Source: Rhizobium jaguaris (lineage in GTDB: Bacteria > Pseudomonadota > Alphaproteobacteria > Rhizobiales > Rhizobiaceae). From it: 64,000 nt of DNA. Below are positions 1 through 64,000 of this stretch, piece after piece (the first letter of the stretch is position 1; the number at the start of each line of letters is the position of its first letter). The stretch lies in the NCBI RefSeq assembly GCF_003627755.1, contig NZ_CP032695.1, forward strand, positions 1,240,001 to 1,304,000, read 5' to 3'. A program made the position numbers and the translations under genes. The notes beneath the pieces are model-generated. The model had not been told where the DNA came from and searched no databases. It saw nothing but the letters and a program-made list of their open reading frames with translations.

Positions 1-1646
1 TCACGCTTGAGCTCCGGATCCTGGACAAGGTTGTCGAGCCATTTCGGATCGAGTTTCGGAACGGACCCGAACAGCAGTTGTGAATAGGGATGGCGGGGCG
101 CATTTGCAGCTTCGCGCGTGATTTGCTCCACTTTTCTGCCATCGTACATCACAACGATCTCATCGCAGATTGCCTCGACGACCGAGAGGTCGTGGCTGAT
201 GAAAATATAGGATAAATGCAGTTCACGCTGCAGTTCCTTGAGCAGGTCGATGATTGCCGCCGCAACAACAGTATCGAGGGCGGAGGTGATTTCATCGCAA
301 ATGATCAGGCGTGGCTCTGCTGCAAGCGCGCGAGCAAAATTCACGCGTTGTTTCTGACCGCCGGACAATTCCGACGGATAGCGATAACGAAGCGGGCGGG
401 GAAGTCGGACCATATTCAGCAATTCGTCGACCCTGGCTTCTCGAGCCTTGCGGTCCATCCCATGGTAGAAAGCCAAAGGTCGCTCAAGTATATCGGCGAT
501 CGATTTTGCCGGATTGAGCGCCGTGTCGGCATACTGAAAAACAATCTGCATCTCGCGCAACTGATCGCGCGTGCGCAGTCTGGCGGCGCGATTCATGTCG
601 CTGCCATTGAACCCGATGGTGCCTGATACGGCGGGCAGTATGCCCGCGATTGCGCGCGCCAGCGTCGATTTTCCGCATCCGGACTCACCGATGATGCCGA
701 GATTCCTGCCCTTTTCCACCTCAAGGCTCACTGATTGAACCGCGCAGACCGCCGGCAGGCCATTGGCCTGGATATCACCGTAGCCGGCAACCAGGCTGTC
801 GATCCTCAATACAGGTGCAATCGACCCGCTTGTGCTGCTGTCGCGGAAGGCCTGTTTCGGCTCGACGGCTGCCAGCAGCTCGCGCGTATAGGGATGGCTC
901 GGCCGCGTAAGGATCGCTTCAGTCTCTGCCAATTCCTGGATTTCACCGCCCTTGAGTACGGCAATGCGATCGGCGATCTGCGCTACGACCGCTAGATCGT
1001 GCGAAACGTAAACACCAGCAATACCGCCGGCACGGATGACGGATTTGAACGCTTTCAGCACGTCGATCTGCGTTGTCACGTCGAGTGCAGTGGTCGGTTC
1101 GTCAAAAATGACCAGCTTAGGCTCGCCGATCAGAGCCATGGCAGCCGCCAGTCGCTGCAACTGGCCCCCGGAGACCTGATGCGGATATCGTTCGCCGATC
1201 GTTTCCGGATTTGGCAGCGACAGCGCCCGGAAGAGCTCGATCGCACGCTGGCGGGCTTTTTCAGGGGGCATCAGCCGATGGATGCGGGTGACCTCGATCA
1301 CCTGTTCCATGATTTTGGTCGCCGGATTAAAAGCCGCCGCGGCACTTTGCGGAATATAGGAAACCGTGGTGCCTCGCACCTTTGAGCGATCGCTTTCGGA
1401 GAGAGTAGCCATGTCCTGTCCGTCGACTTGGACCTTGCCGCCGGAGATGCGGCAGCCCTCTCGCGCGTGCCCCATAAGGGTCAGCGCTATCGTCGTCTTG
1501 CCCGAGCCGCTTTCGCCGATGAGGGCAACGATTTCGCCTTTGGCGATGTCGAAGCTGACACCCTTGATGATTTCCACGATGCGCCCAGAGTCAGTCTTGG
1601 CTTCGACCTTCAAATTTTTGATTTCAACGAGATTGGCCATCGTCAT
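1..1646 (-). CDS. Dipeptide/oligopeptide ABC transporter, fused double ATP-binding protein (partial, C-terminus beyond window)
   Basis: Two tandem ABC nucleotide-binding domains in one chain, the DppD-DppF fusion type that energises peptide or opine-like importers. Domain 1 has Walker A GESGSGKTT (residues 44-52), signature VSGGQLQR and Walker B FDEPTTALD. Domain 2 has Walker A GESGCGKST (about residue 322), signature LSGGQKQR and a slightly unusual Walker B, CDEITSALD. About 548 residues are visible and the frame is open to the window edge, so only the last few dozen residues should be missing. The ATG at 1646 overlaps the stop of the upstream permease (ATGA), showing translational coupling. 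It is the last visible gene of the operon that begins with the binding protein at 5146. Confidence 0.93.
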   Translation of the reverse strand, partial: MTMANLVEIKNLKVEAKTDSGRIVEIIKGVSFDIAKGEIVALIGESGSGKTTIALTLMGHAREGCRISGGKVQVDGQDMATLSESDRSKVRGTTVSYIPQSAAAAFNPATKIMEQVIEVTRIHRLMPPEKARQRAIELFRALSLPNPETIGERYPHQVSGGQLQRLAAAMALIGEPKLVIFDEPTTALDVTTQIDVLKAFKSVIRAGGIAGVYVSHDLAVVAQIADRIAVLKGGEIQELAETEAILTRPSHPYTRELLAAVEPKQAFRDSSTSGSIAPVLRIDSLVAGYGDIQANGLPAVCAVQSVSLEVEKGRNLGIIGESGCGKSTLARAIAGILPAVSGTIGFNGSDMNRAARLRTRDQLREMQIVFQYADTALNPAKSIADILERPLAFYHGMDRKAREARVDELLNMVRLPRPLRYRYPSELSGGQKQRVNFARALAAEPRLIICDEITSALDTVVAAAIIDLLKELQRELHLSYIFISHDLSVVEAICDEIVVMYDGRKVEQITREAANAPRHPYSQLLFGSVPKLDPKWLDNLVQDPELKR

Positions 1647-2494
1647 GCGCTCCTGTCTCTGATCCTGCGCGGCAGGTTGTCGATCAGCAGGTTGACGCTG
1701 ATGGTGAGGCTGGCAATGGCAAAGGAGGGCACGATCACCGCAGGTGCAGCGAAGGGCAGCCCACCGATATTTTCGCGGACCAAGGCTCCCCAATCGGCAT
1801 AGGGCGGCTGCAGGCCGAGGCCGAGAAAGGAAAGACCTGACAACAGGAGAACGACAAAAACGAAGCGTAGGCCGAAGTCCGCCAGAACAGGACGAATAAT
1901 GTTCGGCAGAATTTCCGAGCCGATGATGTAGCCGACTCTCTCGCCGCGAGTGCGCGCAACCGTGATGAAATCCATCGTGTTGATGTTAACGGCAAGTGCG
2001 CGGGCAAAGCGGTAGGCACCGGGCGTGTAGATGACAGCGAGTGTGATGATCAGCACCGGGATGGACGAGCCGACGGCGGCAACGACGACCAGGCCGAAAA
2101 GCTTGCTTGGAATGGAGTTCAGGGCGTCGAGAAACCGGCTCAGGATTGTGTCGAACCATCCGCCGATAACTGCCGCGATCATGCCGAGCGTCACGCCGCA
2201 AAAGCAGCAAAGTGCGACCGCAGCCAATGAAATGCCGACCGTATAGCGTGCGCCCATGAGGACGCGCGAAAGCATGTCACGGCCGAGATAGTCCGAGCCG
2301 AGCCATAATTGACGGCTCACCGGACCGAAATAGTCCGTATCGACGATTTCGCCGACGGAGTAGGGGATAATATAGGGTGCGAACAACGCGACGATCGTCC
2401 AGCCGAAGATGATGGCAAAGGCCGCGATTCCAACGGGGCTGACGTTGTAGCCAAACATGGACGGAGTGCGGCGAGGCAGGGTTTTCGTGGTCAT
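1643..2494 (-). CDS. Dipeptide/oligopeptide ABC transporter permease, DppC/OppC type
   Basis: Integral membrane subunit of 283 residues from the start chosen here. After a short hydrophilic N-terminus a first membrane span (about residues 25-45) is followed by a periplasmic stretch containing the DppC-type sequence LGSDYLGRDMLSR, then the BPD_transp_1 domain with about five more spans. The cytoplasmic EAA-like loop lies around TVARTRGERVGYI. The ATG at 2494 overlaps the preceding permease stop (ATGA). A longer frame to 2563 exists, but its extra residues are the antisense-like end of the upstream gene. It pairs with the DppB-type subunit to form the channel. Confidence 0.93.
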   Translation of the reverse strand: MTTKTLPRRTPSMFGYNVSPVGIAAFAIIFGWTIVALFAPYIIPYSVGEIVDTDYFGPVSRQLWLGSDYLGRDMLSRVLMGARYTVGISLAAVALCCFCGVTLGMIAAVIGGWFDTILSRFLDALNSIPSKLFGLVVVAAVGSSIPVLIITLAVIYTPGAYRFARALAVNINTMDFITVARTRGERVGYIIGSEILPNIIRPVLADFGLRFVFVVLLLSGLSFLGLGLQPPYADWGALVRENIGGLPFAAPAVIVPSFAIASLTISVNLLIDNLPRRIRDRSA

Positions 2495-3441
2495 CGCAGC
2501 CTCGGATTCGACAGGATAGCAACGATGTCGGCGGCGGTGATCAGCAAGAGATAACCAAGGCAAAAAATCATCGCGCAGCTTTGGATCAACGGCAGATCGC
2601 GCGTCGCGACTGCGTCGACCATCAGCTTGGCGATGCCCGGATAGTTGAAGATGGTCTCGACAATGATCACGCCGCCGACGAGGTAGGAGAGCGAAAGCGC
2701 AATCGCATTGACGATCGGCCCGAGGGCATTGGGCAATGCATGCCTGAACACCATGCGGCTGCGGGAGGCGCCCTTGAGCAGGGCCATTTCCACATAGGGT
2801 GTCTTTAGCGTCTCGATCAGGGCCGCCCGGGTCATGCGGATCATTTGCGCCGATATGACGAAGGTGAGCGTAATGACCGGCATGGCATAGATCTTCAGAA
2901 GGTCGAAGAATGTATGTGCTTCGTTGATGGAGGAGAGCGCAGGCAGCCAGCGCAGATAGACGGCGAACAACAGCACAGCAAGCGTCGCGACCATGAACTC
3001 AGGCACCGATATCACACCGATGGAAAAGATCGTGACAAACCGATCGTAATAGGAGCCGCGAAGCATGGCCGAGGTAATGCCGAGCAGCAGTGCAAGCGGG
3101 ACCGAAACGAGCGTTGTGATAGCGGCAAGCTCCAGCGTGGCCACTAGGCGGCGACCGATCAAGTCAGCGACGGGCATGTTGTTCGCATAGGATGTCCCGA
3201 GGTCGCCCTTCACCAGCCCCAAAAGCCATCCCATGAACCGCAGGATTGCCGGTTCATCGAGATGCATGGCCTTGCGCAGACCAGCAACCGCTTCGGGTGT
3301 GGCCGCCTGACCGAGCAGGATGGAGGCGGTGTCTCCCGGCAGCATGCTGGTTGCGAAAAACACGGCGAAAGACACGATCAGCAAAGTGATGATCGCTATG
3401 AAGAGCCGGTTTAGGACAAGTAAGGAAACCTCGGATCTCAA
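2491..3441 (-). CDS. Dipeptide/oligopeptide ABC transporter permease, DppB/OppB type
   Basis: 316-residue inner-membrane permease. It begins with a membrane span (about residues 10-33) followed by the DppB-family periplasmic signature LPGDTASILLGQ. The C-terminal BPD_transp_1 domain contains the ATPase-contact loop near VEMALLKGASRSRMVF. Length and architecture are normal for the family. It is the first permease after the binding-protein gene, separated from it by 94 bp that hold a strong stem-loop, and it overlaps the second permease by 4 bases. Confidence 0.93.
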   Translation of the reverse strand: MRSEVSLLVLNRLFIAIITLLIVSFAVFFATSMLPGDTASILLGQAATPEAVAGLRKAMHLDEPAILRFMGWLLGLVKGDLGTSYANNMPVADLIGRRLVATLELAAITTLVSVPLALLLGITSAMLRGSYYDRFVTIFSIGVISVPEFMVATLAVLLFAVYLRWLPALSSINEAHTFFDLLKIYAMPVITLTFVISAQMIRMTRAALIETLKTPYVEMALLKGASRSRMVFRHALPNALGPIVNAIALSLSYLVGGVIIVETIFNYPGIAKLMVDAVATRDLPLIQSCAMIFCLGYLLLITAADIVAILSNPRLR

Positions 3442-3491
3442 ATATAATGCTCCTGCGGCGTTCTACGAATGGCGTTCGCGGGACGGAAGTC

Positions 3492-3520
3492 CCCCGGGGC
3501 GGTTTGAGCCGTCCCCGGGG
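3492..3520 (-). other. Intercistronic stem-loop after the binding-protein gene
   Basis: Arms 3492-3502 and 3509-3520 pair over 11 bp (CCCCGGGGCGG) with one bulged base at 3512 and a 6-base loop. It lies in the 94-bp gap between the binding-protein stop (3536) and the first permease start (3441). There is no T-run after it in the transcribed direction, so mRNA 3'-end protection or attenuation is more likely than full termination. Such elements commonly raise binding-protein levels over membrane subunits. Confidence 0.65.
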
Positions 3521-3535
3521 AGGTGTCCATCGCTA

Positions 3536-5146
3536 TCAGGCCTGGAGCCAGAGATACTCCGCCATTGCGTAACCCATCATGCCACCGAGCGGGTTGGCTT
3601 CCAAACCGTTTACCTTGCTCGAAAGGGCATCCACATTCGAGATGTAGGCAGGGATGATGGTGCCTGCCTCTTCAGCAATCATCGCCTGCATTTCGCCGTA
3701 GATTTGTTTGCGCTTGGCCTGGTCCAGCAAGCCGCGAGCCTCGACGAGCATCTTGTCGAATTTTTCGGACTTGTACTGGCTCTCGTTCCACGGTGCATTT
3801 GAAGCATAGAGAAGAGAGAACAGGATGTCGGGCGTCGGGCGTGGATTGATGTTGCCGAAATGGATGGGCGCCTTCAGCCAATAATTATCCCAATAGCCAT
3901 CGGATGGAACACGCTGGACATCGAGCTTCATGCCGATGTCGGCGCCGGCGGCCTGGATGATCATTGCCATGTCGATCGACGAGGTTGCTGCGTCGGAGGC
4001 TACCACCGGAATAGACTGCCCGAGCACGCCCGCCTTCTGGAAATGGAACTTGGCCTTGTCCGGATCGAAGGTCTTCGGCTTCAGATCGCTGTTGTGATAG
4101 ATGTTGGCCGGAGAAACGGGCTGGTCATTGGCAACTTCCCCAAGGCCACGCAATGCGGACTTGACGATCTGCTCTCGATTGACCAGGTACTTCATCCCGT
4201 CGACGAAGTCCTTTTTGTTACCCGGAGCCATGTCCAGGCGCATGTTGAGGTTGGTGTAATTGCCGCTCGTCGTCTTCGACAGCGTAAAGCCCGACTGACC
4301 ATCGATCAACTTCATAGCCCGTGGATTGATCGATGCGGCAAAATGAATGTCGCCCGAAAGCAGAGCATTCACACGCGCATTGTCATCGCTGATCGCGAAA
4401 AACTCAAAGGAGTCGAGATAGGGTTGGCCGGACTTCCAGTAGTTCTTGTTTTTCACGACGACCGAGCGATTGCCCGGATCGAAGGTTTCAAGAACAAAGG
4501 CTCCGGTGCCATTGCCCTTCGAGAAGTCGGTCGTGCCATTGGCAACGATCATGAAGTGATGCAGCGCCAGGATGGTCGGCAGGTCGGCATTCGGGTCGGC
4601 CAAGGTAATTTCGACCGTTGACTTGTCGACAGCCTTGAAGCCGGTCATCTGGGCGGCGATCTTGGCGACCTTCGAGCCGACACCCGGGTCGAGATGGCGC
4701 TTCAACGAAAAGATAACGTCGTCGGCCGTCAATTCCTTGCCGTCATGGAATGTCACGCCCTTGCGCAGCTTGACCGTCCAGGTCTTGGCGTCCTTGCTTT
4801 CGATGCTCTCGGCGAGCTCCATTTGTGTCACGCCGGCCTTGTCGAGGAAGGTCAGACGATTGTAGAGCGAGCAGCAACGCACATAGTCGGTAGACAGCGA
4901 TGCCTTGGCAGGATCCAGCGTGTCGGCGGTCGAGGACGACCAGCCGGCCGCCTTGAACGCACCGCCAGAGACCGGCGTGGCTGCAACAGCCTGCGAAGCG
5001 CGGCCGAGAATGATGCCCGCGCCCGATGCTGCGATGCCTCCCGCCAGCATCAGTTTAAGAAGATCGCGCCGGGTCGCCCCGCGCCTGATGGCGTTCTCTA
5101 CCATTGCATCGTCGGCAGAGGTCCAGTTTGTAATTCTGTCAGTCAT
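3536..5146 (-). CDS. Periplasmic substrate-binding protein of peptide-type ABC transporter (SBP_bac_5), Tat-exported
   Basis: 536-residue extracytoplasmic binding protein of the DppA/OppA class. The N-terminus has a twin-arginine motif (TRRDLLKLM, Arg26-Arg27), a hydrophobic core and a probable cleavage site near AVAA (about 56), so Tat export of a folded protein is likely. The mature part carries typical family features such as TWTVKLRKGVTFHDGKELTADDV. A good Shine-Dalgarno (AAGGGGA) precedes the ATG at 5146. It is the first transporter gene, 66 bp downstream of the HAD gene. The ligand cannot be read from sequence; the neighbouring aminotransferase, oxidase and GabD suggest a nitrogen-containing solute. 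Confidence 0.94.
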   Translation of the reverse strand: MTDRITNWTSADDAMVENAIRRGATRRDLLKLMLAGGIAASGAGIILGRASQAVAATPVSGGAFKAAGWSSSTADTLDPAKASLSTDYVRCCSLYNRLTFLDKAGVTQMELAESIESKDAKTWTVKLRKGVTFHDGKELTADDVIFSLKRHLDPGVGSKVAKIAAQMTGFKAVDKSTVEITLADPNADLPTILALHHFMIVANGTTDFSKGNGTGAFVLETFDPGNRSVVVKNKNYWKSGQPYLDSFEFFAISDDNARVNALLSGDIHFAASINPRAMKLIDGQSGFTLSKTTSGNYTNLNMRLDMAPGNKKDFVDGMKYLVNREQIVKSALRGLGEVANDQPVSPANIYHNSDLKPKTFDPDKAKFHFQKAGVLGQSIPVVASDAATSSIDMAMIIQAAGADIGMKLDVQRVPSDGYWDNYWLKAPIHFGNINPRPTPDILFSLLYASNAPWNESQYKSEKFDKMLVEARGLLDQAKRKQIYGEMQAMIAEEAGTIIPAYISNVDALSSKVNGLEANPLGGMMGYAMAEYLWLQA

Positions 5147-5212
5147 GTCATTCCCCTTTTTCTGTTGGTTAGATGGGATGCCCGTCTTGCCCGCGAGCTT
5201 TCCCAGGTTGGG

Positions 5213-5935
5213 TCAATGTTTTTTGGGCAGCCTTTCCTTGACCGCCGAGGCGAAGGCCGCCATCGACGTGAAATGGTGGTCTGGCTGGGTGAAGGCCTCG
5301 GGCTCTATCGTCCCGCCGTAACCGTCCTGCGCATGACGGCGCTCGATCCAGCAATTGGTCAGGCCAAGGTTCCGCGAAATACCGATGTCGTGATATTGGC
5401 TCTGTGCGACATGCAGGATGTCGTCCTTGCTCGCCCCTTCACCGGCAATAAATTCGAACACCTGTTCGAAGAAGGCGGGGTCTGGCTTTTCCGTGCCGGT
5501 ATCGTCGGCCGTAAAGGTCGCGAAGAACGGTGAGCCCAACTTCTTTTCGAAATGGTCGAGCGCCCAGCGGCGCGCATTTGTCATTGCGACAAGACGATGT
5601 GTTTTCGCAAGTTCCGCAAGCGCTGCTGCGCTGTCGTCAAAAGCTTTCCAGCTTGCTACGGAATCGCGCAGTTGCTGAGCGTATCGCTCTTCTGCCGGCA
5701 GACCGAGCTTTGGCGCGATGGCCATGTAGACCCTCTCGAGATCGTCCGGAAAGAGATCGGCATCCTCGCTGTAGCGCGCCTGGCGATAAAGTTTCAGAGC
5801 TTTTTCGCCGTCGATGGAGATGCCGGCTTCCGCCGCAATCTCGGCAAGACAGGTCTTTATGCCACCTTCGAAGTCAATGAGCGTGCCGACGACGTCGAAG
5901 GTGAGGTATTTGAAGTCTTGAAAGTCTCTGGCCAA
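5213..5935 (-). CDS. HAD-superfamily hydrolase, haloacid-dehalogenase type II-like
   Basis: 240-residue HAD protein if translation starts at the TTG at 5935, which has AAGGAG about 10 bases upstream. No ATG fits the conserved N-terminus, which begins just after it; a longer frame reaches 6175 but the added residues look non-coding. Motif I is FDVVGTLID: the nucleophile Asp is present while the second Asp of classical phosphatases is absent, as in L-2-haloacid dehalogenases. Motif II is MTNAR and motif III/IV lies around KPDPAFFEQ. A second type II HAD is encoded at 8720. The substrate is unknown; phosphatase or dehalogenase activity are both possible. Confidence 0.85.
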   Translation of the reverse strand: MARDFQDFKYLTFDVVGTLIDFEGGIKTCLAEIAAEAGISIDGEKALKLYRQARYSEDADLFPDDLERVYMAIAPKLGLPAEERYAQQLRDSVASWKAFDDSAAALAELAKTHRLVAMTNARRWALDHFEKKLGSPFFATFTADDTGTEKPDPAFFEQVFEFIAGEGASKDDILHVAQSQYHDIGISRNLGLTNCWIERRHAQDGYGGTIEPEAFTQPDHHFTSMAAFASAVKERLPKKH

Positions 5936-6171
5936 GTCATGCTCTCCTTCATGGTCTGCTGAAGCACAGACCCCTTGCAGCATAAAATTCTGGTCCAAGG
6001 GGCGGAGGCCGCCCTGCAAAGGCCGAGAAAAGCCGGCTTTCAGCCGTTCTAGGAAGCAGTTTGGCGGTTCCTGAGCGGCGGAGTCGCCGAATCTATGGTG
6101 TGTCGCGGCACAAAATTTCGAATTTCCGGGTCTGTCCGATATTTCGCCGATGGCGAATGGCATCTGCCGCT

Positions 6172-7545
6172 TCAACGCATGGCTTCCCGAACATCCGGAT
6201 CCTCCAATGTCTGGTCGAGGGTCTTCCGCGTGCGTTCCAAGATCGCGTCGATATCATCGTCCGTGCAGCAGAGCGGCGGCGCGTATCCGAGCACGCCATG
6301 GGCGAATGCTCGGATGACCAGGCCATTATCCCAGGCACGGTCGAAAATCCTGCGCGCCGGCGCGGCAGCGCTTGGCAGCGGTGTCTTTTTGACTTTGTTG
6401 ACCACGAGTTCCACTGCGGCCAACATTCCTCGACCGCGAACATCGCCCACCAGCGGATGGTCACGCAGGCTTTCCAGGCCCGCCATCAAGCGGGCACCCG
6501 CTTTGACGCCGTTTTCCAGAAGACCGCCTTCATAGAGCTTCAGTACTTCAAGCCCGACCGCGGCACTGACGGGATGGGCCGAATAGGTGTAGCCATGGCC
6601 GACCGCGGCATTGCCGGCGGCATCGGCGATGACATCGTAAACGCGATCGGACATGAACACAGCGCCCATCGGCACATAGCCCGAGGTCAGGCCCTTGGCC
6701 GTCGTCATGAAATCCGGGACGATGTCGTCATGCGAGCAGGCGAAGAGAGGTCCTGTCCTGCCGAAGCCGGTAATGACCTCATCGGCAATGAAGAGAATAT
6801 CATATTGGCTGCAGAGATCTCGGATCGCCTTCATCCAGCCCTTTGGCGGCACGATAACGCCGCCGGACCCTTGGATCGGCTCGGCATAAAATGCCGCCAC
6901 GCGCTCGGCGCCAACAGCCTCGATCTTCGATTTCAGGTCCCGTATGGATGCAGCAATGATCGCATCCGCATCGGCACCGACCGGGTTGCGATATGGATAG
7001 GGCGAGGGGATTTTATGCTGCCAATCAAAGGGCACGCCAAAGCCGGCATGGAATCCGGGCAGCGCCGTCAGTCCGGCGCCCACGGTCGAAGAGCCATGAT
7101 AACCCTGCTCGATCGAAATGAATTGGTCGCGCTCAGGCTTGCCCTTGGCATGCCAGTAATAGCGTACGAAACGCACTGTGCTGTCGACGGCATCCGATCC
7201 ACCGAGCGTGAAATAGACGTGATTGAGATCGCCCGGCGCGCGGTCGGCGAGTTCGGCGGCGAGGCGAATGGCTGCTTCGCAGCCGAGATCGAAATAGCCG
7301 GTTGCGTAGGGAAGCTCGCGCATCTGGCGGGCGGCCGCCTCGACGATGCTCTCGTGTCCATAGCCGGCATTTACGCACCAGAGCCCAGCAAATCCATCGA
7401 CAAGCTGGTGTCCTGATGCATCGGTGACAGTGGCACCCTTTGCGGATCTCAAAACCCGCACGCCTAGCTTTTCATGCCCGCGATAGGATGAAACCGGATG
7501 GATAAGGTGCGCGCGGTCGAGTTCGACGAGCGAGTTGGCGAGCAT
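6172..7545 (-). CDS. Class III PLP-dependent aminotransferase (omega-amino acid/GABA-pyruvate type)
   Basis: 457-residue class III aminotransferase. The PLP Schiff-base lysine is Lys284 in TTAKGLTSGY, preceded by the cofactor-binding Asp in FIADEVITGFGRTG (Asp255). The N-terminal GFAGLWCVNAGYGH is typical of omega-transaminases acting on GABA, beta-alanine or diamines with pyruvate. The ATG at 7545 has a GGAGA site upstream; the frame extends to 7656 but the extra part overlaps the preceding gene. It lies 13 bp after the GNAT gene, so the two are co-transcribed. With GabD at 10770 it could convert a terminal amine to a semialdehyde. Confidence 0.92.
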   Translation of the reverse strand: MLANSLVELDRAHLIHPVSSYRGHEKLGVRVLRSAKGATVTDASGHQLVDGFAGLWCVNAGYGHESIVEAAARQMRELPYATGYFDLGCEAAIRLAAELADRAPGDLNHVYFTLGGSDAVDSTVRFVRYYWHAKGKPERDQFISIEQGYHGSSTVGAGLTALPGFHAGFGVPFDWQHKIPSPYPYRNPVGADADAIIAASIRDLKSKIEAVGAERVAAFYAEPIQGSGGVIVPPKGWMKAIRDLCSQYDILFIADEVITGFGRTGPLFACSHDDIVPDFMTTAKGLTSGYVPMGAVFMSDRVYDVIADAAGNAAVGHGYTYSAHPVSAAVGLEVLKLYEGGLLENGVKAGARLMAGLESLRDHPLVGDVRGRGMLAAVELVVNKVKKTPLPSAAAPARRIFDRAWDNGLVIRAFAHGVLGYAPPLCCTDDDIDAILERTRKTLDQTLEDPDVREAMR

Positions 7546-7558
7546 AGTGATCTCCAGA

Positions 7559-8398
7559 TTATCCGAGGGCCTGATTGGCCAAGGTAAATATTCTTGCGTC
7601 TTGGCTGACCGCCATTCCGCCGATTGGTTGGCGCATGGCGATGCCGCCACCCACATGCCTGAGGCCGATCTGCGCCAGCCATTCGGTCAACCCCGAGGTT
7701 TCGTTCGTGTCGACGCGCAGGAAGGTGCTCGACTTGCGAAGGGCGAGCGCTGTTATCAGCGACTTTGCATCTTCGGTCCTCGATGCTACCACCGGCCCGA
7801 TCACATCGCCGCGGCCAAAGGCGCGCAGCGCACCATAGGCTTCGATGCGGCCGTTACGGCGAATGACCGCAACTTCCGCCACGCTTGCAAGTACATCGAT
7901 CAGTGCGCTGCGGTCGGCGCCAAAGGCTGCGCGATCGAGCGCCTTGATGGCTGAAAAGTCACCCGCGGTTGCTCCCTCTACGTCTCCCAGAGGAGCAAGA
8001 TCGGTGAGATGCCCCTGATGCTGATATATCTCGCCCACGGCAACGAAGCCGAGCTTGCGATAGAGCGGAAGGCCGTCTGCCGTCGCAATGAGCCTGAGAG
8101 ATCGATCGCCGGCAAGCGCCATCGCCTCGTCCATGAGCTTACGACCAAGGCCACGGCCGCGCAGCGTCTCGTCAACGATCACCATGTTGATCGTCGCACA
8201 ATCTTCTCCATAGGGGGTCATCAGGATGGTACCCACGACCCGGCCGGCCTCGTCGATCGCCGCGACGCCACGGCTCAAATGCAAGCCCATATGCCAGTCC
8301 TCGGCACGATGGGGCCACTTGGCTTGGCGCGAGAGGGCCAGTGCGCCGTTTATGTGCTCCGATGTGAAGCTCACCAGATTTATGTCGTCGGCTCGCAT
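7559..8398 (-). CDS. GNAT-family N-acetyltransferase
   Basis: 279 residues with an N-terminal GNAT fold. The acetyl-CoA pyrophosphate loop is RGRGLGRKL (R-x-x-G-x-G) after the beta4 strand INMVIVDE, and LPLYRKLGF is a classic GNAT motif B. The C-terminal half (about residues 140-279) resembles a second, degenerate acyltransferase-like domain. The protein contains WPHRAEDW, shared as WPHR..DW with the paralogue at 20169. It is first in a leftward operon with the aminotransferase. The acceptor is unknown; an amine or polyamine is consistent with the context. Confidence 0.85.
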   Translation of the reverse strand: MRADDINLVSFTSEHINGALALSRQAKWPHRAEDWHMGLHLSRGVAAIDEAGRVVGTILMTPYGEDCATINMVIVDETLRGRGLGRKLMDEAMALAGDRSLRLIATADGLPLYRKLGFVAVGEIYQHQGHLTDLAPLGDVEGATAGDFSAIKALDRAAFGADRSALIDVLASVAEVAVIRRNGRIEAYGALRAFGRGDVIGPVVASRTEDAKSLITALALRKSSTFLRVDTNETSGLTEWLAQIGLRHVGGGIAMRQPIGGMAVSQDARIFTLANQALG

Positions 8399-8719
8399 GA
8401 GGCATCCTTTCCTTGCCTCAAGTCTCCCTGATCCTCGCGCAGCAGATCATCTGAAGGCGTGGTTCACCGTAATATCTTTCGCCGTAGCGGATAGGATTGG
8501 CCGCATCTTATGCTGTCGATGCCTTCTTGGCGGCTCTCTAACTGCCCAAAAAGCACCGTCGCGATGCAGTCTCATTGCAACACTCTGCCAAACGCCGCCG
8601 TCCATACGAAACAATATGCTTTGCGGAGACACCAATTCGATCACGCCCGTCGCAAGACTTCAGCCTATGATCGCCACAGCAAAGAATGCAGATGCCCTTT
8701 AGATAGAGGACGAACGGAC
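8399..8719. promoter_or_regulatory. Divergent intergenic region between GNAT and HAD genes
   Basis: 321 bp between two divergent operons. It must carry both promoters, but I could not define a confident -35/-10 pair or operator. Only the Shine-Dalgarno AGAGGA upstream of the ATG at 8720 is clear. Open frames crossing it on either strand have no ribosome-binding site or recognisable product. Confidence 0.45.
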
Positions 8720-9388
8720 ATGGCGCCTTTCCGGCCGAAATACATCACCTTCGACTGCCACGGCACGCTGATCAATTTCCAGATGGCGGAAGCTGCCCGC
8801 GACCTCTATTGCAACCGTCTCGATGAGCCGGCGATGCTGCAGTTCATCAAGAACTTTGCCGCCTACCGGCTTGACGAGATCATGGGCGACTGGAAGCCCT
8901 ATGCGGATGTGGTGCACAACTCGCTCCAGCGCACATGCAAGCGCAATAGCGTTGCCTTCAAGGACGAAGACGCCAGAATGGTCTATGAGCGCGTACCAAC
9001 CTGGGGTCCGCATGCCGACGTTCCGGCTGGCCTCGCCAAGGTGGCGAAGGAAATTCCGCTCGTCATCCTGTCGAATGCCATGGATAGTCAAATCATGTCG
9101 AATGTGGAGAAGCTTGGCGCGCCGTTCCATGCCGTCTATACGGCAGAGCAGGCCAATGCCTATAAGCCCCGCTTCAGAGCGTTCGAATATATGTTTGACA
9201 TGCTGGGCTGCGGTCCGGAGGATATCCTGCACTGCTCATCCTCCTTCCGCTATGACCTGATGTCGGCGCATGACCTCGGCATCAAGAACAAGGTCTGGGT
9301 CAATCGTGGCCATGAGCCTGCAAATCCCTATTACGGATATGTCGAGATCGCGGATATATCCGGCCTTCCTGGCGTCGTAGGGCTTTGA
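8720..9388 (+). CDS. HAD-superfamily hydrolase, haloacid-dehalogenase type II-like
   Basis: 222-residue HAD protein. Motif I is FDCHGTLIN with the nucleophile Asp; motif II is LSNAMDS; the Lys of motif III is in AYKPRF; motif IV lies around HCSSSFRYDL. Length matches type II dehalogenases and related HADs. It is distantly similar in plan to the HAD at 5213 but not a close duplicate. The next gene starts 14 bp after its stop, so the HAD and the FAD oxidase form one operon. Its substrate cannot be told from sequence. Confidence 0.85.
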   Translation: MAPFRPKYITFDCHGTLINFQMAEAARDLYCNRLDEPAMLQFIKNFAAYRLDEIMGDWKPYADVVHNSLQRTCKRNSVAFKDEDARMVYERVPTWGPHADVPAGLAKVAKEIPLVILSNAMDSQIMSNVEKLGAPFHAVYTAEQANAYKPRFRAFEYMFDMLGCGPEDILHCSSSFRYDLMSAHDLGIKNKVWVNRGHEPANPYYGYVEIADISGLPGVVGL

Positions 9389-9402
9389 GAGAGGTCAGCC
9401 CG

Positions 9403-10677
9403 ATGAAATATTCCTCCTATTGGCACGATACGGCCCCCCGCTTTACTGGTGCGGCCGCCGGCCCCGTCCAGGGACATTACGATGTCGTTGTCGTGGGCGG
9501 TGGTTTCACCGGGCTTGGCGCAGCCCGGCAACTCGCCATGGCGGGTGCGAAGGTCCTTGTTCTGGAAGCCGAAACCGTCGGATTCGGCGCCTCCGGGCGA
9601 AATGGCGGCCATCTCAACAATGGTCTGGCGCACAGTTACATCGCGGCAAAGGCGGAATTGGGAAAGGAGCGAGCCATCGCGCTCTACAAGGTACTGGACG
9701 CTTCGATCGACACGCTCGAAGCGATCATTGCTGAAGAAGGGATCGACTGCAATTTCCGGCGCGCGGGAAAGCTGAAGCTTGCCTCGAAGGCGCAGCACTT
9801 CGAAAGCCTGGCGAAAAACTTCGAGGCGGTGCATGCCGAAGTCGATCCCGATACCGCGCTGCTTTCCGCGGACGATCTCAAGGATGAGATCGGTTCGCCC
9901 TTCCATGGCGCAATGCTCTCGAAGAAGAGCGCCATGATGCATATGGGCCGCTATGTCGTCGGATTGGCCGAGGCAGCCAAACGGCGCGGCGCGGTCATCG
10001 TGGAAGGCGCTGCTGTGACGGAGCGCAGCCAGTCCAACGGCAAGCACGTCCTCAAGACCGCCAAGGGCACTGCGACCGCGGATCAGGTCATGATTGCGAC
10101 GGGCGCTTATACCACAGCCAATTTCGGCTATTTCCGCCGGCGGATCATGGCGGTCGGCAGTTTCATCGTCGCAACCCGGCCCTTGACGGACGCGGAAGTT
10201 GCCTCGACGATGCCGGGTAACCGCACCTGCGTGAACACGATGAACATCGGCAATTACTGGCGCCTGTCACCGGACAACCGGCTGATCTTCGGAGGGCGGG
10301 CCCGGTTTTCTGCGACATCCGACCAGCGTTCCGACGCCAAGAGTGGCGCGATACTGCGCGAAAGCCTCGGCCGGATATTTCCCCAGCTCGCCAAGGTCGA
10401 GATCGATTATTGCTGGGGCGGTCTAGTCGATATCACCAAGGACCGTTATCCGCGGGCCGGCTATCATGACGGAATCTGGTATGCCATGGGCTATTCAGGC
10501 CATGGCGCGCAGCTTTCTACCCATCTCGGTATGACCATCGCCGATGCGATACTAGGCAGGCCCGACCGCAACCCGCTCAAGGGGCTCGATTGGCCGGCCG
10601 TTCCCGGGCATTTTGGCAAGCCTTGGTTCCTGCCCCTGGTAGGCTTGTATTACAAAACGCTCGACAGATTTCAGTGA
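9403..10677 (+). CDS. FAD-dependent amine/amino-acid oxidoreductase (DAO fold, PuuB/OrdL-like)
   Basis: 424-residue DAO-family flavoprotein. The dinucleotide-binding motif VVVVGGGFTGLGAARQLA sits near residues 28-45, followed by VLVLEAE and the FAD-contact segment GFGASGRNGGHLNNGL. The C-terminus has GYSGHGAQLSTHLG, typical of gamma-glutamylputrescine oxidase relatives. These enzymes oxidise a C-N bond to an aldehyde with release of ammonia and H2O2. The ATG at 9403 has GAGAGG upstream; an overlapping TTG at 9385 is an alternative start. It ends just before a strong terminator. The aldehyde product would suit the dehydrogenases encoded at 13301 and 10770. Confidence 0.9.
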   Translation: MKYSSYWHDTAPRFTGAAAGPVQGHYDVVVVGGGFTGLGAARQLAMAGAKVLVLEAETVGFGASGRNGGHLNNGLAHSYIAAKAELGKERAIALYKVLDASIDTLEAIIAEEGIDCNFRRAGKLKLASKAQHFESLAKNFEAVHAEVDPDTALLSADDLKDEIGSPFHGAMLSKKSAMMHMGRYVVGLAEAAKRRGAVIVEGAAVTERSQSNGKHVLKTAKGTATADQVMIATGAYTTANFGYFRRRIMAVGSFIVATRPLTDAEVASTMPGNRTCVNTMNIGNYWRLSPDNRLIFGGRARFSATSDQRSDAKSGAILRESLGRIFPQLAKVEIDYCWGGLVDITKDRYPRAGYHDGIWYAMGYSGHGAQLSTHLGMTIADAILGRPDRNPLKGLDWPAVPGHFGKPWFLPLVGLYYKTLDRFQ

Positions 10678-10720
10678 TATCCACCGGCGGTGGGCTGCCG
10701 AAGGAGCGTCGTCACAAAAG

Positions 10721-10748
10721 AAAAGGGGTTGCGGTTGCAACCCCTTTT
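10721..10748. terminator. Bidirectional rho-independent terminator
   Basis: A perfect 12-bp stem (AAAAGGGGTTGC at 10721-10732, complement at 10737-10748) with a 4-base GGTT loop. The A-run on the left and T-run on the right give U-tracts in both directions. It lies between convergent genes, the FAD oxidase (stop 10677) and gabD (stop 10770), and should end both operons. Confidence 0.9.
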
Positions 10749-10769
10749 TCCGTCTGTCGATCCCGTAGC

Positions 10770-12227
10770 TCAGGTAAGTCCACCGATATGGAAGGCCTTC
10801 GCTTCCAGATATTCTTCGATTCCGAGCTGTGAGCCTTCTCGCCCGAGACCCGATTGCTTGACGCCGCCGAACGGCGCAACCTCCGTGGAGATCAAGCCGG
10901 TGTTGAGACCCACCATGCCGAATTCCAGCGCCTCGCCCACCCGCCATGCGCGCTTCAGGCTCTCGGTATAGAAATAGGCCGCAAGTCCATAGGGCGTACC
11001 GTTGGCGATGGCGATAGCCTCGTCCTCCGTCTCGAAACGGAAGAGCGGCGCGACCGGTCCGAATGTCTCCTCGGCAGCGAGCTGCATGGCGGTGGTGGCT
11101 CCAGTCAGGACGATCGGCGCCGTATACTGCGGGCCGGTTGGCAGGGTCCTCCTGGCCGTCACGATGGTTGCGCCCTTCGAAAGTGCGTCTTCGACATGGC
11201 GGTTGATCTTGGCGATCGCCGCTTCATTGATCATGGGGCCGATTGCGACGCCGGCTTCGGTGCCCGGCCCGACCTTCATGGCATCGACGCGGGCGGTGAG
11301 TTTCTTGGCGAAAGCATCGTAGACGCCGGCCTGGACCAGGATGCGGTTGGCGCAGACGCAGGTCTGGCCGCCATTGCGGAACTTGGAGATGATCGCTCCC
11401 TCCACTGCGAGGTCGAGATCCGCGTCGTCGAAGACGATGAACGGGGCATTGCCGCCGAGTTCGAGGGATAGCCGCTTGATACTGCCCGCTGCTCCGCGCA
11501 TCAGTAGCGAGCCGACGGGCGTGGAGCCGGTAAATGAAATCTTGCGCACCGTCGGGTTTGCGAGGATCTCAGCGCCGATCGCCGCCGGCATGCCGGTGAC
11601 GATATTGACGACGCCCGCCGGAATACCGGCCATCTCGGCGAGCACGCCGAGCGCCAGCGCTGAGTAAGGGGTGAATTCGGACGGTTTCACGACGACCGTG
11701 CAGCCAGCCGCAAGTGCCGGCGCGAGCTTGCGCGTGATCATCGCGTTCGGAAAATTCCAGGGGGTGATGATGCCACACACTCCGACCGGTTCCTTCAGCA
11801 CCAGGATGCGGCGGTCCGGCGTTGGTGAGGGAATGGTCTGGCCACCGATGCGGCGTGCTTCTTCGGCGAACCATTTGACGAAGGACGCGCCGTAGCGGAT
11901 TTCGCCGCGGGCTTCGTCGAGCGGCTTGCCCTGTTCGGTCGTCAGGATGAGCGCCAGATCCTCGATGTGCTCGAGCATCAGATCATGCCAGGCTTGCAGC
12001 AGCGCGGCGCGTTCGGCGTGCGTGCGCTTCTTCCAGGGCGCATAGGCTGCCTCGGCGGCCTCGATCGCTGCTCGTGTCTCATCGCCGCTCAGGTCTGGCA
12101 CGGTTCCGATGACGGTCTGCGTTGCCGGGTCGACGACCGCAACAGTCTTGCCCGAGTGGGCCGGTTGCCAGTCGCCACCGATCAGTGCCTGCTGGCGGAA
12201 GAGGGATGGTACTTTTAGATTTTGCAT
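10770..12227 (-). CDS. gabD: Succinate-semialdehyde dehydrogenase (NAD(P)+)
   Basis: 485-residue aldehyde dehydrogenase matching the GabD subgroup along its length. The catalytic Cys is Cys290 in NGGQTCVCANR and the general base Glu256 lies in LELGGNAPF. ITPWNFPNAMITRKLAPALA and SFTGSTPVGS form the Rossmann cofactor site. The start at 12227 follows the usual GabD N-terminus. It converts succinate semialdehyde to succinate, feeding GABA-type carbon into the TCA cycle. It is the last gene of the leftward operon headed by the broken argE-like gene and is followed by the terminator at 10721. Confidence 0.93.
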   Translation of the reverse strand: MQNLKVPSLFRQQALIGGDWQPAHSGKTVAVVDPATQTVIGTVPDLSGDETRAAIEAAEAAYAPWKKRTHAERAALLQAWHDLMLEHIEDLALILTTEQGKPLDEARGEIRYGASFVKWFAEEARRIGGQTIPSPTPDRRILVLKEPVGVCGIITPWNFPNAMITRKLAPALAAGCTVVVKPSEFTPYSALALGVLAEMAGIPAGVVNIVTGMPAAIGAEILANPTVRKISFTGSTPVGSLLMRGAAGSIKRLSLELGGNAPFIVFDDADLDLAVEGAIISKFRNGGQTCVCANRILVQAGVYDAFAKKLTARVDAMKVGPGTEAGVAIGPMINEAAIAKINRHVEDALSKGATIVTARRTLPTGPQYTAPIVLTGATTAMQLAAEETFGPVAPLFRFETEDEAIAIANGTPYGLAAYFYTESLKRAWRVGEALEFGMVGLNTGLISTEVAPFGGVKQSGLGREGSQLGIEEYLEAKAFHIGGLT

Positions 12228-12248
12228 GTTCAGGCCCCCAGTGAGATG

Positions 12249-13289
12249 TCAAATTGCAGCGAGCAGTGCGGCCGTGATCACGTCGGTCCGGTCCTTGCCT
12301 GGAACCGTGCCAACACCGCTCGCCGTTGTTGCTTCGATGGCTGCCATGACGGCATTTGCCGCATCCCGCTCGCCCAGATGTTCAAGCATCATGGCGCCGG
12401 ACCACACGGTCGCGATCGGATTGGCGATGCCCAGATGGGCGATATCGGGCGCAGATCCGTGCACAGGTTCGAACATCGACGGAGCGTTCCGCTCAGGGTT
12501 GATATTCGCCGACGCCGCAAAACCGAGACCGCCCTGGATTGCCGCACCGAGATCCGTGAGGATGTCGCCGAAGAGGTTGGATGCGACGACCACGTCAAGC
12601 GTTTCCGGCGCCATCACCATGCGGGCCGCCATGGCATCGATGTGATAGCTCGTGACCTCGACATCCGGATAGTCTCGCGCGAGCTGTCGGGTGATCTCGT
12701 CCCAGAAGACCATGGAGTGCTTCTGAGCATTGGACTTTGTGACGGATGCGAGCTTGCCTCGACGGGCTTTCGCCTGCTCGAGGGCGAAACGCAGGATGCG
12801 TTCGACGCCTTTGCGGGTGAAAATCGAGGTCTCGACCGCGACCTCGTCAAGCGTGCCCTGATGAATGCGGCCACCGGCGCCTGAATATTCGCCCTCGGTG
12901 TTTTCACGAATGCAGAGGATGTCGAAAGCGGATGCCTTGAGTGGCCCGTGAACGCCCGGCAACAGGCGGTGCGGGCGAATATTGGCATATTGCACGAAGT
13001 TCTTTCGGATCGGCAGCAGCAGGCCATGCAGGGACACCGAATCCGGGACTTCGGCTGGCCAGCCGACAGCTCCCAGCAGAATGGCATCGAAACCGCGCAG
13101 GGTCTCGATTCCATCGGCGGGCATCATGGCGCCGGTCTCCTTGTAGAAGGCGCAGGACCAGGGGAATTCGATGCCCTCGAGTTTGAAGCCGAAGGCGTCC
13201 GCCGCTTTCTGCAGAACCGACCAGGCGGCAGCGGTCATGTCGCGTCCGATGCCGTCACCCGGGATCAATGCGATCTTGTAGGCTTTCAT
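12249..13289 (-). CDS. Tartrate dehydrogenase/isopropylmalate-isocitrate dehydrogenase family protein
   Basis: 346-residue NAD-dependent beta-decarboxylating dehydrogenase. The N-terminus ALIPGDGIG, the substrate-loop CIRENTEGEYSGAGG and the C-terminal FEPVHGSAPDIAHLG are the hallmarks. The wording of the ENTEGEYSG loop is closer to tartrate dehydrogenase/D-malate dehydrogenase (TtuC/DmlA) than to LeuB. The ATG at 13289 is preferred because GAGGAC lies at proper distance; a nearer ATG at 13295 and a TTG at 13304 are alternatives. It sits 11 bp after the aldehyde dehydrogenase stop. The likely role is oxidative decarboxylation of a hydroxy-diacid. Confidence 0.87.
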   Translation of the reverse strand: MKAYKIALIPGDGIGRDMTAAAWSVLQKAADAFGFKLEGIEFPWSCAFYKETGAMMPADGIETLRGFDAILLGAVGWPAEVPDSVSLHGLLLPIRKNFVQYANIRPHRLLPGVHGPLKASAFDILCIRENTEGEYSGAGGRIHQGTLDEVAVETSIFTRKGVERILRFALEQAKARRGKLASVTKSNAQKHSMVFWDEITRQLARDYPDVEVTSYHIDAMAARMVMAPETLDVVVASNLFGDILTDLGAAIQGGLGFAASANINPERNAPSMFEPVHGSAPDIAHLGIANPIATVWSGAMMLEHLGERDAANAVMAAIEATTASGVGTVPGKDRTDVITAALLAAI

Positions 13290-13300
13290 GTTCATTGTCC

Positions 13301-14764
13301 TCAAAGGCTGATCAAGACGCTCTTGCTCCTGCGGTTGGCCTGGAATGCCTCTCGGCCGAGATCCTTGCCGATGCCGGATTGCTTGTAGCCGCCGGTCGGT
13401 AGAATGTGGTCACGCGAGCGGCTATAGCGGTTCACCCAGACTGTGCCGGCCTGCAGGCGGCGGGTAAGCCGGATGGCGCGGGAGAGATCGCGAGTGAACA
13501 GACCCGCGGCAAGTCCGTAGCTCGGATGGTCGGCGAGCTGCAGGGCTTCCTCTTCGTCCTCGAATGTCTGAACCGTCAGCACCGGGCCGAAGATCTCCTC
13601 GACGATGGCCGGAGAATCCGGATCGACACCGGCCACCAGCGTGGGAGCATAGAAATAGCCTGGCGCGTCCATGCATGCGCCACCAGCAAGGCATTTTCCA
13701 CCAGCCATGACGGTGGCCGATACGATTGCGTCGATGCGCTGCCTCTGCTTCTCCGAGATGATGGGAGAGTATCGGCTCGCCGCATCCCAGGTGGGACGGG
13801 GGATGACTCCTTCCATTCGGCTCTTGATGGCATCGATGAACTGGGCTGCGACCTTTCTCTCGACGATGAGCCGTGACCCAGCCACGCAGGCCTGGCCCGC
13901 ATTACCCAGGATGCTCGCCGTGACCGCAGCCGCCGCCTTGTCGAGATCCGCATCGGCGAAGACGATCTGAGGGCTTTTGCCGCCGAGTTCGAGCGTCATC
14001 GGCTTTATGCCGGTGCGGGCGATATTCTCCATGATCGCCGAACCGGCCCGAGTCGAACCGGTGAAGCTTATCTTGGCGATCTCCGGATGGCCGGTGATCG
14101 CGTTGCCGGTCGTTACGCCATCGCCGAGAACCACGTTGATCAATCCGGCCGGAAGACCGGCACGCACCGCGAGCTGGGCCAGGTAGATGGTCGAGAACGG
14201 CGTCAACTCGGAGGGCTTCAGGACGACGGCGTTTCCTGCCGCCAGCGCCGGGCCAAGCTTCCAGGCGGCCATATTGATCGGGAAATTCCAGGGTGTGATG
14301 GCTCCGACAACCCCATAGGGCTCCGTCATGATCATGCCGAGATTGCCGTCGTCGGTCGGTACGAGGTCGCTGCCTTCCTTGTCGGCAAATTCGGCGAAGA
14401 AGCGGATCTGCTCTGCCGAAATCGCGATATCGCCTTCAACGAGCTGGCCTACGGGACGCGTCGAGGCGATGGCCTCGAGTTTGGCCAGCGTTTCGGCTTC
14501 CTGCTCGACAAGGTCTGCCCATCGATGAAGCACATTTAGGCGCTCGCGCGGTCGAACGCCTCCCCAATTGCTGTTCTTCAGCGCGGTTTTTGCCATCTGT
14601 ACCGCTTGGTCCACAAGGTCGGCATCCGCGACCGGGCATCCGGCATAAGCCTTTCCATCGGAGGGGCGGTGCATCGGAATGACGCCGTCCGCGGCGGCGA
14701 AATGATCGCCGATGAAATGCCCGACAGGAAGAGAAAGACTGTCGGGATCGAAGCTCAGATCCAT
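13301..14764 (-). CDS. NAD-dependent aldehyde dehydrogenase (PuuC/BetB-like)
   Basis: 487-residue aldehyde dehydrogenase with catalytic Cys293 (NAGQACVAGSR), Glu259 (LELGGKSPQ) and the cofactor segment ITPWNFPINMAAWKLGPALA. It resembles dehydrogenases of aminoaldehydes such as gamma-glutamyl-aminobutyraldehyde or betaine aldehyde; exact substrate unknown. The ATG at 14764 follows a GGAGG site seven bases upstream. It would oxidise the aldehyde produced by the FAD oxidase at 9403. It lies 141 bp downstream of the cupin gene and directly before the tartrate-type dehydrogenase. Confidence 0.9.
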   Translation of the reverse strand: MDLSFDPDSLSLPVGHFIGDHFAAADGVIPMHRPSDGKAYAGCPVADADLVDQAVQMAKTALKNSNWGGVRPRERLNVLHRWADLVEQEAETLAKLEAIASTRPVGQLVEGDIAISAEQIRFFAEFADKEGSDLVPTDDGNLGMIMTEPYGVVGAITPWNFPINMAAWKLGPALAAGNAVVLKPSELTPFSTIYLAQLAVRAGLPAGLINVVLGDGVTTGNAITGHPEIAKISFTGSTRAGSAIMENIARTGIKPMTLELGGKSPQIVFADADLDKAAAAVTASILGNAGQACVAGSRLIVERKVAAQFIDAIKSRMEGVIPRPTWDAASRYSPIISEKQRQRIDAIVSATVMAGGKCLAGGACMDAPGYFYAPTLVAGVDPDSPAIVEEIFGPVLTVQTFEDEEEALQLADHPSYGLAAGLFTRDLSRAIRLTRRLQAGTVWVNRYSRSRDHILPTGGYKQSGIGKDLGREAFQANRRSKSVLISL

Positions 14765-14905
14765 GATGATGCCTCCGGTCAATTTACGGAGATGCTATCG
14801 GGACCGGCAAAGCAGCTTGATCCGATCGCGTCGGCTGGCGCGGCGGAAAAACCCGTTTTGGGGCCAAATGGCAGCGCATTCTTTGGTCAAATCGGACCAC
14901 AGAAC

Positions 14906-15262
14906 TTAAGGCGTGACGGTCACGTAGATCTTGCGGACCGTCTCGATCGTCTTCCAGGTTCCGACGAAGCCTGGCTTCATGACGAAGCTGTCGCCGGCCT
15001 TGTAGACGACGGGTTCGCCGCCGTCAGGGGTTATTTCGATTACGCCAGAGAGAATGTGACAGAATTCAAAGGTCTTGCCCTTGATCGAACGGCTGACACC
15101 GGGCGTGGCTTCCCATACGCCGGTATGCACCGTCTCATTGCGGGCAACGTCCTGTGCCCAGGTCTTGAGCTTCGGATCGCCGGAGACTAGCCGCTCAGGA
15201 GCTGGAACGTTTTCGCGCGGTGCGAAGGAAGGACTCGGGTCAATCGTCTTAAGGAGGGACAT
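14906..15262 (-). CDS. Small cupin-domain protein (Cupin_3/DUF861 type)
   Basis: 118-residue single-domain cupin. The beta-barrel core lies at about residues 45-115, with FEFCHILSGVIEITPDGG and AGDSFVMKPGFVGTWK giving the two cupin motifs; the second lacks the usual metal-binding His. The ATG at 15262 follows a GAAAGGA site, and the longer frame to 15400 overlaps the upstream gene. This family includes (S)-ureidoglycine-type and uncharacterised proteins that accompany amine and amino-acid catabolic genes. Its role here is unknown. It lies 22 bp after the hydroxyacid dehydrogenase. Confidence 0.8.
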   Translation of the reverse strand: MSLLKTIDPSPSFAPRENVPAPERLVSGDPKLKTWAQDVARNETVHTGVWEATPGVSRSIKGKTFEFCHILSGVIEITPDGGEPVVYKAGDSFVMKPGFVGTWKTIETVRKIYVTVTP

Positions 15263-15284
15263 TGGTTTCCTTTCGGAGTTAGGA

Positions 15285-16208
15285 TCAGTAGCCGCGGCGG
15301 CGGTCGACGAGGCCGAGCGGGTCCAGTCCTGCCCGTATTCGTTTGATGTTGTCGATGACAGCGCGTGCGGCGCCATGGGGCTGAGTGACACTTGCGACAT
15401 GTGGCGTGAGCAAAATGCGCTCGTGGTTCCAGAAAGGGTGTCCCGCCGTCAGCGGTTCGGGATCGGTCACGTCGATCACGGCGCCGGCAAGCCGGCCACT
15501 GTCGAGTGCGGCCAGCAAGTCCTCAGAAACGAGCTGTGGTCCGCGGCCGGCATGCACGAGGCCAGCACCCTCCGGCAATTTGTCAAAGAGATTGGAATTG
15601 AGGAAGCCGCGGGTCTCGTCGGTCAGCGGAAGCAGGCAGATCAAGATGTCGGTGGCGGAAAGCATGGCTTGAAGTCCTGTTTCGCCGGCAAAACAGGTAA
15701 CGCCGTCCAGTTCGCGTTGATTGCGGCTCCAGCCGGAAAGCGAAAAGCCGAACGGCTTCAGCCTGTCGAGCACGGCTTGTCCCAGGTTTCCGAGCCCCAG
15801 TACGCCGATGCTGCGGTCGGCGGCCTGAATCTGCGGCAAGGTATTCCAGATCTGGCTGCGCTGTTGACCGAGATAGGCGGGAAGATTGCGGTGAAGCGCC
15901 AGGACCCCAAGCGTCACATATTCCTGCATCATGCTGGTGATGCCGTCTTCGACCATTCGCACGATTTTTATGTGATCCGGGATATGCGCTGTATTGAACT
16001 GATCGATGCCGGCGCCGATGGAAAACAGCACTTCGAGATTGCTGTAGCGCGGCAGCTCGTCCGGAACCGTCCAGGTTATCAAATAGCGCACGGCTTCTGG
16101 ATCGACCGATGACGGATCCATGGAAAAAGGCATGTCCGGCAGTTCCCGTGCGAAGGCTTCCTTAAAGATATGGCCGCGGCGGGGATCTGAGTTGAAAAGA
16201 AACGTCAT
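15285..16208 (-). CDS. ghrA: D-2-hydroxyacid dehydrogenase, glyoxylate/hydroxypyruvate reductase A type
   Basis: 307-residue D-isomer 2-hydroxyacid dehydrogenase. The NAD(P)-binding motif is [16 protein letters not shown] followed by the Arg of [10 protein letters not shown] that favours NADPH. The catalytic Arg is in HAGRGPQLV, Glu in [12 protein letters not shown] and His in LTPHVASVT, as in GhrA. It reduces glyoxylate or hydroxypyruvate-like 2-oxoacids in the cytoplasm. It starts 28 bp after the stop of the broken argE-like gene, so it belonged to the same transcript before the IS insertion. Confidence 0.88.
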
Positions 16209-16236
16209 CAGCTATGCATCCTTCGGTCTTGCGGCA

Positions 16237-16395
16237 TCACGCCAGGCAACGTCGGCCGAGAGCCTCTACCAGGGCCTGGCAGGCTGCGAGTTCGTCCATG
16301 AGAATGAATTCGTCCGGCTTGTGCGCGCGTCCGATATCGCCGGGGCCGCAGATGACCGCTTCCAGGCCGGCACGCTGGTAGAGTCCGGCTTCTGT
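16237..16395 (-). pseudogene. argE: argE-like M20 deacylase, C-terminal fragment cut off by IS insertion
   Basis: This 53-codon piece encodes TEAGLYQRAGLEAVICGPGD and then a segment with AHKPDEF, ending at a TGA at 16239-16237. It is the conserved C-terminal zinc-ligand and dimer-edge region of acetylornithine deacetylase relatives. The rest of the gene is at 18964-19929. Joined at the IS edges, the halves read S-Y-G-T-E-A-G in frame and give a normal 374-residue protein. It has no start of its own and should not be translated usefully. Confidence 0.92.
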
Positions 16396-16531
16396 GCCAA
16401 GGACGAAGCCGCTCGCGCGGCATTGGCGCCCGTGGTGACGGTGCAGCAACGATCTGAACGCCGTGCATTTTGTGGGTTTGCCGTCCTGGCTGAGGATTGG
16501 GGTCTTCTCAATCACCAGACAGGAGGTTCCC

Positions 16532-17419
16532 ATGACGGAGGAGAAGACGACCCCGCTGCGCGAACGGATGATCGAAGACATGCGCATCCGCGGGATGGGC
16601 GACAAAGTCCGGCAAGCCCATATTCGGGCGATCAAGGATTTCGCCGGGTTTCTGAAGCGATCTCCGGATACCGCGACACCCGACGACCTGCGCGCCTACC
16701 AATTGCACATGACCAATGCGGGCGTCACGCCGCCGACCTTCAACGCCCGCATCGTCGCGCTGAGGTTCTTTTTCGGCATCACCTGCGACCGCGAAGAGAT
16801 GAAGCGGCATATGCAGTTCCGTCGGCAACCGCAGAAGTTGCCCGTTGTCTTGAGCGTTGAGGAGGTTTCCGACCTGCTTGTGGCGGCCCAGGGGCCGGGC
16901 CTGAAGTATCGAGCGGCGCTCAGCATCTCCTATGGCGCCGGACTGCGGGCCTCCGAAGTCTGCAACCTCAAGATCAGCGACATCGACAGCGATCGGATGC
17001 TGATCCATGTCGAACAGGGCAAGGGACAGAAGGACCGCAAGGTGATGCTGTCGCCCCTGCTGCTGGAACTCTTGCGCGACTATTGGCGCGAGTCACGGCC
17101 GCAGGGCTGGCTTTTTCCTGGCAAACCGAAGATCAACCCGATCTCGCCGCGGCAGCTCAACCGCGCCTTCACCGCCGCCAAAAAACTGGCCGGGATCGCC
17201 AAGCCAGCGACGCTGCACACCCTGCGGCACAGTTTTGCCACCCACCTGCTGGAAGCGAACACGGATGTGCGGGTGATCCAGGTCCTTCTGGGACACGCCA
17301 AGCTGACGACCACCGCCCGTTATATGCATGTCGCCACGAAGACGATCCGCGACACGATCAGCCCGTTCGAGACCCTGAAGAAGCTGCAGGACCAAACGCT
17401 CCGACGCGAACTGGAGTAG
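16532..17419 (+). CDS. Tyrosine recombinase/integrase of the IS91-type element
   Basis: 295-residue XerC/D-like recombinase. The N-terminal SAM-like DNA-binding domain covers about residues 1-95. The catalytic domain has all expected residues: Arg139 (GAGLRASEV), Lys164 (GKGQKDRK), His229-x-x-Arg232 (HTLRHSFATHLLE), His255 (LLGHAKLTTT) and nucleophile Tyr264 (ARYMHV). The ATG at 16532 has AGGAGG 8 bases upstream. It ends 10 bases before the transposase start, so both form one unit. Its job in transposition is not known; it may resolve or circularise intermediates. Confidence 0.93.
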   Translation: MTEEKTTPLRERMIEDMRIRGMGDKVRQAHIRAIKDFAGFLKRSPDTATPDDLRAYQLHMTNAGVTPPTFNARIVALRFFFGITCDREEMKRHMQFRRQPQKLPVVLSVEEVSDLLVAAQGPGLKYRAALSISYGAGLRASEVCNLKISDIDSDRMLIHVEQGKGQKDRKVMLSPLLLELLRDYWRESRPQGWLFPGKPKINPISPRQLNRAFTAAKKLAGIAKPATLHTLRHSFATHLLEANTDVRVIQVLLGHAKLTTTARYMHVATKTIRDTISPFETLKKLQDQTLRRELE

Positions 17420-17429
17420 CGCCCGTCCG

Positions 17430-18623
17430 GTGATCCGGCCAAAACTGGAGATCGCCGACATCTTCCGTGCCTATGGCCCGGCGTGGCGGCGGGCCAATGC
17501 CGGGCATGTTAGCCTGACCCAGCTCAAGGTCATGGCGGCGATCGAGGCCTGCCGAACCGAGGCGCTCGGCGGGCATGTGGCAGCCTGTGCCAAATGCGGC
17601 CACCATCACATCGCCTACAATTCCTGCAAGAATCGGCACTGCCCGAAGTGCCAGGGACCCGCGGCGCGGGACTGGATGGCCGCCCGTGCCGAAGACCTGC
17701 TGCCGGTCGAGTATTTCCATGTTGTCTTCACCATCCCCGCCGAGATCGCGCAGATCGCCTATTGGAATAAGAAGACGGTCTATGATCTTCTATTCCGGGC
17801 ATCGGCGGAGACGTTGACCACCATCGCCGCCGATCCCCGGCACCTTGGCGCAAACATCGGCATGACCAGCGTGCTGCACACCTGGGGGTCGGCGCTGACC
17901 CATCACCCGCATGTGCACATCGTCGTGCCCGGCGGTGGACTGTCGCCGGATGGCACGCGCTGGATTGGCTGTCGCCCGGGGTTCCTTCTGCCCATAAAGG
18001 TTCTGTCTCGTCTGTTTCGGCGGCTGTTTCTCGAAGGACTGATGGCACTCAGTCAATCCGGGGTGCTCTGCTTCTTCGGCGATCTAGCCCGGCTTGCAGA
18101 GGCGGATGCCTTCGCTGCCTGGCTTGCCCCCTTCCGCAAATCCGACTGGGTCGTCTACACCAAGCCCCCATTCGGCGGCCCCGAGGCCGTGCTGGCCTAT
18201 CTCAGCCGCTACACGCACCGCGTGGCGATCTCGAACAGCCGCCTGATCAGCGCGAATGCCGAGGCGGTCACCTTCCGCTGGAAGGACTACCGCATCAAGA
18301 CCGGTGACCGTCACAAGGTCATGCGGCTGGCCACCGACGAGTTCATCCGCCGCTTCCTAATCCACGTGCTGCCCGACGGATTCCACCGCATCCGCCACTA
18401 CGGCCTGCTGGCCGGAGCAGGCCGCAAGGCCAATGTCGCAAAGATAAGGAAACTGCTCGGGACGGAAGCGCCATCACAGGACGACACGCCAAGCGCCGAG
18501 AGCATCCCGCTCACCCTGAGGCAGCCATGCCCAGATTGCGGCGGCCCGATGCGCATCGTCGAGATATTCCGCCGTGGCCAGCGACCCAAATCCCGTGCGC
18601 CACCCCGAAAGGACGCCGCATGA
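17430..18623 (+). CDS. IS91-family transposase (HUH single-Tyr rolling-circle type)
   Basis: 397-residue transposase with an N-terminal zinc-binding domain (Cys53, Cys56, Cys66, Cys71, Cys74), the metal-binding HUH motif HPHVHIVVPGG (His161 and His163) and a likely catalytic Tyr261 in YLSRYTHRVAISNSR. A second zinc-ribbon pair (CPDCGGPM) is near the C-terminus. The start is a GTG at 17430, and it appears intact. It should nick single-stranded DNA at the element's origin end and drive rolling-circle transposition. Confidence 0.93.
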   Translation: MIRPKLEIADIFRAYGPAWRRANAGHVSLTQLKVMAAIEACRTEALGGHVAACAKCGHHHIAYNSCKNRHCPKCQGPAARDWMAARAEDLLPVEYFHVVFTIPAEIAQIAYWNKKTVYDLLFRASAETLTTIAADPRHLGANIGMTSVLHTWGSALTHHPHVHIVVPGGGLSPDGTRWIGCRPGFLLPIKVLSRLFRRLFLEGLMALSQSGVLCFFGDLARLAEADAFAAWLAPFRKSDWVVYTKPPFGGPEAVLAYLSRYTHRVAISNSRLISANAEAVTFRWKDYRIKTGDRHKVMRLATDEFIRRFLIHVLPDGFHRIRHYGLLAGAGRKANVAKIRKLLGTEAPSQDDTPSAESIPLTLRQPCPDCGGPMRIVEIFRRGQRPKSRAPPRKDAA

Positions 18624-18890
18624 CGAAACGCCTGTCACATCAGCCAAGGCCGGCCCGGATCTGCGATGCATTCCGGGGTGGCGCCGATTTGCGCCAGGCA
18701 ACGCCGCACACTGCAAAACCGCCGATGCGAGGCCTACGAAAGAGGAGCACCCCAACCCCGATCGCGTCATTGCAAGCCTTCGGGGCAACCCGCTTGCACC
18801 CGACGCTCCCACCGATAGCCACCTCAGAAAACCGCAGCCGCACGCTTTCCCCATAGGCGCTCCACCCAGCCCCCGCAGGCCTCCTCCTTG

Positions 18891-18963
18891 GAAGGTTTTT
18901 CAACGCGGGCCGACACACGCCCAGCCGCCACCGTCACACCGCGGCCCGCATCGAAAAACCTTC
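18891..18963. repeat. Large inverted repeat at the right end of the IS91-type element
   Basis: Arms 18891-18912 and 18942-18963 are 22 bases each and complementary at 20 positions (GAAGGTTTTTC...GCGGGCCG), with a 29-base spacer. The outer arm ends exactly at the inferred element edge. Its place downstream of the transposase matches the origin end of IS91-family elements, which contain stem-loops recognised by the transposase; this stem is unusually long. It could also be an inverted pair of recombinase sites. The 267 bp from 18624 to 18890 hold no supported gene. Confidence 0.8.
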
Positions 18964-19929
18964 ACCATAGCTGACGGCTGGCAGTGGCTCGATGCCGGTC
19001 AGTTCCGCTAGCAGACAGGCGAGGGGAGCGGTCCGAGGAAGGGAGAGTGCAGGGTAGGAGCTCAGCGTCTCCCATTCGACACGGAACTCCCGGTGCTCAA
19101 GCGCTGCAGCGGCATCACGCACCGGAGACAGCAGTGCCGCTGGGTCCGCGCTGGAAATCGCCCGTGCTTCGATCTCCAGAGTGCAGAGGTCCGGAATGAT
19201 GTTGACGGCCTGCCCGCCTTGAATGGTGCCGACCGAGACGGACGAATAGGGGGGCTCGAACTCTGTTTCGAACGGTCCTTTCGCAAGAGCTTGGGCGGTC
19301 GAGACAGCTGACCGCAGAACCTCGCCGACGGCATGGATTGCGTTGAGCCCCAAGTCAGGCCGCGACGAATGACCGGAACGCCCTTTCACGGTGACGCGAG
19401 CCGCTGCCTTGCCCTTGTGCGCCAGGATGGCGCGCATGTTGCTCGGCTCTCCGACGATCACACCGAGCGGTGTTTCGCAAAGCTCCGGCAAACGCGCAAT
19501 AAGATGCGGCACGCCGCGGCAGCCCGCCTCCTCGTCATAGGAAAAGGCAAAATGGATCGGCCGCATAAGAGGGCTTGCAACAAGCATCGGCACAGCCGCC
19601 AAAGATGCCGCCAGAAACCCCTTCATGTCGCTGGTCCCGCGACCATACAGTCTTTCGCCGTCTACCCGCAGCACGAAGGGATCGCTCGTCCAGCCCTTTT
19701 CATTGGCCGGCACGACGTCCGTGTGACCGGAGAAGACATAACCCGGTTTGTCGCGGGGGCCGATCGTCGCGAGAAGGTTCGACCGGTCGCCTTCAGGGCC
19801 GGGAATGATATCAACCTTGGCCCCGAAAGATTTCAGGTAGGCCTTGATCCACTCGATGATATCCGCGTTTGTTGTTCCGACGACCGACTCGAAACTCACG
19901 AGTTTTGCCAGGATGTCCGGGGCGTGCAT
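18964..19929 (-). pseudogene. argE: argE-like M20 deacylase, N-terminal part disrupted by IS insertion
   Basis: 322 codons of an acetylornithine deacetylase/succinyl-diaminopimelate desuccinylase family metallopeptidase. Visible are the metal-binding motifs SGHTDVVPA and GRGTSDMKGF, the catalytic YDEEAGCRG, and the dimerisation loop KGRSGHSSRPDLG. The frame then runs into the IS and stops at 18934 after about ten foreign residues. It lacks the last 52 residues, including the conserved His-bearing AHKP segment, so activity is unlikely. The ATG at 19929 fits family N-termini; a longer frame begins at 20037. It headed the operon down to gabD. Confidence 0.92.
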
Positions 19930-20168
19930 TGAGGTGTTCCCATGTCTGGTTGCCGTCAGCGGCTTTGCTGATGACGAAGCGATCAGTGGGAAGGTTAAGT
20001 GCTCGACAGGATAATACCTGCCGAAATCGATGCTCATATGGTCAATTCTTGCGCTGCTGTCTGCATACGCAGTCAATTGTTTCGCGCAGTCTCCGCTAAG
20101 ATCGACTCACCATGATGCTGGCCTGCGCGAGTATGCGGTCGGCATATCAGAGGGCGGCTGGATCACGA

Positions 20169-21068
20169 ATGGATACAAAAGTACCCGAGAAACTGCATGT
20201 CGATGCATTCGAGATGCGTTTTGCCGACATTGCGGATGTCGATCTGTCACAGCTTCAGGCTCTCTCAATGTCGGTGGGGTGGCCGCATCGATCGCAGGAC
20301 TGGCGGCATCTGCGCGATGTCGGCCGCGGTTTTGTGGCGCTCGACGAGATCGGCAGGGTCTCCGGTTCGACCATGTGGTTCCCGCATGAGAAGAGTTTCG
20401 CCACATTCGGCATGCTGATCACAGCGCCGCGGCTGCAAACGAACGGTACAGCCAAGTGGCTCATCAAACGGATGCTGGCGGAATGCCGCCAAGAAAGGTT
20501 CCGGCTGAATGCGACACGAGCGGCGCGCCGGATGTGCGCAGCACTTGGATTTACGGCGCAGCAAACGGTCTTTCAATGTCAGGGCGAGATTGTCTCCGTG
20601 CCCCAGGTCGGCGGTCCCAAGCGAGGGCTTCATCTGAGGCGACTTGATCGCGGCGATCTAGAAGCAATCGTTACCCTTGACGAGCCGGCTTTTGGTACGC
20701 CGCGTTACCGGCATCTTCTGCGGCTTTTTGAGAGCTCGATCTGCTACGGCCTCTATGACGGCAACAGGCTGATGGCCTATTCTATGCGGCGCCGGTTCGG
20801 CCGAGGTCACGTGGTTGGCCCGGTCGTTGCCTATTGTGAAGAAGACGCAGTTGCCGTTGTTCAACCGCATGTCGCCGCGCATGTCGGCAGCTTTCTTCGG
20901 CTCGATACACATTTTGACACAGGTCCATTCGCCAATTTTGTCCAGCAAAGCGGAATGTCCATCTTTGACACTGTAACGACCATGGTTTCTTGCGAGGCGG
21001 CCGCCTATGGGAGCCCAGGCACCGGTTCTCCGATCGTTTTCGCGCTTGCTTCGCAGTCCTTCGGATAG
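20169..21068 (+). CDS. GNAT-family acetyltransferase, paralogue of the one at 7559
   Basis: 299 residues with the same two-part layout as the GNAT protein encoded at 7559. Both share a WPHR..DW motif near residue 40, an acetyl-CoA loop (here QTNGTAKWL, Q-x-x-G-x-A) and a C-terminal end of the form FALASQSFG against FTLANQALG. It is divergent from the broken argE-like gene. The ATG at 20169 is chosen from similarity to the paralogue; the Shine-Dalgarno is weak and an upstream ATG at 20112 is possible. The acetyl acceptor is unknown. Confidence 0.8.
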   Translation: MDTKVPEKLHVDAFEMRFADIADVDLSQLQALSMSVGWPHRSQDWRHLRDVGRGFVALDEIGRVSGSTMWFPHEKSFATFGMLITAPRLQTNGTAKWLIKRMLAECRQERFRLNATRAARRMCAALGFTAQQTVFQCQGEIVSVPQVGGPKRGLHLRRLDRGDLEAIVTLDEPAFGTPRYRHLLRLFESSICYGLYDGNRLMAYSMRRRFGRGHVVGPVVAYCEEDAVAVVQPHVAAHVGSFLRLDTHFDTGPFANFVQQSGMSIFDTVTTMVSCEAAAYGSPGTGSPIVFALASQSFG

Positions 21069-21171
21069 TTTCGCAGTGCTGCCATCTCATCAAATCGCAG
21101 CGGGCCTCTAGAACCGAACCGAGGCAGCTCTGCTGGCTGCGTTTTCATTTGGGCAAGAGCGTAGCCGCAAG

Positions 21172-21795
21172 TTACGCGAGCTTGCGTCGATGCCGGTGCG
21201 CTGCCTGCTTGGCGCGGTTGCCGCAAAGCGCCATGCTGCACCAGCGCCTGCGGTGCCCGCGGGTGTGATCGGCAAACAGCAGGGTGCAGGACGGGCCTTC
21301 GCACGCCTTAACATTCGAAAAATCCTCGGTACAGACGAAGCGGCCGAGGGCCTCGCCGACCGGTAGCAACAGCGCTTCCGGCGAGCGCCATTTGCGCATA
21401 GGCCGGAGTTCCAATTGTTCGCCGTCCTCGGTCTGTCGCGTCACGACGCGGCTATAGCCTTCGTCGCGCTCCAGCAGGTGATTCAACGGTTCCAGCTCGG
21501 CGAGCGCTTCAGGCGTCAACGGCCTTCCCTTATGCTCGCGGACGAAAATCCGAAACCACTCGCGCAAGTTCCTTGCCTGATCGGCGACCTTATCCAACTC
21601 GCCCGGCAGCGCCTGGACGCGTATCGCCTCAAGTGCTTCCGGCGAGACGAGGCCCGCCTGCTTAAGCCAGCGCAATAGGCCTTCTCCATCCTCGATCCAA
21701 TCGACCGGTACATCGACCGGCGTTGCCACCGAATTCAGAAAATCAAGCGCCATCGCGTCACCCAGAAAAAGGGCGGGAGAACGGTTATCCATCAT
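21172..21795 (-). CDS. CGNR zinc-finger/ABATE-domain transcriptional regulator
   Basis: 207-residue protein with an N-terminal ABATE domain (FLGDAMALDFLNSV at about 8-23) and a C-terminal CGNR zinc finger: Cys in EGPSC, Cys in RRWC, and ALCGNRAKQAAHRHRR. CGNR proteins are usually stress- or ligand-responsive regulators. It starts at the tandem ATG at 21795, about 160 bp from the divergent hydrolase operon, with inverted repeats between them. Autoregulation and control of that operon are therefore likely but inferred. Confidence 0.88.
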   Translation of the reverse strand: MMDNRSPALFLGDAMALDFLNSVATPVDVPVDWIEDGEGLLRWLKQAGLVSPEALEAIRVQALPGELDKVADQARNLREWFRIFVREHKGRPLTPEALAELEPLNHLLERDEGYSRVVTRQTEDGEQLELRPMRKWRSPEALLLPVGEALGRFVCTEDFSNVKACEGPSCTLLFADHTRGHRRRWCSMALCGNRAKQAAHRHRRKLA

Positions 21796-21840
21796 AAATC
21801 CTATCCAGGCTGCCAACTGCAATTCATGGCTGCCTCTCGA

Positions 21841-21927
21841 AAACGTACCTTATATGTAACCTGTAAAATGTCTGTTGACAAGTTACGTTTTGGATGATAA
21901 CCTCTCTGTATCAATCAAGCAGGTTAC
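21841..21927. promoter_or_regulatory. Divergent promoters with GTAAC/GTTAC inverted repeats
   Basis: Rightward promoter candidate: TTGACA (21875-21880), 17-bp spacer, TAACCT (21898-21903), about 50 bp before the hydrolase start. A leftward candidate TTGTCA-N17-TACATA overlaps it. Inverted repeats: GTAACCTG (21856-21863) with CAGGTTAC (21920-21927), GTAAC (21856) with GTTAC (21882), and AAACGTA (21841) with TACGTTT (21884). Their position over the promoters suits operator sites of the CGNR regulator. Confidence 0.65.
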
Positions 21928-21952
21928 CAACAAGCACCGAAGGAGAACTTGG

Positions 21953-22663
21953 ATGTCAGCTCAATCAACGCATCAGCAGATTATGAACATCATGCTTGTC
22001 CATGGAGCCTGGGCAGATGGCTCCGGCTGGGCCAAGGTGATCAGGCCACTCGTGGACGAGGGCTTTGCTGTGACCGCAGCACCGTTACCTCTGACATCTT
22101 ATACGGACGACGTCGAAGCGCTTGAGCGTGCCTTGCATCGTGTGGCGGGACCGGTTGTTCTCGTCGGTCACGCTTATGCCGGAGCAGTTATTGCCGGCGT
22201 GAAGAGCGAAAACGTAAAGGCGCTTGTCTATGTCGCAGCTCTCGCTCCGGATGAAGGCGAGACGGTCGCCGATGTGTTCTATCGCGGCGAGCCCGACCCG
22301 CGGGCGCCTCAGCTTGCACCCGACGAAAACGGATTGATCTATTATCCGCATGAAGCCTTCGCTGCAGCCTATGCGCCGAATGCGACCGATGAGGAACTGG
22401 CGGTGCTTTCGGCTGTGCAGAGGCCGATATCGCCCGCCTGCATTACGGCGCCGGTCGCGCGGCCTCTCTGGAAGGATCGTCCCTCCTGGTATCTGATCGC
22501 CGAAGATGACCGAATGATCGCCGCCGCCAACCAGCACTTCATGGCGGACCGCATGCAGGCGGTACAGCGGCCTTTCCCGGTCGATCATACACCTATGGTG
22601 ACGGCGCCGGAGGCTGTGCTGCAAGTCATCCGCGAAGCGGCAGCAAGTGTTACCGAGAGCTGA
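21953..22663 (+). CDS. Alpha/beta-hydrolase fold protein with Ala in place of the nucleophile Ser
   Basis: 236-residue alpha/beta-hydrolase of the SalA/pheromone-esterase-like group. The oxyanion segment LVHGAWADGSGW (residues 15-26) is intact. The nucleophile elbow reads VGHAYAG, where position 74 is Ala instead of Ser. The C-terminal VDHTPMVTAPEAV keeps the His region. AGGAG precedes the ATG at 21953. It is the first gene of a four-gene run (22698, 23347, 24210). Without the Ser it is either a non-hydrolytic member, a cofactor-free oxygenase/dehydratase-like enzyme or a binding protein. Confidence 0.85.
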   Translation: MSAQSTHQQIMNIMLVHGAWADGSGWAKVIRPLVDEGFAVTAAPLPLTSYTDDVEALERALHRVAGPVVLVGHAYAGAVIAGVKSENVKALVYVAALAPDEGETVADVFYRGEPDPRAPQLAPDENGLIYYPHEAFAAAYAPNATDEELAVLSAVQRPISPACITAPVARPLWKDRPSWYLIAEDDRMIAAANQHFMADRMQAVQRPFPVDHTPMVTAPEAVLQVIREAAASVTES

Positions 22664-22697
22664 AACCACTTGCCAATCGACTTTAAGGAGCAGGCAA

Positions 22698-23333
22698 ATG
22701 CACGAGCACAAGGTTACGACAGAGCGAGTTGGTGCGTTTTCGGATGGCATGATTGCGGTGATAATTACGCTGATGGCGCTGGAACTGAAGGCGCCCGAGG
22801 ACGCCAGCATCAGAGCCATTCTCGCACTCTGGCAGACCCTGCTAAGCTATGGACTGAGCTACTTGTTCATCGCTATCATCTGGGTCAATCACCATCATCT
22901 GCTACGGTTGGTGCGCTACGCCTCGCCGCAACTGATCTGGATCAACTTTGCGCATTTGTTCCTTGTGTCGCTGCTGCCCTTTACGACGGCGTGGATGGCA
23001 CGCACGGATCTAGCACCGGTTCCGGTCGCCGCCTATGCGGCGGTATTCGTGCTCGTCAATTTAGCCTACCTGCTTTTCGAGCGAGAAATTCTCTATCATG
23101 CCGCGGTCGCCGAGGTGTCTGAACAGACCCGGAGGCTTGCCCGCCGACGGACCCTTCTCGGTCTTGCCACGTTCATCGCCGCCGGCTTGACGGCGCCAGC
23201 TCTGCCGCCTCTCGGTTTTGCCCTGATCTGCTCTGCCCTGTTGCTCTACCTGCGACCCGAGATTTTTAGCCGGCCAATAGCAAAACGGGAGTCGCGGACA
23301 CCCGCCCACCACAGCCCGAACCACTTCAACTAA
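22698..23333 (+). CDS. TMEM175/DUF1211-family membrane protein
   Basis: 211 residues. The family hallmark R-x3-FSDG (RVGAFSDGMIAVIITLMAL) begins at about residue 10 in the first membrane span, followed by five more hydrophobic spans. Bacterial TMEM175 proteins are potassium-selective channels built on this motif. AAGGAG lies 9 bases before the ATG at 22698. It is placed between two alpha/beta-hydrolase genes in one transcript. A channel role is from family knowledge and is not shown here. Confidence 0.85.
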   Translation: MHEHKVTTERVGAFSDGMIAVIITLMALELKAPEDASIRAILALWQTLLSYGLSYLFIAIIWVNHHHLLRLVRYASPQLIWINFAHLFLVSLLPFTTAWMARTDLAPVPVAAYAAVFVLVNLAYLLFEREILYHAAVAEVSEQTRRLARRRTLLGLATFIAAGLTAPALPPLGFALICSALLLYLRPEIFSRPIAKRESRTPAHHSPNHFN

Positions 23334-23346
23334 AGGAAACATAACC

Positions 23347-24186
23347 ATGACCACGATCACATATCGCACAGTCACCGTTGACGGCACCAAGATCTTCTAT
23401 CGCGAAGCAGGCGCGAAGGGCGCTGCAAAGCTGCTGCTGCTGCACGGCTTTCCAACCGCAGGCCACATGTTCCGCGATTTGATTCCGCTGCTGGCCGACA
23501 GGTACCATATCATCGCGCCCGACCTTCCGGGCTTTGGCCAGTCCGACGATCCTGTCGCCAACAGCTTCGATAGCATTGCAAACACGATCGACCGTTTCAC
23601 GGAGATCGTCGGCTTCGACCGCTATGCGGTCTATGTCTTCGACTATGGCGCGCCAACAGGCTTCCGTCTGGCGGTGAAACATCCGGAACGGATTACGGCG
23701 ATTATCTCGCAGAATGGCAATGCTTATGAGGAGGGCCTCAGCGAAGGCTGGAACCCAATCCAAGCCTACTGGCAGAATGCGACGGAAGAAAACCGTAACG
23801 CACTGAAGGCCTTCCTGGGACCGGAAACGACGATCTGGCAATACACCCACGGCGTTGAGGATCCCGCCAGGATTTCGCCGGACGGCTATTCGCTTGACAA
23901 TTTCTACCTGTCACGGCCGGGCGCGGAAACTGTGCAGCTCGATCTCATGGGCGATTACAAGAGCAATGTAGCGCTCTATCCAACGTTCCAGGACTATTTC
24001 CGCAACCACAAGCCGCGCCTCCTGGCCGTCTGGGGCAAGAACGACCCCTTCTTTCTTCCGCCGGGTGCCGAAGCCTTTCGCAGAGACATTCCCGAGGCGG
24101 TGATCAAGTTCTTTGACACCGGTCACTTTGCGCTCGAAACCCATGCGGAAGAAATTGCCGCTGCAATCCGTGACTTCCTTGGCTGA
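23347..24186 (+). CDS. Alpha/beta-hydrolase with Asp nucleophile (epoxide hydrolase/haloalkane dehalogenase-like)
   Basis: 279 residues. HGFP (33-36) forms the oxyanion motif, and the nucleophile elbow VFDYGAPTG places Asp99 at the catalytic position, as in epoxide hydrolases and haloalkane dehalogenases. The acid is probably Asp in WGKNDPFF and the base His in DTGHFALETH. Long cap domain from about residue 130 to 210. It is 13 bp after the TMEM175 gene with GGAAAC-type spacing. The substrate is unknown. Confidence 0.87.
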   Translation: MTTITYRTVTVDGTKIFYREAGAKGAAKLLLLHGFPTAGHMFRDLIPLLADRYHIIAPDLPGFGQSDDPVANSFDSIANTIDRFTEIVGFDRYAVYVFDYGAPTGFRLAVKHPERITAIISQNGNAYEEGLSEGWNPIQAYWQNATEENRNALKAFLGPETTIWQYTHGVEDPARISPDGYSLDNFYLSRPGAETVQLDLMGDYKSNVALYPTFQDYFRNHKPRLLAVWGKNDPFFLPPGAEAFRRDIPEAVIKFFDTGHFALETHAEEIAAAIRDFLG

Positions 24187-24209
24187 AGCCGTAAAAGAGG
24201 AGAAAAACC

Positions 24210-24980
24210 ATGTCCGACACAGTCGCTATTGTTACCGGTGCCAGCCAGGGCATCGGCCAGGCAACAGCCATTCGGCTTGCCAGGGATTTTTCGAAACTTG
24301 TGCTCGTTGCCCGCAACAAGGCCAATCTGGAGGAGACGGCAAAAGCAGTCGAGGCAACGGGGGCGGCAGCGCTCGCCCTCGACGCGGATCTCGCGGAACC
24401 TGCGTCTGCGCAGGCCGTTGTCGACAAAACGCTCGCCGCATTCGGTCGGATCGACGCGCTGCTTAACATTGCTGGCGCCGTGCCGCAAATCGACGTGTTC
24501 GAGATGACAGACCGGCAATGGGATGATGGCTTGGCGCTGAAACTGCATGGCGCGCGCCGCTTGACAGTCGCCGCCTGGCCGGCATTGAAGGAGACCAAAG
24601 GCTCCGTTGTCCTGATGTCCGGCAACTCCGCCATCTTCCCGAAAGCATCTTATGCTGCGGTCGGCACGATCAATGCAGCGATATCGGCGCTCGCCAAGGC
24701 CTTCTCCGACCGTGGTATCGAGGACGGTGTGCAGGTCAATAGTGTCCTGCCCGGACCTGTTATGACGGGGCGCCGACGCAGCTATTTGGAGCATTGGGCG
24801 CCGCTGCATGACATGAGCGTGGAAGAGGCGACGGCACGGTTTCCCAAGGAGGCGGGCATTGCGCGCTATGGTAAGCCGGAGGAGATCGCCGAACTCATGG
24901 CTTTTATCGTCTCGCCAGGCGCACGCTGGATGACGGGCACGACGCTACGCATGGATGGTGGCGAAGTGAAGTCCCTCTGA
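24210..24980 (+). CDS. Short-chain dehydrogenase/reductase with altered catalytic Lys
   Basis: 256-residue classical-length SDR. The cofactor motif TGASQGIG is at residues 9-16; NIAG (86-89) replaces NNAG; Ser137 or Ser140 and Tyr148 are in place. The Tyr-x-x-x-Lys motif reads YAAVG, so Gly152 stands where the proton-relay Lys should be. The C-terminal WMTGTTLRMDGG is normal. A GAGGAG site precedes the ATG at 24210. Last gene of the operon beginning at 21953. It may be a weak or non-redox SDR. Confidence 0.87.
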   Translation: MSDTVAIVTGASQGIGQATAIRLARDFSKLVLVARNKANLEETAKAVEATGAAALALDADLAEPASAQAVVDKTLAAFGRIDALLNIAGAVPQIDVFEMTDRQWDDGLALKLHGARRLTVAAWPALKETKGSVVLMSGNSAIFPKASYAAVGTINAAISALAKAFSDRGIEDGVQVNSVLPGPVMTGRRRSYLEHWAPLHDMSVEEATARFPKEAGIARYGKPEEIAELMAFIVSPGARWMTGTTLRMDGGEVKSL

Positions 24981-25005
24981 GACGGGTCGGACATGTACGC
25001 CGAAA

Positions 25006-25035
25006 CCGGCGGTGTTGCTAAAAAAACGCCGCCGG
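25006..25035. terminator. Stem-loop between convergent operons, probable terminator
   Basis: Arms 25006-25016 (CCGGCGGTGTT) and 25025-25035 pair over 11 bp with one G-U pair, loop of 8 bases. It lies between the SDR stop (24980) and the M20 gene stop (25086). A run of A bases inside the loop side gives no proper U-tract, so termination strength is uncertain. Confidence 0.5.
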
Positions 25036-25085
25036 AGCCTCAACAACGGCCTTAAATGCGTTCGCGGGCCGAAATCCCAGCCCCA

Positions 25086-26270
25086 CTAATCCGCGTCGAG
25101 ATAGCGCTCGGTCAGTCGGGCCCACATGGCGGCGCCAGCAGTGAGGCTTTCGTCAGCGAAGTCGTATTTAGCGCTGTGCAGGATTGCGGAATTGACGCCA
25201 TTGCCGAGGCGCAGGAAGCTGCCTGGCTTGTGTTCAAGGAAGTGTGAAAAATCCTCGCTGCCAGGGATCAGGCCGCAGGTGGTGACCTTGTCGGCGCCGA
25301 CGAGCTCTTCGGCAACCATGCGTGCGAATTCCGTTTCCTTCTCGGAATTGACGACGACCGGATGGCCATGGACATAGTCGATTTCAATGCTCGCGCCATA
25401 GCCTTCGGCCACGGAGACGGCCAGCTTGCGGATGCGAGCCTCGAGCAACTCGCGCACCTTCGGATCGAAGGAGCGGACGCTCAGCAGCATCTTCGCGCTT
25501 TCGGGAATGACGTTGGCCGCCTCGCCGGAATGAATAGAGCCGACGGTCACGACCGCCGTTTGCGTCGGGTCTATGCTGCGCGAGACGACGGATTGCAGCA
25601 TGACGACCAGATTGCAGGCGACAACGATGGGATCGATGGTCAAGTGAGGGCGCGATGCATGGCCACCCTTGCCGGTAATGGTGATCTCAACCGTATCTGC
25701 CGCGGCCATCAGCGGGCCGGAGCGCAATAGCCAAGTGCCCTCCGGTGCACCGGGATGATTGTGCAGCCCGAAAATGACGTCGAAGGGGAAGCGTTCGAAC
25801 AGCCCATCCTTGATCATCGCGGGAGCGCCGCTCACCGCGCCTGCCTCTTCGGCCGGCTGGAAGATCAGGTTTACCGTGCCGTTGAAGCGGCGCGTGCGGG
25901 CGAGATATTCCGCAGCTCCAAGCAGCATAGTTGTGTGGCCGTCATGACCACAGGCATGCATCTTGCCGGGAGTCTTGCTGGCGTAAGGGCGGCCGGTCTG
26001 CTCGGTGATCGGCAGGGCGTCCATATCGGCGCGGATCGCGATGCTCTTTTTGCCGGCGCCAACCGTCATGCGCGCAACAACGCCATGGCCGCCGACATTG
26101 CGCGTCACCTCATAGCCCCAGGCTTCCAGTTTCTTGGCCACGAATCGTGCGGTTTCCGCCTCTTCGAAGGAAAGCTCGGGATTAGCATGCAGATGCTGGC
26201 GGATGCCGGTCAGTTCGGCCTTCATCGGTTCGAAGTCTGACAGGCGGGCGAAATCGTTGTCGAGGGTCAT
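25086..26270 (-). CDS. M20-family amidohydrolase (hippurate hydrolase/N-acyl-amino acid aminoacylase type)
   Basis: 394 residues of the M20D amidohydrolase group. Metal-binding motifs are HACGHDGHTTMLLGAA, the catalytic Glu pair in FQPAEEAGAVSGA, HNHPG, and the C-terminal PGSEDFSHF. The dimerisation domain carries GKGGHASRPH. Members cleave N-acyl or hippurate-like amides in the cytoplasm, releasing an amino acid and a carboxylate. It lies 54 bp after the ATPase gene, at the end of an amino-acid transporter operon, so it probably processes the imported solute. Confidence 0.92.
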   Translation of the reverse strand: MTLDNDFARLSDFEPMKAELTGIRQHLHANPELSFEEAETARFVAKKLEAWGYEVTRNVGGHGVVARMTVGAGKKSIAIRADMDALPITEQTGRPYASKTPGKMHACGHDGHTTMLLGAAEYLARTRRFNGTVNLIFQPAEEAGAVSGAPAMIKDGLFERFPFDVIFGLHNHPGAPEGTWLLRSGPLMAAADTVEITITGKGGHASRPHLTIDPIVVACNLVVMLQSVVSRSIDPTQTAVVTVGSIHSGEAANVIPESAKMLLSVRSFDPKVRELLEARIRKLAVSVAEGYGASIEIDYVHGHPVVVNSEKETEFARMVAEELVGADKVTTCGLIPGSEDFSHFLEHKPGSFLRLGNGVNSAILHSAKYDFADESLTAGAAMWARLTERYLDAD

Positions 26271-26324
26271 GGCTATTCCAATAGCTATAGAGCTTGCAGA
26301 ACTCAGTGATGATGGGGTGTCGCG

Positions 26325-27116
26325 CTAGATGAAGCGCGACAGGAAGCTTCTGGTCCGGGGGTGCTGCGGATTGCCGATGACATCCTCTGGCTTGCCTTGC
26401 TCGACGATCTTGCCGCCGTCCATGAACACGACCCGGTCGGCCGCTTCGCGGGCAAAGCCGATTTCGTGGGTCACGACGATCATTGTCAGGCCCTGCTTGG
26501 CGAGGTCGCGCATGGTGGCAAGCACCTCGCCGACGAGTTCCGGGTCGAGCGCAGAGGTTGGTTCGTCGAAGAGCATCAGTTTCGGCTTGATGGCCAGCGC
26601 TCGGGCAATCGCCACACGCTGCTGCTGACCGCCGGAAAGTTGTCGAGGGTAGTTGTGAGCCTTGGCCGAAAGCCCGACGCGGTCGAGCAGCGCCAGTGCG
26701 TTCTCCGTCGCCTGCTTCCGGCCTTCACCATGGATGCCGATCGGTGCTTCGATGACATTCTGCAGCGCCGTCATATGCGGGTAGAGATTGAACTGCTGGA
26801 ACACCATGCCGATCTTGCGCCGCTGCAGCGCGATCGCATGATTGGATAGTTTTACAAGTCGGCCTTTGTTTAGCCGGTAGCCAATTTGCTCTCCATCGAC
26901 TTCGATCGAACCACGATTGATCGATTCCAGATGGTTGATGCAGCGCAGGAAGGTCGATTTTCCGGAACCGGATGGCCCGAGGATGACGACGACTTCGCCG
27001 GGCGACACGTCGAGGTCGATACCTTTCAGCACTTCGAGATTTTCGAAGGACTTATGGACGTTACGGGCCTGCACCAGCGGGGAGATGTTGACGATGCTGT
27101 TCATTGGCGCGTTCAC
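26325..27116 (-). CDS. Polar amino acid ABC transporter, ATP-binding protein (GlnQ/HisP type)
   Basis: 263-residue single NBD. Walker [10 protein letters not shown], signature [15 protein letters not shown], Walker [14 protein letters not shown] and the H-loop VTHEIGFA are all intact. The family insertion [23 protein letters not shown] is typical of PAAT transporters. It overlaps the permease gene by 4 bases. It would energise import together with the permease at 27113 and the binding protein at 28054. Confidence 0.94.
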
Positions 27117-28057
27117 TGTCCCGCCTCCTGCGCCGGCACGAGTGCCGGCATGCTGTCCTTTGCGGCCTTCGTTGCGCCGGAGCGGCGGTCGGCGCGGCTA
27201 TAGTAGCGCTCGATGTAACCCTGGCCGATATTCAGCACCGACGTGATCAGGAGATACCAGATGACGGCAACGAGCAGCATCGGGACGACTTCGAACGTGC
27301 GATTGTAGATCGATTGCACGGAGTAGAGCAGATCGGCCATGGCGATGACGCTGACGAGAGACGTTGCCTTGATCATGCTGATGAGCTGGTTGCCCGTCGG
27401 CGGCACGATCGAGCGCATGGCCTGCGGAATGATGATGCGGCGCAGGGCACGGATCCGCGTCATGCCAAAGGCTTCTGCCGTCTCGAACTGGCCTCTGTCG
27501 ACCGAAAGCAGGCCGCCGCGGATGATCTCTGCCATGTAGGCGGCTTCGTTGAGCGCCAGGCCGGCGATCGCCGCTGTCACCGGGCTGATAACGGAATTCG
27601 TGTCCCAGCTGACGAAGGTCGGACCGAAGGGGATGCCGATCGAAAGGGTCGGAAAGAGCGTCGAGAGATTGTACCAGAAGATCAGCTGCACGAGCAGCGG
27701 CGTCCCGCGGAAGAACCAGATGAACAGGGAAGCAAGCGAGCTTGCGAGCGTATCCTTCGACATGCGGGCAATCGCCAAAAGCAGGCCAAAGGCGATGCCG
27801 AGAGCCATGGCGACGACGGTCAGGCCAAGCGAGACATAGAGGCCGCTGATGACGACCGGGTCGAAGAAATATTGGGCGACGACGTGCCAGCCGAAGTTTT
27901 CATTATGGGCGACCGACCAGGCGCAATAGGCTGCGATCAACAGCGTTACGATCCAGGCTGCCACGCGGCCCTTCGGAAACGGCCTATGGGCATTTGCCAC
28001 ATCCCGTTCGGACGCATCGCCGGATGGCGATGCGATGTTTCCGGCATTACTACTCAT
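27113..28057 (-). CDS. Polar amino acid ABC transporter permease (HisM/GlnP type)
   Basis: 314-residue membrane protein. A hydrophilic N-terminus of about 30 residues precedes a first span, then the His/Glu/Gln-type permease domain with the conserved LVQLIFWYN segment and the ATPase-contact loop [22 protein letters not shown]. Only one permease gene is present, so a homodimeric channel is likely. The C-terminus is long and hydrophilic. It overlaps both neighbours by 4 bases. Confidence 0.93.
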
Positions 28058-28944
28058 TTCGGCAAGGTCCCGCCAAGATTGATACCCGGTTCCTTGATCA
28101 TATTGTTCTCAAGGCCCCATTTCTTCATGATGGCGGCATAGGTGCCGTTGTCCATCAGAACCTTGACGACATCCTTCAGAATGGGACCGAGCGGCGAGCC
28201 TTTCGGCACGACAGCGCCCTGATAGAGATCTTCGAAGCCGTTCTTCTGGCCGACGCCGGTCAGCTCAAGCTGGCCGTTCGCCTGCGATACAAAGTAGGTC
28301 AGGGGTGCCTGCGAAGAGAAGAAGGCGTCGGAGCGCTTGGAGCGGACGGCGAGGATCGAGCTTGGCTGGTCGGTGAAGGACTGAACCTCGACCGCGGCCT
28401 TGCCGTCGGTCTTGCATTTCTCGGCCTGAACCTGGATGACTTTTTCGGCCGATCCGCCGGCCATGACGGCAATGCGCTGGCCGCAGGCGGTATCGAGCGA
28501 GGTGATGCCCTTCGGATTACCCTTCTGAACGGCGAAGACGACGAATTCCTGCACCCAGTCGACGAAGTCATTGGCTTCCTCGCGGCTCTTGAAATCGCCG
28601 ATCGGGCCGAAGGCAAACTGATAGCGGCCGGAATTGATGCCGGCGAGGATGGCGGGCAGGCCGCTGACGCTCTCATGCTCGATCTTCACGCCGAGCACCT
28701 GACCGATCGCGTCGGTCAGATCGGCGCTCGCGCCGGTCAGCTTGGTGCCTGTGACGATTTCATAGGGAGGGAAAGAGCCGTTGTTGACGGAGATCATCCT
28801 GCCGGCGGTACGGATCGCTTCCGGCAGTTTGGCCCGCAGATCCGCGTTGACCGAGAGTTTCGGCAGGCTGGCGTCCTGCGCGAAGGCAGAGCCCGAAATC
28901 ATCAAGCCCGCCGCAGCAAGGCAGGTCATTCTCTTCAGCGACAT
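28054..28944 (-). CDS. Periplasmic amino acid-binding protein (SBP_bac_3)
   Basis: 296 residues with a Sec signal peptide of about 20 residues (LAAAGLMISGSAFA). The mature part has family-3 features: PPYEIVTGTKLTGASADLTDAIG, VKIEHESVSGLPAILAGINSG, and a KGSPLG segment near the C-terminus. The ATG at 28944 has AAGGGGA at correct distance, while the ATG at 28950 is too close to it. It overlaps the permease start by 4 bases, so there is no stem-loop here. The ligand is unknown. Confidence 0.92.
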   Translation of the reverse strand: MSLKRMTCLAAAGLMISGSAFAQDASLPKLSVNADLRAKLPEAIRTAGRMISVNNGSFPPYEIVTGTKLTGASADLTDAIGQVLGVKIEHESVSGLPAILAGINSGRYQFAFGPIGDFKSREEANDFVDWVQEFVVFAVQKGNPKGITSLDTACGQRIAVMAGGSAEKVIQVQAEKCKTDGKAAVEVQSFTDQPSSILAVRSKRSDAFFSSQAPLTYFVSQANGQLELTGVGQKNGFEDLYQGAVVPKGSPLGPILKDVVKVLMDNGTYAAIMKKWGLENNMIKEPGINLGGTLPK

Positions 28945-28989
28945 GTTCATTCCCCTTTTTGCTTTGTGACTCTGATTTTTAATCGATGG

Positions 28990-29967
28990 TTACGCCGCAC
29001 TCGTCCGGTTACCGTCGACGTCGAACGGAAAGAGCTCCTCCGGCGTCATGAGCCGAGGCAGGATGCCCTGCGCATGCAATTCCCCAGCGAAATCAGCGAT
29101 CATCTTGCGATTGGCAACAAAGCCGCTCGCATCCCAACCTTCGGGCAGCTCGGATGCCGACTTCAGCAGCTCGTCGAGCATAAAAGGCGTGGTGTCGGCA
29201 TATTTGCGGCGCTTGCTCAGCCAGACGCGCTGCGATTCATCGATCAAGGCGCTTAGTTCTGCGATGACCCACGGATGCTCGGCGACGAATTCCGTCTTAA
29301 ACCCGATCAGATGCATACCCGGTACATAACCCACATCCGCAAAATAGCGATGTTCGGCAGCGCGGAAATCCGACAGGAGCTGGCGGAAGCCAGAACTACC
29401 GGCAAAATAGCCGTCCGGCATGAAAGGCGTGAAGATCGCGTCGAGCTGACCTTCCTTGAGCAGATCCACCATCGGCCTTTCGCCCGGCGCCGCCTCGATA
29501 CGGCCGGGACGGCCGAACCCGTCGAGCCGATCGACGATCGGATGGGCTTCGGTCAGGCGGCCGGCATACCACATGGCATCTTCGACGCCGACGCCTTCTC
29601 GACGGAGCGCTGCGCGTGTCCAGGTATTGCCGGAGTCACGCCAACCGGTGACGCCGATACGCTTGCCGGCGAGTTGAGCAAAGGTGGTGATGGGGCTGTC
29701 TTTTGTGGTGATGACGCAGCGGTGGCGGAAACCGCGCATGATGAAATTTGGAATGCCGACCACGCTGTCGTCACCGTCGATACGCATCTGTGTGTAGCGG
29801 CTGAAGGAGGTTTCCGCCGCATCGTAGGCGTCGCTCTTGCCGACGTGGGAGATCAGCGTACCGACCCGCTCCACCTTGATGTCGAGTTTCGGGGAAGAGA
29901 CGTCGCCCAGGACCAATGGCGTCATGTAGTCCCAGTCACGGAGGGCAAGGCGGAGAGTAATGGGCAT
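28990..29967 (-). CDS. 4,5-dihydroxyphthalate decarboxylase-like/periplasmic-binding-fold protein without signal peptide
   Basis: 325 residues. The N-terminus (LRLALRDWDYMTPLVLGDV) and the segment FIMRGFRHRCVITTKDS followed by LAGKRIGVTGWRDSGNTW match the 4,5-dihydroxyphthalate decarboxylase (Pht5) group, which shares the type II periplasmic-binding fold. No signal peptide is visible, favouring a cytoplasmic enzyme or sensor. The ATG at 29967 has GAGTGA upstream; a GTG at 29976 is possible. First gene of the operon controlled from the MocR-facing promoter, 45 bp before the binding-protein gene. Confidence 0.78.
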   Translation of the reverse strand: MPITLRLALRDWDYMTPLVLGDVSSPKLDIKVERVGTLISHVGKSDAYDAAETSFSRYTQMRIDGDDSVVGIPNFIMRGFRHRCVITTKDSPITTFAQLAGKRIGVTGWRDSGNTWTRAALRREGVGVEDAMWYAGRLTEAHPIVDRLDGFGRPGRIEAAPGERPMVDLLKEGQLDAIFTPFMPDGYFAGSSGFRQLLSDFRAAEHRYFADVGYVPGMHLIGFKTEFVAEHPWVIAELSALIDESQRVWLSKRRKYADTTPFMLDELLKSASELPEGWDASGFVANRKMIADFAGELHAQGILPRLMTPEELFPFDVDGNRTSAA

Positions 29968-30005
29968 GAAATTCACTCGCGGGAAAACTTGTTTTCAAAT
30001 GAGTA

Positions 30006-30051
30006 AATGTTCAAAATATCCTGATCAAATGTTATTACGTTATTGAACATT
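30006..30051. promoter_or_regulatory. Inverted-repeat operator between MocR gene and its divergent operon
   Basis: AATGTTCAA (30006-30014) and TTGAACATT (30043-30051) form a perfect 9-bp inverted repeat separated by 28 bp in an AT-rich 99-bp intergenic region. The centre-to-centre distance of 37 bp is about 3.5 helical turns. Position between the divergent starts (29967 and 30067) suits MocR binding and control of both promoters. Confidence 0.7.
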
Positions 30052-30066
30052 AAAAATGGTGCGAAA

Positions 30067-31395
30067 ATGAGCGAAGATCGCGACGCGAAATGGTTTGCCG
30101 AAAAATTGAGCGATCGGACCATCCGCGGCCTGGCGCTTGAAACAAGCGCGCTGATCCGCGCCGGTGCGCTGCCGGTCGGCACCAAACTGCCACCGATCCG
30201 CGACCTCGCCTTCGCCCTCGGCATAAGTCCGGCCACCCTGTCCGAAGCATGGAGCGAGCTCAGGCGTCAGAAGATCATCAGCGGGCGGGGCCGGAACGGC
30301 ACATGGGTCAGCGGCGATCGCTTCGTCGCCAAGCCGGCGCGGCTTGCAAGCGTCGGTGACTATGGCAATGACGCCCTGAACCTGACAGCGGCCGTTCCCG
30401 ATGTGAAACTGCTCCCGAAGCTGGAAGCGGCGATGGCCTATGGAGCATCAGCGGAGAATCTCAACAGCTATGAGCGTAGCCGGATTCTGCCGGAACTGGA
30501 GGAGCAGGTCAGAAAGACCTGGCCTTACGAGCCGGAGGCATTCCTGGCGACCAATGGCGGCTACAATGCCGTCTACACCGTGATCAATGCCCTGGTCATG
30601 CCGGGCGCCGCGGTGGCGATCGAAGACCCGACCGGCATGCGCCTTCTGGATATTCTCGAGGATCGCGGCGCACGCATCATTCCGGTGAAATGCGACGAGG
30701 AGGGGCCGTTGCCGTCATCACTCGAAGCGGCGCTGAAATATCGCCCGGTCGCTTTCATCTTTCAGCCGCGTATCCATTCGGTCACCGGTCAGAGCGTGAG
30801 CGCTGCGCGCATGAAAAGCATCGCCGAGATCCTTCGGGACAAGGACACGTTGATCCTGGAGGACGATGGTATTGCCGATATTTCGACGGCACCACGCCAT
30901 TCGATGGGGCATCTCTATCCCGATCGCGTCATCCACATTCTGTCTTACTCGAAAACACATGGGCCGGATCTGCGGCTGGCGGTGCTGTCGAGTTCGCGAG
31001 CCATCGTCGAGCAGATCCAGTCCTATCGCAGCTTCAGTGCCGGTTGGACGAGCCGAATTCTGCAGGCGGCGGCGGCGTGGTTGCTGCGCGATCCGGCAAC
31101 GGCGGCGTGCCTCGATCACGCCCGACAGACCTATCGAGAACGAAGGGCTAACCTGATCGATGCTCTGGCTGAGCGTGGCGTGGAAGCACGGCATGGGGAG
31201 GGGTTGTGTGCCTGGATACCCGTATCCTCCGAACCCTTCGCAATGGTAACGCTTGCGGCGCGAGGCATTGCGGTGCATCCCGGTGCAAAGTTCTCGATCC
31301 TGCCCAGCAGCCATTTGCGCGTTGCGACCGCGAATCTCTCGGAACGGCTTGAGGAAGTTGCGGATGCGATCGCGCTTGCCTCCGTTCACATCTGA
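30067..31395 (+). CDS. MocR-type regulator (GntR HTH fused to class I aminotransferase domain)
   Basis: 442 residues. A winged HTH of the GntR family lies at about residues 15-80 (GTKLPPIRDLAFALGISPATLSEAW as landmark region). The rest is a fold-type I aminotransferase-like domain with the PLP lysine in SYSKTHGPDLR and ATNGGYNAVY near its start. MocR proteins sense PLP adducts or amino compounds. ATG at 30067 is preferred over a TTG at 30043, which lies inside the operator repeat. It is divergent from the 28990-25086 operon, its likely target. Confidence 0.9.
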   Translation: MSEDRDAKWFAEKLSDRTIRGLALETSALIRAGALPVGTKLPPIRDLAFALGISPATLSEAWSELRRQKIISGRGRNGTWVSGDRFVAKPARLASVGDYGNDALNLTAAVPDVKLLPKLEAAMAYGASAENLNSYERSRILPELEEQVRKTWPYEPEAFLATNGGYNAVYTVINALVMPGAAVAIEDPTGMRLLDILEDRGARIIPVKCDEEGPLPSSLEAALKYRPVAFIFQPRIHSVTGQSVSAARMKSIAEILRDKDTLILEDDGIADISTAPRHSMGHLYPDRVIHILSYSKTHGPDLRLAVLSSSRAIVEQIQSYRSFSAGWTSRILQAAAAWLLRDPATAACLDHARQTYRERRANLIDALAERGVEARHGEGLCAWIPVSSEPFAMVTLAARGIAVHPGAKFSILPSSHLRVATANLSERLEEVADAIALASVHI

Positions 31396-31487
31396 CGAGA
31401 CTTGTCGCTTGGGGCGCCATGCGGTGCCATCAAGTGCGAGACGGCGATCGGCCCGGGGGCACGCGTGGGCTTGGGGATCCCGCTTCT

Positions 31488-32192
31488 TTACCGAAGCATT
31501 GCAAGGATGGCCGCGCTTGCCTCCTGCAATGTCAGGTCGTGGTGAAATGCGCCCTGTTCTAGGAAATTGATGGTCTCCACGACCACGATCGGATTGAACA
31601 TCATAAATGTATGGGTGGCATGCACGACCAAATGGTCCGTCGCGCCATCCAGCCGTGTCGACGCGACGGACACTTTTCCATCGTTAGGCCCGTCGATAAT
31701 CGAATTGAAAACCGGATTGACGGATATGTCGCCTGCGATGATCCCCATGGGGTAGTCGGGTTTCGGCAGAAGCTTCGGCACGGCTGCCGCGCCGGTTCCG
31801 AGTTCGAGACCTGCCGGGCCATTGATCCAGGCAAATGGCCGCATCCCGCCGAAAGTATCCACGATCTCGGAACCGTTGTTGGGTGGGGCGAGCATGACGA
31901 CCCGTCCCAAATTCTGAGGTCGCGACTGTGCCAGCCAGTGGCGAACCAGAATTCCACCCATGGAATGGGTAACGAAATTGACCTGCCGCGCGGCGCAGGC
32001 TTCGACTGAGTCTCCGACGTAGCGTGCAAGCTCGGCGATCGGCGCGCGCGTTGAAGGATATGCCCTGTTGACGATCAAGAATCCCCGCCGCTCCAACATC
32101 TTCTCGATAAGCCAGAACGATCCGCTACCGCGAGCGAGCCCGTGCACCAACACGACACATTCCGTTTCGTCTCCTTCGAGGGTCATCGCCAT
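31488..32192 (-). CDS. Alpha/beta-hydrolase, lipase/PGAP1-like esterase
   Basis: 234 residues. [11 protein letters not shown] (17-27) is the oxyanion loop, THSMGG carries the nucleophile Ser77, Asp probably in [10 protein letters not shown] and His in HATHTFM. The segment [12 protein letters not shown] is typical of bacterial lipase-like hydrolases acting on lipids or esters. No signal peptide. It begins 12 bp after the large hydrolase gene at 32205, at the end of the RND efflux operon. Confidence 0.87.
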
Positions 32193-32204
32193 GCGGACAA
32201 ATAC

Positions 32205-33947
32205 TTAGCCTCCTCGTCCTTCGTAACTGGGTTCCCGGGTTTCCTTAGTCGACGTAGTGCCGGCATTTTCCGGTGTTTCGAAACGCTTCCTGAGGGCGGC
32301 CAGTTGATCCTGGGACCATCCTCTCACATCGGTCACCGCAACCCAGGCATTGATATAGTGCTGCGGGGCATAGACATGACCGAAGCCCATCGGTGTTTTG
32401 TTGGCGACCAGCATATCCAGTATCAGCTGGAAGCCGGTTACGATCGGATACCATCTGAGCTGCGGCGACACATCCTGTCCCAGCGGCTCCCGCATCCAGT
32501 CGGGCGTCTTGTAGAAATCCTTGATGTTGAAAAAGACAATCGGATCGCTGGCATATTGAAGATATACGATCCGGATCGGCCCCCAGGACCCTGGTGTCTC
32601 CTGTTGGGGAAAGCCGTTCTGGTTCATGAATCGGATCATTCGGCCATCGCGAAACTGCGGCAGCCGCTCGAACGATCCCGGGTTTCGCTCCTCGGTGACG
32701 GTCTGCCAGATGGCGCTGACAAAAGGTGGGCCGCTCCAGAGTGCGCCCTGTATAGGATCGTCCATCATTTCGAAAAGCCGGGCCGATTGCTGCGAGTTCA
32801 TTGCACCGAGGCTCAGCCCGTGAAGATACAATCTTGGCCGCTTGTCCTTCGGCAACGTCGTCCAGTAGCCGTAGATCTGCGAGAACAAAGCTCTTGCCGT
32901 TTCCGCGCCGTATTCCGACTGGGCGAGCAGGGAAAGCGGACTGCTGAGATAGGAATATTGGACGGCCACGCTCGCGATATCACCATCATGAAGATATTCC
33001 ACGGTGTCCATGGCCGCCGGGTCGATCCAGCCGGTGCCGGTCGGGGTGACCACGACCAAAATCGAACGAGAAAAGCCTCCCTGACGCTTCAGCTCCTCCA
33101 AAGCCAGCCGCGCGCGGTCCTGCGGCGTTCTCTCCGATTGCAGGCCCACATAGACGCGAATCGGCTCGAGGGCCGGTCTTCCGGTGATGGCGCTGATGTC
33201 GCTTGCATGCGGCCCGGACACTACGAATTCTCTTCCGGCCCGGCCCAACTCATTCCACGCTACGAGCGAACCGAGGGTTCCAGTCTTACCGTTTTCGAGA
33301 GGCTGGGGCCGTTCAGGTTCAAGCAGGGCATCAAATTGACGGTATGACGCATCAAGCACCTCGAAGGCCGTTCGAGCCAGGACACCGTTTGCCATGGACC
33401 AAAACAGGAAGGCAGTCACTGAGATCGCTAAGATCATTGCGATGCGTGGCGGTATATATCGTCGCATCAGTCTGTAGAGGATCGTGGCCAGCACTTTTGC
33501 CAAACGCCCGAGTGCCAGCAACATCGCAAAGGCGAGGACGGCAACCCCGCATACCAGGACGGGATTGATGCTGTCGGCTTGCGGCATGCCCACGGCGGCC
33601 CGTACGGAATTCTGCCAGGCGGTCGAGCGCCATAGGGAATTGACGACAACAGCGAGACTGATCGCCGCCGCCGGGTAGCGTATCAGCGCTCGTGCCCTGC
33701 TTTGTTGCGGCAGTTCCAGGTCTGTCCAAAGCCAGGTGAGGAGGACTCCCAGGGCATAACCGACCGAAAAGCAAAGCCCGGCCAGAACTCCCTGCGGCAG
33801 CCAATCGCGCGGTACCAGCGTCGGCGTCAGCGCCGATGCGAAAAGAATGGCGCCCAAAAGCAAGCCCAGCCAGGATAGCGGGCCGAATCCCGCGGCAACA
33901 ATATCGACCCAAAATGACTTTCGCGTTGCTGCTGTGTTGCCGCTCAT
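32205..33947 (-). CDS. Membrane-anchored alpha/beta-hydrolase family protein
   Basis: 580 residues. The first half has about five membrane spans (roughly residues 17-38, 52-72, 92-108, 132-150, 170-190). The cytoplasmic/periplasmic C-terminal half is an alpha/beta-hydrolase with LYLHGLSLGAMNSQ as nucleophile elbow (G-x-S-x-G type). The layout matches a Pfam family of membrane alpha/beta-hydrolases found in actinobacteria and rhizobia with no firm function. Located 27 bp after the RND pump gene and 12 bp before the lipase-like gene, suggesting one transcript. Confidence 0.85.
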   Translation of the reverse strand: MSGNTAATRKSFWVDIVAAGFGPLSWLGLLLGAILFASALTPTLVPRDWLPQGVLAGLCFSVGYALGVLLTWLWTDLELPQQSRARALIRYPAAAISLAVVVNSLWRSTAWQNSVRAAVGMPQADSINPVLVCGVAVLAFAMLLALGRLAKVLATILYRLMRRYIPPRIAMILAISVTAFLFWSMANGVLARTAFEVLDASYRQFDALLEPERPQPLENGKTGTLGSLVAWNELGRAGREFVVSGPHASDISAITGRPALEPIRVYVGLQSERTPQDRARLALEELKRQGGFSRSILVVVTPTGTGWIDPAAMDTVEYLHDGDIASVAVQYSYLSSPLSLLAQSEYGAETARALFSQIYGYWTTLPKDKRPRLYLHGLSLGAMNSQQSARLFEMMDDPIQGALWSGPPFVSAIWQTVTEERNPGSFERLPQFRDGRMIRFMNQNGFPQQETPGSWGPIRIVYLQYASDPIVFFNIKDFYKTPDWMREPLGQDVSPQLRWYPIVTGFQLILDMLVANKTPMGFGHVYAPQHYINAWVAVTDVRGWSQDQLAALRKRFETPENAGTTSTKETREPSYEGRGG

Positions 33948-33974
33948 GCCCGCCCCAGATCTCCGAACCCGCCT

Positions 33975-36900
33975 CTAATCCGGAGCTTGAGTGGATTTGC
34001 CGCTTGAGGCGATGGGATCGACACCGAAAAACCGGCGCTTGACGGTCTCTCTGACCGTCTGAACGAATATATAGAGCAACGGGATGATAAGGAGGCCGAC
34101 GATGGTCCCAATCAGCAGCCCCCCGAGAACGGTCACGCCGATCGCCTGCCGGCTGCCCGCGCCCGCACCCGTGGCGAGCACCAATGGCAGCACGCCAAGC
34201 ACGGATGCCATCGCGGTCATTAGCACCGGCCTGAAGCGCTGAGACGTTCCTTCGGTTGCCGCTTCCATAATGCCGTGGCCTTCTTCCCTACGTTCTTTGG
34301 CGAACTCCACGATGAGGATCGCGTTTTTCGCGGCAAGCCCGATCAGGAGCAGCAGACCGATCTGCGCGTAGATGTTGAGATCTATTTTACCTATCACGAG
34401 AGCTCCCAACGCTCCCAGGACAGCGACCGTCACCGACATCATTACGGCCAGGGGGACGCTCCAACTTTCATACTGGGCAACGAGGAAGAGGTATGTGAAA
34501 ACGATCCCCATGATCAGGATGATGACCGTCTGGCCGCCGGCCTGCTTTTCCTGAAGAGCGAGGCCTGTCCATTCGTATCCGAAGCCCGGCGGGAGTTCTT
34601 CGGCTGCGAGCGTCTCCATCGCGGTGAGGGCGTCACCCGTGCTTGCGCCTGCGGCGGCCTGCCCATTGATCGCTACGGACGGGAAGAGATTGTAGCGGTT
34701 GATGGAATTGGGGCCGTAAATAGTTGAAATGGAAAGCAACCCCTGCAACGGGACAAGGTCCCCCGACTGACTTCGCACTCTTAGCCGCTGGATGTCCTCA
34801 GTACGCATGCGGAAATTCGGTTCATCTTGAATTCGAACCTGATAAACGCGCGAAAAAATGTTGAAGTCGTCCACATAGGACGATCCGAGATGAGCTTGCA
34901 GTGTGCTGAAAATCGCCGCGGGCGAAATGCCGAAGAGTTCGGCGCGCCTTCTGTCTATATCGAGATAGATCTGCGGCGCGCTGGCTGAAAACGTGCTGAA
35001 AACACCTGTCAGGCTCCGCGTCCGGTTTGCCGCGACAATCAGGCCTCGCATGACTTCGGCGAGTTCTTCCTGGCTTTGCCCGGCGCGGGCTTGAAGACGA
35101 AAATCAAAGCCGCCGGTCGTGCCGAGACCTGGAATCGCCGGTGGATTGAACGCCACGATGGTCGCCGTCGAAATCGCGCTGAACTGAGCGCGTAGCCGGT
35201 TCATAAGAGCAAAGACGCTTTGATCGGATCCGCGCTCGTTCCAGGGTTTGAGCGCCGAGATGACCATCCCGGAATTGGAGCCGCCGGCGCCGATCAAGCT
35301 CGCTCCGGCGATCCCGATCGTATTTGCAACTCCGGGCGTGCGTTGAAGCAAGGAGGTGACTGTCGCTATTGTCTGTTGCGTCCGTTCAAGCGAGGCGGAA
35401 TCCGGCAACTGCACGTTGACGAACAGATAGCCCTGGTCCTCCGACGGAACAAAGCCGGTCGGGAGCACGCGATAGAAGCCGTAGATGCCGCAAACAATCA
35501 AGACAAGGACCACGGCGCTCAGAACAATCCGGCGAGCAAATAGACCTAGCAGGCGCAGGTAAAAGCGTCTCGAAGTGTCGAGCCCCTTGTTCACTTGGTG
35601 GAAAATCCCTGCGCGGGTTTCCCTTGCCGGCCGAAGGATCAGAACACAAAGCGCCGGACTGAGCGTCAGGGCATTGATCGTCGAGAAGGTAATCGTGACT
35701 AGAATGGTAACCGCAAACTGGCGATAGAGCGTGCCGGTGATACCGGCCAAAAAAGCGACCGGCACGAAGAGGGCGGCCAACACAAGCGTCGTGGCGACGA
35801 TCGGACCTGTGACCTGGCTCATCGTGCGCAGCGTTGCCTCGCGCACGTCCACGCCAGCCTCGCTCATAACACGCTGGACGTTCTCCACCACGATGATCGC
35901 GTCGTCCACGACCAGACTGATGGCAAGCACCATGGCGAACAGCGTGATCGTATTGGCTGAAAATCCCATGATGTACAACACGGCAAAACCGCCCACCAGG
36001 GAAACCGGTATCGTCAGCGAGGGGATGACCGTCGCTCGCCAGTCTTGCAGGAAAATGAAGACAACCGCCACGACAAGCACGAAGGTGATCGCCAGTGTAA
36101 CGAAAATCTCCTCAATCGTCTGTCGCACGAAAGCGGTCGTGTCAAAAACGACCGTGGATGCGACATCGTCGGGAAACTGTTTCGACAATGTCTTCAGTTC
36201 ACCAAGGACAGCGTTCGATACTGCGAGCGCATTGGCGTCGGAGGATTGATAGATGACAACCGTCGCGCTTGGCTGACCGTTCAGAGTTGACGCCGTATCG
36301 TAGGATTGCGCGCCAAGTTCCACCCGGGCAACATCGCGCAGGCGTACGATCGCTCCATCCCTGTTGGTGCGAATGATGATGTCGCCGAACTCTGCGGCGC
36401 TCGCAAGCCGTCCTCTTGCCTGGACGGTCAATTGCAGCTGCTGGCCCGAGGTCAATGGAGGGGAGCCCAACTGGCCGGCGGATGCCTGGGCATTCTGGGC
36501 TTGGATGGCCGTAGTCAGATCGGAGGCCGTCACCCCAAGGGCCTGCATGCGGTCCGGGTTCATCCAGATACGAATGCTGTAGGCTGGACCAAAAACGCTT
36601 GCTTCTCCGACGCCAGGCACGCGGGCGATCGCATCGCGGATATTGATCATCGCATAGTTGCTGAGGAAGACGTCGTCCTTCGTGCCCTTGGGCGAGTAGA
36701 TCGCAAAACCGAGCAGCATGCTGGACGAGCGGGTTCGGACCGACACGCCGGTTTGGGTGACGGCAGCCGGAAGTCGCGGCGTCGCCATTGCGACGCGATT
36801 TTGTACGTTGACCTGGGCAATGGCAGGATCCGTGCCCGGCGCAAACGTCACCGTCAGGCTGTAGCTGCCGTTGTTGGTGCTCGAAGACGACATATAGAGC

Positions 36901-37130
36901 ATGTCTTCGACACCGTTCACCTGATCCTCTATCGGCGCTCCCACGCTTTCCGTCATGACGCTGGCATTGGCGCCCGGATAGCTCGCCGTCACCTGGACTT
37001 CTGGCGGCGTGATTTGCGGAAATTGGGCGACCGGTATCAGAAGGAGTGAGACGCCTCCGGCAATCATCATGACGATCGCAATGACCATCGCAAACCGTGG
37101 TCTTGCAATGAAGAGCGCGGAAATATTCAT
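33975..37130 (-). CDS. RND multidrug efflux transporter, inner-membrane pump (AcrB/MexB type)
   Basis: 1051 residues, normal for HAE1-type RND pumps. Twelve membrane spans in two repeats with large periplasmic loops. The N-terminus [17 protein letters not shown] and the TM4 proton-relay Asp pair in [19 protein letters not shown] are present. It exports drugs, solvents or plant compounds using the proton gradient. It overlaps the adaptor gene by 4 bases. No outer-membrane TolC-type gene is nearby, so it probably uses one encoded elsewhere. Confidence 0.96.
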
Positions 37131-38299
37131 TGCACCGAACCGGGTTGTGATGCCGCTGGGGCCAGGGAAGTCACGCTGCTATCGGCGGGTGATGCCTGCG
37201 TGGCATGGACGACCGAGCCCTCGGAGACGTTCTGCAGGCCCTCGACGATCAGTTTTTCGCCGCCTTTTAGCCCCTCTTCAATCGTCCAATTCCCACCGGT
37301 TTGCTCGGAAACCTTTATTCGTCGCAGCTCGACTTGGCTCTTTTCGTTGACCAGCAGCACGAACTTGCCTTCGCGATCCTGTTGAACTGCGCCTAGTGGC
37401 ACGATCGGTCGCAGCTTCTTTTCGGCCTCCGACACTATGACCGTTACGAACTGGCCCGGAATGAGCAAAGATTGCGGATTGGAAAACAGCGTTCGAATTG
37501 CGAGCGTTCCGGTTGCCTGGTCGATTTCGTTTCCAAAAAAATCGATTTTTCCCGGTTCTGCATAGGACTGACCGTTCGATAGCCGCAGGGTGGGCTGATA
37601 CCGCTTTGCGAGATCCTCCTTGCTGATATCGCCGGCAGCCGCCCGTAGATCGAGGATCGACCGGTCGCTGAGGGAGAATACAACACGGATCGGATCCAAT
37701 TCGACGATGCGGGCCAGTATCTGCGAACTGCCGCTGACGAAGCTTCCATCCGACAATTCGGCTGCCCCGATGCGCCCCTCGATCGGGGAGGTTATGCGTG
37801 TGTAGCTGAGGTTGAGTTCAGCTTGGCTCACTTGCGTTTGCGCAGACAACACGTTCGCCTGTCCAGTTTCGACAGCAGTTTGACTTTGCTCCAATGTTGC
37901 GCGCGGGACAGTTTGGCTGCTCAGCGATTGATTGCGTGCGAGTGTGCGCTGCGCATCCGCCAGGCTTGCCTGCGCGCTGGCAAGGGCTGCTTTGGCATTC
38001 GCCAGAGATATTTCGAGCGCGCGGCGATCGATAAGAAAGAGATCCTGATCCTTCTTGATGATCTGGCCTTCGTCGAAGAGACGTTTGTCCAGGAAGCCTT
38101 CTATCCGCGAGCGGATATCGACGGCATTGACCGCCTCCACGCGTCCGACGAATTCGTGTTTCGGCGAGACGTCTTCGATCGGCACGCTGATGACACCGAC
38201 GGATGGTTCAGCTTGCGCCACCGCACCCTCCGGCGCAGACATCAAAATTAAGAGCAATGCAACCAAGTAAGCCTGTGGAACTCGACGTCGCACTTTCAT
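37127..38299 (-). CDS. RND efflux periplasmic adaptor (AcrA/MexA type)
   Basis: 390 residues with a Sec signal peptide (about residues 8-28) but no lipobox Cys. The hallmark sequence [21 protein letters not shown] opens the lipoyl domain, then an alpha-hairpin ([20 protein letters not shown] onward), beta-barrel and membrane-proximal domains. The ATG at 38299 has GGAGAC upstream; a frame to 38335 is less likely. Bridges the pump to an outer-membrane channel. Confidence 0.94.
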
Positions 38300-38764
38300 C
38301 GAACAGTCTCCAACAGAAGCGAGATAGTTACTCAACTCAAGCGTATGGAATCAGTCATCAGATCAGCGGCAATTGGCAAAGTGTGGCTCAATGCGGAGAT
38401 AGAACGAGGCTAGGTTTCGTCCAGTGGTAGATATTCTACCTTTGCTTTCCAAATGGCAACCAGCCTACACGTTAGAGAGCATCGTCGGTTTTTGATCTTG
38501 GGCTGGGCTCGAGGCGAGCTTTTCGATCAGGTCGTCTTTGCGGGCATTCCTGAAGATGACGGCTTCGATTTCCATGGTTGCGATCTTATGCTGCCCAGGC
38601 ACTCAAGTCAGATTTCATGGATGCGTTCTTGTCGCGGTTCGACGGGTGACCATGTTTCAATGTACCTTTCCAATTTACGAACGCCGCCTCATCAGGAAAG
38701 TGACAAGCAGCCCTTAATCTTTCTCCCGCCTGTTTCGAAAATCTGCAGCTCGATCGGAGAGACA
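38300..38764. promoter_or_regulatory. Intergenic region upstream of the efflux operon, with a short palindrome
   Basis: 465 bp between divergent genes. A 15-bp palindrome GGTAGA-TAT-TCTACC (38426-38440) lies 127 bp upstream of the adaptor start and might be a repressor site, but no TetR- or MarR-type gene is adjacent. A 36-codon leftward frame (38465-38575) lacks a ribosome-binding site and is not called. Otherwise I see nothing. Confidence 0.4.
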
Positions 38765-39265
38765 ATGATAAACATCTTGCTGAAGTTACGCTTTGTAATA
38801 GCGCTCGCCTCCATAGGTGTTATCGCCGCTGCCGGTTTGATGTTCTGGGAAGGTCTTCTCACATTATGGCATGCCTACGCCTATGTGAGAACAGATCCGG
38901 ACCTTGCCACCATCGCGGCGGTCATGCGGGGTACGGATAAGCTCCTATTCGCGATTGTCCTTGTTATTTTCGCATGCGCCATTACCCTCGGCTTTCTGGT
39001 CGAACTGTCGCCGGAGCGGCGCGCGGCGCTGCCAGAGTGGATGATAATCGACAGCGTCGCCGAGCTCAAAAATCTTTTTATCCAGATGATCATCCTTTAT
39101 CTGGTGGTTCATTTTGCCACGTTGGTGGCTGAGACGGATCAGATGCTGGAATGGAACGCTCTGGTCTTGCCCATTTCGGTGCTGCTGCTGGCCGCGGCCA
39201 TGAAGCTCATCGCTGCCACGCATCGGCGCGCCGGTCCGGAAGAGCCCCCGTCTGCACAAAAATGA
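38765..39265 (+). CDS. YqhA/UPF0114-family inner-membrane protein
   Basis: 166 residues with four hydrophobic spans (about 5-25, 58-80, 103-122, 128-148), matching the UPF0114 layout. The conserved segment EWMIIDSVAELKNLFIQM lies before the third span. Start at ATG 38765 with GGAGAG 4-9 bases upstream; the longer frame to 38453 crosses non-coding DNA. The C-terminal tail is hydrophilic. Function of the family is unknown. Confidence 0.85.
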   Translation: MINILLKLRFVIALASIGVIAAAGLMFWEGLLTLWHAYAYVRTDPDLATIAAVMRGTDKLLFAIVLVIFACAITLGFLVELSPERRAALPEWMIIDSVAELKNLFIQMIILYLVVHFATLVAETDQMLEWNALVLPISVLLLAAAMKLIAATHRRAGPEEPPSAQK

Positions 39266-40032
39266 CTATCTTGTTCACGCGGCATGGGGGCGATCCGTGA
39301 GCCTGTGAGAACTGGTGAAGGCTTCTGCAATCTTCTTTACCGCATTGCGGGCGGAAAGGATGAATGATGCCGTCACTTCCGGCCCTCTGTGGCTAGCGGC
39401 CGTAATGGGAAGAGTTTTCTGAACTTCAGATTGTATAATCGAGTGCGGTCTTCAATAGGCCCGCAGAGATGTAGCGCTTTCAAAAGCACGGGCCGGTTTT
39501 TCTGCGTAGCGGCCAAATCGGCCAAACGAGCTGTAAGCCTCAGTTCAAGGCTTGGTTTTCCGGATCCGGATCTGTCCAGGTCATTCTGCCCATTTCGATC
39601 ATCAATTTCTCACACCGAAAACACCGACGTCACGTGGGGTCCCGCACCCGTGACGGTCGCTGGTGCGCGGCTTCCGATTCGTTCTGAGAAGACGAATTCC
39701 CACAATAATTCGTCAATAATGGTAATAGTGACTTATCATATGAATGCTATTGATAAGTATTACGTTTGTACTTCATGTGTTTCGGAATATTTCTATTGGC
39801 GTTTTGCTGTATATATATTCAATTTTGCTTAATTTTGTGATGTATTTCTGCATCTATGACAGATTTATGTCGCGTATATTTCTGGGTTAATCTGAATATT
39901 GTCTTGGCTCCAGTACTTCTCTGGCTATGTTGCGCCCGGGGGTCCAATGGCTTCCAAAAAAAACAGCCGGATGAATGAACGCAACGGATAATCTCCGGGT
40001 CGTTCCGATCAGGCACACAGATTGGAGAAAAA
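39266..40032. promoter_or_regulatory. Long AT-rich leader region upstream of the porin gene
   Basis: 767 bp without a supported gene. The last 330 bp (about 39690-39900) are much richer in A+T than the surroundings, fitting a strong regulated porin promoter and a long 5' leader. GGAGAAAAA directly precedes the porin ATG. A 147-codon open frame at 39389-39832 shows no family features and is rejected. Exact promoter elements cannot be fixed by eye. Confidence 0.5.
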
Positions 40033-41121
40033 ATGAATATCAAGAGCCTTCTTCTCGGCTCCGCTGCTGCTCTTGCAGTAGTATCCGGTGCTCACGCAGC
40101 TGACGCTGTTGTTGCTGCTGAACCGGAGCCGCTCGAATACGTTCGCATCTGCGACGCATACGGCGCTGGCTACTTCTTCATCCCGGGCTCCGAAACCTGC
40201 CTCAAGATCGGCGGTAAGGTTCGTACGGAAGGTGAATGGTACAACGCCTACAATCCGAACGACGTTCGTGGCACGCTCTGGCACACCCGTGCTGAACTGC
40301 AGCTGCAGACGGCCACCGACACCGAATACGGTCCGCTGAAGACCAACACGGAACTGCGTTGGGATTGGCAGGAAGGCGGCTCCACGGGCACCAACTTCTT
40401 GCACGGCAGCATCAGCCTCGGCGGCTTCACCGTCGGTAAGGAAGACTCGCAGTTCAACGTATTCACCGGCTATGCCGGCGACGTCATCAACGACGACGTG
40501 GTCTATGACGGCCCGTACGAACTCAACCAGATCACCTACAACTATGACGCCGGCAATGGCTTCACGGCTGTGATCTCGCTGGAAGACACCAACTCTGGCC
40601 TGACTAAGAACAGTGCCGGCGTTACCGTTCCGGTTACAGGTCCTAATGGCGAAAACAGCTCGGACCACTACGCTCCGGACGTCGTTGCTGGTGCTGGCTA
40701 CAAGGCCGGTGCATGGTCCTTCAAGGTCGTCGGTGGTTATGACTCCATCGTCGAAGAAGGCGCTGTCAAGGCTCGTATCGACGCTGACTTCGGCGTTCTC
40801 TCTGCCTTCATCATGGGTGGCTGGAACACGGACGGCTCCAAGCTGAACAAGTACGCAGGCGCGAACGGTGGCGGCGACGCTTCTGGTATCGGCTGGGGCG
40901 ACTGGGCAGTTTGGGGCGGCGTTGGCGTACCGTTCAACGACAAGCTGAAGTGGAACCTGCAGCTCGCCTACACCGACTCCAAGATCTTCTCCGCTACGAC
41001 GAACTTGAAGTGGAAGCCGGTTAAGAACCTGCTCATCGAGCCGGAAGTTACCTACACCAACTGGGATTCGATCAGCGAAGATCAGTGGGCTGGTGTCCTC
41101 CGTTTCGAGCGTAGCTTCTAA
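40033..41121 (+). CDS. Outer-membrane porin of the rhizobial RopA/Omp2 type
   Basis: 362 residues with a signal peptide cleaved after residue 22 (VVSGAHA). The mature protein begins with the alphaproteobacterial porin hallmarks VRICDAYGAGYFFIPG and ETCLKIGGKVR and ends in a beta-strand with the terminal Phe (LRFERSF) needed for BAM assembly. Sixteen-strand general porin of normal size. Codon use is strongly biased to preferred codons (GGC, CTG, AAG, GTT), pointing to very high expression. Monocistronic, with a strong terminator at 41158. Confidence 0.95.
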   Translation: MNIKSLLLGSAAALAVVSGAHAADAVVAAEPEPLEYVRICDAYGAGYFFIPGSETCLKIGGKVRTEGEWYNAYNPNDVRGTLWHTRAELQLQTATDTEYGPLKTNTELRWDWQEGGSTGTNFLHGSISLGGFTVGKEDSQFNVFTGYAGDVINDDVVYDGPYELNQITYNYDAGNGFTAVISLEDTNSGLTKNSAGVTVPVTGPNGENSSDHYAPDVVAGAGYKAGAWSFKVVGGYDSIVEEGAVKARIDADFGVLSAFIMGGWNTDGSKLNKYAGANGGGDASGIGWGDWAVWGGVGVPFNDKLKWNLQLAYTDSKIFSATTNLKWKPVKNLLIEPEVTYTNWDSISEDQWAGVLRFERSF

Positions 41122-41157
41122 TCTGATCTGAATTCGACCTCCGATCAGAAAAGGGAA

Positions 41158-41186
41158 AAGGCCCGGTTTCCCTCCGGGCCTTTTTT
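41158..41186 (+). terminator. Rho-independent terminator of the porin gene
   Basis: A 9-bp stem (AAGGCCCGG, 41158-41166, with 41174-41182), 7-base loop and a run of six T bases (41181-41186), 36 bp after the porin stop. Confidence 0.92.
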
Positions 41187-41352
41187 CGTGCCTATCGCAA
41201 GCATTTCCGCAGTCCACACATGAGCGTAAATGACGCCTTTTCCAGGCCCTTTTACAGCCTCACAAGGCGTGAGCGAGCCATTCCAATCATTGACAGTCCC
41301 ACCACCCGAAAACCTCAACCTTGTGGGCGATCGTGTCCACAGGTTATCACCG

Positions 41353-41640
41353 TCACTCGGCGCCGATCAAAACCAGACACGGCGACGCAATTTTATGAAC
41401 AGGTATGGTCGCATAAGCCGGCTCTCGGGCGACTTTCTCAATACAGATCAGCAGATCCGCTGTTTTGCCGATATCTCTTCCGGCCGTTCTGGCAAGCATA
41501 TACTTTGCCAGGGCCACCTGATCTTCCCTTCGGCTATTCTCCCATTCGGCGAGCGTCGATTGACTGGTTAGTCTGCCAGCTGAAACCGAAGTTGAGATTA
41601 GTGCTGATAGCCCCGCAGCAAGCAGCATGCGTCCTTTCAC
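41353..41640 (-). CDS. Small secreted hypothetical protein
   Basis: 95 residues from a GTG at 41640 that has AAGGAG 8 bases upstream. The N-terminus (Lys2, Arg4, then LLAAGLSALISTSVSAG) is a clear Sec signal peptide with cleavage near residue 22. The mature part is about 73 residues with two Cys (LLICIEK and ASPCLVL) that might form a disulphide. I do not recognise a family. It lies alone between the porin and the sugar-transport operon. Confidence 0.65.
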   Translation of the reverse strand: MKGRMLLAAGLSALISTSVSAGRLTSQSTLAEWENSRREDQVALAKYMLARTAGRDIGKTADLLICIEKVAREPAYATIPVHKIASPCLVLIGAE

Positions 41641-41887
41641 GGTGATCTCCTTCTGCACCAAACCTTCGAGGAAGCGACGGCTGCAATCCAACGCATTAGC
41701 CTAAGCGCACAGCCAGAATCTATTTGCTGATTGTGAATTCACCGCTTGCTTCCGTTCTGCCCACAACTTAGCGCCGCGACCAGCGGTATTCTGCCGAAGT
41801 CACACCTATAAACTTGTGAAAGTGGCGGGCAAGATGGCTGTGGTCAAAGAAGCCGGCACATCAACGACCGGTGGGCGCATTCCGAGA

Positions 41888-42895
41888 TCAACGCCCGGTT
41901 TCGTGGGTCAGAAAATGGAGGCTGCCGCCGAGCTCAGAAACGATGATCCGCCGTTCGTCCCAGACGAGGACGGACACTGGCCGGGTCAGGCCAGCGAGAA
42001 TAATCTTCCGGTCGCCTGTCGCCTTGTCCAGTTTCAGCAGCCGCCCGCTACCTTTCTGGAAACCTTCCTTCTGGTCGAATGTGCCGTGTTCGAGGATAAG
42101 CATATCGCCATCCGTGTCGAAGGCGACACCGACGGGTGCATTCAGTCCTTCGACCTCAAGCTGCGGCTTTGGCGCATCGCTGGCCTGGGGAAGGGAAACG
42201 ACCTTTCCGCCGCCGGCAAGGAAGGGAAAACCGCCAAACAACGCAACATAGAGGCGCCCGTCGCGAAGGGCGATGCCGGTCGGCACTGCGTCGACGTCGT
42301 AGGTGCCGCCTTCCTTGAACTCGGTTGGCGACAGGCTGTGTAGCGCCGTGGCCGCCGCTGCCAGGCGGCCGAATGTCATGAGCGTGTTTCTCCGGCCGTC
42401 CGCCCGCACGCGTTCCACACTGTTTCGCGCGGAGTCGATCACGTAGTAGGTTCCGCCCGAGACGATCAAATCGAACGGATTCCAGAAATCGCTGCTGATG
42501 ATGCGGGCCTGACCATCGGTGTCGACCGTAACGAGGGCGTGGTCGAACTTAGTGTCGTCGGCATCGACCGGTCTCCACCCCTGGGCGACGACATAAGCAT
42601 CGCCGGACCGCACGACTCGATAGGGCCCGGTCGGGTCGCCCATCACGTCGGGGCCATGCGGAAATACCGGGCCGAATGGAACGAGCTTGGCATCGGCGCC
42701 GCGCCGGTAGAGGCGGCCGCTGGCTAGATCGCTGAGGAGCAAGTCTTCGCCGTCCCGCGAGAGGCCGGCGAAGGCCGCGCCCGGCATGTGGAAGGTCTCG
42801 AGCTTATAGCCGGGCGCAGCCGTCGGTTCCGCGCTAGCACCGGCTGCCAGGAGCAGAAGACCTGCGGCAATCATCAAGGCGCGGAGCGGACGCAT
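41888..42895 (-). CDS. ScyD/ScyE-like secreted beta-propeller protein
   Basis: 335 residues with a signal peptide (LLLLAAGASA, cleavage near 22). Repeated short strands such as LVTVDTDGQARI, NPFDLIVSGGTYYVIDSARN and GRLLKLDKATGDRK suggest a six- or seven-bladed propeller of the NHL/SMP-30 type; the spacing matches proteins annotated ScyD/ScyE. PTGIALRDGRLYVALFGG is the best-conserved blade. Overlaps the FGE-like gene by 22 bases, last gene of the sugar ABC operon. Possibly a periplasmic sugar- or lactone-binding protein; the role is inferred only from location. Confidence 0.75.
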   Translation of the reverse strand: MRPLRALMIAAGLLLLAAGASAEPTAAPGYKLETFHMPGAAFAGLSRDGEDLLLSDLASGRLYRRGADAKLVPFGPVFPHGPDVMGDPTGPYRVVRSGDAYVVAQGWRPVDADDTKFDHALVTVDTDGQARIISSDFWNPFDLIVSGGTYYVIDSARNSVERVRADGRRNTLMTFGRLAAAATALHSLSPTEFKEGGTYDVDAVPTGIALRDGRLYVALFGGFPFLAGGGKVVSLPQASDAPKPQLEVEGLNAPVGVAFDTDGDMLILEHGTFDQKEGFQKGSGRLLKLDKATGDRKIILAGLTRPVSVLVWDERRIIVSELGGSLHFLTHETGR

Positions 42896-43662
42896 CGGAA
42901 ACCACCATTGGCTGAGAAGCGAAAATCCGGATCATAGGCGAGGCGATAGGTTGTCGTAAGGTGCTTTGGATCGCTGTTCCACGAGCCGCCGCGAAGTACA
43001 CGGTAAGACCCGGCGCTTCCGATCGGCGGACCACCCTCATACGGAGCGTAGAGGTCAGCGGTCCACTCCCAGACATTGCCGACAAGATTGAGGACGCCTT
43101 CGACGCTTGCGCCGTTGGCGAAGGAGTCAGCCGGTGCGGTCAGGGGATAGCCATCGCCCGGATCGGCAGAGCAGCAGGTGTCGCTCCCGGAAAGTGCCCG
43201 AGTATAATCCGGCGGAGCGTCGCCCCACGGATAACGACCGCCCTTCGTTCCCCGTGCCGCTCTCTCGTATTGTCGCTCGGAAGGAAGGGCCAGGCCATAG
43301 TAACGGCAAAAGGCATCGGCGTCAGACCAGCTCACCCCGACCGCCGGATGGTCGTCCAATCCCAGGATCGCGTGATCTGCGTAGAAGGCCGGCCGATGAC
43401 CGGTGGCACTGACGAAACTCCGGTATTGCTGGTTCGTGATCTCGGTGCGATTGATCGCGAAGGCTTGGCCTTCCAGCACACGCCTTGGACGTTCGTTTTC
43501 AGGGCCGTCATCGCGGCCGAAGACGAATGCGCCGGCAGGAATCTCGATCAACGGATTTCCGGCGATAGGGCCGGCATCGGTGGCTCCCGCGCGCGATGCG
43601 AGGGTGATTGCCAGCGCCACCGCAAGCAGGCTAAAAATCAATGCGAAATTGCGTCTCTCCAT
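42874..43662 (-). CDS. Formylglycine-generating-enzyme fold (SUMF1/FGE-sulfatase domain) secreted protein without the catalytic Cys pair
   Basis: 262 residues with a signal peptide or N-anchor (residues 5-27). The FGE-fold signatures NRTEITNQQYRSF, GVSWSDADAFCRYYG, LPSERQYERAARG, LVGNVWEWTAD and RGGSWNS...GGFRCVR are all visible. In copper-dependent FGE two Cys follow RGGSF; here the corresponding positions are Ser230 and Leu235, so formylglycine formation is not expected. It has C163-C164 adjacent instead. Overlaps the ATPase gene by 32 bases. A carbohydrate-binding or other oxidase role is possible. Confidence 0.82.
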   Translation of the reverse strand: MERRNFALIFSLLAVALAITLASRAGATDAGPIAGNPLIEIPAGAFVFGRDDGPENERPRRVLEGQAFAINRTEITNQQYRSFVSATGHRPAFYADHAILGLDDHPAVGVSWSDADAFCRYYGLALPSERQYERAARGTKGGRYPWGDAPPDYTRALSGSDTCCSADPGDGYPLTAPADSFANGASVEGVLNLVGNVWEWTADLYAPYEGGPPIGSAGSYRVLRGGSWNSDPKHLTTTYRLAYDPDFRFSANGGFRCVRSAP

Positions 43663-44692
43663 CGAACAAAAACACCCGATCCGTGGCAATCTTGATACCG
43701 ATTTCCTGATCGATCTGACCGGCGAAAGTCTTGTCGGCACGCAGGGTCATCAGCCGCCCTCCCAACCGGACGCTGACAAGCGTATTCTCGCCGGTAAGTT
43801 CTACCGAATAGATCGGCGCAACCAGGTTGAAGTCGAGTTCTTCGGCTCCGGCCACGTGGACGTCTTCCGGGCGGACACCGAGGACCGCGCGAGGGAAGGT
43901 CACCCGACCGATGCCCCCCATGCTTAGCCCGTCGCTGACGAATATGCCGTCCCTCACTTCTCCCGGAATGAGGTTCATCGGCGGCGAGCCGATGAAGCCG
44001 GCAACAAAAAGAGTGCGCGGATCACTGTAGATTTCCCGAGGCGTTCCAAGCTGCTCGATGACGCCCTTGTTCATCACGGCCACACGGTGGGCAAGCGTCA
44101 TCGCTTCTATCTGGTCATGGGTAACGTAGATGGTCGTGACCTGCAGTTCGTGTTGAAGGTGCTTCAGTTCGGCCCGCATCTGGGTGCGGAGCTTGGCGTC
44201 GAGATTGGAGAGCGGCTCGTCCATGAGAAAGACCCGCGGGGTGCGCACGATCGCCCGGGCGAGCGCCACGCGTTGGCGCTGGCCACCGGAAAGCTCCTTC
44301 GGTAGCCGCGACAGCATCGTATCGAGTTCCACGCGCCGTGCGACCTCGATGACGCGTCGCTTGCGTTCGGCGGGTGGCACTTTGCGGATCTTCAGCGGAT
44401 ATCCGATGTTCTCCTCGACCGTGAGATGCGGGTACAAGGCGTAAGACTGGAAGACCATTGCGACGTCGCGATATTTCGGCAGAACACCGTTGATGCGGTC
44501 CGCGTCAATATAGATGTCGCCCGAGGTGGCCTCCTCGAGGCCCGCGATCATGCGCATGGTCGTCGTCTTACCGCAGCCGGAGGGGCCGAGCAGAACGAGA
44601 AACTCCTTGTCCTTGACTTCGAGGTTGAAGTCGGCCACGGCGAGGAATTCACCGAACTTCTTGTAAACGTTGCTGAATGTGACGGACGCCAT
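43631..44692 (-). CDS. Carbohydrate ABC transporter ATP-binding protein (MalK/UgpC type)
   Basis: 353 residues. Walker A GPSGCGKTT, signature LSGGQRQRVALARAI, Walker B FLMDEPLSNLDAKLR and H-loop THDQIEAM define the NBD (1-235). The C-terminal TOBE/regulatory domain (about 240-353) contains LGVRPEDV and LTGENTLVSVRLGGR. It serves the CUT1 permeases encoded just upstream, 5 bp away. Normal family length. Confidence 0.94.
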   Translation of the reverse strand: MASVTFSNVYKKFGEFLAVADFNLEVKDKEFLVLLGPSGCGKTTTMRMIAGLEEATSGDIYIDADRINGVLPKYRDVAMVFQSYALYPHLTVEENIGYPLKIRKVPPAERKRRVIEVARRVELDTMLSRLPKELSGGQRQRVALARAIVRTPRVFLMDEPLSNLDAKLRTQMRAELKHLQHELQVTTIYVTHDQIEAMTLAHRVAVMNKGVIEQLGTPREIYSDPRTLFVAGFIGSPPMNLIPGEVRDGIFVSDGLSMGGIGRVTFPRAVLGVRPEDVHVAGAEELDFNLVAPIYSVELTGENTLVSVRLGGRLMTLRADKTFAGQIDQEIGIKIATDRVFLFDGETQFRIDF

Positions 44693-44697
44693 AGGTT

Positions 44698-45555
44698 TCA
44701 GCCTTTGACCGCGCCGAGCGATAGCCCGCGGACGAGGTGCTTTTGGACGATGAGCGCGAAGACGATGATCGGGACGCTGGCAAGGAAGCCGGCGGCGCTG
44801 ATCTCACCCCAATGCGTCGTGTACTGGGTTACGCGGCCGGAAATGCCGACCGGCAGCGTCACCGAGCGCTCCGTCTGGGTAAGGATCAACGCGAGCAGGA
44901 ATTCATTCCAGGAAAGAATCAGGCTGAAGATCGCCGTCGCAGCTATTCCGGGCCGTGCCAGTGGAAGGGCGATCCGCAGAAAGGCTCCCCAGCGCGTATC
45001 ACCATCGACCATCGCGGACTCCTCAAGTTCGGGTGGGAGATCCTGGAAGTAGCTCTTCATCATCCAAGTGACGAAGGGCAAGTTGAAAGCGGTATAGGCG
45101 ACGACGACGGCGAGCTTGGTGTTCAACAGATTGAAAAAGTTGAAGAAAATGAAGAGGGGTATGATCGTCGCGATCGGCGGCATCATGCGCGTCGACAAAA
45201 TCCAAAACGAGATTTGGTAGCGCCATCGGCCCGGATATTCGAAGCGGGCAAGGGCGTAGCCGGCCATGGTCCCGAATATCAGGGAAACGATTGTCGTCGC
45301 CACAGCGATGAGGAAACTGTTTAGCGCGTAGATCAGGAACGGCTGTCCTATGAAGGCCGCTTCATAGTGCATGAGGGTCGGCGGGAAATCGAACCACACC
45401 GGCGGTACGGCGAAGATGTCAATGTCGCGCTTGAATGAATTCTGGGCGAGCCAGTAGATGGGAAAGATGGTGATGAAGAGTGCGAATGCCATCCCCAGAT
45501 AGGCCAGTATCCGCAGTATCCCTTCACCAGTTCGATGCCATTGGCGAGTTGCCAT
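44698..45555 (-). CDS. Carbohydrate ABC transporter permease, MalG/UgpE type
   Basis: 285-residue CUT1 permease with six spans. The ATPase-contact EAA loop is PPELEESAMVDGDTRWGAFL, close to the MalG consensus. The N-terminus has the usual FALFITIFPIYWLAQNSFK. It follows the MalF-type gene by 13 bp. Confidence 0.93.
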   Translation of the reverse strand: MATRQWHRTGEGILRILAYLGMAFALFITIFPIYWLAQNSFKRDIDIFAVPPVWFDFPPTLMHYEAAFIGQPFLIYALNSFLIAVATTIVSLIFGTMAGYALARFEYPGRWRYQISFWILSTRMMPPIATIIPLFIFFNFFNLLNTKLAVVVAYTAFNLPFVTWMMKSYFQDLPPELEESAMVDGDTRWGAFLRIALPLARPGIAATAIFSLILSWNEFLLALILTQTERSVTLPVGISGRVTQYTTHWGEISAAGFLASVPIIVFALIVQKHLVRGLSLGAVKG

Positions 45556-45568
45556 CCGGCGCCTCCTC

Positions 45569-46492
45569 TCAATCCGCCAGCCGCAACCGCTTGATGAACC
45601 AGGTGCTGAAGCCGACCGTTACGAACAGCACCACCAGCGAGACCGCCGCGGCATAGCCAATATCGACGAATGTGAACGCGACCTTGAAAATATAGAGGCT
45701 GAGCGTTTCCGTGGCTCCTGCCGGGCCTCCTACGGTGAGAATGAACACCAGATCGAACAGCCTGAGCGCATCCATGATCCGCAGGAGTAAGGCGATCGCG
45801 ATCACCGGCTTGAGAAAGGGTATGGTCAAGTCCCAGAACTGGCGCCAGGCGGAGGCGCCGTCTACCTGCGCCGCCTCGTAGGGCTCGGTCGGCAGGCTTG
45901 CAAGCCCGGCCAACATCAGCAGAAAAATGAACGGCGTCCACTCCCAGACGTCTGCAGCGATGATCGTTGCCATGGCGAGGTTGACATCGCCGGCCCATGC
46001 CTGGGCGGGTAATCCAAGGCGGTACATCAGCTCATTGAGGACGCCGAATTGCGGCTGATAGATAAGCTTCCACGTCAGCGCCACGGCGATCGGTGGAATC
46101 ATCATGGGGACCAGCAGGATTGTCTTAAGGAAATTCAGTCGGCGAATGTATTTGTCGAAGAGCAGCGCAAGGCCGAGGCCGAGGAGAAATTCAAGCGTCA
46201 CCGCAATGCTGGTGAATACCAGCGTATTCGCAACGGCGAGGTGAAGTTCCGGATCGGTGAGCATCCGCGCGAAGTTGCCGAAGCCGATGAATTCGCGAGG
46301 GACGCTCGGATCGGGGCTGATCCTCTGTACCGCCGCGGTGAACATGTAGATGGTCGGAAACAGCGTCAGCCCGGCGAGGAGCAGAAGCGTGGGTGCCAGC
46401 ATGAGGATGCGAAGGTGACGCTCTGTCCATTGCTCCAGACCGCCGCCCGGTCGATGTTGCAGGGCCATCATGCCGCTTTCGGACCTCACCAT
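45569..46492 (-). CDS. Carbohydrate ABC transporter permease, MalF/UgpA type
   Basis: 307-residue CUT1 permease. Six hydrophobic spans; the EAA loop reads PTEPYEAAQVDGASAWRQFW. TYPE features such as FGNFARMLTDPELHLAVANT are usual for sugar systems. GGGAGGGG precedes the ATG at 46492. It is separated from the binding-protein gene by 114 bp containing a stem-loop. Confidence 0.93.
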   Translation of the reverse strand: MVRSESGMMALQHRPGGGLEQWTERHLRILMLAPTLLLLAGLTLFPTIYMFTAAVQRISPDPSVPREFIGFGNFARMLTDPELHLAVANTLVFTSIAVTLEFLLGLGLALLFDKYIRRLNFLKTILLVPMMIPPIAVALTWKLIYQPQFGVLNELMYRLGLPAQAWAGDVNLAMATIIAADVWEWTPFIFLLMLAGLASLPTEPYEAAQVDGASAWRQFWDLTIPFLKPVIAIALLLRIMDALRLFDLVFILTVGGPAGATETLSLYIFKVAFTFVDIGYAAAVSLVVLFVTVGFSTWFIKRLRLAD

Positions 46493-46540
46493 CAGCCCCT
46501 CCCACGAGCTTCTCTCCCGGCGCAGGTGCCGTCGCCTTTC

Positions 46541-46569
46541 AGAGGGCGGGGTCCGCCACCGCGCCCTCT
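46541..46569 (-). other. Intercistronic stem-loop after the sugar-binding-protein gene
   Basis: AGAGGGCG (46541-46548) pairs with CGCCCTCT (46562-46569), 8 bp with a 13-base loop, between the binding-protein stop (46607) and the MalF-type start (46492). No U-tract. Likely stabilises the upstream message. Confidence 0.55.
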
Positions 46570-46606
46570 CGCATCATTCCCGGATCGCGACCGGACGCAC
46601 GCCGCA

Positions 46607-47869
46607 CTAGTACATGTTCGTAATCTTCGAGACCGATTCCTGCGCGTTCTTCAGCGCCTGGTCCGGAGTGATCGTGCCGGCAACCGCTTTGGAGAGCTCA
46701 ATGCCAAGTGCGTTCTCGATCTCAGGCCACTTCGGATGGCGCGGCCGCGGCGTCGAGAAGTTGATTGCCTGCATCAATATCGGGTAGTGCCGGAATTGCG
46801 GCTGCGAGGTCAATTCGGGATCCGTAAACACCGAGAAGCGAACCGGCGGATTGCCGCGCTTGGCCGAAATCTTCATCTGCTCGGGCGAGGTGGCCCACAT
46901 CATGAAGTCGAAGGCTTCCTGCTTGTTCTTCGATGCCGACATGATGCCCATTGTCCAATGTCCGATTTCCGATGAGCCGGCGTGTGTGCCTGCCGGCATC
47001 GGCGCATAGGAGATCTTGCCGACAACCTGGCTCTGGCTCGGGTCCTCGAAGGTGGCGACCCAGTTCGGCCAATTGATCGATGAGGCGGCGATACCCGACG
47101 TCATTGCGCGACCGACGTCTTCGGGTGCGAAGCTCTCGACGCCCTTCGGCGAGATCGCCTTGAGCGTCATGAACATCGTCATCGCGTCTTTGGCTTCCTT
47201 GGTGTCGAGCGTCACCTTGGTCCGGTCGGCGTTGAAGAGATTGGCGCCATATGACCACAGGATCGGCATGAAATCGGCGACGACGTTATTGCCCTGTCCG
47301 CCGCGGAACACATAGCCGTAATACCGTCCTCCGCCGGCATCGGTGATCGCCTTCGCTGCCTTGTAGACATCGTCCCAGGTTGCGGGCTGGCCTTTGAGGC
47401 CTGCTTGAGCAAACTTGGCACTGTCGTAAAAGAACATCTGTGCATTGCCGACATAGGGAATGCAGACGAACGGACCGGTATTGTACGGGTTACGGCAAAC
47501 TGCCAGCGACTTAGCCAGGAAATCATTGTCGGGGCCTGGAACCCCAAGTTTGGCGAAATAGCTGCTGAGATCCTCGAGATGGCCATTCTCGGCAAAGAAT
47601 GGGATCCATGGATCGTCCATCAGCACGATATCGAAAGCGCCCGATTTTGTCTGGCCGGCATTCGCTGCCTTCTCGAAAACGTTGGCATAAGGGGCCTGGA
47701 CGATCTCGACCTTCTTGCCCTTCAATTTCCCGTAGTCGGCGGCTGCGGCTCTCAGGCCGTCGCCCTCGCTGCCCGAAGGCACGAGCATTGTGATGTCGGC
47801 CCATGCGGTTCCGCTGATTGCAAATGCGGACGCCGCAATCGCCAAGGTGAGAAACAATTTGCGAAGCAT
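46607..47869 (-). CDS. Periplasmic sugar-binding protein of CUT1 ABC transporter (SBP_bac_1)
   Basis: 420 residues with a Sec signal peptide (FLTLAIAASAFAISGTAWA, cleaved near 24). Family-1 features: PSGSEGDGLRAAAADYGKLKG at the N-lobe, FDIVLMDDPWIPFFAENGHL, ATWDDVYKAAKAITDAGGG and a C-terminal helix-rich region. First gene of the operon that runs to 41888. The ligand is unknown; the length suits oligosaccharides or sugar alcohols. Confidence 0.94.
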   Translation of the reverse strand: MLRKLFLTLAIAASAFAISGTAWADITMLVPSGSEGDGLRAAAADYGKLKGKKVEIVQAPYANVFEKAANAGQTKSGAFDIVLMDDPWIPFFAENGHLEDLSSYFAKLGVPGPDNDFLAKSLAVCRNPYNTGPFVCIPYVGNAQMFFYDSAKFAQAGLKGQPATWDDVYKAAKAITDAGGGRYYGYVFRGGQGNNVVADFMPILWSYGANLFNADRTKVTLDTKEAKDAMTMFMTLKAISPKGVESFAPEDVGRAMTSGIAASSINWPNWVATFEDPSQSQVVGKISYAPMPAGTHAGSSEIGHWTMGIMSASKNKQEAFDFMMWATSPEQMKISAKRGNPPVRFSVFTDPELTSQPQFRHYPILMQAINFSTPRPRHPKWPEIENALGIELSKAVAGTITPDQALKNAQESVSKITNMY

Positions 47870-48244
47870 TGTGTACCTCCCATTTGAAGCTGCGATCCAT
47901 GGGCCCCTCTATTAGGGACCACCTCACCGTTGCCAGCACGACGGAAATGCTACTGGGATACCCACGCGCGCCGACCAGTAAAATGCCGAGCGCCTCCTCC
48001 ACGAAATCGCGTTCTTCCAGAAAATTATTCTAACACATCAGACGGTTAATTCAGAGATGTATATTAGAATTACATTAATATAATCCCTGGACGGTCTGCG
48101 CCGAGCTTCTGCGTCGTAAGGACTGCCCATCGTCTCGCCGCCCGCGGGCGGCGGTGCTGCCTGGCCATGCTAAATTCCGCGCCGACGCCACGTCAGGCCT
48201 TTTGCGGGCCCAATATCCTGGTCCTCCGAAATGTCTGGTGACGT
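47870..48244. promoter_or_regulatory. Promoter region of the CUT1 operon and end of the SsuABC-type operon
   Basis: 375 bp. It contains an AT-rich block (48020-48085) with an inverted repeat ATTCTAA (48027-48033)/TTAGAAT (48064-48070), and inner ACATC/GATGT complements, a candidate operator upstream of the sugar operon about 160 bp before its start. No gene is supported here. Confidence 0.45.
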
Positions 48245-49102
48245 CTATTCGCGCCAGCTCAGGAATTGCCGCTCGACCTGGCCGATGACGAAATTCACGA
48301 TCAGACCCATGATTGACAATATGGTGACGCCTGCGAAGAGCTTTTCGAGATCATAGAGTGAACCGGCCTCGAGGATGTATGAGCCGACGCCGTATTGCGC
48401 GCCCAGCATTTCCGCAGCGACGAGCAGGATGATCGCAATCGAGATAGAAACGCGTAGGCCGGAAAGGATCGCGGGGAAGGCACCGGGCAGCACGATCTTG
48501 CGGACGATCGACCACCAGCTCAGCCCAAAACTCTGACCCATGCGGATCAGCGAACGGTCGACGTTGTCGACCGCTCCATAGGTGGCGACGACGGTCGGCG
48601 TGAACGTGCCGAAAGCGATCAGGGCGTATTTCGACATCTCGTCGAGACCGAACCAGATAATGAAGAGAGGCAGCAGGGCGATCTTCGGAACGGGAAAGAG
48701 CGCGGCGACCAGAGGAACGAGGCCGGCGCGGACATAGCTGAACAGGCCGATCGCCACTCCGAGCGAGATGCCGACCGAAATGCCGAGGGACGCACCGATG
48801 AAAAGCCGCTGTAGCGAGGGGATCAGGTGCTTCCAGAGACCGCCGGTCTGCCAGAGCTGCACGAGCGTTTCGAGCACGGCTGTCGGGCGCGGCAGCGTCA
48901 GGCTGGTGATGAAGCCGGTGCGGGTTCCGATTTCGGCAAGCACAAGCAGGGCCGCGAAAACAGCGAGTGCCACACCGCGAACCGGTCTTGGCGCGAAGCC
49001 GCCGCCGCGGAACGGGACGGGCTGCACCGGCATAGCCTTCTGCCCCGCACCTTCGTTCTTGGACTCAGCGGTTCGTGCCTGAACTGTGCTGACATCAGAC
49101 AT
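48245..49102 (-). CDS. Nitrate/sulfonate/taurine-type ABC transporter permease (SsuC/TauC)
   Basis: 285 residues. A hydrophilic, Pro-rich N-terminus of about 40 residues precedes six spans. The EAA loop is NVDRSLIRMGQSFGLSWW and the segment FPVPKIALLPLFIIWFGLDE is the family signature for aliphatic sulfonate or taurine transporters. It overlaps the ATPase gene by 8 bases. Confidence 0.92.
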   Translation of the reverse strand: MSDVSTVQARTAESKNEGAGQKAMPVQPVPFRGGGFAPRPVRGVALAVFAALLVLAEIGTRTGFITSLTLPRPTAVLETLVQLWQTGGLWKHLIPSLQRLFIGASLGISVGISLGVAIGLFSYVRAGLVPLVAALFPVPKIALLPLFIIWFGLDEMSKYALIAFGTFTPTVVATYGAVDNVDRSLIRMGQSFGLSWWSIVRKIVLPGAFPAILSGLRVSISIAIILLVAAEMLGAQYGVGSYILEAGSLYDLEKLFAGVTILSIMGLIVNFVIGQVERQFLSWRE

Positions 49103-49862
49103 TGACCAACTCCTTGTCGGCGGCCATCGCTTCTTCCCGCATCAGGTCCCAAAGCTGCTTCTGCTTCTCTTCGAGCATCGGGTCACCGAGACGACGCTCG
49201 GACAACGGGATATCGATATCGACGATTTCACGGATACGCCCCGGACGGCGAGACAGGACGACGACGCGGTGGCCGAGCCGAACCGCTTCGTTAAGATTGT
49301 GGGTGACGTAGACCGAGGTGAAAGGCTGGCGGGTCCAGAGTGAAATCAGATCGTCCATCAAGAGTTCGCGCGTCTGGCTGTCGAGCGCCGAAAGTGGCTC
49401 ATCCATCAGCATCACGGCGGGGCGTACGGCAAGCGCACGGCTGATCGCGACACGCTGGCGCATTCCGCCCGAAAGCTGTTTGGGCAGCGCGTTGCGGAAC
49501 TCCGAAAGTCGCGTGCGCTCCAGGACATTCGTGACGATGTCGTCCATTTCTCGGCGGTTGAGGCCATGGTCCTCGAGCACAAGCTTGATATTGCCCTCGA
49601 CCGTGCGCCAAGGCAGCAGGGCGAAGTGCTGGAAGACATAGGTGAGCGGGTTGAGACAGTCCTTTGGAGGCTCGCCGATCTGCAGGACTTCGCCGGAGGA
49701 GGGGCGTTCCAGTCCGCCAAGGAAGCGCAGCAGCGTGGACTTGCCGCAGCCCGACGGGCCGATCAAACAGGCGATCTGCCCTTGGGGAATATCGAGGGAG
49801 ATGTCGCGCAGAACCTCGACGGATCCGTAGTAGTGATTGATGTTGTTGAGTTTCAGGTCCAT
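49095..49862 (-). CDS. Nitrate/sulfonate/taurine-type ABC transporter ATP-binding protein (SsuB/TauB)
   Basis: 255 residues. Walker A GPSGCGKST, FQHFALLPWRTVEGN as Q-loop, signature LSGGMRQRVAISRAL, Walker B MLMDEPLSALDSQTR and H-loop THNLNEAV. The ATG at 49862 has GGAG 7 bases upstream; the longer frame to 50057 runs into the binding-protein gene. It is specific for the SsuC-type permease downstream. Confidence 0.93.
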   Translation of the reverse strand: MDLKLNNINHYYGSVEVLRDISLDIPQGQIACLIGPSGCGKSTLLRFLGGLERPSSGEVLQIGEPPKDCLNPLTYVFQHFALLPWRTVEGNIKLVLEDHGLNRREMDDIVTNVLERTRLSEFRNALPKQLSGGMRQRVAISRALAVRPAVMLMDEPLSALDSQTRELLMDDLISLWTRQPFTSVYVTHNLNEAVRLGHRVVVLSRRPGRIREIVDIDIPLSERRLGDPMLEEKQKQLWDLMREEAMAADKELVNV

Positions 49863-49874
49863 GAGGTCTCCCCG

Positions 49875-49897
49875 CCGGAGGCCGCCCGAGCCTCCGG
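49875..49897 (-). other. Intercistronic stem-loop after the SsuA-type gene
   Basis: CCGGAGGC (49875-49882) and GCCTCCGG (49890-49897) form a perfect 8-bp stem with a 7-base loop in the 52-bp gap between the binding-protein stop and the ATPase start. Confidence 0.6.
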
Positions 49898-49914
49898 TTT
49901 GGCGTGCAAGCACA

Positions 49915-50940
49915 TCAGATCGTCTTGACGTAGGACGTATCGAAAAGCTGGTTGTTGGTGATGGAGTCCTTGACCATGCCTTCCGACTTGAACCATTCGA
50001 GCTGCTCGATGCAGCTATCGAGCGAAATTGCCATTCCCTTGTTGATGCGCATCGCACCTTCGATCAGGTTCTGCTTGGCGACATCGTAGGGGCTGTCGCT
50101 TTCGACATACTTGTAGCAGATCTTCGCCAGCGCATCGCGCTCCGCGTCGTCCGCGGTCTTGTCGACGAAGGCGGCGTTGTAGTCGTCAATCGCCTTGGAA
50201 TAGGCTGTTATGAAGGACTGGGTGAGAGCTCGGTCGTCCGTGGCGTTCTTCGTCGAGGTAAAGCCCGTCGTCACCTGATAGTTCGGCGCATAGTCGGAGA
50301 CGAGGCCGATCTTCTTGGCCGCGCCTTCGCGGATCATCTTGTTTGCCACATTGGCCTGGATCGCCCAGGCATCGATCTGACCGGTCGAGAGCGCGCCGAC
50401 AATGGCGCCAAGCTTCTGCAGCGGGCGAAGCTGGATATCGGCGAGGTTGATGTTGTTTGCCGCAGCGATCTTGTGAGCCATGAAATGGAAGGAAGAACCG
50501 GCCGTCGTGATGCCAAAGCTCTTGCCGGCCAGCTTGGAAGGATCGGTCAGGCCGGCGGCATAGGCCTTGTTCGATGCCAGGATAACGGCTCCGACAATGC
50601 CCTTTTCTTCCGTCAGCGCGCCGCCGACGACCTTGATCGCACCCTTCTGGGCAAGGCTGATAAGACCGCCGCTCATTGCCGTCACACCGAATTCCGCGTC
50701 GCCGGAGGCGATCGCCACGGCCATTGGCTGGGCCGCTTCAAAGAACTTCAGCTCGATGTCAAGGCCGGCACTTTTGAAGTAGCCACGTTCATAGGCGATG
50801 AAGCTCGGTGCATGGCTGGCAAGATTGAGGACTGCGAGATTGCGCTTCGTCGCCGCGCGCGCCGGCATTCCAAATGCGGCTGCGGCGGTGGCAGCGCCCA
50901 TCGCCATGAGTGCCTGGCGGCGGTTCAGGGTGAAATTCAT
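49915..50940 (-). CDS. Periplasmic binding protein of SsuABC/TauABC-type ABC transporter, Tat-exported
   Basis: 341 residues of the NMT1/SsuA-like family. The N-terminus has LNRRQALMAMGAATAAAAFG, with twin Arg at residues 6-7, and cleavage likely near PARAA, so Tat export is likely. The mature protein has typical SsuA segments such as SGDAEFGVTAMSGGL, LAGKSFGITTAGSS and STGQIDAWAIQANVANKM. Start at ATG 50940; a TTG at 50958 would give six more residues. Ligand unknown: sulfonate, nitrate, pyrimidine precursors and others occur in this family. Confidence 0.9.
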   Translation of the reverse strand: MNFTLNRRQALMAMGAATAAAAFGMPARAATKRNLAVLNLASHAPSFIAYERGYFKSAGLDIELKFFEAAQPMAVAIASGDAEFGVTAMSGGLISLAQKGAIKVVGGALTEEKGIVGAVILASNKAYAAGLTDPSKLAGKSFGITTAGSSFHFMAHKIAAANNINLADIQLRPLQKLGAIVGALSTGQIDAWAIQANVANKMIREGAAKKIGLVSDYAPNYQVTTGFTSTKNATDDRALTQSFITAYSKAIDDYNAAFVDKTADDAERDALAKICYKYVESDSPYDVAKQNLIEGAMRINKGMAISLDSCIEQLEWFKSEGMVKDSITNNQLFDTSYVKTI

Positions 50941-51135
50941 CTTGGGGGTATCCTCCAATGTCGACGCGCTTGAGGGCGCCAGGCATTCTCACTGCCACTC
51001 AATGCCGTTGAAGACAACGAAAAATGATCGTCGATCTGAGGGATACGGCCCATAATATCTGCTCTTCAAACAAGCAGCCAAGCTACAAGCGTGCCTTTGA
51101 TTTGTGCAGACTCTGTTGACCTAGCTTTGGGCGCT

Positions 51136-51903
51136 TCACCTCGTAATAGCGTTGAGCATTTCCTCCCCCGTGATGATCCTTTCGACCTGGGCGATTGTCG
51201 TCTTTTTCGGATCTATGTCGTCGGCGACGACCCTTCCGCCCCGCATGACGACAATCCGGTCGACCACTTGAAACACGTGGTGGATATTGTGGGCGATGAA
51301 AATGCAGGAATGACCTGTGTCGCGCGCTTCGCGAACGAAACGGAGAACCCCTTGCGTTTCGGCTACACCCAGGTTGTTGGTAGGCTCATCGAGGATGATG
51401 AGATCGCTATCGAACTGCATGGCGCGGGCAATCGCAACTGCTTGGCGTTCGCCCCCGGATAGGGCAGTGATGGCGGTTTCCGGCGGAATATCCTTCTTTA
51501 TGCCGACCCGCTTCAGAAGGTCTCGAGCGGAGGCGTTCATCGTCTCCTGGTCCAATCGGCCGAAGAAGCGGCTTCCCTTGATGGGTTCCCGGCCCAGGAA
51601 GAGATTTCGGGCGATCGACAGCTGCGGCACGAGCGAGGAATCTTGAAAGATCGTTTCAATTCCATTCGCAATCGCCTCGGCCGTGTTTTTAAGTTCGACT
51701 TTTCTCCCTTTGATTAGGATCTCGCCGCTCGTCAGCGGGACTGCGCCGGACAACACCTTGATCAGCGTTGATTTGCCGGCGCCGTTGTCGCCGAGCAGGC
51801 CCACCACTTCGCGCGTTTTGACGGTAAGGCTGACGTCGCGAAGCGCGTGGATACGGCCGTAGAACTTGTTGATTTTCTCCATGCGAACGAGGTCTTCGGC
51901 CAT
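51136..51903 (-). CDS. Ribose/xylose-type sugar ABC transporter, single-domain ATP-binding protein
   Basis: 255 residues with one NBD, unlike double-domain RbsA. Walker A LLGDNGAGKST, signature LSGGERQAVAIARAM, Walker B LIILDEPTNNLGV and H-loop IFIAHNIHHVF. The GDNGAGKS form is typical for FrcA-like CUT2 ATPases of rhizobia. It follows the permease by 3 bp and ends the operon. Confidence 0.93.
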   Translation of the reverse strand: MAEDLVRMEKINKFYGRIHALRDVSLTVKTREVVGLLGDNGAGKSTLIKVLSGAVPLTSGEILIKGRKVELKNTAEAIANGIETIFQDSSLVPQLSIARNLFLGREPIKGSRFFGRLDQETMNASARDLLKRVGIKKDIPPETAITALSGGERQAVAIARAMQFDSDLIILDEPTNNLGVAETQGVLRFVREARDTGHSCIFIAHNIHHVFQVVDRIVVMRGGRVVADDIDPKKTTIAQVERIITGEEMLNAITR

Positions 51904-51906
51904 GGT

Positions 51907-52893
51907 CTACACTCCCGCGTTATGTCGCCGTTCGAGCCATGAATGAAGCGCCATCATGCCGAGGATGATTGCTCCGATGAAAATATTGTAGGCAAGTCCG
52001 GGTACGCCGACCATGACAATGCCGTTTCGCATGATGCGCAGAATGAAGATGCCGAGTACCGTTCCGACGATGGTACCCCGACCACCCGTCAGCACAGTTC
52101 CGCCGATGACCACCATCGCAATCACCTCAAGCTCGTAGCCGGTTCCGCTATTTGGGTTGGCCGCCGACGTGCGGATCGAGCTGATCACGCCCGCAAGTGC
52201 TGACATGGCCGAGGACGCCATGAACAAATAGACCTTGGTCCGGTTGACATTGACGCCGCGAGCACGCGCCGCGTTGGGATTGCCGCCCGAAGCCTGTATC
52301 CAATTGCCGATTTTCGTCTGAGTGAGAACAAAGTGGGCGGCAAACGCCGCGAGTGCGAACCACAGCACCGACATGTACATTCTAAAGCTGCCGATGAAGA
52401 AGCTCCCCGCCAGGAGGGCGGCAAACCAGTTGCCCCCGGCTGTCCAGGTGTGCTGGGGAAAGCCGTCGGTGATGTAAAGGGCAGTGCCTCTCACCACCAG
52501 GAGCATCCCGAGCGTGACCAGAAAGGACGGTATGTTCAGCTTGGTAACGAACCACCCGTTTGCAAAGCCGATGAAGAGACTGAAAGCGAGGGCGACGAGG
52601 AAGGCGGCACCGAGCGGCATCAGATTGGCGTTGAACACCGTCCACATCAGAACGGCGGAAAAGCCGAACACCGAACCGACGGACAAATCGAATTCCCCGG
52701 CGGTCATCAGCAGGGTCATCGCCAACGCGATAAGCCCGAGTTCGACGGTAAACGAGAGCGTGTTGCTGATGTTTTGAAGCGAGAGGAAGTCCGAATTGAA
52801 TGACCAGAAGATCACGAGCTCAAGGACTAGTAGGACGAGCGGACCGAATTCGGGCTTCGAGATAAAGCGTTGAAGAAGGGAATGCTGTTGCAT
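51907..52893 (-). CDS. Ribose/xylose-type sugar ABC transporter permease (RbsC/FrcC)
   Basis: 328 residues with about nine to ten hydrophobic spans in BPD_transp_2 style. Hallmarks: AGEFDLSVGSVFGFSAV near residue 66, and GGTVLTGGRGTIVGTVLGI in the second half. Works with the ATPase at 51136. Separated from the binding-protein gene by 73 bp carrying a stem-loop. Confidence 0.93.
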   Translation of the reverse strand: MQQHSLLQRFISKPEFGPLVLLVLELVIFWSFNSDFLSLQNISNTLSFTVELGLIALAMTLLMTAGEFDLSVGSVFGFSAVLMWTVFNANLMPLGAAFLVALAFSLFIGFANGWFVTKLNIPSFLVTLGMLLVVRGTALYITDGFPQHTWTAGGNWFAALLAGSFFIGSFRMYMSVLWFALAAFAAHFVLTQTKIGNWIQASGGNPNAARARGVNVNRTKVYLFMASSAMSALAGVISSIRTSAANPNSGTGYELEVIAMVVIGGTVLTGGRGTIVGTVLGIFILRIMRNGIVMVGVPGLAYNIFIGAIILGMMALHSWLERRHNAGV

Positions 52894-52913
52894 GGATGCT
52901 CACCGGATTGGGG

Positions 52914-52944
52914 TGTGCCACCCGGGTTGCAACCGAGTGACACA
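52914..52944 (-). other. Intercistronic stem-loop after the ribose-type binding-protein gene
   Basis: TGTG (52914-52917) with CACA (52941-52944), then CAC/GTG and CGG/CCG pairs with single mismatches, closing on a GTTGCAAC-type centre. An imperfect stem of about 12 bp in the 73-bp gap before the permease gene. Confidence 0.5.
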
Positions 52945-52966
52945 GCCAGTACGCCTTTCGACCACG

Positions 52967-53911
52967 TTATTTGCCAGACAGAATCTTGTCGTAGATCCCC
53001 GCTTTGTCCTTTTCATAAAGAGCGCCGGTAATGATGTTGAAGCCGGGCGGGATCTTGTTTGCCGCCATAGCTGCCATCGACAAGGCCATGTAGCTGGTTG
53101 CCTGCGGGTCCTGCCATTGAGCGGCGTTCACGTAACCCGTCAGAACTTCCTGCGTCGTATCGGGCGAGTTGCCCCAGCCGACGACGGGAATTTCGCCAGG
53201 CTTTACGCCGACCTGATCGAATACCCGCTTGATGCTCCCGGTTACGAGGTCGCCGAGCCCGATGATTGCCTTCACCTTAGAGCGATTGGCGGTGAGGTAA
53301 TCCGACATGCGCGTAATGATTTCGGCCTGGTCCAACGTGGAGTCTGTGATTTCCCAGGTGATGTTCAGCGGCTTGAAGACGCTGGATATTCCTTCTTCTT
53401 CCTGCACACCGTAAGTCGCACCGGGAACCTCCACCGGCATCCAGACGAAGTCGCCGGATTTCACCAGCTTCTTGTCGACCAGATATTGCGCCCAGTTGTG
53501 GCCGAAGGTCTTGTTGTCACCGCCGACATAGGCATTAAAGCTCGCCTGAGGATCGGGCGTGTTGAAGTTGATGATTGGGATATTGGCGGCGTTGGCTTCC
53601 TTAACGACTTGGACCAGGCTACCCGGATCGGGGCTGGTGGTGACAATCCCGGTCGCCCCCGCCGAAATTGCGGCCCTCACGGCCTCTTGCTGCGCAGGAA
53701 CATCACCGTTGTGGAACGATGTGTTGACCTTGTTGCCGGTGTCTTCGGCCCAGAGCTTGGCTCCTGCCAGAAAATAAGTCCAGACAGGATCCGCCGGAGA
53801 GCCGTGCGAGATCCAGTAGTAGGTTTTGCCCTGCGCGTAGGCCGCCGAAACGAAGCCCGCTCCTGCGGCAATGACGATCGCCGAGAGTAAGGTAATAGCT
53901 TTCTTTAGCAC
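52967..53911 (-). CDS. Periplasmic sugar-binding protein (RbsB/FrcB-like, Peripla_BP_4)
   Basis: 314 residues from a GTG at 53911 preceded by GGGAGGAG. Signal peptide about residues 1-23 (IAAGAGFVSAAYA). Type I periplasmic-binding fold features: DTGNKVNTSFHNGDVPAQQEAVRAA, GATGIVTTSPDP, ANIPIINFNTPDP and VKAIIGLGD. First gene of the operon to 51136. An upstream 10-bp inverted repeat is its likely control site. The exact sugar is unknown. Confidence 0.92.
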   Translation of the reverse strand: MLKKAITLLSAIVIAAGAGFVSAAYAQGKTYYWISHGSPADPVWTYFLAGAKLWAEDTGNKVNTSFHNGDVPAQQEAVRAAISAGATGIVTTSPDPGSLVQVVKEANAANIPIINFNTPDPQASFNAYVGGDNKTFGHNWAQYLVDKKLVKSGDFVWMPVEVPGATYGVQEEEGISSVFKPLNITWEITDSTLDQAEIITRMSDYLTANRSKVKAIIGLGDLVTGSIKRVFDQVGVKPGEIPVVGWGNSPDTTQEVLTGYVNAAQWQDPQATSYMALSMAAMAANKIPPGFNIITGALYEKDKAGIYDKILSGK

Positions 53912-53978
53912 GTGAAAACTCCTCCCTTGGCCCGGTCGTTTGGCCGGGCGGTTTGATTTGCTGACCTCCCAGTCAACA

Positions 53979-54010
53979 TCAAAATGACTTGCTTGCATGC
54001 GTCATTTTGA
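53979..54010. promoter_or_regulatory. Inverted-repeat operator candidate upstream of the ribose-type operon
   Basis: TCAAAATGAC (53979-53988) and GTCATTTTGA (54001-54010) form a perfect 10-bp inverted repeat with 12 bp between, 68 bp upstream of the binding-protein start. A third half-site TCATTTTGA occurs at 54106-54114. The remaining part of the 308-bp gap (53912-54219) shows nothing else clear. Confidence 0.7.
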
Positions 54011-54219
54011 CGTCCTAAAGCCAGCCGGAGGTTGAAGAAGAAGTCAAGCGACTCCGGTCTCGAATCTGAGCCGGCGGAGCAGAATAATACGGATGAACCA
54101 AGCCATCATTTTGAAGTAGTCGAAACATGGTGTGACATTGGCGCATGCTGGGCGGCCTTGCGGGAAAAACACAAAACCGGTTAAAGCCCGCGGATACATC
54201 CGTTTTGGGGAGGGGCGCC

Positions 54220-55134
54220 TTGAGTGTTCGCACGGCCGGCAATTCCGGCAATGTCTTGGTCATTGGCGTGCTTTTGATGTTGCTCGGCGATTTTCTCTTT
54301 TCGCTGAACGATGCGATGGGCAAATGGCTGGTCGCGAGCTTCCCCGTTGGGCAAGTGCTGGTGGTGCGCTCGCTCGGCTCCTTTCTCATCCTGGTGCCTT
54401 TGATCGCAAGGCAGGGGAGCCATACGCTCTTCCACATCGAGCGCGTCCCGCTGCAGATCCTGCGCGTCGTTTTGACGACCGCCGACGTCGGGCTGTTTTA
54501 TGCCTCCGTTGCCTATTTGCCGCTTGCCGATGTCATGACCTTCTATATGGCCGGTCCTATCTATGTCGCGGCGCTCTCACATTTCTTCCTCGGCGAGACG
54601 ATCGGATGGCGCCGTTGGCTCGCGGTCGTCGTCGGCTTCATCGGTGTCGTGATTGCGCTCAGACCCTCCACGGCGATGCTGTCCTGGCCGTCGATCTTTG
54701 CTCTTGTCGGTAGCCTTGCTTTTGCGCTGACTTTGGTGCTCGGCCGACGCCTGCGTCTGACGAGCGACGTGACACTCGTCACCTGGCAAACAGTTGCCGC
54801 TCTTATTACCGGTCTGGTGCTCAGCATCGGCAACTGGCGTTCCCCGTCGGCACTCGATTTCACAGCGATGCTGACGCTTGGGGTTGTAGCCGGAAGCGCT
54901 CATATGATGATTACCCGGTCGCTGAAGCTCGCTCCGGCTTCGCTGCTTGCCCCGCTGCAATACAGTCTGCTTGTCTGGGCGATTGCACTCGGCTTCCTTT
55001 TCTTTGGCGATCTTCCGGACAGCCAGATTCTGATAGGCTCCGCTGTCATCGTAATCGCGGGGCTCTTCATCTTTCACCGGAAGAATCTTACGGGAGACAT
55101 TCCCAAGGAGACCATCCCGCCGGATGGGCACTGA
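54220..55134 (+). CDS. DMT-family transporter (two EamA domains)
   Basis: 304 residues from a TTG at 54220 that is preceded by GGGGAGGGG six bases upstream; an ATG at 54145 would add 25 hydrophilic residues and has no good site. Ten hydrophobic spans in two EamA repeats (about 15-140 and 155-285), with PIYVAALSHFFLGETIGWRRW closing the first. EamA proteins export amino acids, nucleosides or drugs. It is divergent from the ribose-type operon. Confidence 0.88.
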   Translation: MSVRTAGNSGNVLVIGVLLMLLGDFLFSLNDAMGKWLVASFPVGQVLVVRSLGSFLILVPLIARQGSHTLFHIERVPLQILRVVLTTADVGLFYASVAYLPLADVMTFYMAGPIYVAALSHFFLGETIGWRRWLAVVVGFIGVVIALRPSTAMLSWPSIFALVGSLAFALTLVLGRRLRLTSDVTLVTWQTVAALITGLVLSIGNWRSPSALDFTAMLTLGVVAGSAHMMITRSLKLAPASLLAPLQYSLLVWAIALGFLFFGDLPDSQILIGSAVIVIAGLFIFHRKNLTGDIPKETIPPDGH

Positions 55135-55338
55135 GCCCTGCGACATGCCACCCCCAGCAACTGCCGCCCTATGCATGGTTCCATCGGCTAGGCGTCGAAC
55201 AAGGCGATCCGTGAGAACCTGCATTCCCAGGGATTGCCAAGCCAACATTTGGCTGCCGACAGCCTACTTATGCGATCCAACCAAGTTGGAGGCGTCGCCG
55301 CAAGGCCAGCGGCCCAAGCCGGCAACGCCAAGGGTAGA

Positions 55339-55776
55339 CTATATCGTCAGCATCTTGCGCAACCGGGCAAACAGGCTCGGTGGCCTTCCGGCAAGCAGCG
55401 GACGAATGGAGCGTGCGACCACGGAAGAACTGACCGTTTCGCCGAAATGGCAGTAGCAGACAATTCCGTGCAGTTCATGATCCGTGAGTTCGAAGAAGCG
55501 CTTGGCTTCCCCGTAGCTGTCGTTTTCCAAACCAGCAGCGCGAAGAACCGGATCTGCAAAGGCGACGGAGATGGGGGAACTATCCGTCCGCATTGCAGCC
55601 CTGGTCTCGCTAGGCTGAAATTCGGTTTCGCGCAAAGTGGAAAGAAACTGTCGGGGACTCCGCTCGAGAAGATCTATCCAACGTTCGAGCCGTTGGGTTC
55701 GCGACATCTCTCGATTAAGGAAATCCTGATCGACTTTTGCAATTTTCTGCAAGTCATCGCGTGCATGCTGCTTCAT
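55339..55776 (-). CDS. Conserved-looking hypothetical protein, soluble
   Basis: 145 residues with AGGAGG seven bases before the ATG at 55776. No signal peptide or membrane span. A charged N-terminal helix region (residues 1-45) is followed by SPISVAFADPVLRAAGL and DHELHGIVCYCHFGE, a Cys-x-Cys-His cluster that could bind metal. Probably a real gene from its start signal and codon pattern. I do not recognise its family. The 204 bp between the DMT gene and this one hold nothing I can name. Confidence 0.65.
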   Translation of the reverse strand: MKQHARDDLQKIAKVDQDFLNREMSRTQRLERWIDLLERSPRQFLSTLRETEFQPSETRAAMRTDSSPISVAFADPVLRAAGLENDSYGEAKRFFELTDHELHGIVCYCHFGETVSSSVVARSIRPLLAGRPPSLFARLRKMLTI

Positions 55777-55935
55777 CTCGGCCTCCTATTTGGCGATAGT
55801 TGGTCCCCTTCGATGTAACTTCAGCCCTAACTGATGATTATCCCAAAGAGACGAGATGTCCAGTCACGTTGGGCTGTCACGATTTGCGGAACGAGAAATA
55901 TCATGCACTCAGCGTGCTCGCGTCCCTGCCGACTG

Positions 55936-56886
55936 CTATCCGAAATGATCGCGAAAGGCCTGCGGGGTCGTTCCGAATGTTTTGAGGAAACTCCGTCGCA
56001 TGGTCTCGTCCGAACCGAAGCCGGAGCGGATACGTGCCTGGCGAATGGAAAAGCCCTGCTCCAGGAGGCGCCGCACCGCCTCCACGCGGATATCCTCAAT
56101 AACCCTGGCAGGCGTGCGGCCGGTTGCTTGGCGATAGTGCCGCGAAAAGCTGCGCGCGCTCATATTGGCCTGCTCGGCAAGCGCCGGCAGCGACAGATCG
56201 CCGCGCAGATTATCGAGGATCCACCCATGCAGCCCGTCGAAACGATCGCCGCTTTCCTGCAGTGCGAGCATTGTGCTGAACTGTGCCTGACCGCCCGGTC
56301 GCTTCAGGAAGACGACGAGTTCGCGGGCGACGGTGAGCGCCAATTTTCGGCCGAGATCCGCCTCCACCAGCGCCAGTGCCAGATCGATACCGGCCGTGAC
56401 GCCTGCCGAGGTCCATATGTTGCCGTCCTGGACAAAGATCGGATCGGGTTCCAATTGGACATCTGGGAAGCGTTTGGAAAACTCGTTGCACCGGTGCCAA
56501 TGCGTCACCGCGCGCCGCCCCTCCAAAAGCCCGGCTTGGGCAAGAAGAAAGGCACCACTGCAGACCGAAGCGGTTCGCCGCGCCCTGGCTGAACGCCGGC
56601 GGATCCAGTCGACTAGAGCGGCATCTTCACACGCTTTATTGACGCCGATGCCACCGGCGACAATCAAAGTATCGATCGGCTCATCGTCATGGGGCAGCAA
56701 CGCCGTCGCAAGCGTCAGACCCGATGTCGTTCCCGTTTGCCCGCTCGTCGCAACCGCGATCGCCTCATAGGGCCTAGGCTGACCGGCGGCGAGCGCCGCC
56801 TCGTTGGCGCTGGTAAAGACCTGCAGCGGACCCGTTATGTCGAGCAGTTGGGCGTTTTCGAAGGCTACGATCTCAATGCGGCGCAT
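55936..56886 (-). CDS. GlxA-family regulator (DJ-1/PfpI domain plus AraC HTH)
   Basis: 316 residues. The N-terminal DJ-1/PfpI-like domain (1-180) has LLDITGPLQVF, LIVAGGIG and TASVCSGAFLLAQAGLL. The C-terminal AraC-type double HTH (about 215-315) has LSLPALAEQANMSARSFSRHY and IRQARIRSGFGSDETMRRSF. ATG at 56886 is chosen since the family N-terminus starts RRIEIVAFE; the longer frame overlaps the divergent gene. Divergent from the DJ-1 gene at 56972, 85 bp apart, so it likely controls it. Confidence 0.9.
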   Translation of the reverse strand: MRRIEIVAFENAQLLDITGPLQVFTSANEAALAAGQPRPYEAIAVATSGQTGTTSGLTLATALLPHDDEPIDTLIVAGGIGVNKACEDAALVDWIRRRSARARRTASVCSGAFLLAQAGLLEGRRAVTHWHRCNEFSKRFPDVQLEPDPIFVQDGNIWTSAGVTAGIDLALALVEADLGRKLALTVARELVVFLKRPGGQAQFSTMLALQESGDRFDGLHGWILDNLRGDLSLPALAEQANMSARSFSRHYRQATGRTPARVIEDIRVEAVRRLLEQGFSIRQARIRSGFGSDETMRRSFLKTFGTTPQAFRDHFG

Positions 56887-56971
56887 GGTTGGCTCAAAAT
56901 GAGGGGACTTTGGCAAATACGCCAGATAGTGATCGCGTAAACTCACCGAAGTCAACCATTGGAGATGCAGC

Positions 56972-57661
56972 ATGACCATCCGCTTCGGCCTGCTCGTCTT
57001 TCCTGGCATTCAGCAACTCGATCTCACAGCACCTTACGAGATCTTCGCCTCGACTGAGGGCGCGGAGGTTCATCTGATCTGGAAAGACACTCGGCCGGTC
57101 ATTTCCGCAACGAAACTGGTGCTTCAGCCGACGGTAACATTCGACGATTGCCCTCAGCTCGATGTCATTTGTGTGCCTGGCGGCGGCGGTATCAATGCGC
57201 TGCTTGAAGACGAGGCCGTGCTGTCCTTCATTCGCTCAATGGCGGCGCAGGCACGTTTCATTACCTCCGTCTGCACCGGCTCCCTTGTCCTGGGCGCTGC
57301 CGGTCTGCTCAAGGGCAGGAGGGCGACGACGCACTGGAATGCTCACGATTTCCTCGCAAGTTTCGGTGCCATTCCGACCGCAGGCCGTATCGTTCGGGAC
57401 GGCAATCTTATCACCGCCGGCGGTGTGACGGCTGGCATCGATTTCGGGCTCGCCGTCGTTGCGGCCCTTTTTGGCCAGGAGGAAGCAGAGACGGTTCAGC
57501 TTTCGCTGGAATATGCGCCGGCACCGCCGTTCCATTCTGGCACACCGGAAGAGGCGACAGCCGATGTCATCGCGAGAACGAAGCGGCGTCTTGCCGGTTC
57601 ACGGACGGCGCGCGAGGTCATCATCGCCCGCCTGATTGCATCTTCACGTGATCCGGTTTAG
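56972..57661 (+). CDS. DJ-1/PfpI-family protein, isonitrile hydratase-like
   Basis: 229 residues. The nucleophile-elbow Cys is in TSVCTGSLVLGAAGLLKG, with Glu near ASTEGAEVHL and the C-terminal THWNAHDF segment as in isonitrile hydratase (InhA) relatives. LDLTAPYEIFAS and ICVPGGGG are family signatures. It may hydrate isonitriles to N-formamides or act on other thiol or carbonyl substrates. Strong GGAG is 10 bases upstream of the ATG. Controlled probably by the divergent GlxA regulator. Confidence 0.87.
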   Translation: MTIRFGLLVFPGIQQLDLTAPYEIFASTEGAEVHLIWKDTRPVISATKLVLQPTVTFDDCPQLDVICVPGGGGINALLEDEAVLSFIRSMAAQARFITSVCTGSLVLGAAGLLKGRRATTHWNAHDFLASFGAIPTAGRIVRDGNLITAGGVTAGIDFGLAVVAALFGQEEAETVQLSLEYAPAPPFHSGTPEEATADVIARTKRRLAGSRTAREVIIARLIASSRDPV

Positions 57662-57781
57662 GCGAACGTCGCAAAACCTGCTATAAGCGATCCCAAGGCC
57701 GCCGCGGCACTTACTTTGGTTCAGCCAGGTGTCAGCGTTGCTAAATATTGGGTGCAGGATTTTGCCAAGGACGATGCTTCG

Positions 57782-57955
57782 ATGACTGCTAAAGCTTACA
57801 TCATTGCGATGCTGCTGAGTTCCATCATGTGGGTAACGTCGTTCGACGTTGCGCAGCACGCTTATCGACATGCGCAAAAAGCGGGAGCCATCCCCAATCT
57901 GCATCTTAAGGAGACGGCATATCGTTGGATATTCGACGATGATGCAGGCGTTTAG
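57782..57955 (+). CDS. Possible small single-span membrane protein
   Basis: 57 residues from ATG 57782, with one hydrophobic segment (AYIIAMLLSSIMWVTSF) and a basic, then acidic tail. The Shine-Dalgarno is weak (AAGGAC, 12 bases upstream). It could be a real small peptide of unknown role, or chance; the frame may also start at 57716. Confidence 0.4.
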   Translation: MTAKAYIIAMLLSSIMWVTSFDVAQHAYRHAQKAGAIPNLHLKETAYRWIFDDDAGV

Positions 57956-57974
57956 AGCGGCGGCACATCCCCAA

Positions 57975-58955
57975 CTAGCCGGCGGCGATATTTGCAGGCG
58001 AAGCAAGGCCGGAGTCGACGACTGATTTCAACCCTGTGGAGACGGCCTCCCTTACCGCCAGCTCGGCCATAGCGAGAGCGGCCTCGCGGGTCTTGGCGGC
58101 GGCGATGAAGCGGCCATTGTGGCAGAAGCTTGCTCCATCAATGCCGCAAGCCGCCTCCAAATCACCATTGGTCAGGCCTGCCCACGGTGCAGGCAGGTCC
58201 GCCCGCAGCTCAAACCCATCGTCGGCGCGGCGAATGCCGGTCACGCACCAATCCTTTGCGCGCGGGTGAACGACAAACAGCAGATGATCAGCGCCAGCCT
58301 TAACGATAGCGGGGCGAAAGGGCATTCCCATTGGGAGTTCAAGAATTCGCCGCTGGCCAGCGTCCTCGATTGCCTGACGCACAACCGCCTCGGCCCGAAA
58401 TTTTGCGGCGCTTTGGGCTATCTTCGCCTCGACGAAACTACGCGCGATGGCGAGAGCGTTCTGGAACCCACGATCTTCTGCCCGAGGATCGGCCTCATCG
58501 AAAACGGGTTTCAATGTTTCCAGCAGAGCCGGTAGCGTCAGGCCCGCCAGTGACCCGGCAATAGAGGGATCAAGCACACCATTGTCCACGAGATCGACCG
58601 GCAGGACGAAGCTGGCATCGAAAGAGGCATGTACGGCCTCGACATGAGCCGCGGGAAGCCCTGACGCGGCAAGATAATCGCGGCCATAGTGCTTCCAGAT
58701 CAAACCGAACGAACTGTACGGCTGGCCATCCTCGCGCAACGGCGCGCCGCGCTGATGGTGATCGAAAATCCGCGTTGCAGCGTCATATGCACCGCCCACA
58801 TCATAGATGATGCGGTCTATCCCGGGCGTGACCCATTCCGTCTCCCTGCTGCGGATGAGACGTGCCTGCGGGAAAAGCCTGGTCAGAATGACGCTGGACA
58901 GCAGCTCGTCGGCATGAAAGCCACCGGAATGGGTCACGAGGAAATCTGGGATCAT
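57975..58955 (-). CDS. MYG1-family protein (UPF0160)
   Basis: 326 residues. Two metal-binding motifs of DHH-like phosphoesterases are visible: THSGGFHADE near the N-terminus and IFDHHQRG at about residues 65-72. PFRPAIVKAGADHLLFVVHP is typical for the C-terminal part. Eukaryotic MYG1 is a 3'-5' exonuclease; bacterial members are little studied. ATG 58955 is the start fitting the family; a longer frame begins at 59003. It stands alone, convergent with the gene at 57782. Confidence 0.87.
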   Translation of the reverse strand: MIPDFLVTHSGGFHADELLSSVILTRLFPQARLIRSRETEWVTPGIDRIIYDVGGAYDAATRIFDHHQRGAPLREDGQPYSSFGLIWKHYGRDYLAASGLPAAHVEAVHASFDASFVLPVDLVDNGVLDPSIAGSLAGLTLPALLETLKPVFDEADPRAEDRGFQNALAIARSFVEAKIAQSAAKFRAEAVVRQAIEDAGQRRILELPMGMPFRPAIVKAGADHLLFVVHPRAKDWCVTGIRRADDGFELRADLPAPWAGLTNGDLEAACGIDGASFCHNGRFIAAAKTREAALAMAELAVREAVSTGLKSVVDSGLASPANIAAG

Positions 58956-59237
58956 GCCGGCATGTACCTTGTTGTTCGCGAAGCGGCTTGCTTGAGTTGG
59001 CACCAGATAGCCATTGCTGGATCTTATCTCAACCCGTCATTCGGCCATTTGAGTGCGTTTGTCGGCCCCGATGGGCCGGGGAGCAGTTGCTCATTTTGCC
59101 TGCCGGCGCTCGTATTGAGCAAAGCAGATGGGTGCCATGCGTTAATTGCATTGGAAGGCCGTTGTAGTCGAAGGCAGTCATCGCCAGATAGTTGACAACG
59201 GGAAACAAGCGTTTCTCTCCTTCTGAGGAGATGAATT

Positions 59238-59525
59238 ATGGTTGCATTCAAATCTATCAACGAAATGACGATCGAAGAGCGGCAGGAAATATTGTCGGCG
59301 GTCGTGGATACGCTGGAAGAAACTTCCAAGGAAGCTTCCCTGGAAGGGCAGGGTACTTATGCCGAGAACTCTCGCAATCTCGCTTTGGCTATTAGCGGCT
59401 CTGCCGACGATCTAGCCACTGACGAACTCGACGCTGCGAATATTCTGCTACAGCAGGCGATGACGATGATATCGCAGTTCCGTCTGCGGCATCCTTATCC
59501 GGCGGCGAGCCTTTCGATACATTAA
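59238..59525 (+). CDS. Small acidic hypothetical protein
   Basis: 95 residues with GAGGAG eight bases before the ATG at 59238. Mostly helical and acidic (EMTIEERQEILSAVVDTLEE...), with no Cys and no membrane span. I do not recognise a family. The start signal makes a real gene likely. The 282 bp upstream (58956-59237) show nothing else. Confidence 0.6.
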   Translation: MVAFKSINEMTIEERQEILSAVVDTLEETSKEASLEGQGTYAENSRNLALAISGSADDLATDELDAANILLQQAMTMISQFRLRHPYPAASLSIH

Positions 59526-59564
59526 TTGAACCACGGCGAAGGGGGCAGCAAGAGCTGTTCCCTT

Positions 59565-59822
59565 TCATCGTCCTACGCGGACAGCGGCGGGTGGTTCGAT
59601 CATGATGGCATCTATTCCTAAAGCCTCATCGTCGAAGAACGAGCGTCGGGCTCTACCGAGTCGATAGTCGTTCCATTTGTGTTCCAAACAGAACCACTGG
59701 GTTCCCTGTTCGACGTCGTAACGGAGCCTGCCCAAACTCACACATCCGGGATATTCGCAGTAATGGTCATCCAGCATCTGCTCTTCCGCAGAGCGTGAAA
59801 TCCTCGCCGCATCGTCAACCAT
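59565..59822 (-). CDS. Small hypothetical protein with Cys/His cluster
   Basis: 85 residues from ATG 59822, with GAAGGA 8 bases upstream; a GTG at 59882 is an alternative. The sequence has HYCEYPGC and WFCLEHKW, a C-x4-C...C-x2-H arrangement that could form a small zinc ribbon or treble clef. Ends with a hydrophobic acidic tail. Family not recognised. Confidence 0.55.
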   Translation of the reverse strand: MVDDAARISRSAEEQMLDDHYCEYPGCVSLGRLRYDVEQGTQWFCLEHKWNDYRLGRARRSFFDDEALGIDAIMIEPPAAVRVGR

Positions 59823-60169
59823 CCAAGTGTCCTTCGCATATTGAGCGCCATCGCCGTGCGTGAGGCGAAGGCGTGGTTCCACAGTGGACTCACTGGATGC
59901 GAGGGTAGGGACGGGTGGTTAACCGATGGTTTCAAGTCCCGGGTTCCAGTCGCTGAAGCAACTCCTCTGACAGAGAACTAGTTCTCTACCGAACACGCTG
60001 AAGTGTCCCGCTTTCAGGTTGAGGGCGCAGGGGCCGACTATCTCGCAACGTCGCGGGATGCCGTCGCTGAGGTCAAAGTCACTCAACCTGGACGGGCTTC
60101 CTCTACGTGTTCGACCTCGACCGGGACGGTGAACTCTACAGAGCCAGGCGCGGACAAAGCAGAATCAGC

Positions 60170-60370
60170 TCAGTGTGGGATCGGGAACAGCCGGCGTTCA
60201 GAATTCTGGGCATCAATCAGCGCTTCCAAGATAGCAATTGTGAGTCGAACGACGCACTCATCTGTGGTCCAACGAGAGTTGGGATCGGTCGAACGCAACA
60301 AATCTAATCCCTGATTGGCCACAATAGCTTCTGCTCTGTCGACTGCCCAACCGGTGAAATTCTTTGACAT
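60170..60370 (-). CDS. Small hypothetical protein
   Basis: 66 residues with GGGAG 5-9 bases before the ATG at 60370. The sequence NFTGWAVDRAEAIVANQGLDLL...VVRLTIAILEALIDAQNSE looks like a folded helical protein. It starts one base before the EAL gene stop (60372), so it may be its downstream partner. Family not recognised. The stretch 59883-60169 has nothing else supported. Confidence 0.5.
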   Translation of the reverse strand: MSKNFTGWAVDRAEAIVANQGLDLLRSTDPNSRWTTDECVVRLTIAILEALIDAQNSERRLFPIPH

Positions 60371-60371
60371 T

Positions 60372-61652
60372 TCACTCCCTACAACGCACGGCTAACTCAG
60401 ACCCCTGAACGATCCATGTACCAACGCTGCCTTGAACGGGACCGGGGCTCTTTGTGGGCAGCATACCGGCGGGCAATACTGAGGCGATCCTGTCGTCAAC
60501 GGCAACAAGGTGCCTTGGGTGGGACGGCCTACAGATGCAGTACCCCTGCACCCAATGGGCGCCGCCCGCATATGCCGCCAGCATGGATTCCTCGTCTTCG
60601 GCGCCTTCGATTACCACCTGCGGGGCAAGCTGCGATGCCAAAGCAACCAGCCTCGACAAGAACTCGCGCCCGAAAGGGCAGCCGACCGCCTCCTTGAGGA
60701 AACGGCCATCGATCTTGATAATGTCCGGCTGTAGCGTCCTCGCCTGATGGATGGAGGTGAATCCTGCTCCGAAATCGTCAATCGCCACCATGCAGCCGAG
60801 CGCCTGCAGCCGGAGGAAGAACAAGCGGGCTGCGTCGACATCAGGCAGAGTTGCGGTCTCGGTCACTTCGATGACCAGCCGCGCCGCAAGCTGGGGTTCA
60901 GCTGTTAGGATGCCAAAAAGAGAGGTCCAATATTCGTCGTCAACCGCGCTCTGCGCCGAGATGTTGCAGCCGAGACGCACGGACGGTGACCGACGCAGGG
61001 CCGAAATCGTCTCCTGAACGACGGCACGGTCGAACAGGCGGGATAGCCCGAGTTGTTCGATGGCGGGCAAAAACCGTGCGGGGGCGATTAGTTTCTGCCC
61101 GCCCGTCGGCGCAACGATTCGCGCCAGACATTCATCGTAGAACAGCTCGCTGTCATCCGTGGCGCGAATGGCCTGCCTCGCCAGAACCAGCCTGCCTACC
61201 GCGATTGCCTCGTAAACGTCGACAGCCTGGGCCATCAGTTCTTTGTAGCGATCGCCGACAATTCGGCCATAAGGGGCAGGCTTGAATGCGCTGACTGCAC
61301 TTGCGCCGCCGGCAACCACAGACAAAGCCACCAGAACGGCAACACCATCCACGACCAAAGGTTCGCGGCCAAGCATCAACAGCAGCGTTTCGGCCCAAAC
61401 GTACCCACCGGAAGACATCCCGGGTTGAGCCCCATCCGCCACAAGAAACCGGTCGCTGCCGCGCACCAGGACAGAGACCCCTCGGCTCCTGAGAAGAGCG
61501 GCGGCCCGAGCGCAAAGGCGGTCGAGGACCTCGTTTGCGAAGTCTTCGCCATAGGCAATCGAGATATCGAGAAAGTTCTGGAAACACAGCAGGAGGGGTG
61601 AATCGGCATTCGCGGCACGCTGGCATGCGGTGGGAGAGGTACCGACGATCAT
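60372..61652 (-). CDS. EAL-domain protein, c-di-GMP phosphodiesterase with degenerate GGDEF-like N-terminus
   Basis: 426 residues. The first 140 residues have a GGDEF-fold remnant (RGSDRFLVAD in place of GGDEF). The EAL domain (about 145-390) keeps the catalytic set: Glu174 in DECLAR (ECL instead of EAL), Asn230 in CNIS, Glu262 in IEVTE, Asp292-Asp293 in IDDFG, Lys313 in IKID, Glu349 in IEGAE and Gln369 in VQGYC. So hydrolysis of c-di-GMP is plausible. No membrane span or sensor domain. The C-terminal 35 residues are disordered-looking. Confidence 0.88.
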   Translation of the reverse strand: MIVGTSPTACQRAANADSPLLLCFQNFLDISIAYGEDFANEVLDRLCARAAALLRSRGVSVLVRGSDRFLVADGAQPGMSSGGYVWAETLLLMLGREPLVVDGVAVLVALSVVAGGASAVSAFKPAPYGRIVGDRYKELMAQAVDVYEAIAVGRLVLARQAIRATDDSELFYDECLARIVAPTGGQKLIAPARFLPAIEQLGLSRLFDRAVVQETISALRRSPSVRLGCNISAQSAVDDEYWTSLFGILTAEPQLAARLVIEVTETATLPDVDAARLFFLRLQALGCMVAIDDFGAGFTSIHQARTLQPDIIKIDGRFLKEAVGCPFGREFLSRLVALASQLAPQVVIEGAEDEESMLAAYAGGAHWVQGYCICRPSHPRHLVAVDDRIASVLPAGMLPTKSPGPVQGSVGTWIVQGSELAVRCRE

Positions 61653-62295
61653 TAGATGCCCTTTATATTACTGTTGGCAACGCCCGCGGCAACCAGTCCA
61701 AAACGAGCGAGTCGAGAAGATGCGGTGTCGGTTGGTATCGCAGATCTATTCGAGATGTTTTTAGATGAAGCTCTCGCGGTGGTGATGCAGACACCACTTG
61801 GCCATGATCGGGCCGTCGCCAGAACGACGATTCCGTTCTTGGGGACTTTGCCTAAGCTCATTCATTTCCTCCGCATGCCTTCTTGAAAAGCGACGGGCGC
61901 TTTCGCAGTGTTCCGTGTGCTGCGCAACTCTGCTGCAACTTCTGGGACAAATCCATGGGCTCGGGACCAATAGCCTAGCCTTCGGGACTTAGGTCCGGTC
62001 ACAGGCAGGACCTTGGTCTGATGGAGAACAAAGAACGGCGAGGGCGGGCAACGTCGAGGCCGGCGATCAAATCGCGCCGCACAGATAGGCCGGAGCACCG
62101 CCACGTCCGGGTGACCGTAGATCCATTCAAAGCGATATGAAGTCATAGGCTTCAATAGCGCGTGCCAACAGGATTCCGTGAACGATGCCGGCTGTCGATG
62201 TGTACAACAAGTGACCATGTCACCTGAGTGCAATCGATTGGAGATAATAAAGTAGTCCGATAGTTGGTTTGGCTTATGCATTTATCGAGGTTGAG
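61653..62295. other. Region with no supported gene
   Basis: 643 bp with short frames on both strands, none having a good start signal or recognised product. Base composition is mixed and there may be decayed genes, but I cannot identify any. It should hold the promoter of the EAL gene and of the gene at 62296. Confidence 0.5.
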
Positions 62296-62712
62296 ATGAG
62301 TAATCGGGCAAATAAGATACTTCCCCACCATCGGTTTTCGCATTCTCTCGGAGCGCCTTTGGCTCGGGTGCAAGGAGAGATAGCGCATGTGTTCGAGGCC
62401 CCTGAGAACCACCACGGTGCAAACCACCAGCATTTCACGGTGAAGATCGAAACGGTCCTGAAGTTTGATGGCGGCGACGCTGATATCAGTGGCCAGACAG
62501 TCTTCATTGCCGTGCGTTTTGGCGACAATGAGGGGCTCGACCATGAGATCCCCGATCTGAAAGCAGGCGAACCCATCGAGCTGCAGGGAGAGTATATTTC
62601 CATCGCTTCAGCCTATCCCACTGAAGACAACAGCAACCCGGTACTGCCGGTCCTTCACTTCACACACCATCCTGTAGGGTATGTGCTGTATGAAGGCGTG
62701 CACTATAGCTGA
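62296..62712 (+). CDS. Hypothetical protein, possible OB-fold
   Basis: 138 residues with CGAGG 6 bases before the ATG at 62296. His-rich stretch HHGANHQHFTVKIETVL, followed by IAVRFGDNEGLDHEIPDLKAGEPIELQGEYIS and a final HPVGYVLYEGVHY. The pattern of strands around LKAGEPIELQGEY suggests an OB-like barrel, as in DUF3465-type proteins, but this is uncertain. No signal peptide. Confidence 0.65.
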   Translation: MSNRANKILPHHRFSHSLGAPLARVQGEIAHVFEAPENHHGANHQHFTVKIETVLKFDGGDADISGQTVFIAVRFGDNEGLDHEIPDLKAGEPIELQGEYISIASAYPTEDNSNPVLPVLHFTHHPVGYVLYEGVHYS

Positions 62713-62877
62713 CACCAGGCGTTCGCCTCGGTCTCAGCTGGAGAGACTCCAGTCGTCGCCCAAGAGGCCCGATGACGGCGTCTCCTATCGTGCTGACCAC
62801 GCTTGACTCAATCATCATTTCTGCGACCGTGGGAAGACAATGTTGCGTCTGGTTTCTGCGGTAGAAAGGCTAATCGT

Positions 62878-63912
62878 ATGAACGAATTTTGGTCATTTCG
62901 CTTCATGCGCTTTTTTTCGACGATTTTGATCGCAACGGTTGCCATAGCCTTTTCGCCGGCGTCAGCTGTTTTTGCACTTGATGCGGCTTCGCAAGCGAAA
63001 GCCCCGAATAGCCAGATCGAAAAACTCATCGGAACGCTGCGTCAGAACTATGACGGCGCCCAGAGCCTTCGCCAGCGGCGCGCCGCCTTCGAAAAGCTTA
63101 TGGCGTCTACGCCGGATCCGAAGCGTGTCCAGATCCGTCATGTCAATGCCAACGGTGTCGAGGCTGACCTGATATGGCCCGCGCGGTTGCACCATCCGAT
63201 CGGCCGGCGCGCGATCCTCTATCTGCATGGAGGCGGCTACTACAGCGGCTCGCTGAGGACGCACCGGAATATTGCGGGCTCCCTCGCGAAAGCCGCGTCG
63301 GCCGATGTCCTGCTGGTCGATTATCGCCTGTTGCCGGAACATCCGTTTCCAGCCCAGATCGATGACGCTCTGGCGGCATATCGTTGGCTTCTGGCTGAAG
63401 GATACAGGCCTGAGAACGTGGTGATCGCTGGAGAATCCGTAGGCGGAACCCTGGCAATTGAAGTTACGCTTAACCAGCTGCGGATCAACGGACCTTTGCC
63501 GGCGGCCGTGGTCGCGATGAGCCCGGTGACCGATTTCGCCGCAACAGGCGCGTCCATCACCACAAACGCCGAGAACGATCCGTTTATGGGCAAGGCCGAG
63601 CTGGAGGCCATCCGCAACGTCTATCTTGGCGACAAATCTCCGGACGATCCCGAGCGATCGCCGCTTTACGCCGATATGACCGGCTTTCCACCGCTACTCT
63701 TGCAGGTTGGTTCGCGGGAGACGCTGCTCGACGATACTCTCCGGCTCGAAGACAAGGCGCGCAAGGCAGGAGTCCACGTGAAGGCGGAAGTTTGGCCGGG
63801 CATGATCCATCAGTGGCAGATCTTCCCGTTCTGGATTGACGATGCGCGCAAGTCGAACGAAAAAGTAGCCGCGTTTGCCATTTCCCACTTTGCGGACCGG
63901 CCCGCGGAATAG
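62878..63912 (+). CDS. Secreted HSL-type alpha/beta-hydrolase (esterase/acetyl hydrolase)
   Basis: 344 residues with a signal peptide (residues 8-34, ATVAIAFSPASAVFA). HGGGY at 117-121 is the HSL-family oxyanion motif; GESVGG carries nucleophile Ser187; the acid and His are in the C-terminal part (PGMIHQWQIFP has the His). DYRLLPEHPFPAQIDDALAAYRW is a strong family signature. GAAAGG is 8 bases upstream of the ATG. Likely a periplasmic carboxylesterase. The last 88 bp of the window hold no supported gene. Confidence 0.9.
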   Translation: MNEFWSFRFMRFFSTILIATVAIAFSPASAVFALDAASQAKAPNSQIEKLIGTLRQNYDGAQSLRQRRAAFEKLMASTPDPKRVQIRHVNANGVEADLIWPARLHHPIGRRAILYLHGGGYYSGSLRTHRNIAGSLAKAASADVLLVDYRLLPEHPFPAQIDDALAAYRWLLAEGYRPENVVIAGESVGGTLAIEVTLNQLRINGPLPAAVVAMSPVTDFAATGASITTNAENDPFMGKAELEAIRNVYLGDKSPDDPERSPLYADMTGFPPLLLQVGSRETLLDDTLRLEDKARKAGVHVKAEVWPGMIHQWQIFPFWIDDARKSNEKVAAFAISHFADRPAE

Positions 63913-64000
63913 ACATCACAAATCCATGCTTAATGGCAAACGTTCCCGCGGCTCGTCAGACTGCGGCGGCGCGTCGAGATGTGACGCCATAGGCAGAACG

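Follow-up and report, generated by a model that had tools for sequence, protein, structure and literature searches.

An IS91-type element with a tyrosine recombinase and an exchangeable left spacer interrupts an argE-like gene of Rhizobium jaguaris

Introduction

An argE-like gene of Rhizobium jaguaris lies in two pieces on either side of a mobile element. This locus raises the question of which element inserted there, how it came to choose and enter this site, and what the insertion does to the gene and to those behind it. We analysed a window of 64,000 nucleotides (contig NZ_CP032695.1, positions 1,240,001 to 1,304,000), to which all coordinates refer (Table 1). Our best reading is that integration of the element would be at least partly driven by its tyrosine recombinase (YR), over an exchangeable 4-bp spacer.

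Results

The insertion splits the argE-like gene

The initial annotation described an argE-like gene cut in two by an IS91-type element, and proposed that relatives with an empty site should carry the joined frame. In agreement with this, both parts of the gene, which is of the M20 deacetylase type, and the element are present, and in 29/29 same-genus loci (those returned from the 74 genomes other than this one that had a ghrA match, out of 120 genomes searched) the two parts adjoin with a gap of zero and read SYGTEAG. Four plasmid relatives show this contiguous frame as well, and the empty site is real. Region 18964-19929 alone scores 386.5 bits against the TIGR01892 AcOrn-deacetyl equivalog (cutoff 297.7); the split gene scores under the cutoff of NF003474, another ArgE model. 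The 3' part is 80-89% identical to the C-terminal end of four intact relatives.

The inserted stretch was drawn as 16396-18963 (2,568 bp), the flanking pieces ending in S-Y-G and beginning with T-E-A-G. The S-Y-G/T-E-A-G frame of 374 codons stood, while the junction itself had been placed one base off. The first base of the element as earlier drawn differs among copies, the base directly past its right edge is A in 12/12 copies, and the wobble base of the split glycine codon in the 29 relatives is usually C (C 19, T 5, G 3, A 2). The best reading accordingly puts base 16396 in the host and 18964 in the element. The joined frame stays 374 codons long after this shift.

The truncated product, starting from the ATG at 19929, would have 331 aa, 9 of its residues being element-coded, and would lose the C-terminal 52 residues of the protein. 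Because of this loss the anticipated knock-out can be strongly inferred, and the deacetylase has, judging from its sequence, almost certainly been inactivated.

Table 1. Features of the interrupted locus, in window coordinates.
Feature	Position	Strand	Description
gabD-like succinate-semialdehyde dehydrogenase	10770..12227	-	TIGR01780, 671 bits (cutoff 646)
Tartrate-type dehydrogenase	12249..13304	-	TIGR02089, 572 bits (cutoff 470)
Aldehyde dehydrogenase	13301..14782	-	Aldedh
Cupin gene	14906..15262	-	Cupin_3; start 15262 fits relatives' length (357-nt gene in Pop5)
ghrA-like, second operon gene	15285..16208	-	2-Hacid_dh_C; conserved order
argE-like gene, 3' part	16237..16396	-	52 codons plus stop; base 16396 read as host; C-terminal match to intact relatives
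Left 4-bp spacer, CCAA	16397..16400	+	dinucleotide CC plus NN; exchangeable; varies between otherwise identical copies
IS91-type element, constant part	16401..18964	+	2,564 bp; identical in 12/12 own copies
ORF1, tyrosine recombinase (YR)	16463..17419	+	Phage_integrase PF00589 (144 bits), Phage_int_SAM_4; LRASE, HTLRH, LGH and YMH motifs
ORF2, IS91-family HUH transposase	17430..18623	+	NF033538, Y2_Tnp, Zn_Tnp_IS91; HPHVH and YLSRY motifs, zinc-binding N-terminus
Hairpin, right (oriIS-like) end	18891..18963	-	arms 18891-18912 and 18942-18963, 91% complementary
Truncated argE-like product	18934..19929	-	from ATG 19929; 331 aa
argE-like gene, 5' part	18965..19929	-	host side of right junction; TIGR01892 AcOrn-deacetyl, Peptidase_M20, M20_dimer
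Target right arm CCATAGCTGACGGCTG	18965..18980	+	fits consensus of other insertion sites

The genes behind argE

The interrupted gene had also been placed at the head of an operon. This is borne out by the gene order argE, ghrA, cupin, aldehyde dehydrogenase, tartrate-type dehydrogenase and gabD, which is identical in R. leguminosarum 248 and Rhizobium sp. Pop5. A polar effect, lowering the expression of the five genes downstream of argE, is plausible. The insertion could also be non-polar, with ghrA to gabD driven by a promoter of the element or an internal one, a possibility that we take seriously but consider less likely than not. ISCR1, of the IS91 group, has outward promoters according to PMC6218425, and the five genes have open frames, the insertion being young. 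However, the argE-ghrA gap is only 28 nt, and a simple scan of 16200-16800 for promoters of the sigma-70 type returned 0 sites (0.2 in shuffles), a weak hint that the element supplies no promoter. A simple scan of the same region also returned 0 terminator-like sites.

The element encodes two enzymes and is multicopy

ORF2 scores 432.2 bits against NF033538 (cutoff 125), which makes it an IS91-family transposase. It contains an HUH motif (HPHVH) and a pair of tyrosines four positions apart (YLSRY); in the IS91 transposase, this pair is Y249 and Y253 (PMC5714925). The right-end hairpin folds with z values of -6.07 (bottom strand) and -3.96 (top strand), and no inverted repeat pairing the element's two ends was found, so the ends are of the IS91 kind. 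In ORF1, a motif check found the YR active-site motifs intact. This protein scores 184 bits against XerA (cutoff 220) and 168.4 bits, in two stretches, against the integron integrase TIGR02249 (cutoff 265).

The genome carries 12 copies of the element, identical across 2,564 bp, three of them in tandem; the element is multicopy and has been recently active. Note that the YR gene, the 12 copies and the site preference satisfied by the argE site were absent from the initial annotation.

Insertions favour an extended site

Insertions favour the extended site ..GGC/CC NN AGCNGACNTTCG, where the right-flank consensus was built from 65 distinct flanks and the left GGC from 78. Using a matrix trained on other genomes, the argE site ranks 1st of the 182 CC sites within the gene, and all 10 own sites are in the top 1.05% of the 9,467 CC sites of the window. 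The host flanks in this genome read CC(A/G) at 10/10 sites and not the GAAC/CAAG-type tetranucleotide that the narrow IS91/IS801 rule places at the ori flank. Among relatives, the site dinucleotides are CC, GG, AC and TC. Three observations count against our best reading: the left and right dinucleotides are discordant in 5/66 loci, the empty-site comparison of locus L003 has one extra base, and that of L008 has a gap of zero but a different base preceding CC. For L010 and L002, no spanning empty-site alignment was found in 7 relatives each, and L004 yielded no plasmid relative suitable for such a comparison. Loci L001 and L011 have about 38 nt of left flank in common and differ in their right flanks.

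The inverted-repeat scores of 53 sites exceed those of the CC/GG sites of the window (4.38 vs 3.59 of 14, P 0.0008). Palindromic targets at individual sites were nevertheless rejected: left flanks re-dealt among the sites pair just as often (240 pairs against the 232 observed, P 0.79), so the symmetry exists only between the two arm consensuses. A host-genome repeat as target is unsupported as well, with 0 exact matches for the core AAAGCGGACNTTCG (3 for the reversed control).

The site dinucleotide was predicted by the nearest YR at 40/42 non-redundant loci and by the nearest transposase at 35/42, a comparison in which the margins are tiny for L071 and L098 and only the left edge served to class L116. 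At all five discordant loci the dinucleotide follows the YR, and this 5:0 split is not significant alone (two-sided 0.06). These counts are only suggestive of a dinucleotide that is tied more to the YR than to the transposase.

The left 4-bp spacer is exchanged

The left 4 bp are exchanged and do not travel with the element. Five S. terangae copies that match perfectly across 2,554 bp have AA, AA, CA, AG and TG as left NN, and in Thalassobacter the left NN is likewise different in two copies lacking any mismatch over 2,557 bp. In the present genome the left NN is AA at every left edge except one, and this deviating spacer lies beside otherwise identical sequence. Thus, the IS91/IS801 rule of a left terminus inherited with the element does not hold here, since the NN differ between identical copies. 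Both left NN positions depart from background (about 1e-21 and 1e-19), and their distributions show no difference from those of the target NN (p 0.60 and 0.27). In BR816, 12/12 CC-type left NN are found among its 8 CC-type right NN (P 0.014). Other counts go against our best reading. The left NN equals the right NN somewhat more commonly than expected (15/54 vs 9.5, P 0.026; 10/44 vs 5.9 with the own copies left out, P 0.051), and the near-constant left NN of the own genome would also be expected from plain inheritance, which counts against spacer exchange.

Discussion

We hold, with slightly better than even confidence, that a recently active, multicopy IS91-type element with an HUH enzyme and a YR inserted in argE and inactivated it, that the YR was involved in its integration, and that the effect on the operon is likely polar. 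The insertion went into a preferred NCC site within argE. Starting at the hairpin end, the HUH enzyme may copy the element out into a single strand or a circle. The YR, a simple tyrosine recombinase, would then pick the target and perform at least one strand exchange across the 4-bp spacer. In the new copy, the left spacer would thus usually stem from the site that the donor had entered earlier, and the right spacer from the new target. No circular form of the element was observed, which counts against this mechanism. A Sphingomonas plasmid of 4,862 bp, for which just a YR and an IS91 transposase are listed, was tested as an element dimer and is not one (it has an additional 450-codon ORF). 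In BR816, a short copy that has both ends was rejected as a minimal element, being interrupted by a run of N. More tentatively, and at somewhat less than even confidence, these might be miniature integrative elements and not classical IS91, which the HUH enzyme copies out and the YR integrates, the spacer of the parent's target marking the child's left edge.

The NN differences could be point mutations or assembly errors, given that the assemblies of S. terangae and BR816 are drafts and the BR816 scaffold has runs of N. We regard this as very improbable: the same two positions differ in independent genomes, adjoining otherwise identical sequence, one case is also present in the complete replicon set of this genome, and the left NN have the same composition as the targets'. 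A far stronger contender, which retains a sizeable minority chance, is that the HUH enzyme alone moves the element by canonical IS91 rolling-circle transposition, with the 4 bp as the family tetranucleotide at both ends and the recombinase resolving multimers or travelling as a passenger. The transposase score far over its cutoff, the strong end hairpin, the absence of any longer target duplication and the almost constant left NN in the own genome all suit it, as do IS91-type transposases with no recombinase listed next to them, which occur in 2/8 regions examined. In addition, the left-end tetranucleotide of IS801 resembles its targets GAAC, GGAC, CAAG and CGAC, as given in PMC3189936. However, a travelling left tetranucleotide should not vary among copies identical over 2,554 bp, the extended target arm far exceeds the length of a tetranucleotide, and where the two enzymes disagree the dinucleotide class goes with the recombinase and not with the transposase.

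The disruption of argE is in itself ordinary. If YR-driven integration is true, elements annotated as IS91 family, mostly from alphaproteobacteria here, would move by a two-enzyme route. The left spacer would then be a trace of parentage from which transposition histories could be reconstructed in genomes, and landing sites would be partly predictable, accounting for the position in argE of this strain.

Some IS91 elements are recorded in IS databases as having a recombinase ORF, and for this reason the YR-transposase gene pair is not claimed here as new. In the open-access literature searched, we found no paper on how IS91-type elements that carry a tyrosine recombinase select their targets or exchange spacers. 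The element resembles the IS91 family (IS91, IS801, IS1294, ISCR) in its HUH transposase with a zinc-binding domain, its downstream-end hairpin, the absence of terminal inverted repeats and the 4-bp signature at both edges, the last as described for IS801 in PMC3189936. It differs in adding the YR as a second enzyme, in targeting an extended CC/GG/AC/TC site instead of GAAC or CAAG, and in a left 4 bp that is not inherited.

With integrons and Xer recombinases it shares the likeness of ORF1 to XerA and integron integrase, but ORF1 lies under both curated cutoffs and does not classify as an integron integrase; no gene cassettes were found at the insertion sites inspected. In Tn916-type conjugative transposons, the spacer derives from former flanks, as it would here, and size, gene content and spacer length are different. 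Their heteroduplex spacer is mentioned in PMC10214605, which describes the strand-biased circularizing integrative elements (SEs). SEs have two tyrosine recombinases plus two further core proteins, no HUH enzyme and a 6-bp spacer, according to the same source. The present element falls outside this group, having one recombinase, one HUH enzyme, a length of 2.56 kb and a spacer of 4 bp, whose shortness relative to 6 bp counts against our best reading. In SEs, again according to PMC10214605, the flank-derived spacer changes sides, lying opposite its former position once a new insertion has formed, and it is a tyrosine recombinase and a flank-derived spacer that the R. jaguaris element has in common with them.

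Interruption of the argE-like gene

The window was placed at G000:C2:1240001-1304000 of the 8.0-Mb, four-contig R. jaguaris genome, and its nearest plasmid records are those of Rhizobium sp. CCGE531, CCGE532 and R. tropici CIAT 899 (86-87% identity, ~60% of the 9.4-kb query). The initial annotation had proposed that an IS91-type element splits an argE-like gene, whose 5' piece by itself scores above the curated cutoff of the acetylornithine deacetylase model TIGR01892. The next gene, ghrA, was used as query on 120 genomes of the genus and matched in 75, own genome counted; the best 29 non-own matches served for the empty-site comparison. At 29/29 of these loci one argE part directly follows the other (zero gap), and the sequence reads SYGTEAG where the R. 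jaguaris pieces join (SYG / TEAG). No empty site lacking the joined frame turned up when one was sought in the 29, which upholds the proposed split.

The interrupted product has 331 residues, the last nine element-coded, and is devoid of the 52-residue end piece with the motif AHKPDEF, which we take to contain the last metal-binding histidine of the M20 enzymes. Judged from the sequence, loss of the deacylase function is nearly certain. Elsewhere in the genome, the next best homologue has 40% identity. The six-gene order is unchanged in two annotated relatives, and a simple scan of the element's left end gave no promoter-like or terminator-like sites; the predicted drop in expression of the other five operon genes is likely. 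Viewed as a gene disruption, the argE case is unremarkable. More interest attaches to the element itself, an IS91-type variant whose target is extended and whose spacer can be exchanged.

Ends and copies of the element

Open reading frames of the element (positions in the window)
Feature	Position	Strand	Orientation
Phage-integrase-type ORF (recombinase)	16463-17419	+	opposite to operon
IS91-type transposase ORF	17430-18623	+	opposite to operon

In the R. jaguaris genome the transposase gene occurs in 12 copies. Three form a tandem array with a spacing of 2,568 bp. Compared with the element as initially delimited, the copies differ only at the first base, which is variable, and, in one copy, at the fourth; immediately beyond the right edge, 12/12 carry an A. 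At the wobble position of the split glycine codon, C prevails among the 29 relatives (C 19, T 5, G 3 and A 2). For this reason the variable first base is best assigned to the host and the right-edge A to the element. The split thus stands as first described, but its junction needs a one-base correction. On this edge assignment, the constant element is best read as 2,564 bp (16401-18964), with the 4-bp spacer CCAA before it and host CC after it.

The rebuilt argE empty site aligned with zero gap in 7/7 relatives given. At locus L008 this was the case in two (seven relatives given), and the base before CC differs; at L003 the R. jaguaris strain has one extra base relative to 2/2 relatives. For L010 and L002, an alignment to relatives spanning the rebuilt site was sought and none was obtained. 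The L003 copy (G000:C2:2396621-2400811) lies inside a gene related to those of UbiD-family decarboxylases. At L005-L007 (G000:C1:2107299-2116625), three copies are arranged head-to-tail, with CCGA as outer left spacer, CCAA at the two inner junctions and CCGA as right flank. This array probably arose from CCAA-carrying circles inserted at the right edge of a pre-existing copy.

One scan of species genomes yielded 240 recombinase relatives, of which 80 were kept, and junctions were found by motif wherever contigs permitted. Left edges consist of a dinucleotide, two variable bases (NN) and GGAC(G/T)AAGCCGC, while right edges mostly end in CTTCA (CTTCG in BR816, CTTAA in three loci). The dinucleotide is the same at both edges in 61/66 two-edged loci (CC 36, GG 18, AC 4, TC 3), a set that takes in the own copies and five contigs ending right after the dinucleotide; the other five read GG/GT (three times), CC/AC and CA/TC. 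L073, L075 and L078 of Ensifer sp. USDA 6670 carry left GG against right GT, a mismatch unlike most other loci.

Eight annotated plasmid regions were picked across the similarity ranking. A listed recombinase gene lies directly upstream of the IS91-type transposase in six and is not listed in two; the plasmid gene table as such is incomplete. On the small Sphingomonas plasmid NZ_CP155766.1 (L238; 4,862 bp) these are the sole two listed genes, and a further 450-codon ORF is present. A distant pair on Vibrio campbellii plasmid pVCGX2 (L243) adjoins arr, a rifampin ADP-ribosyltransferase gene.

Target site preference

The consensus of the 65 distinct right flanks is CC-A-A-A-G-C-N-G-A-C-N-T-T-C-G; the 78 distinct left flanks tend toward a terminal GGC. 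A site matrix trained on other genomes only, with 55 right and 69 left flanks, was then applied to R. jaguaris. All 10 own insertion sites fell in the top 1.05% of the 9,467 CC sites of the window, and the argE site was in the top 0.03% and headed the ranking of the 182 CC sites of the rebuilt gene. Single arms score less well: the L002 right arm alone gets no further than the top 23%. This cross-genome prediction of insertion sites is the strongest single result of the analysis. The exact consensus core, sought in the host genome, has 0 occurrences there; therefore, this is a site preference, not a host repeat. L001 and L011 have roughly 38 nt of left flank in common and different right flanks, and perhaps a repeated intergenic sequence was the target there.

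The left spacer

The two left-spacer N do not travel with the element from copy to copy. Five S. terangae copies (0 mismatches over 2,554 bp) have left NN AA, AA, CA, AG and TG, and four BR816 copies (one or two base differences over 2,560 bp) TA, GA, TA and AA. Two Thalassobacter copies (0 mismatches over 2,557 bp) have unlike spacers, one through a one-base shift; at L112 (Thalassobacter), the left edge is apparently shifted by one base and TCAGA flanks the element on both sides. In R. jaguaris, left NN is AA at every edge except one. Across all loci, the distribution of left NN (n=78) matches that of target NN (n=65; p 0.60 and 0.27) and departs strongly from background. In BR816, 12/12 CC-type left NN are found among its 8 CC-type right NN (P 0.014, draws from pooled right NN).

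Leaving out pairs with unlike dinucleotides, left and right NN agree in 15/54 pairs against 9.5 expected (P 0.026), and in 10/44 against 5.9 without the own copies (P 0.051). Since this exceeds expectation, a minority of left spacers may come from the same target as the right.

Recombinase, transposase and the mode of transposition

Dinucleotide class was assigned by the right flank if available, otherwise by the left (L116 rests on its left edge only), giving 84 loci in four classes, 61 with both proteins. The nearest recombinase predicted the class in 40/42 non-redundant loci and the nearest transposase in 35/42; the two wrong recombinase predictions are wrong for the transposase too. Where the predictions conflict, 5/5 loci go with the recombinase (two-sided 0.06, not significant alone). 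The clearest, L058, sits at CC: its recombinase is 93% identical to a CC type and 83% to an AC type, and its transposase 89% to an AC type and 85% to a CC type. Margins are tiny for L071 and L098 in this nearest-protein comparison.

Taken on sequence features, we favour a division of labour in which the HUH enzyme would copy the element and the tyrosine recombinase would integrate it. The right-edge hairpin (z -6.07 for the bottom strand vs -3.96 for the top) together with the HUH motifs points to IS91-like single-strand copying; the length of the target site and the exchange of the spacer with flanking sequence speak for tyrosine recombination. It is possible that the HUH enzyme alone accounts for transposition, and the left end of IS801 likewise bears a target-like tetranucleotide (PMC3189936). 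For a recombinase acting in integration we cite the strand-biased circularizing integrative elements, in which a flank-derived spacer travels in the circle and, upon insertion at a new site, ends up on the opposite side (PMC10214605); that spacer is 6 bp long, whereas the one described here is 4 bp.
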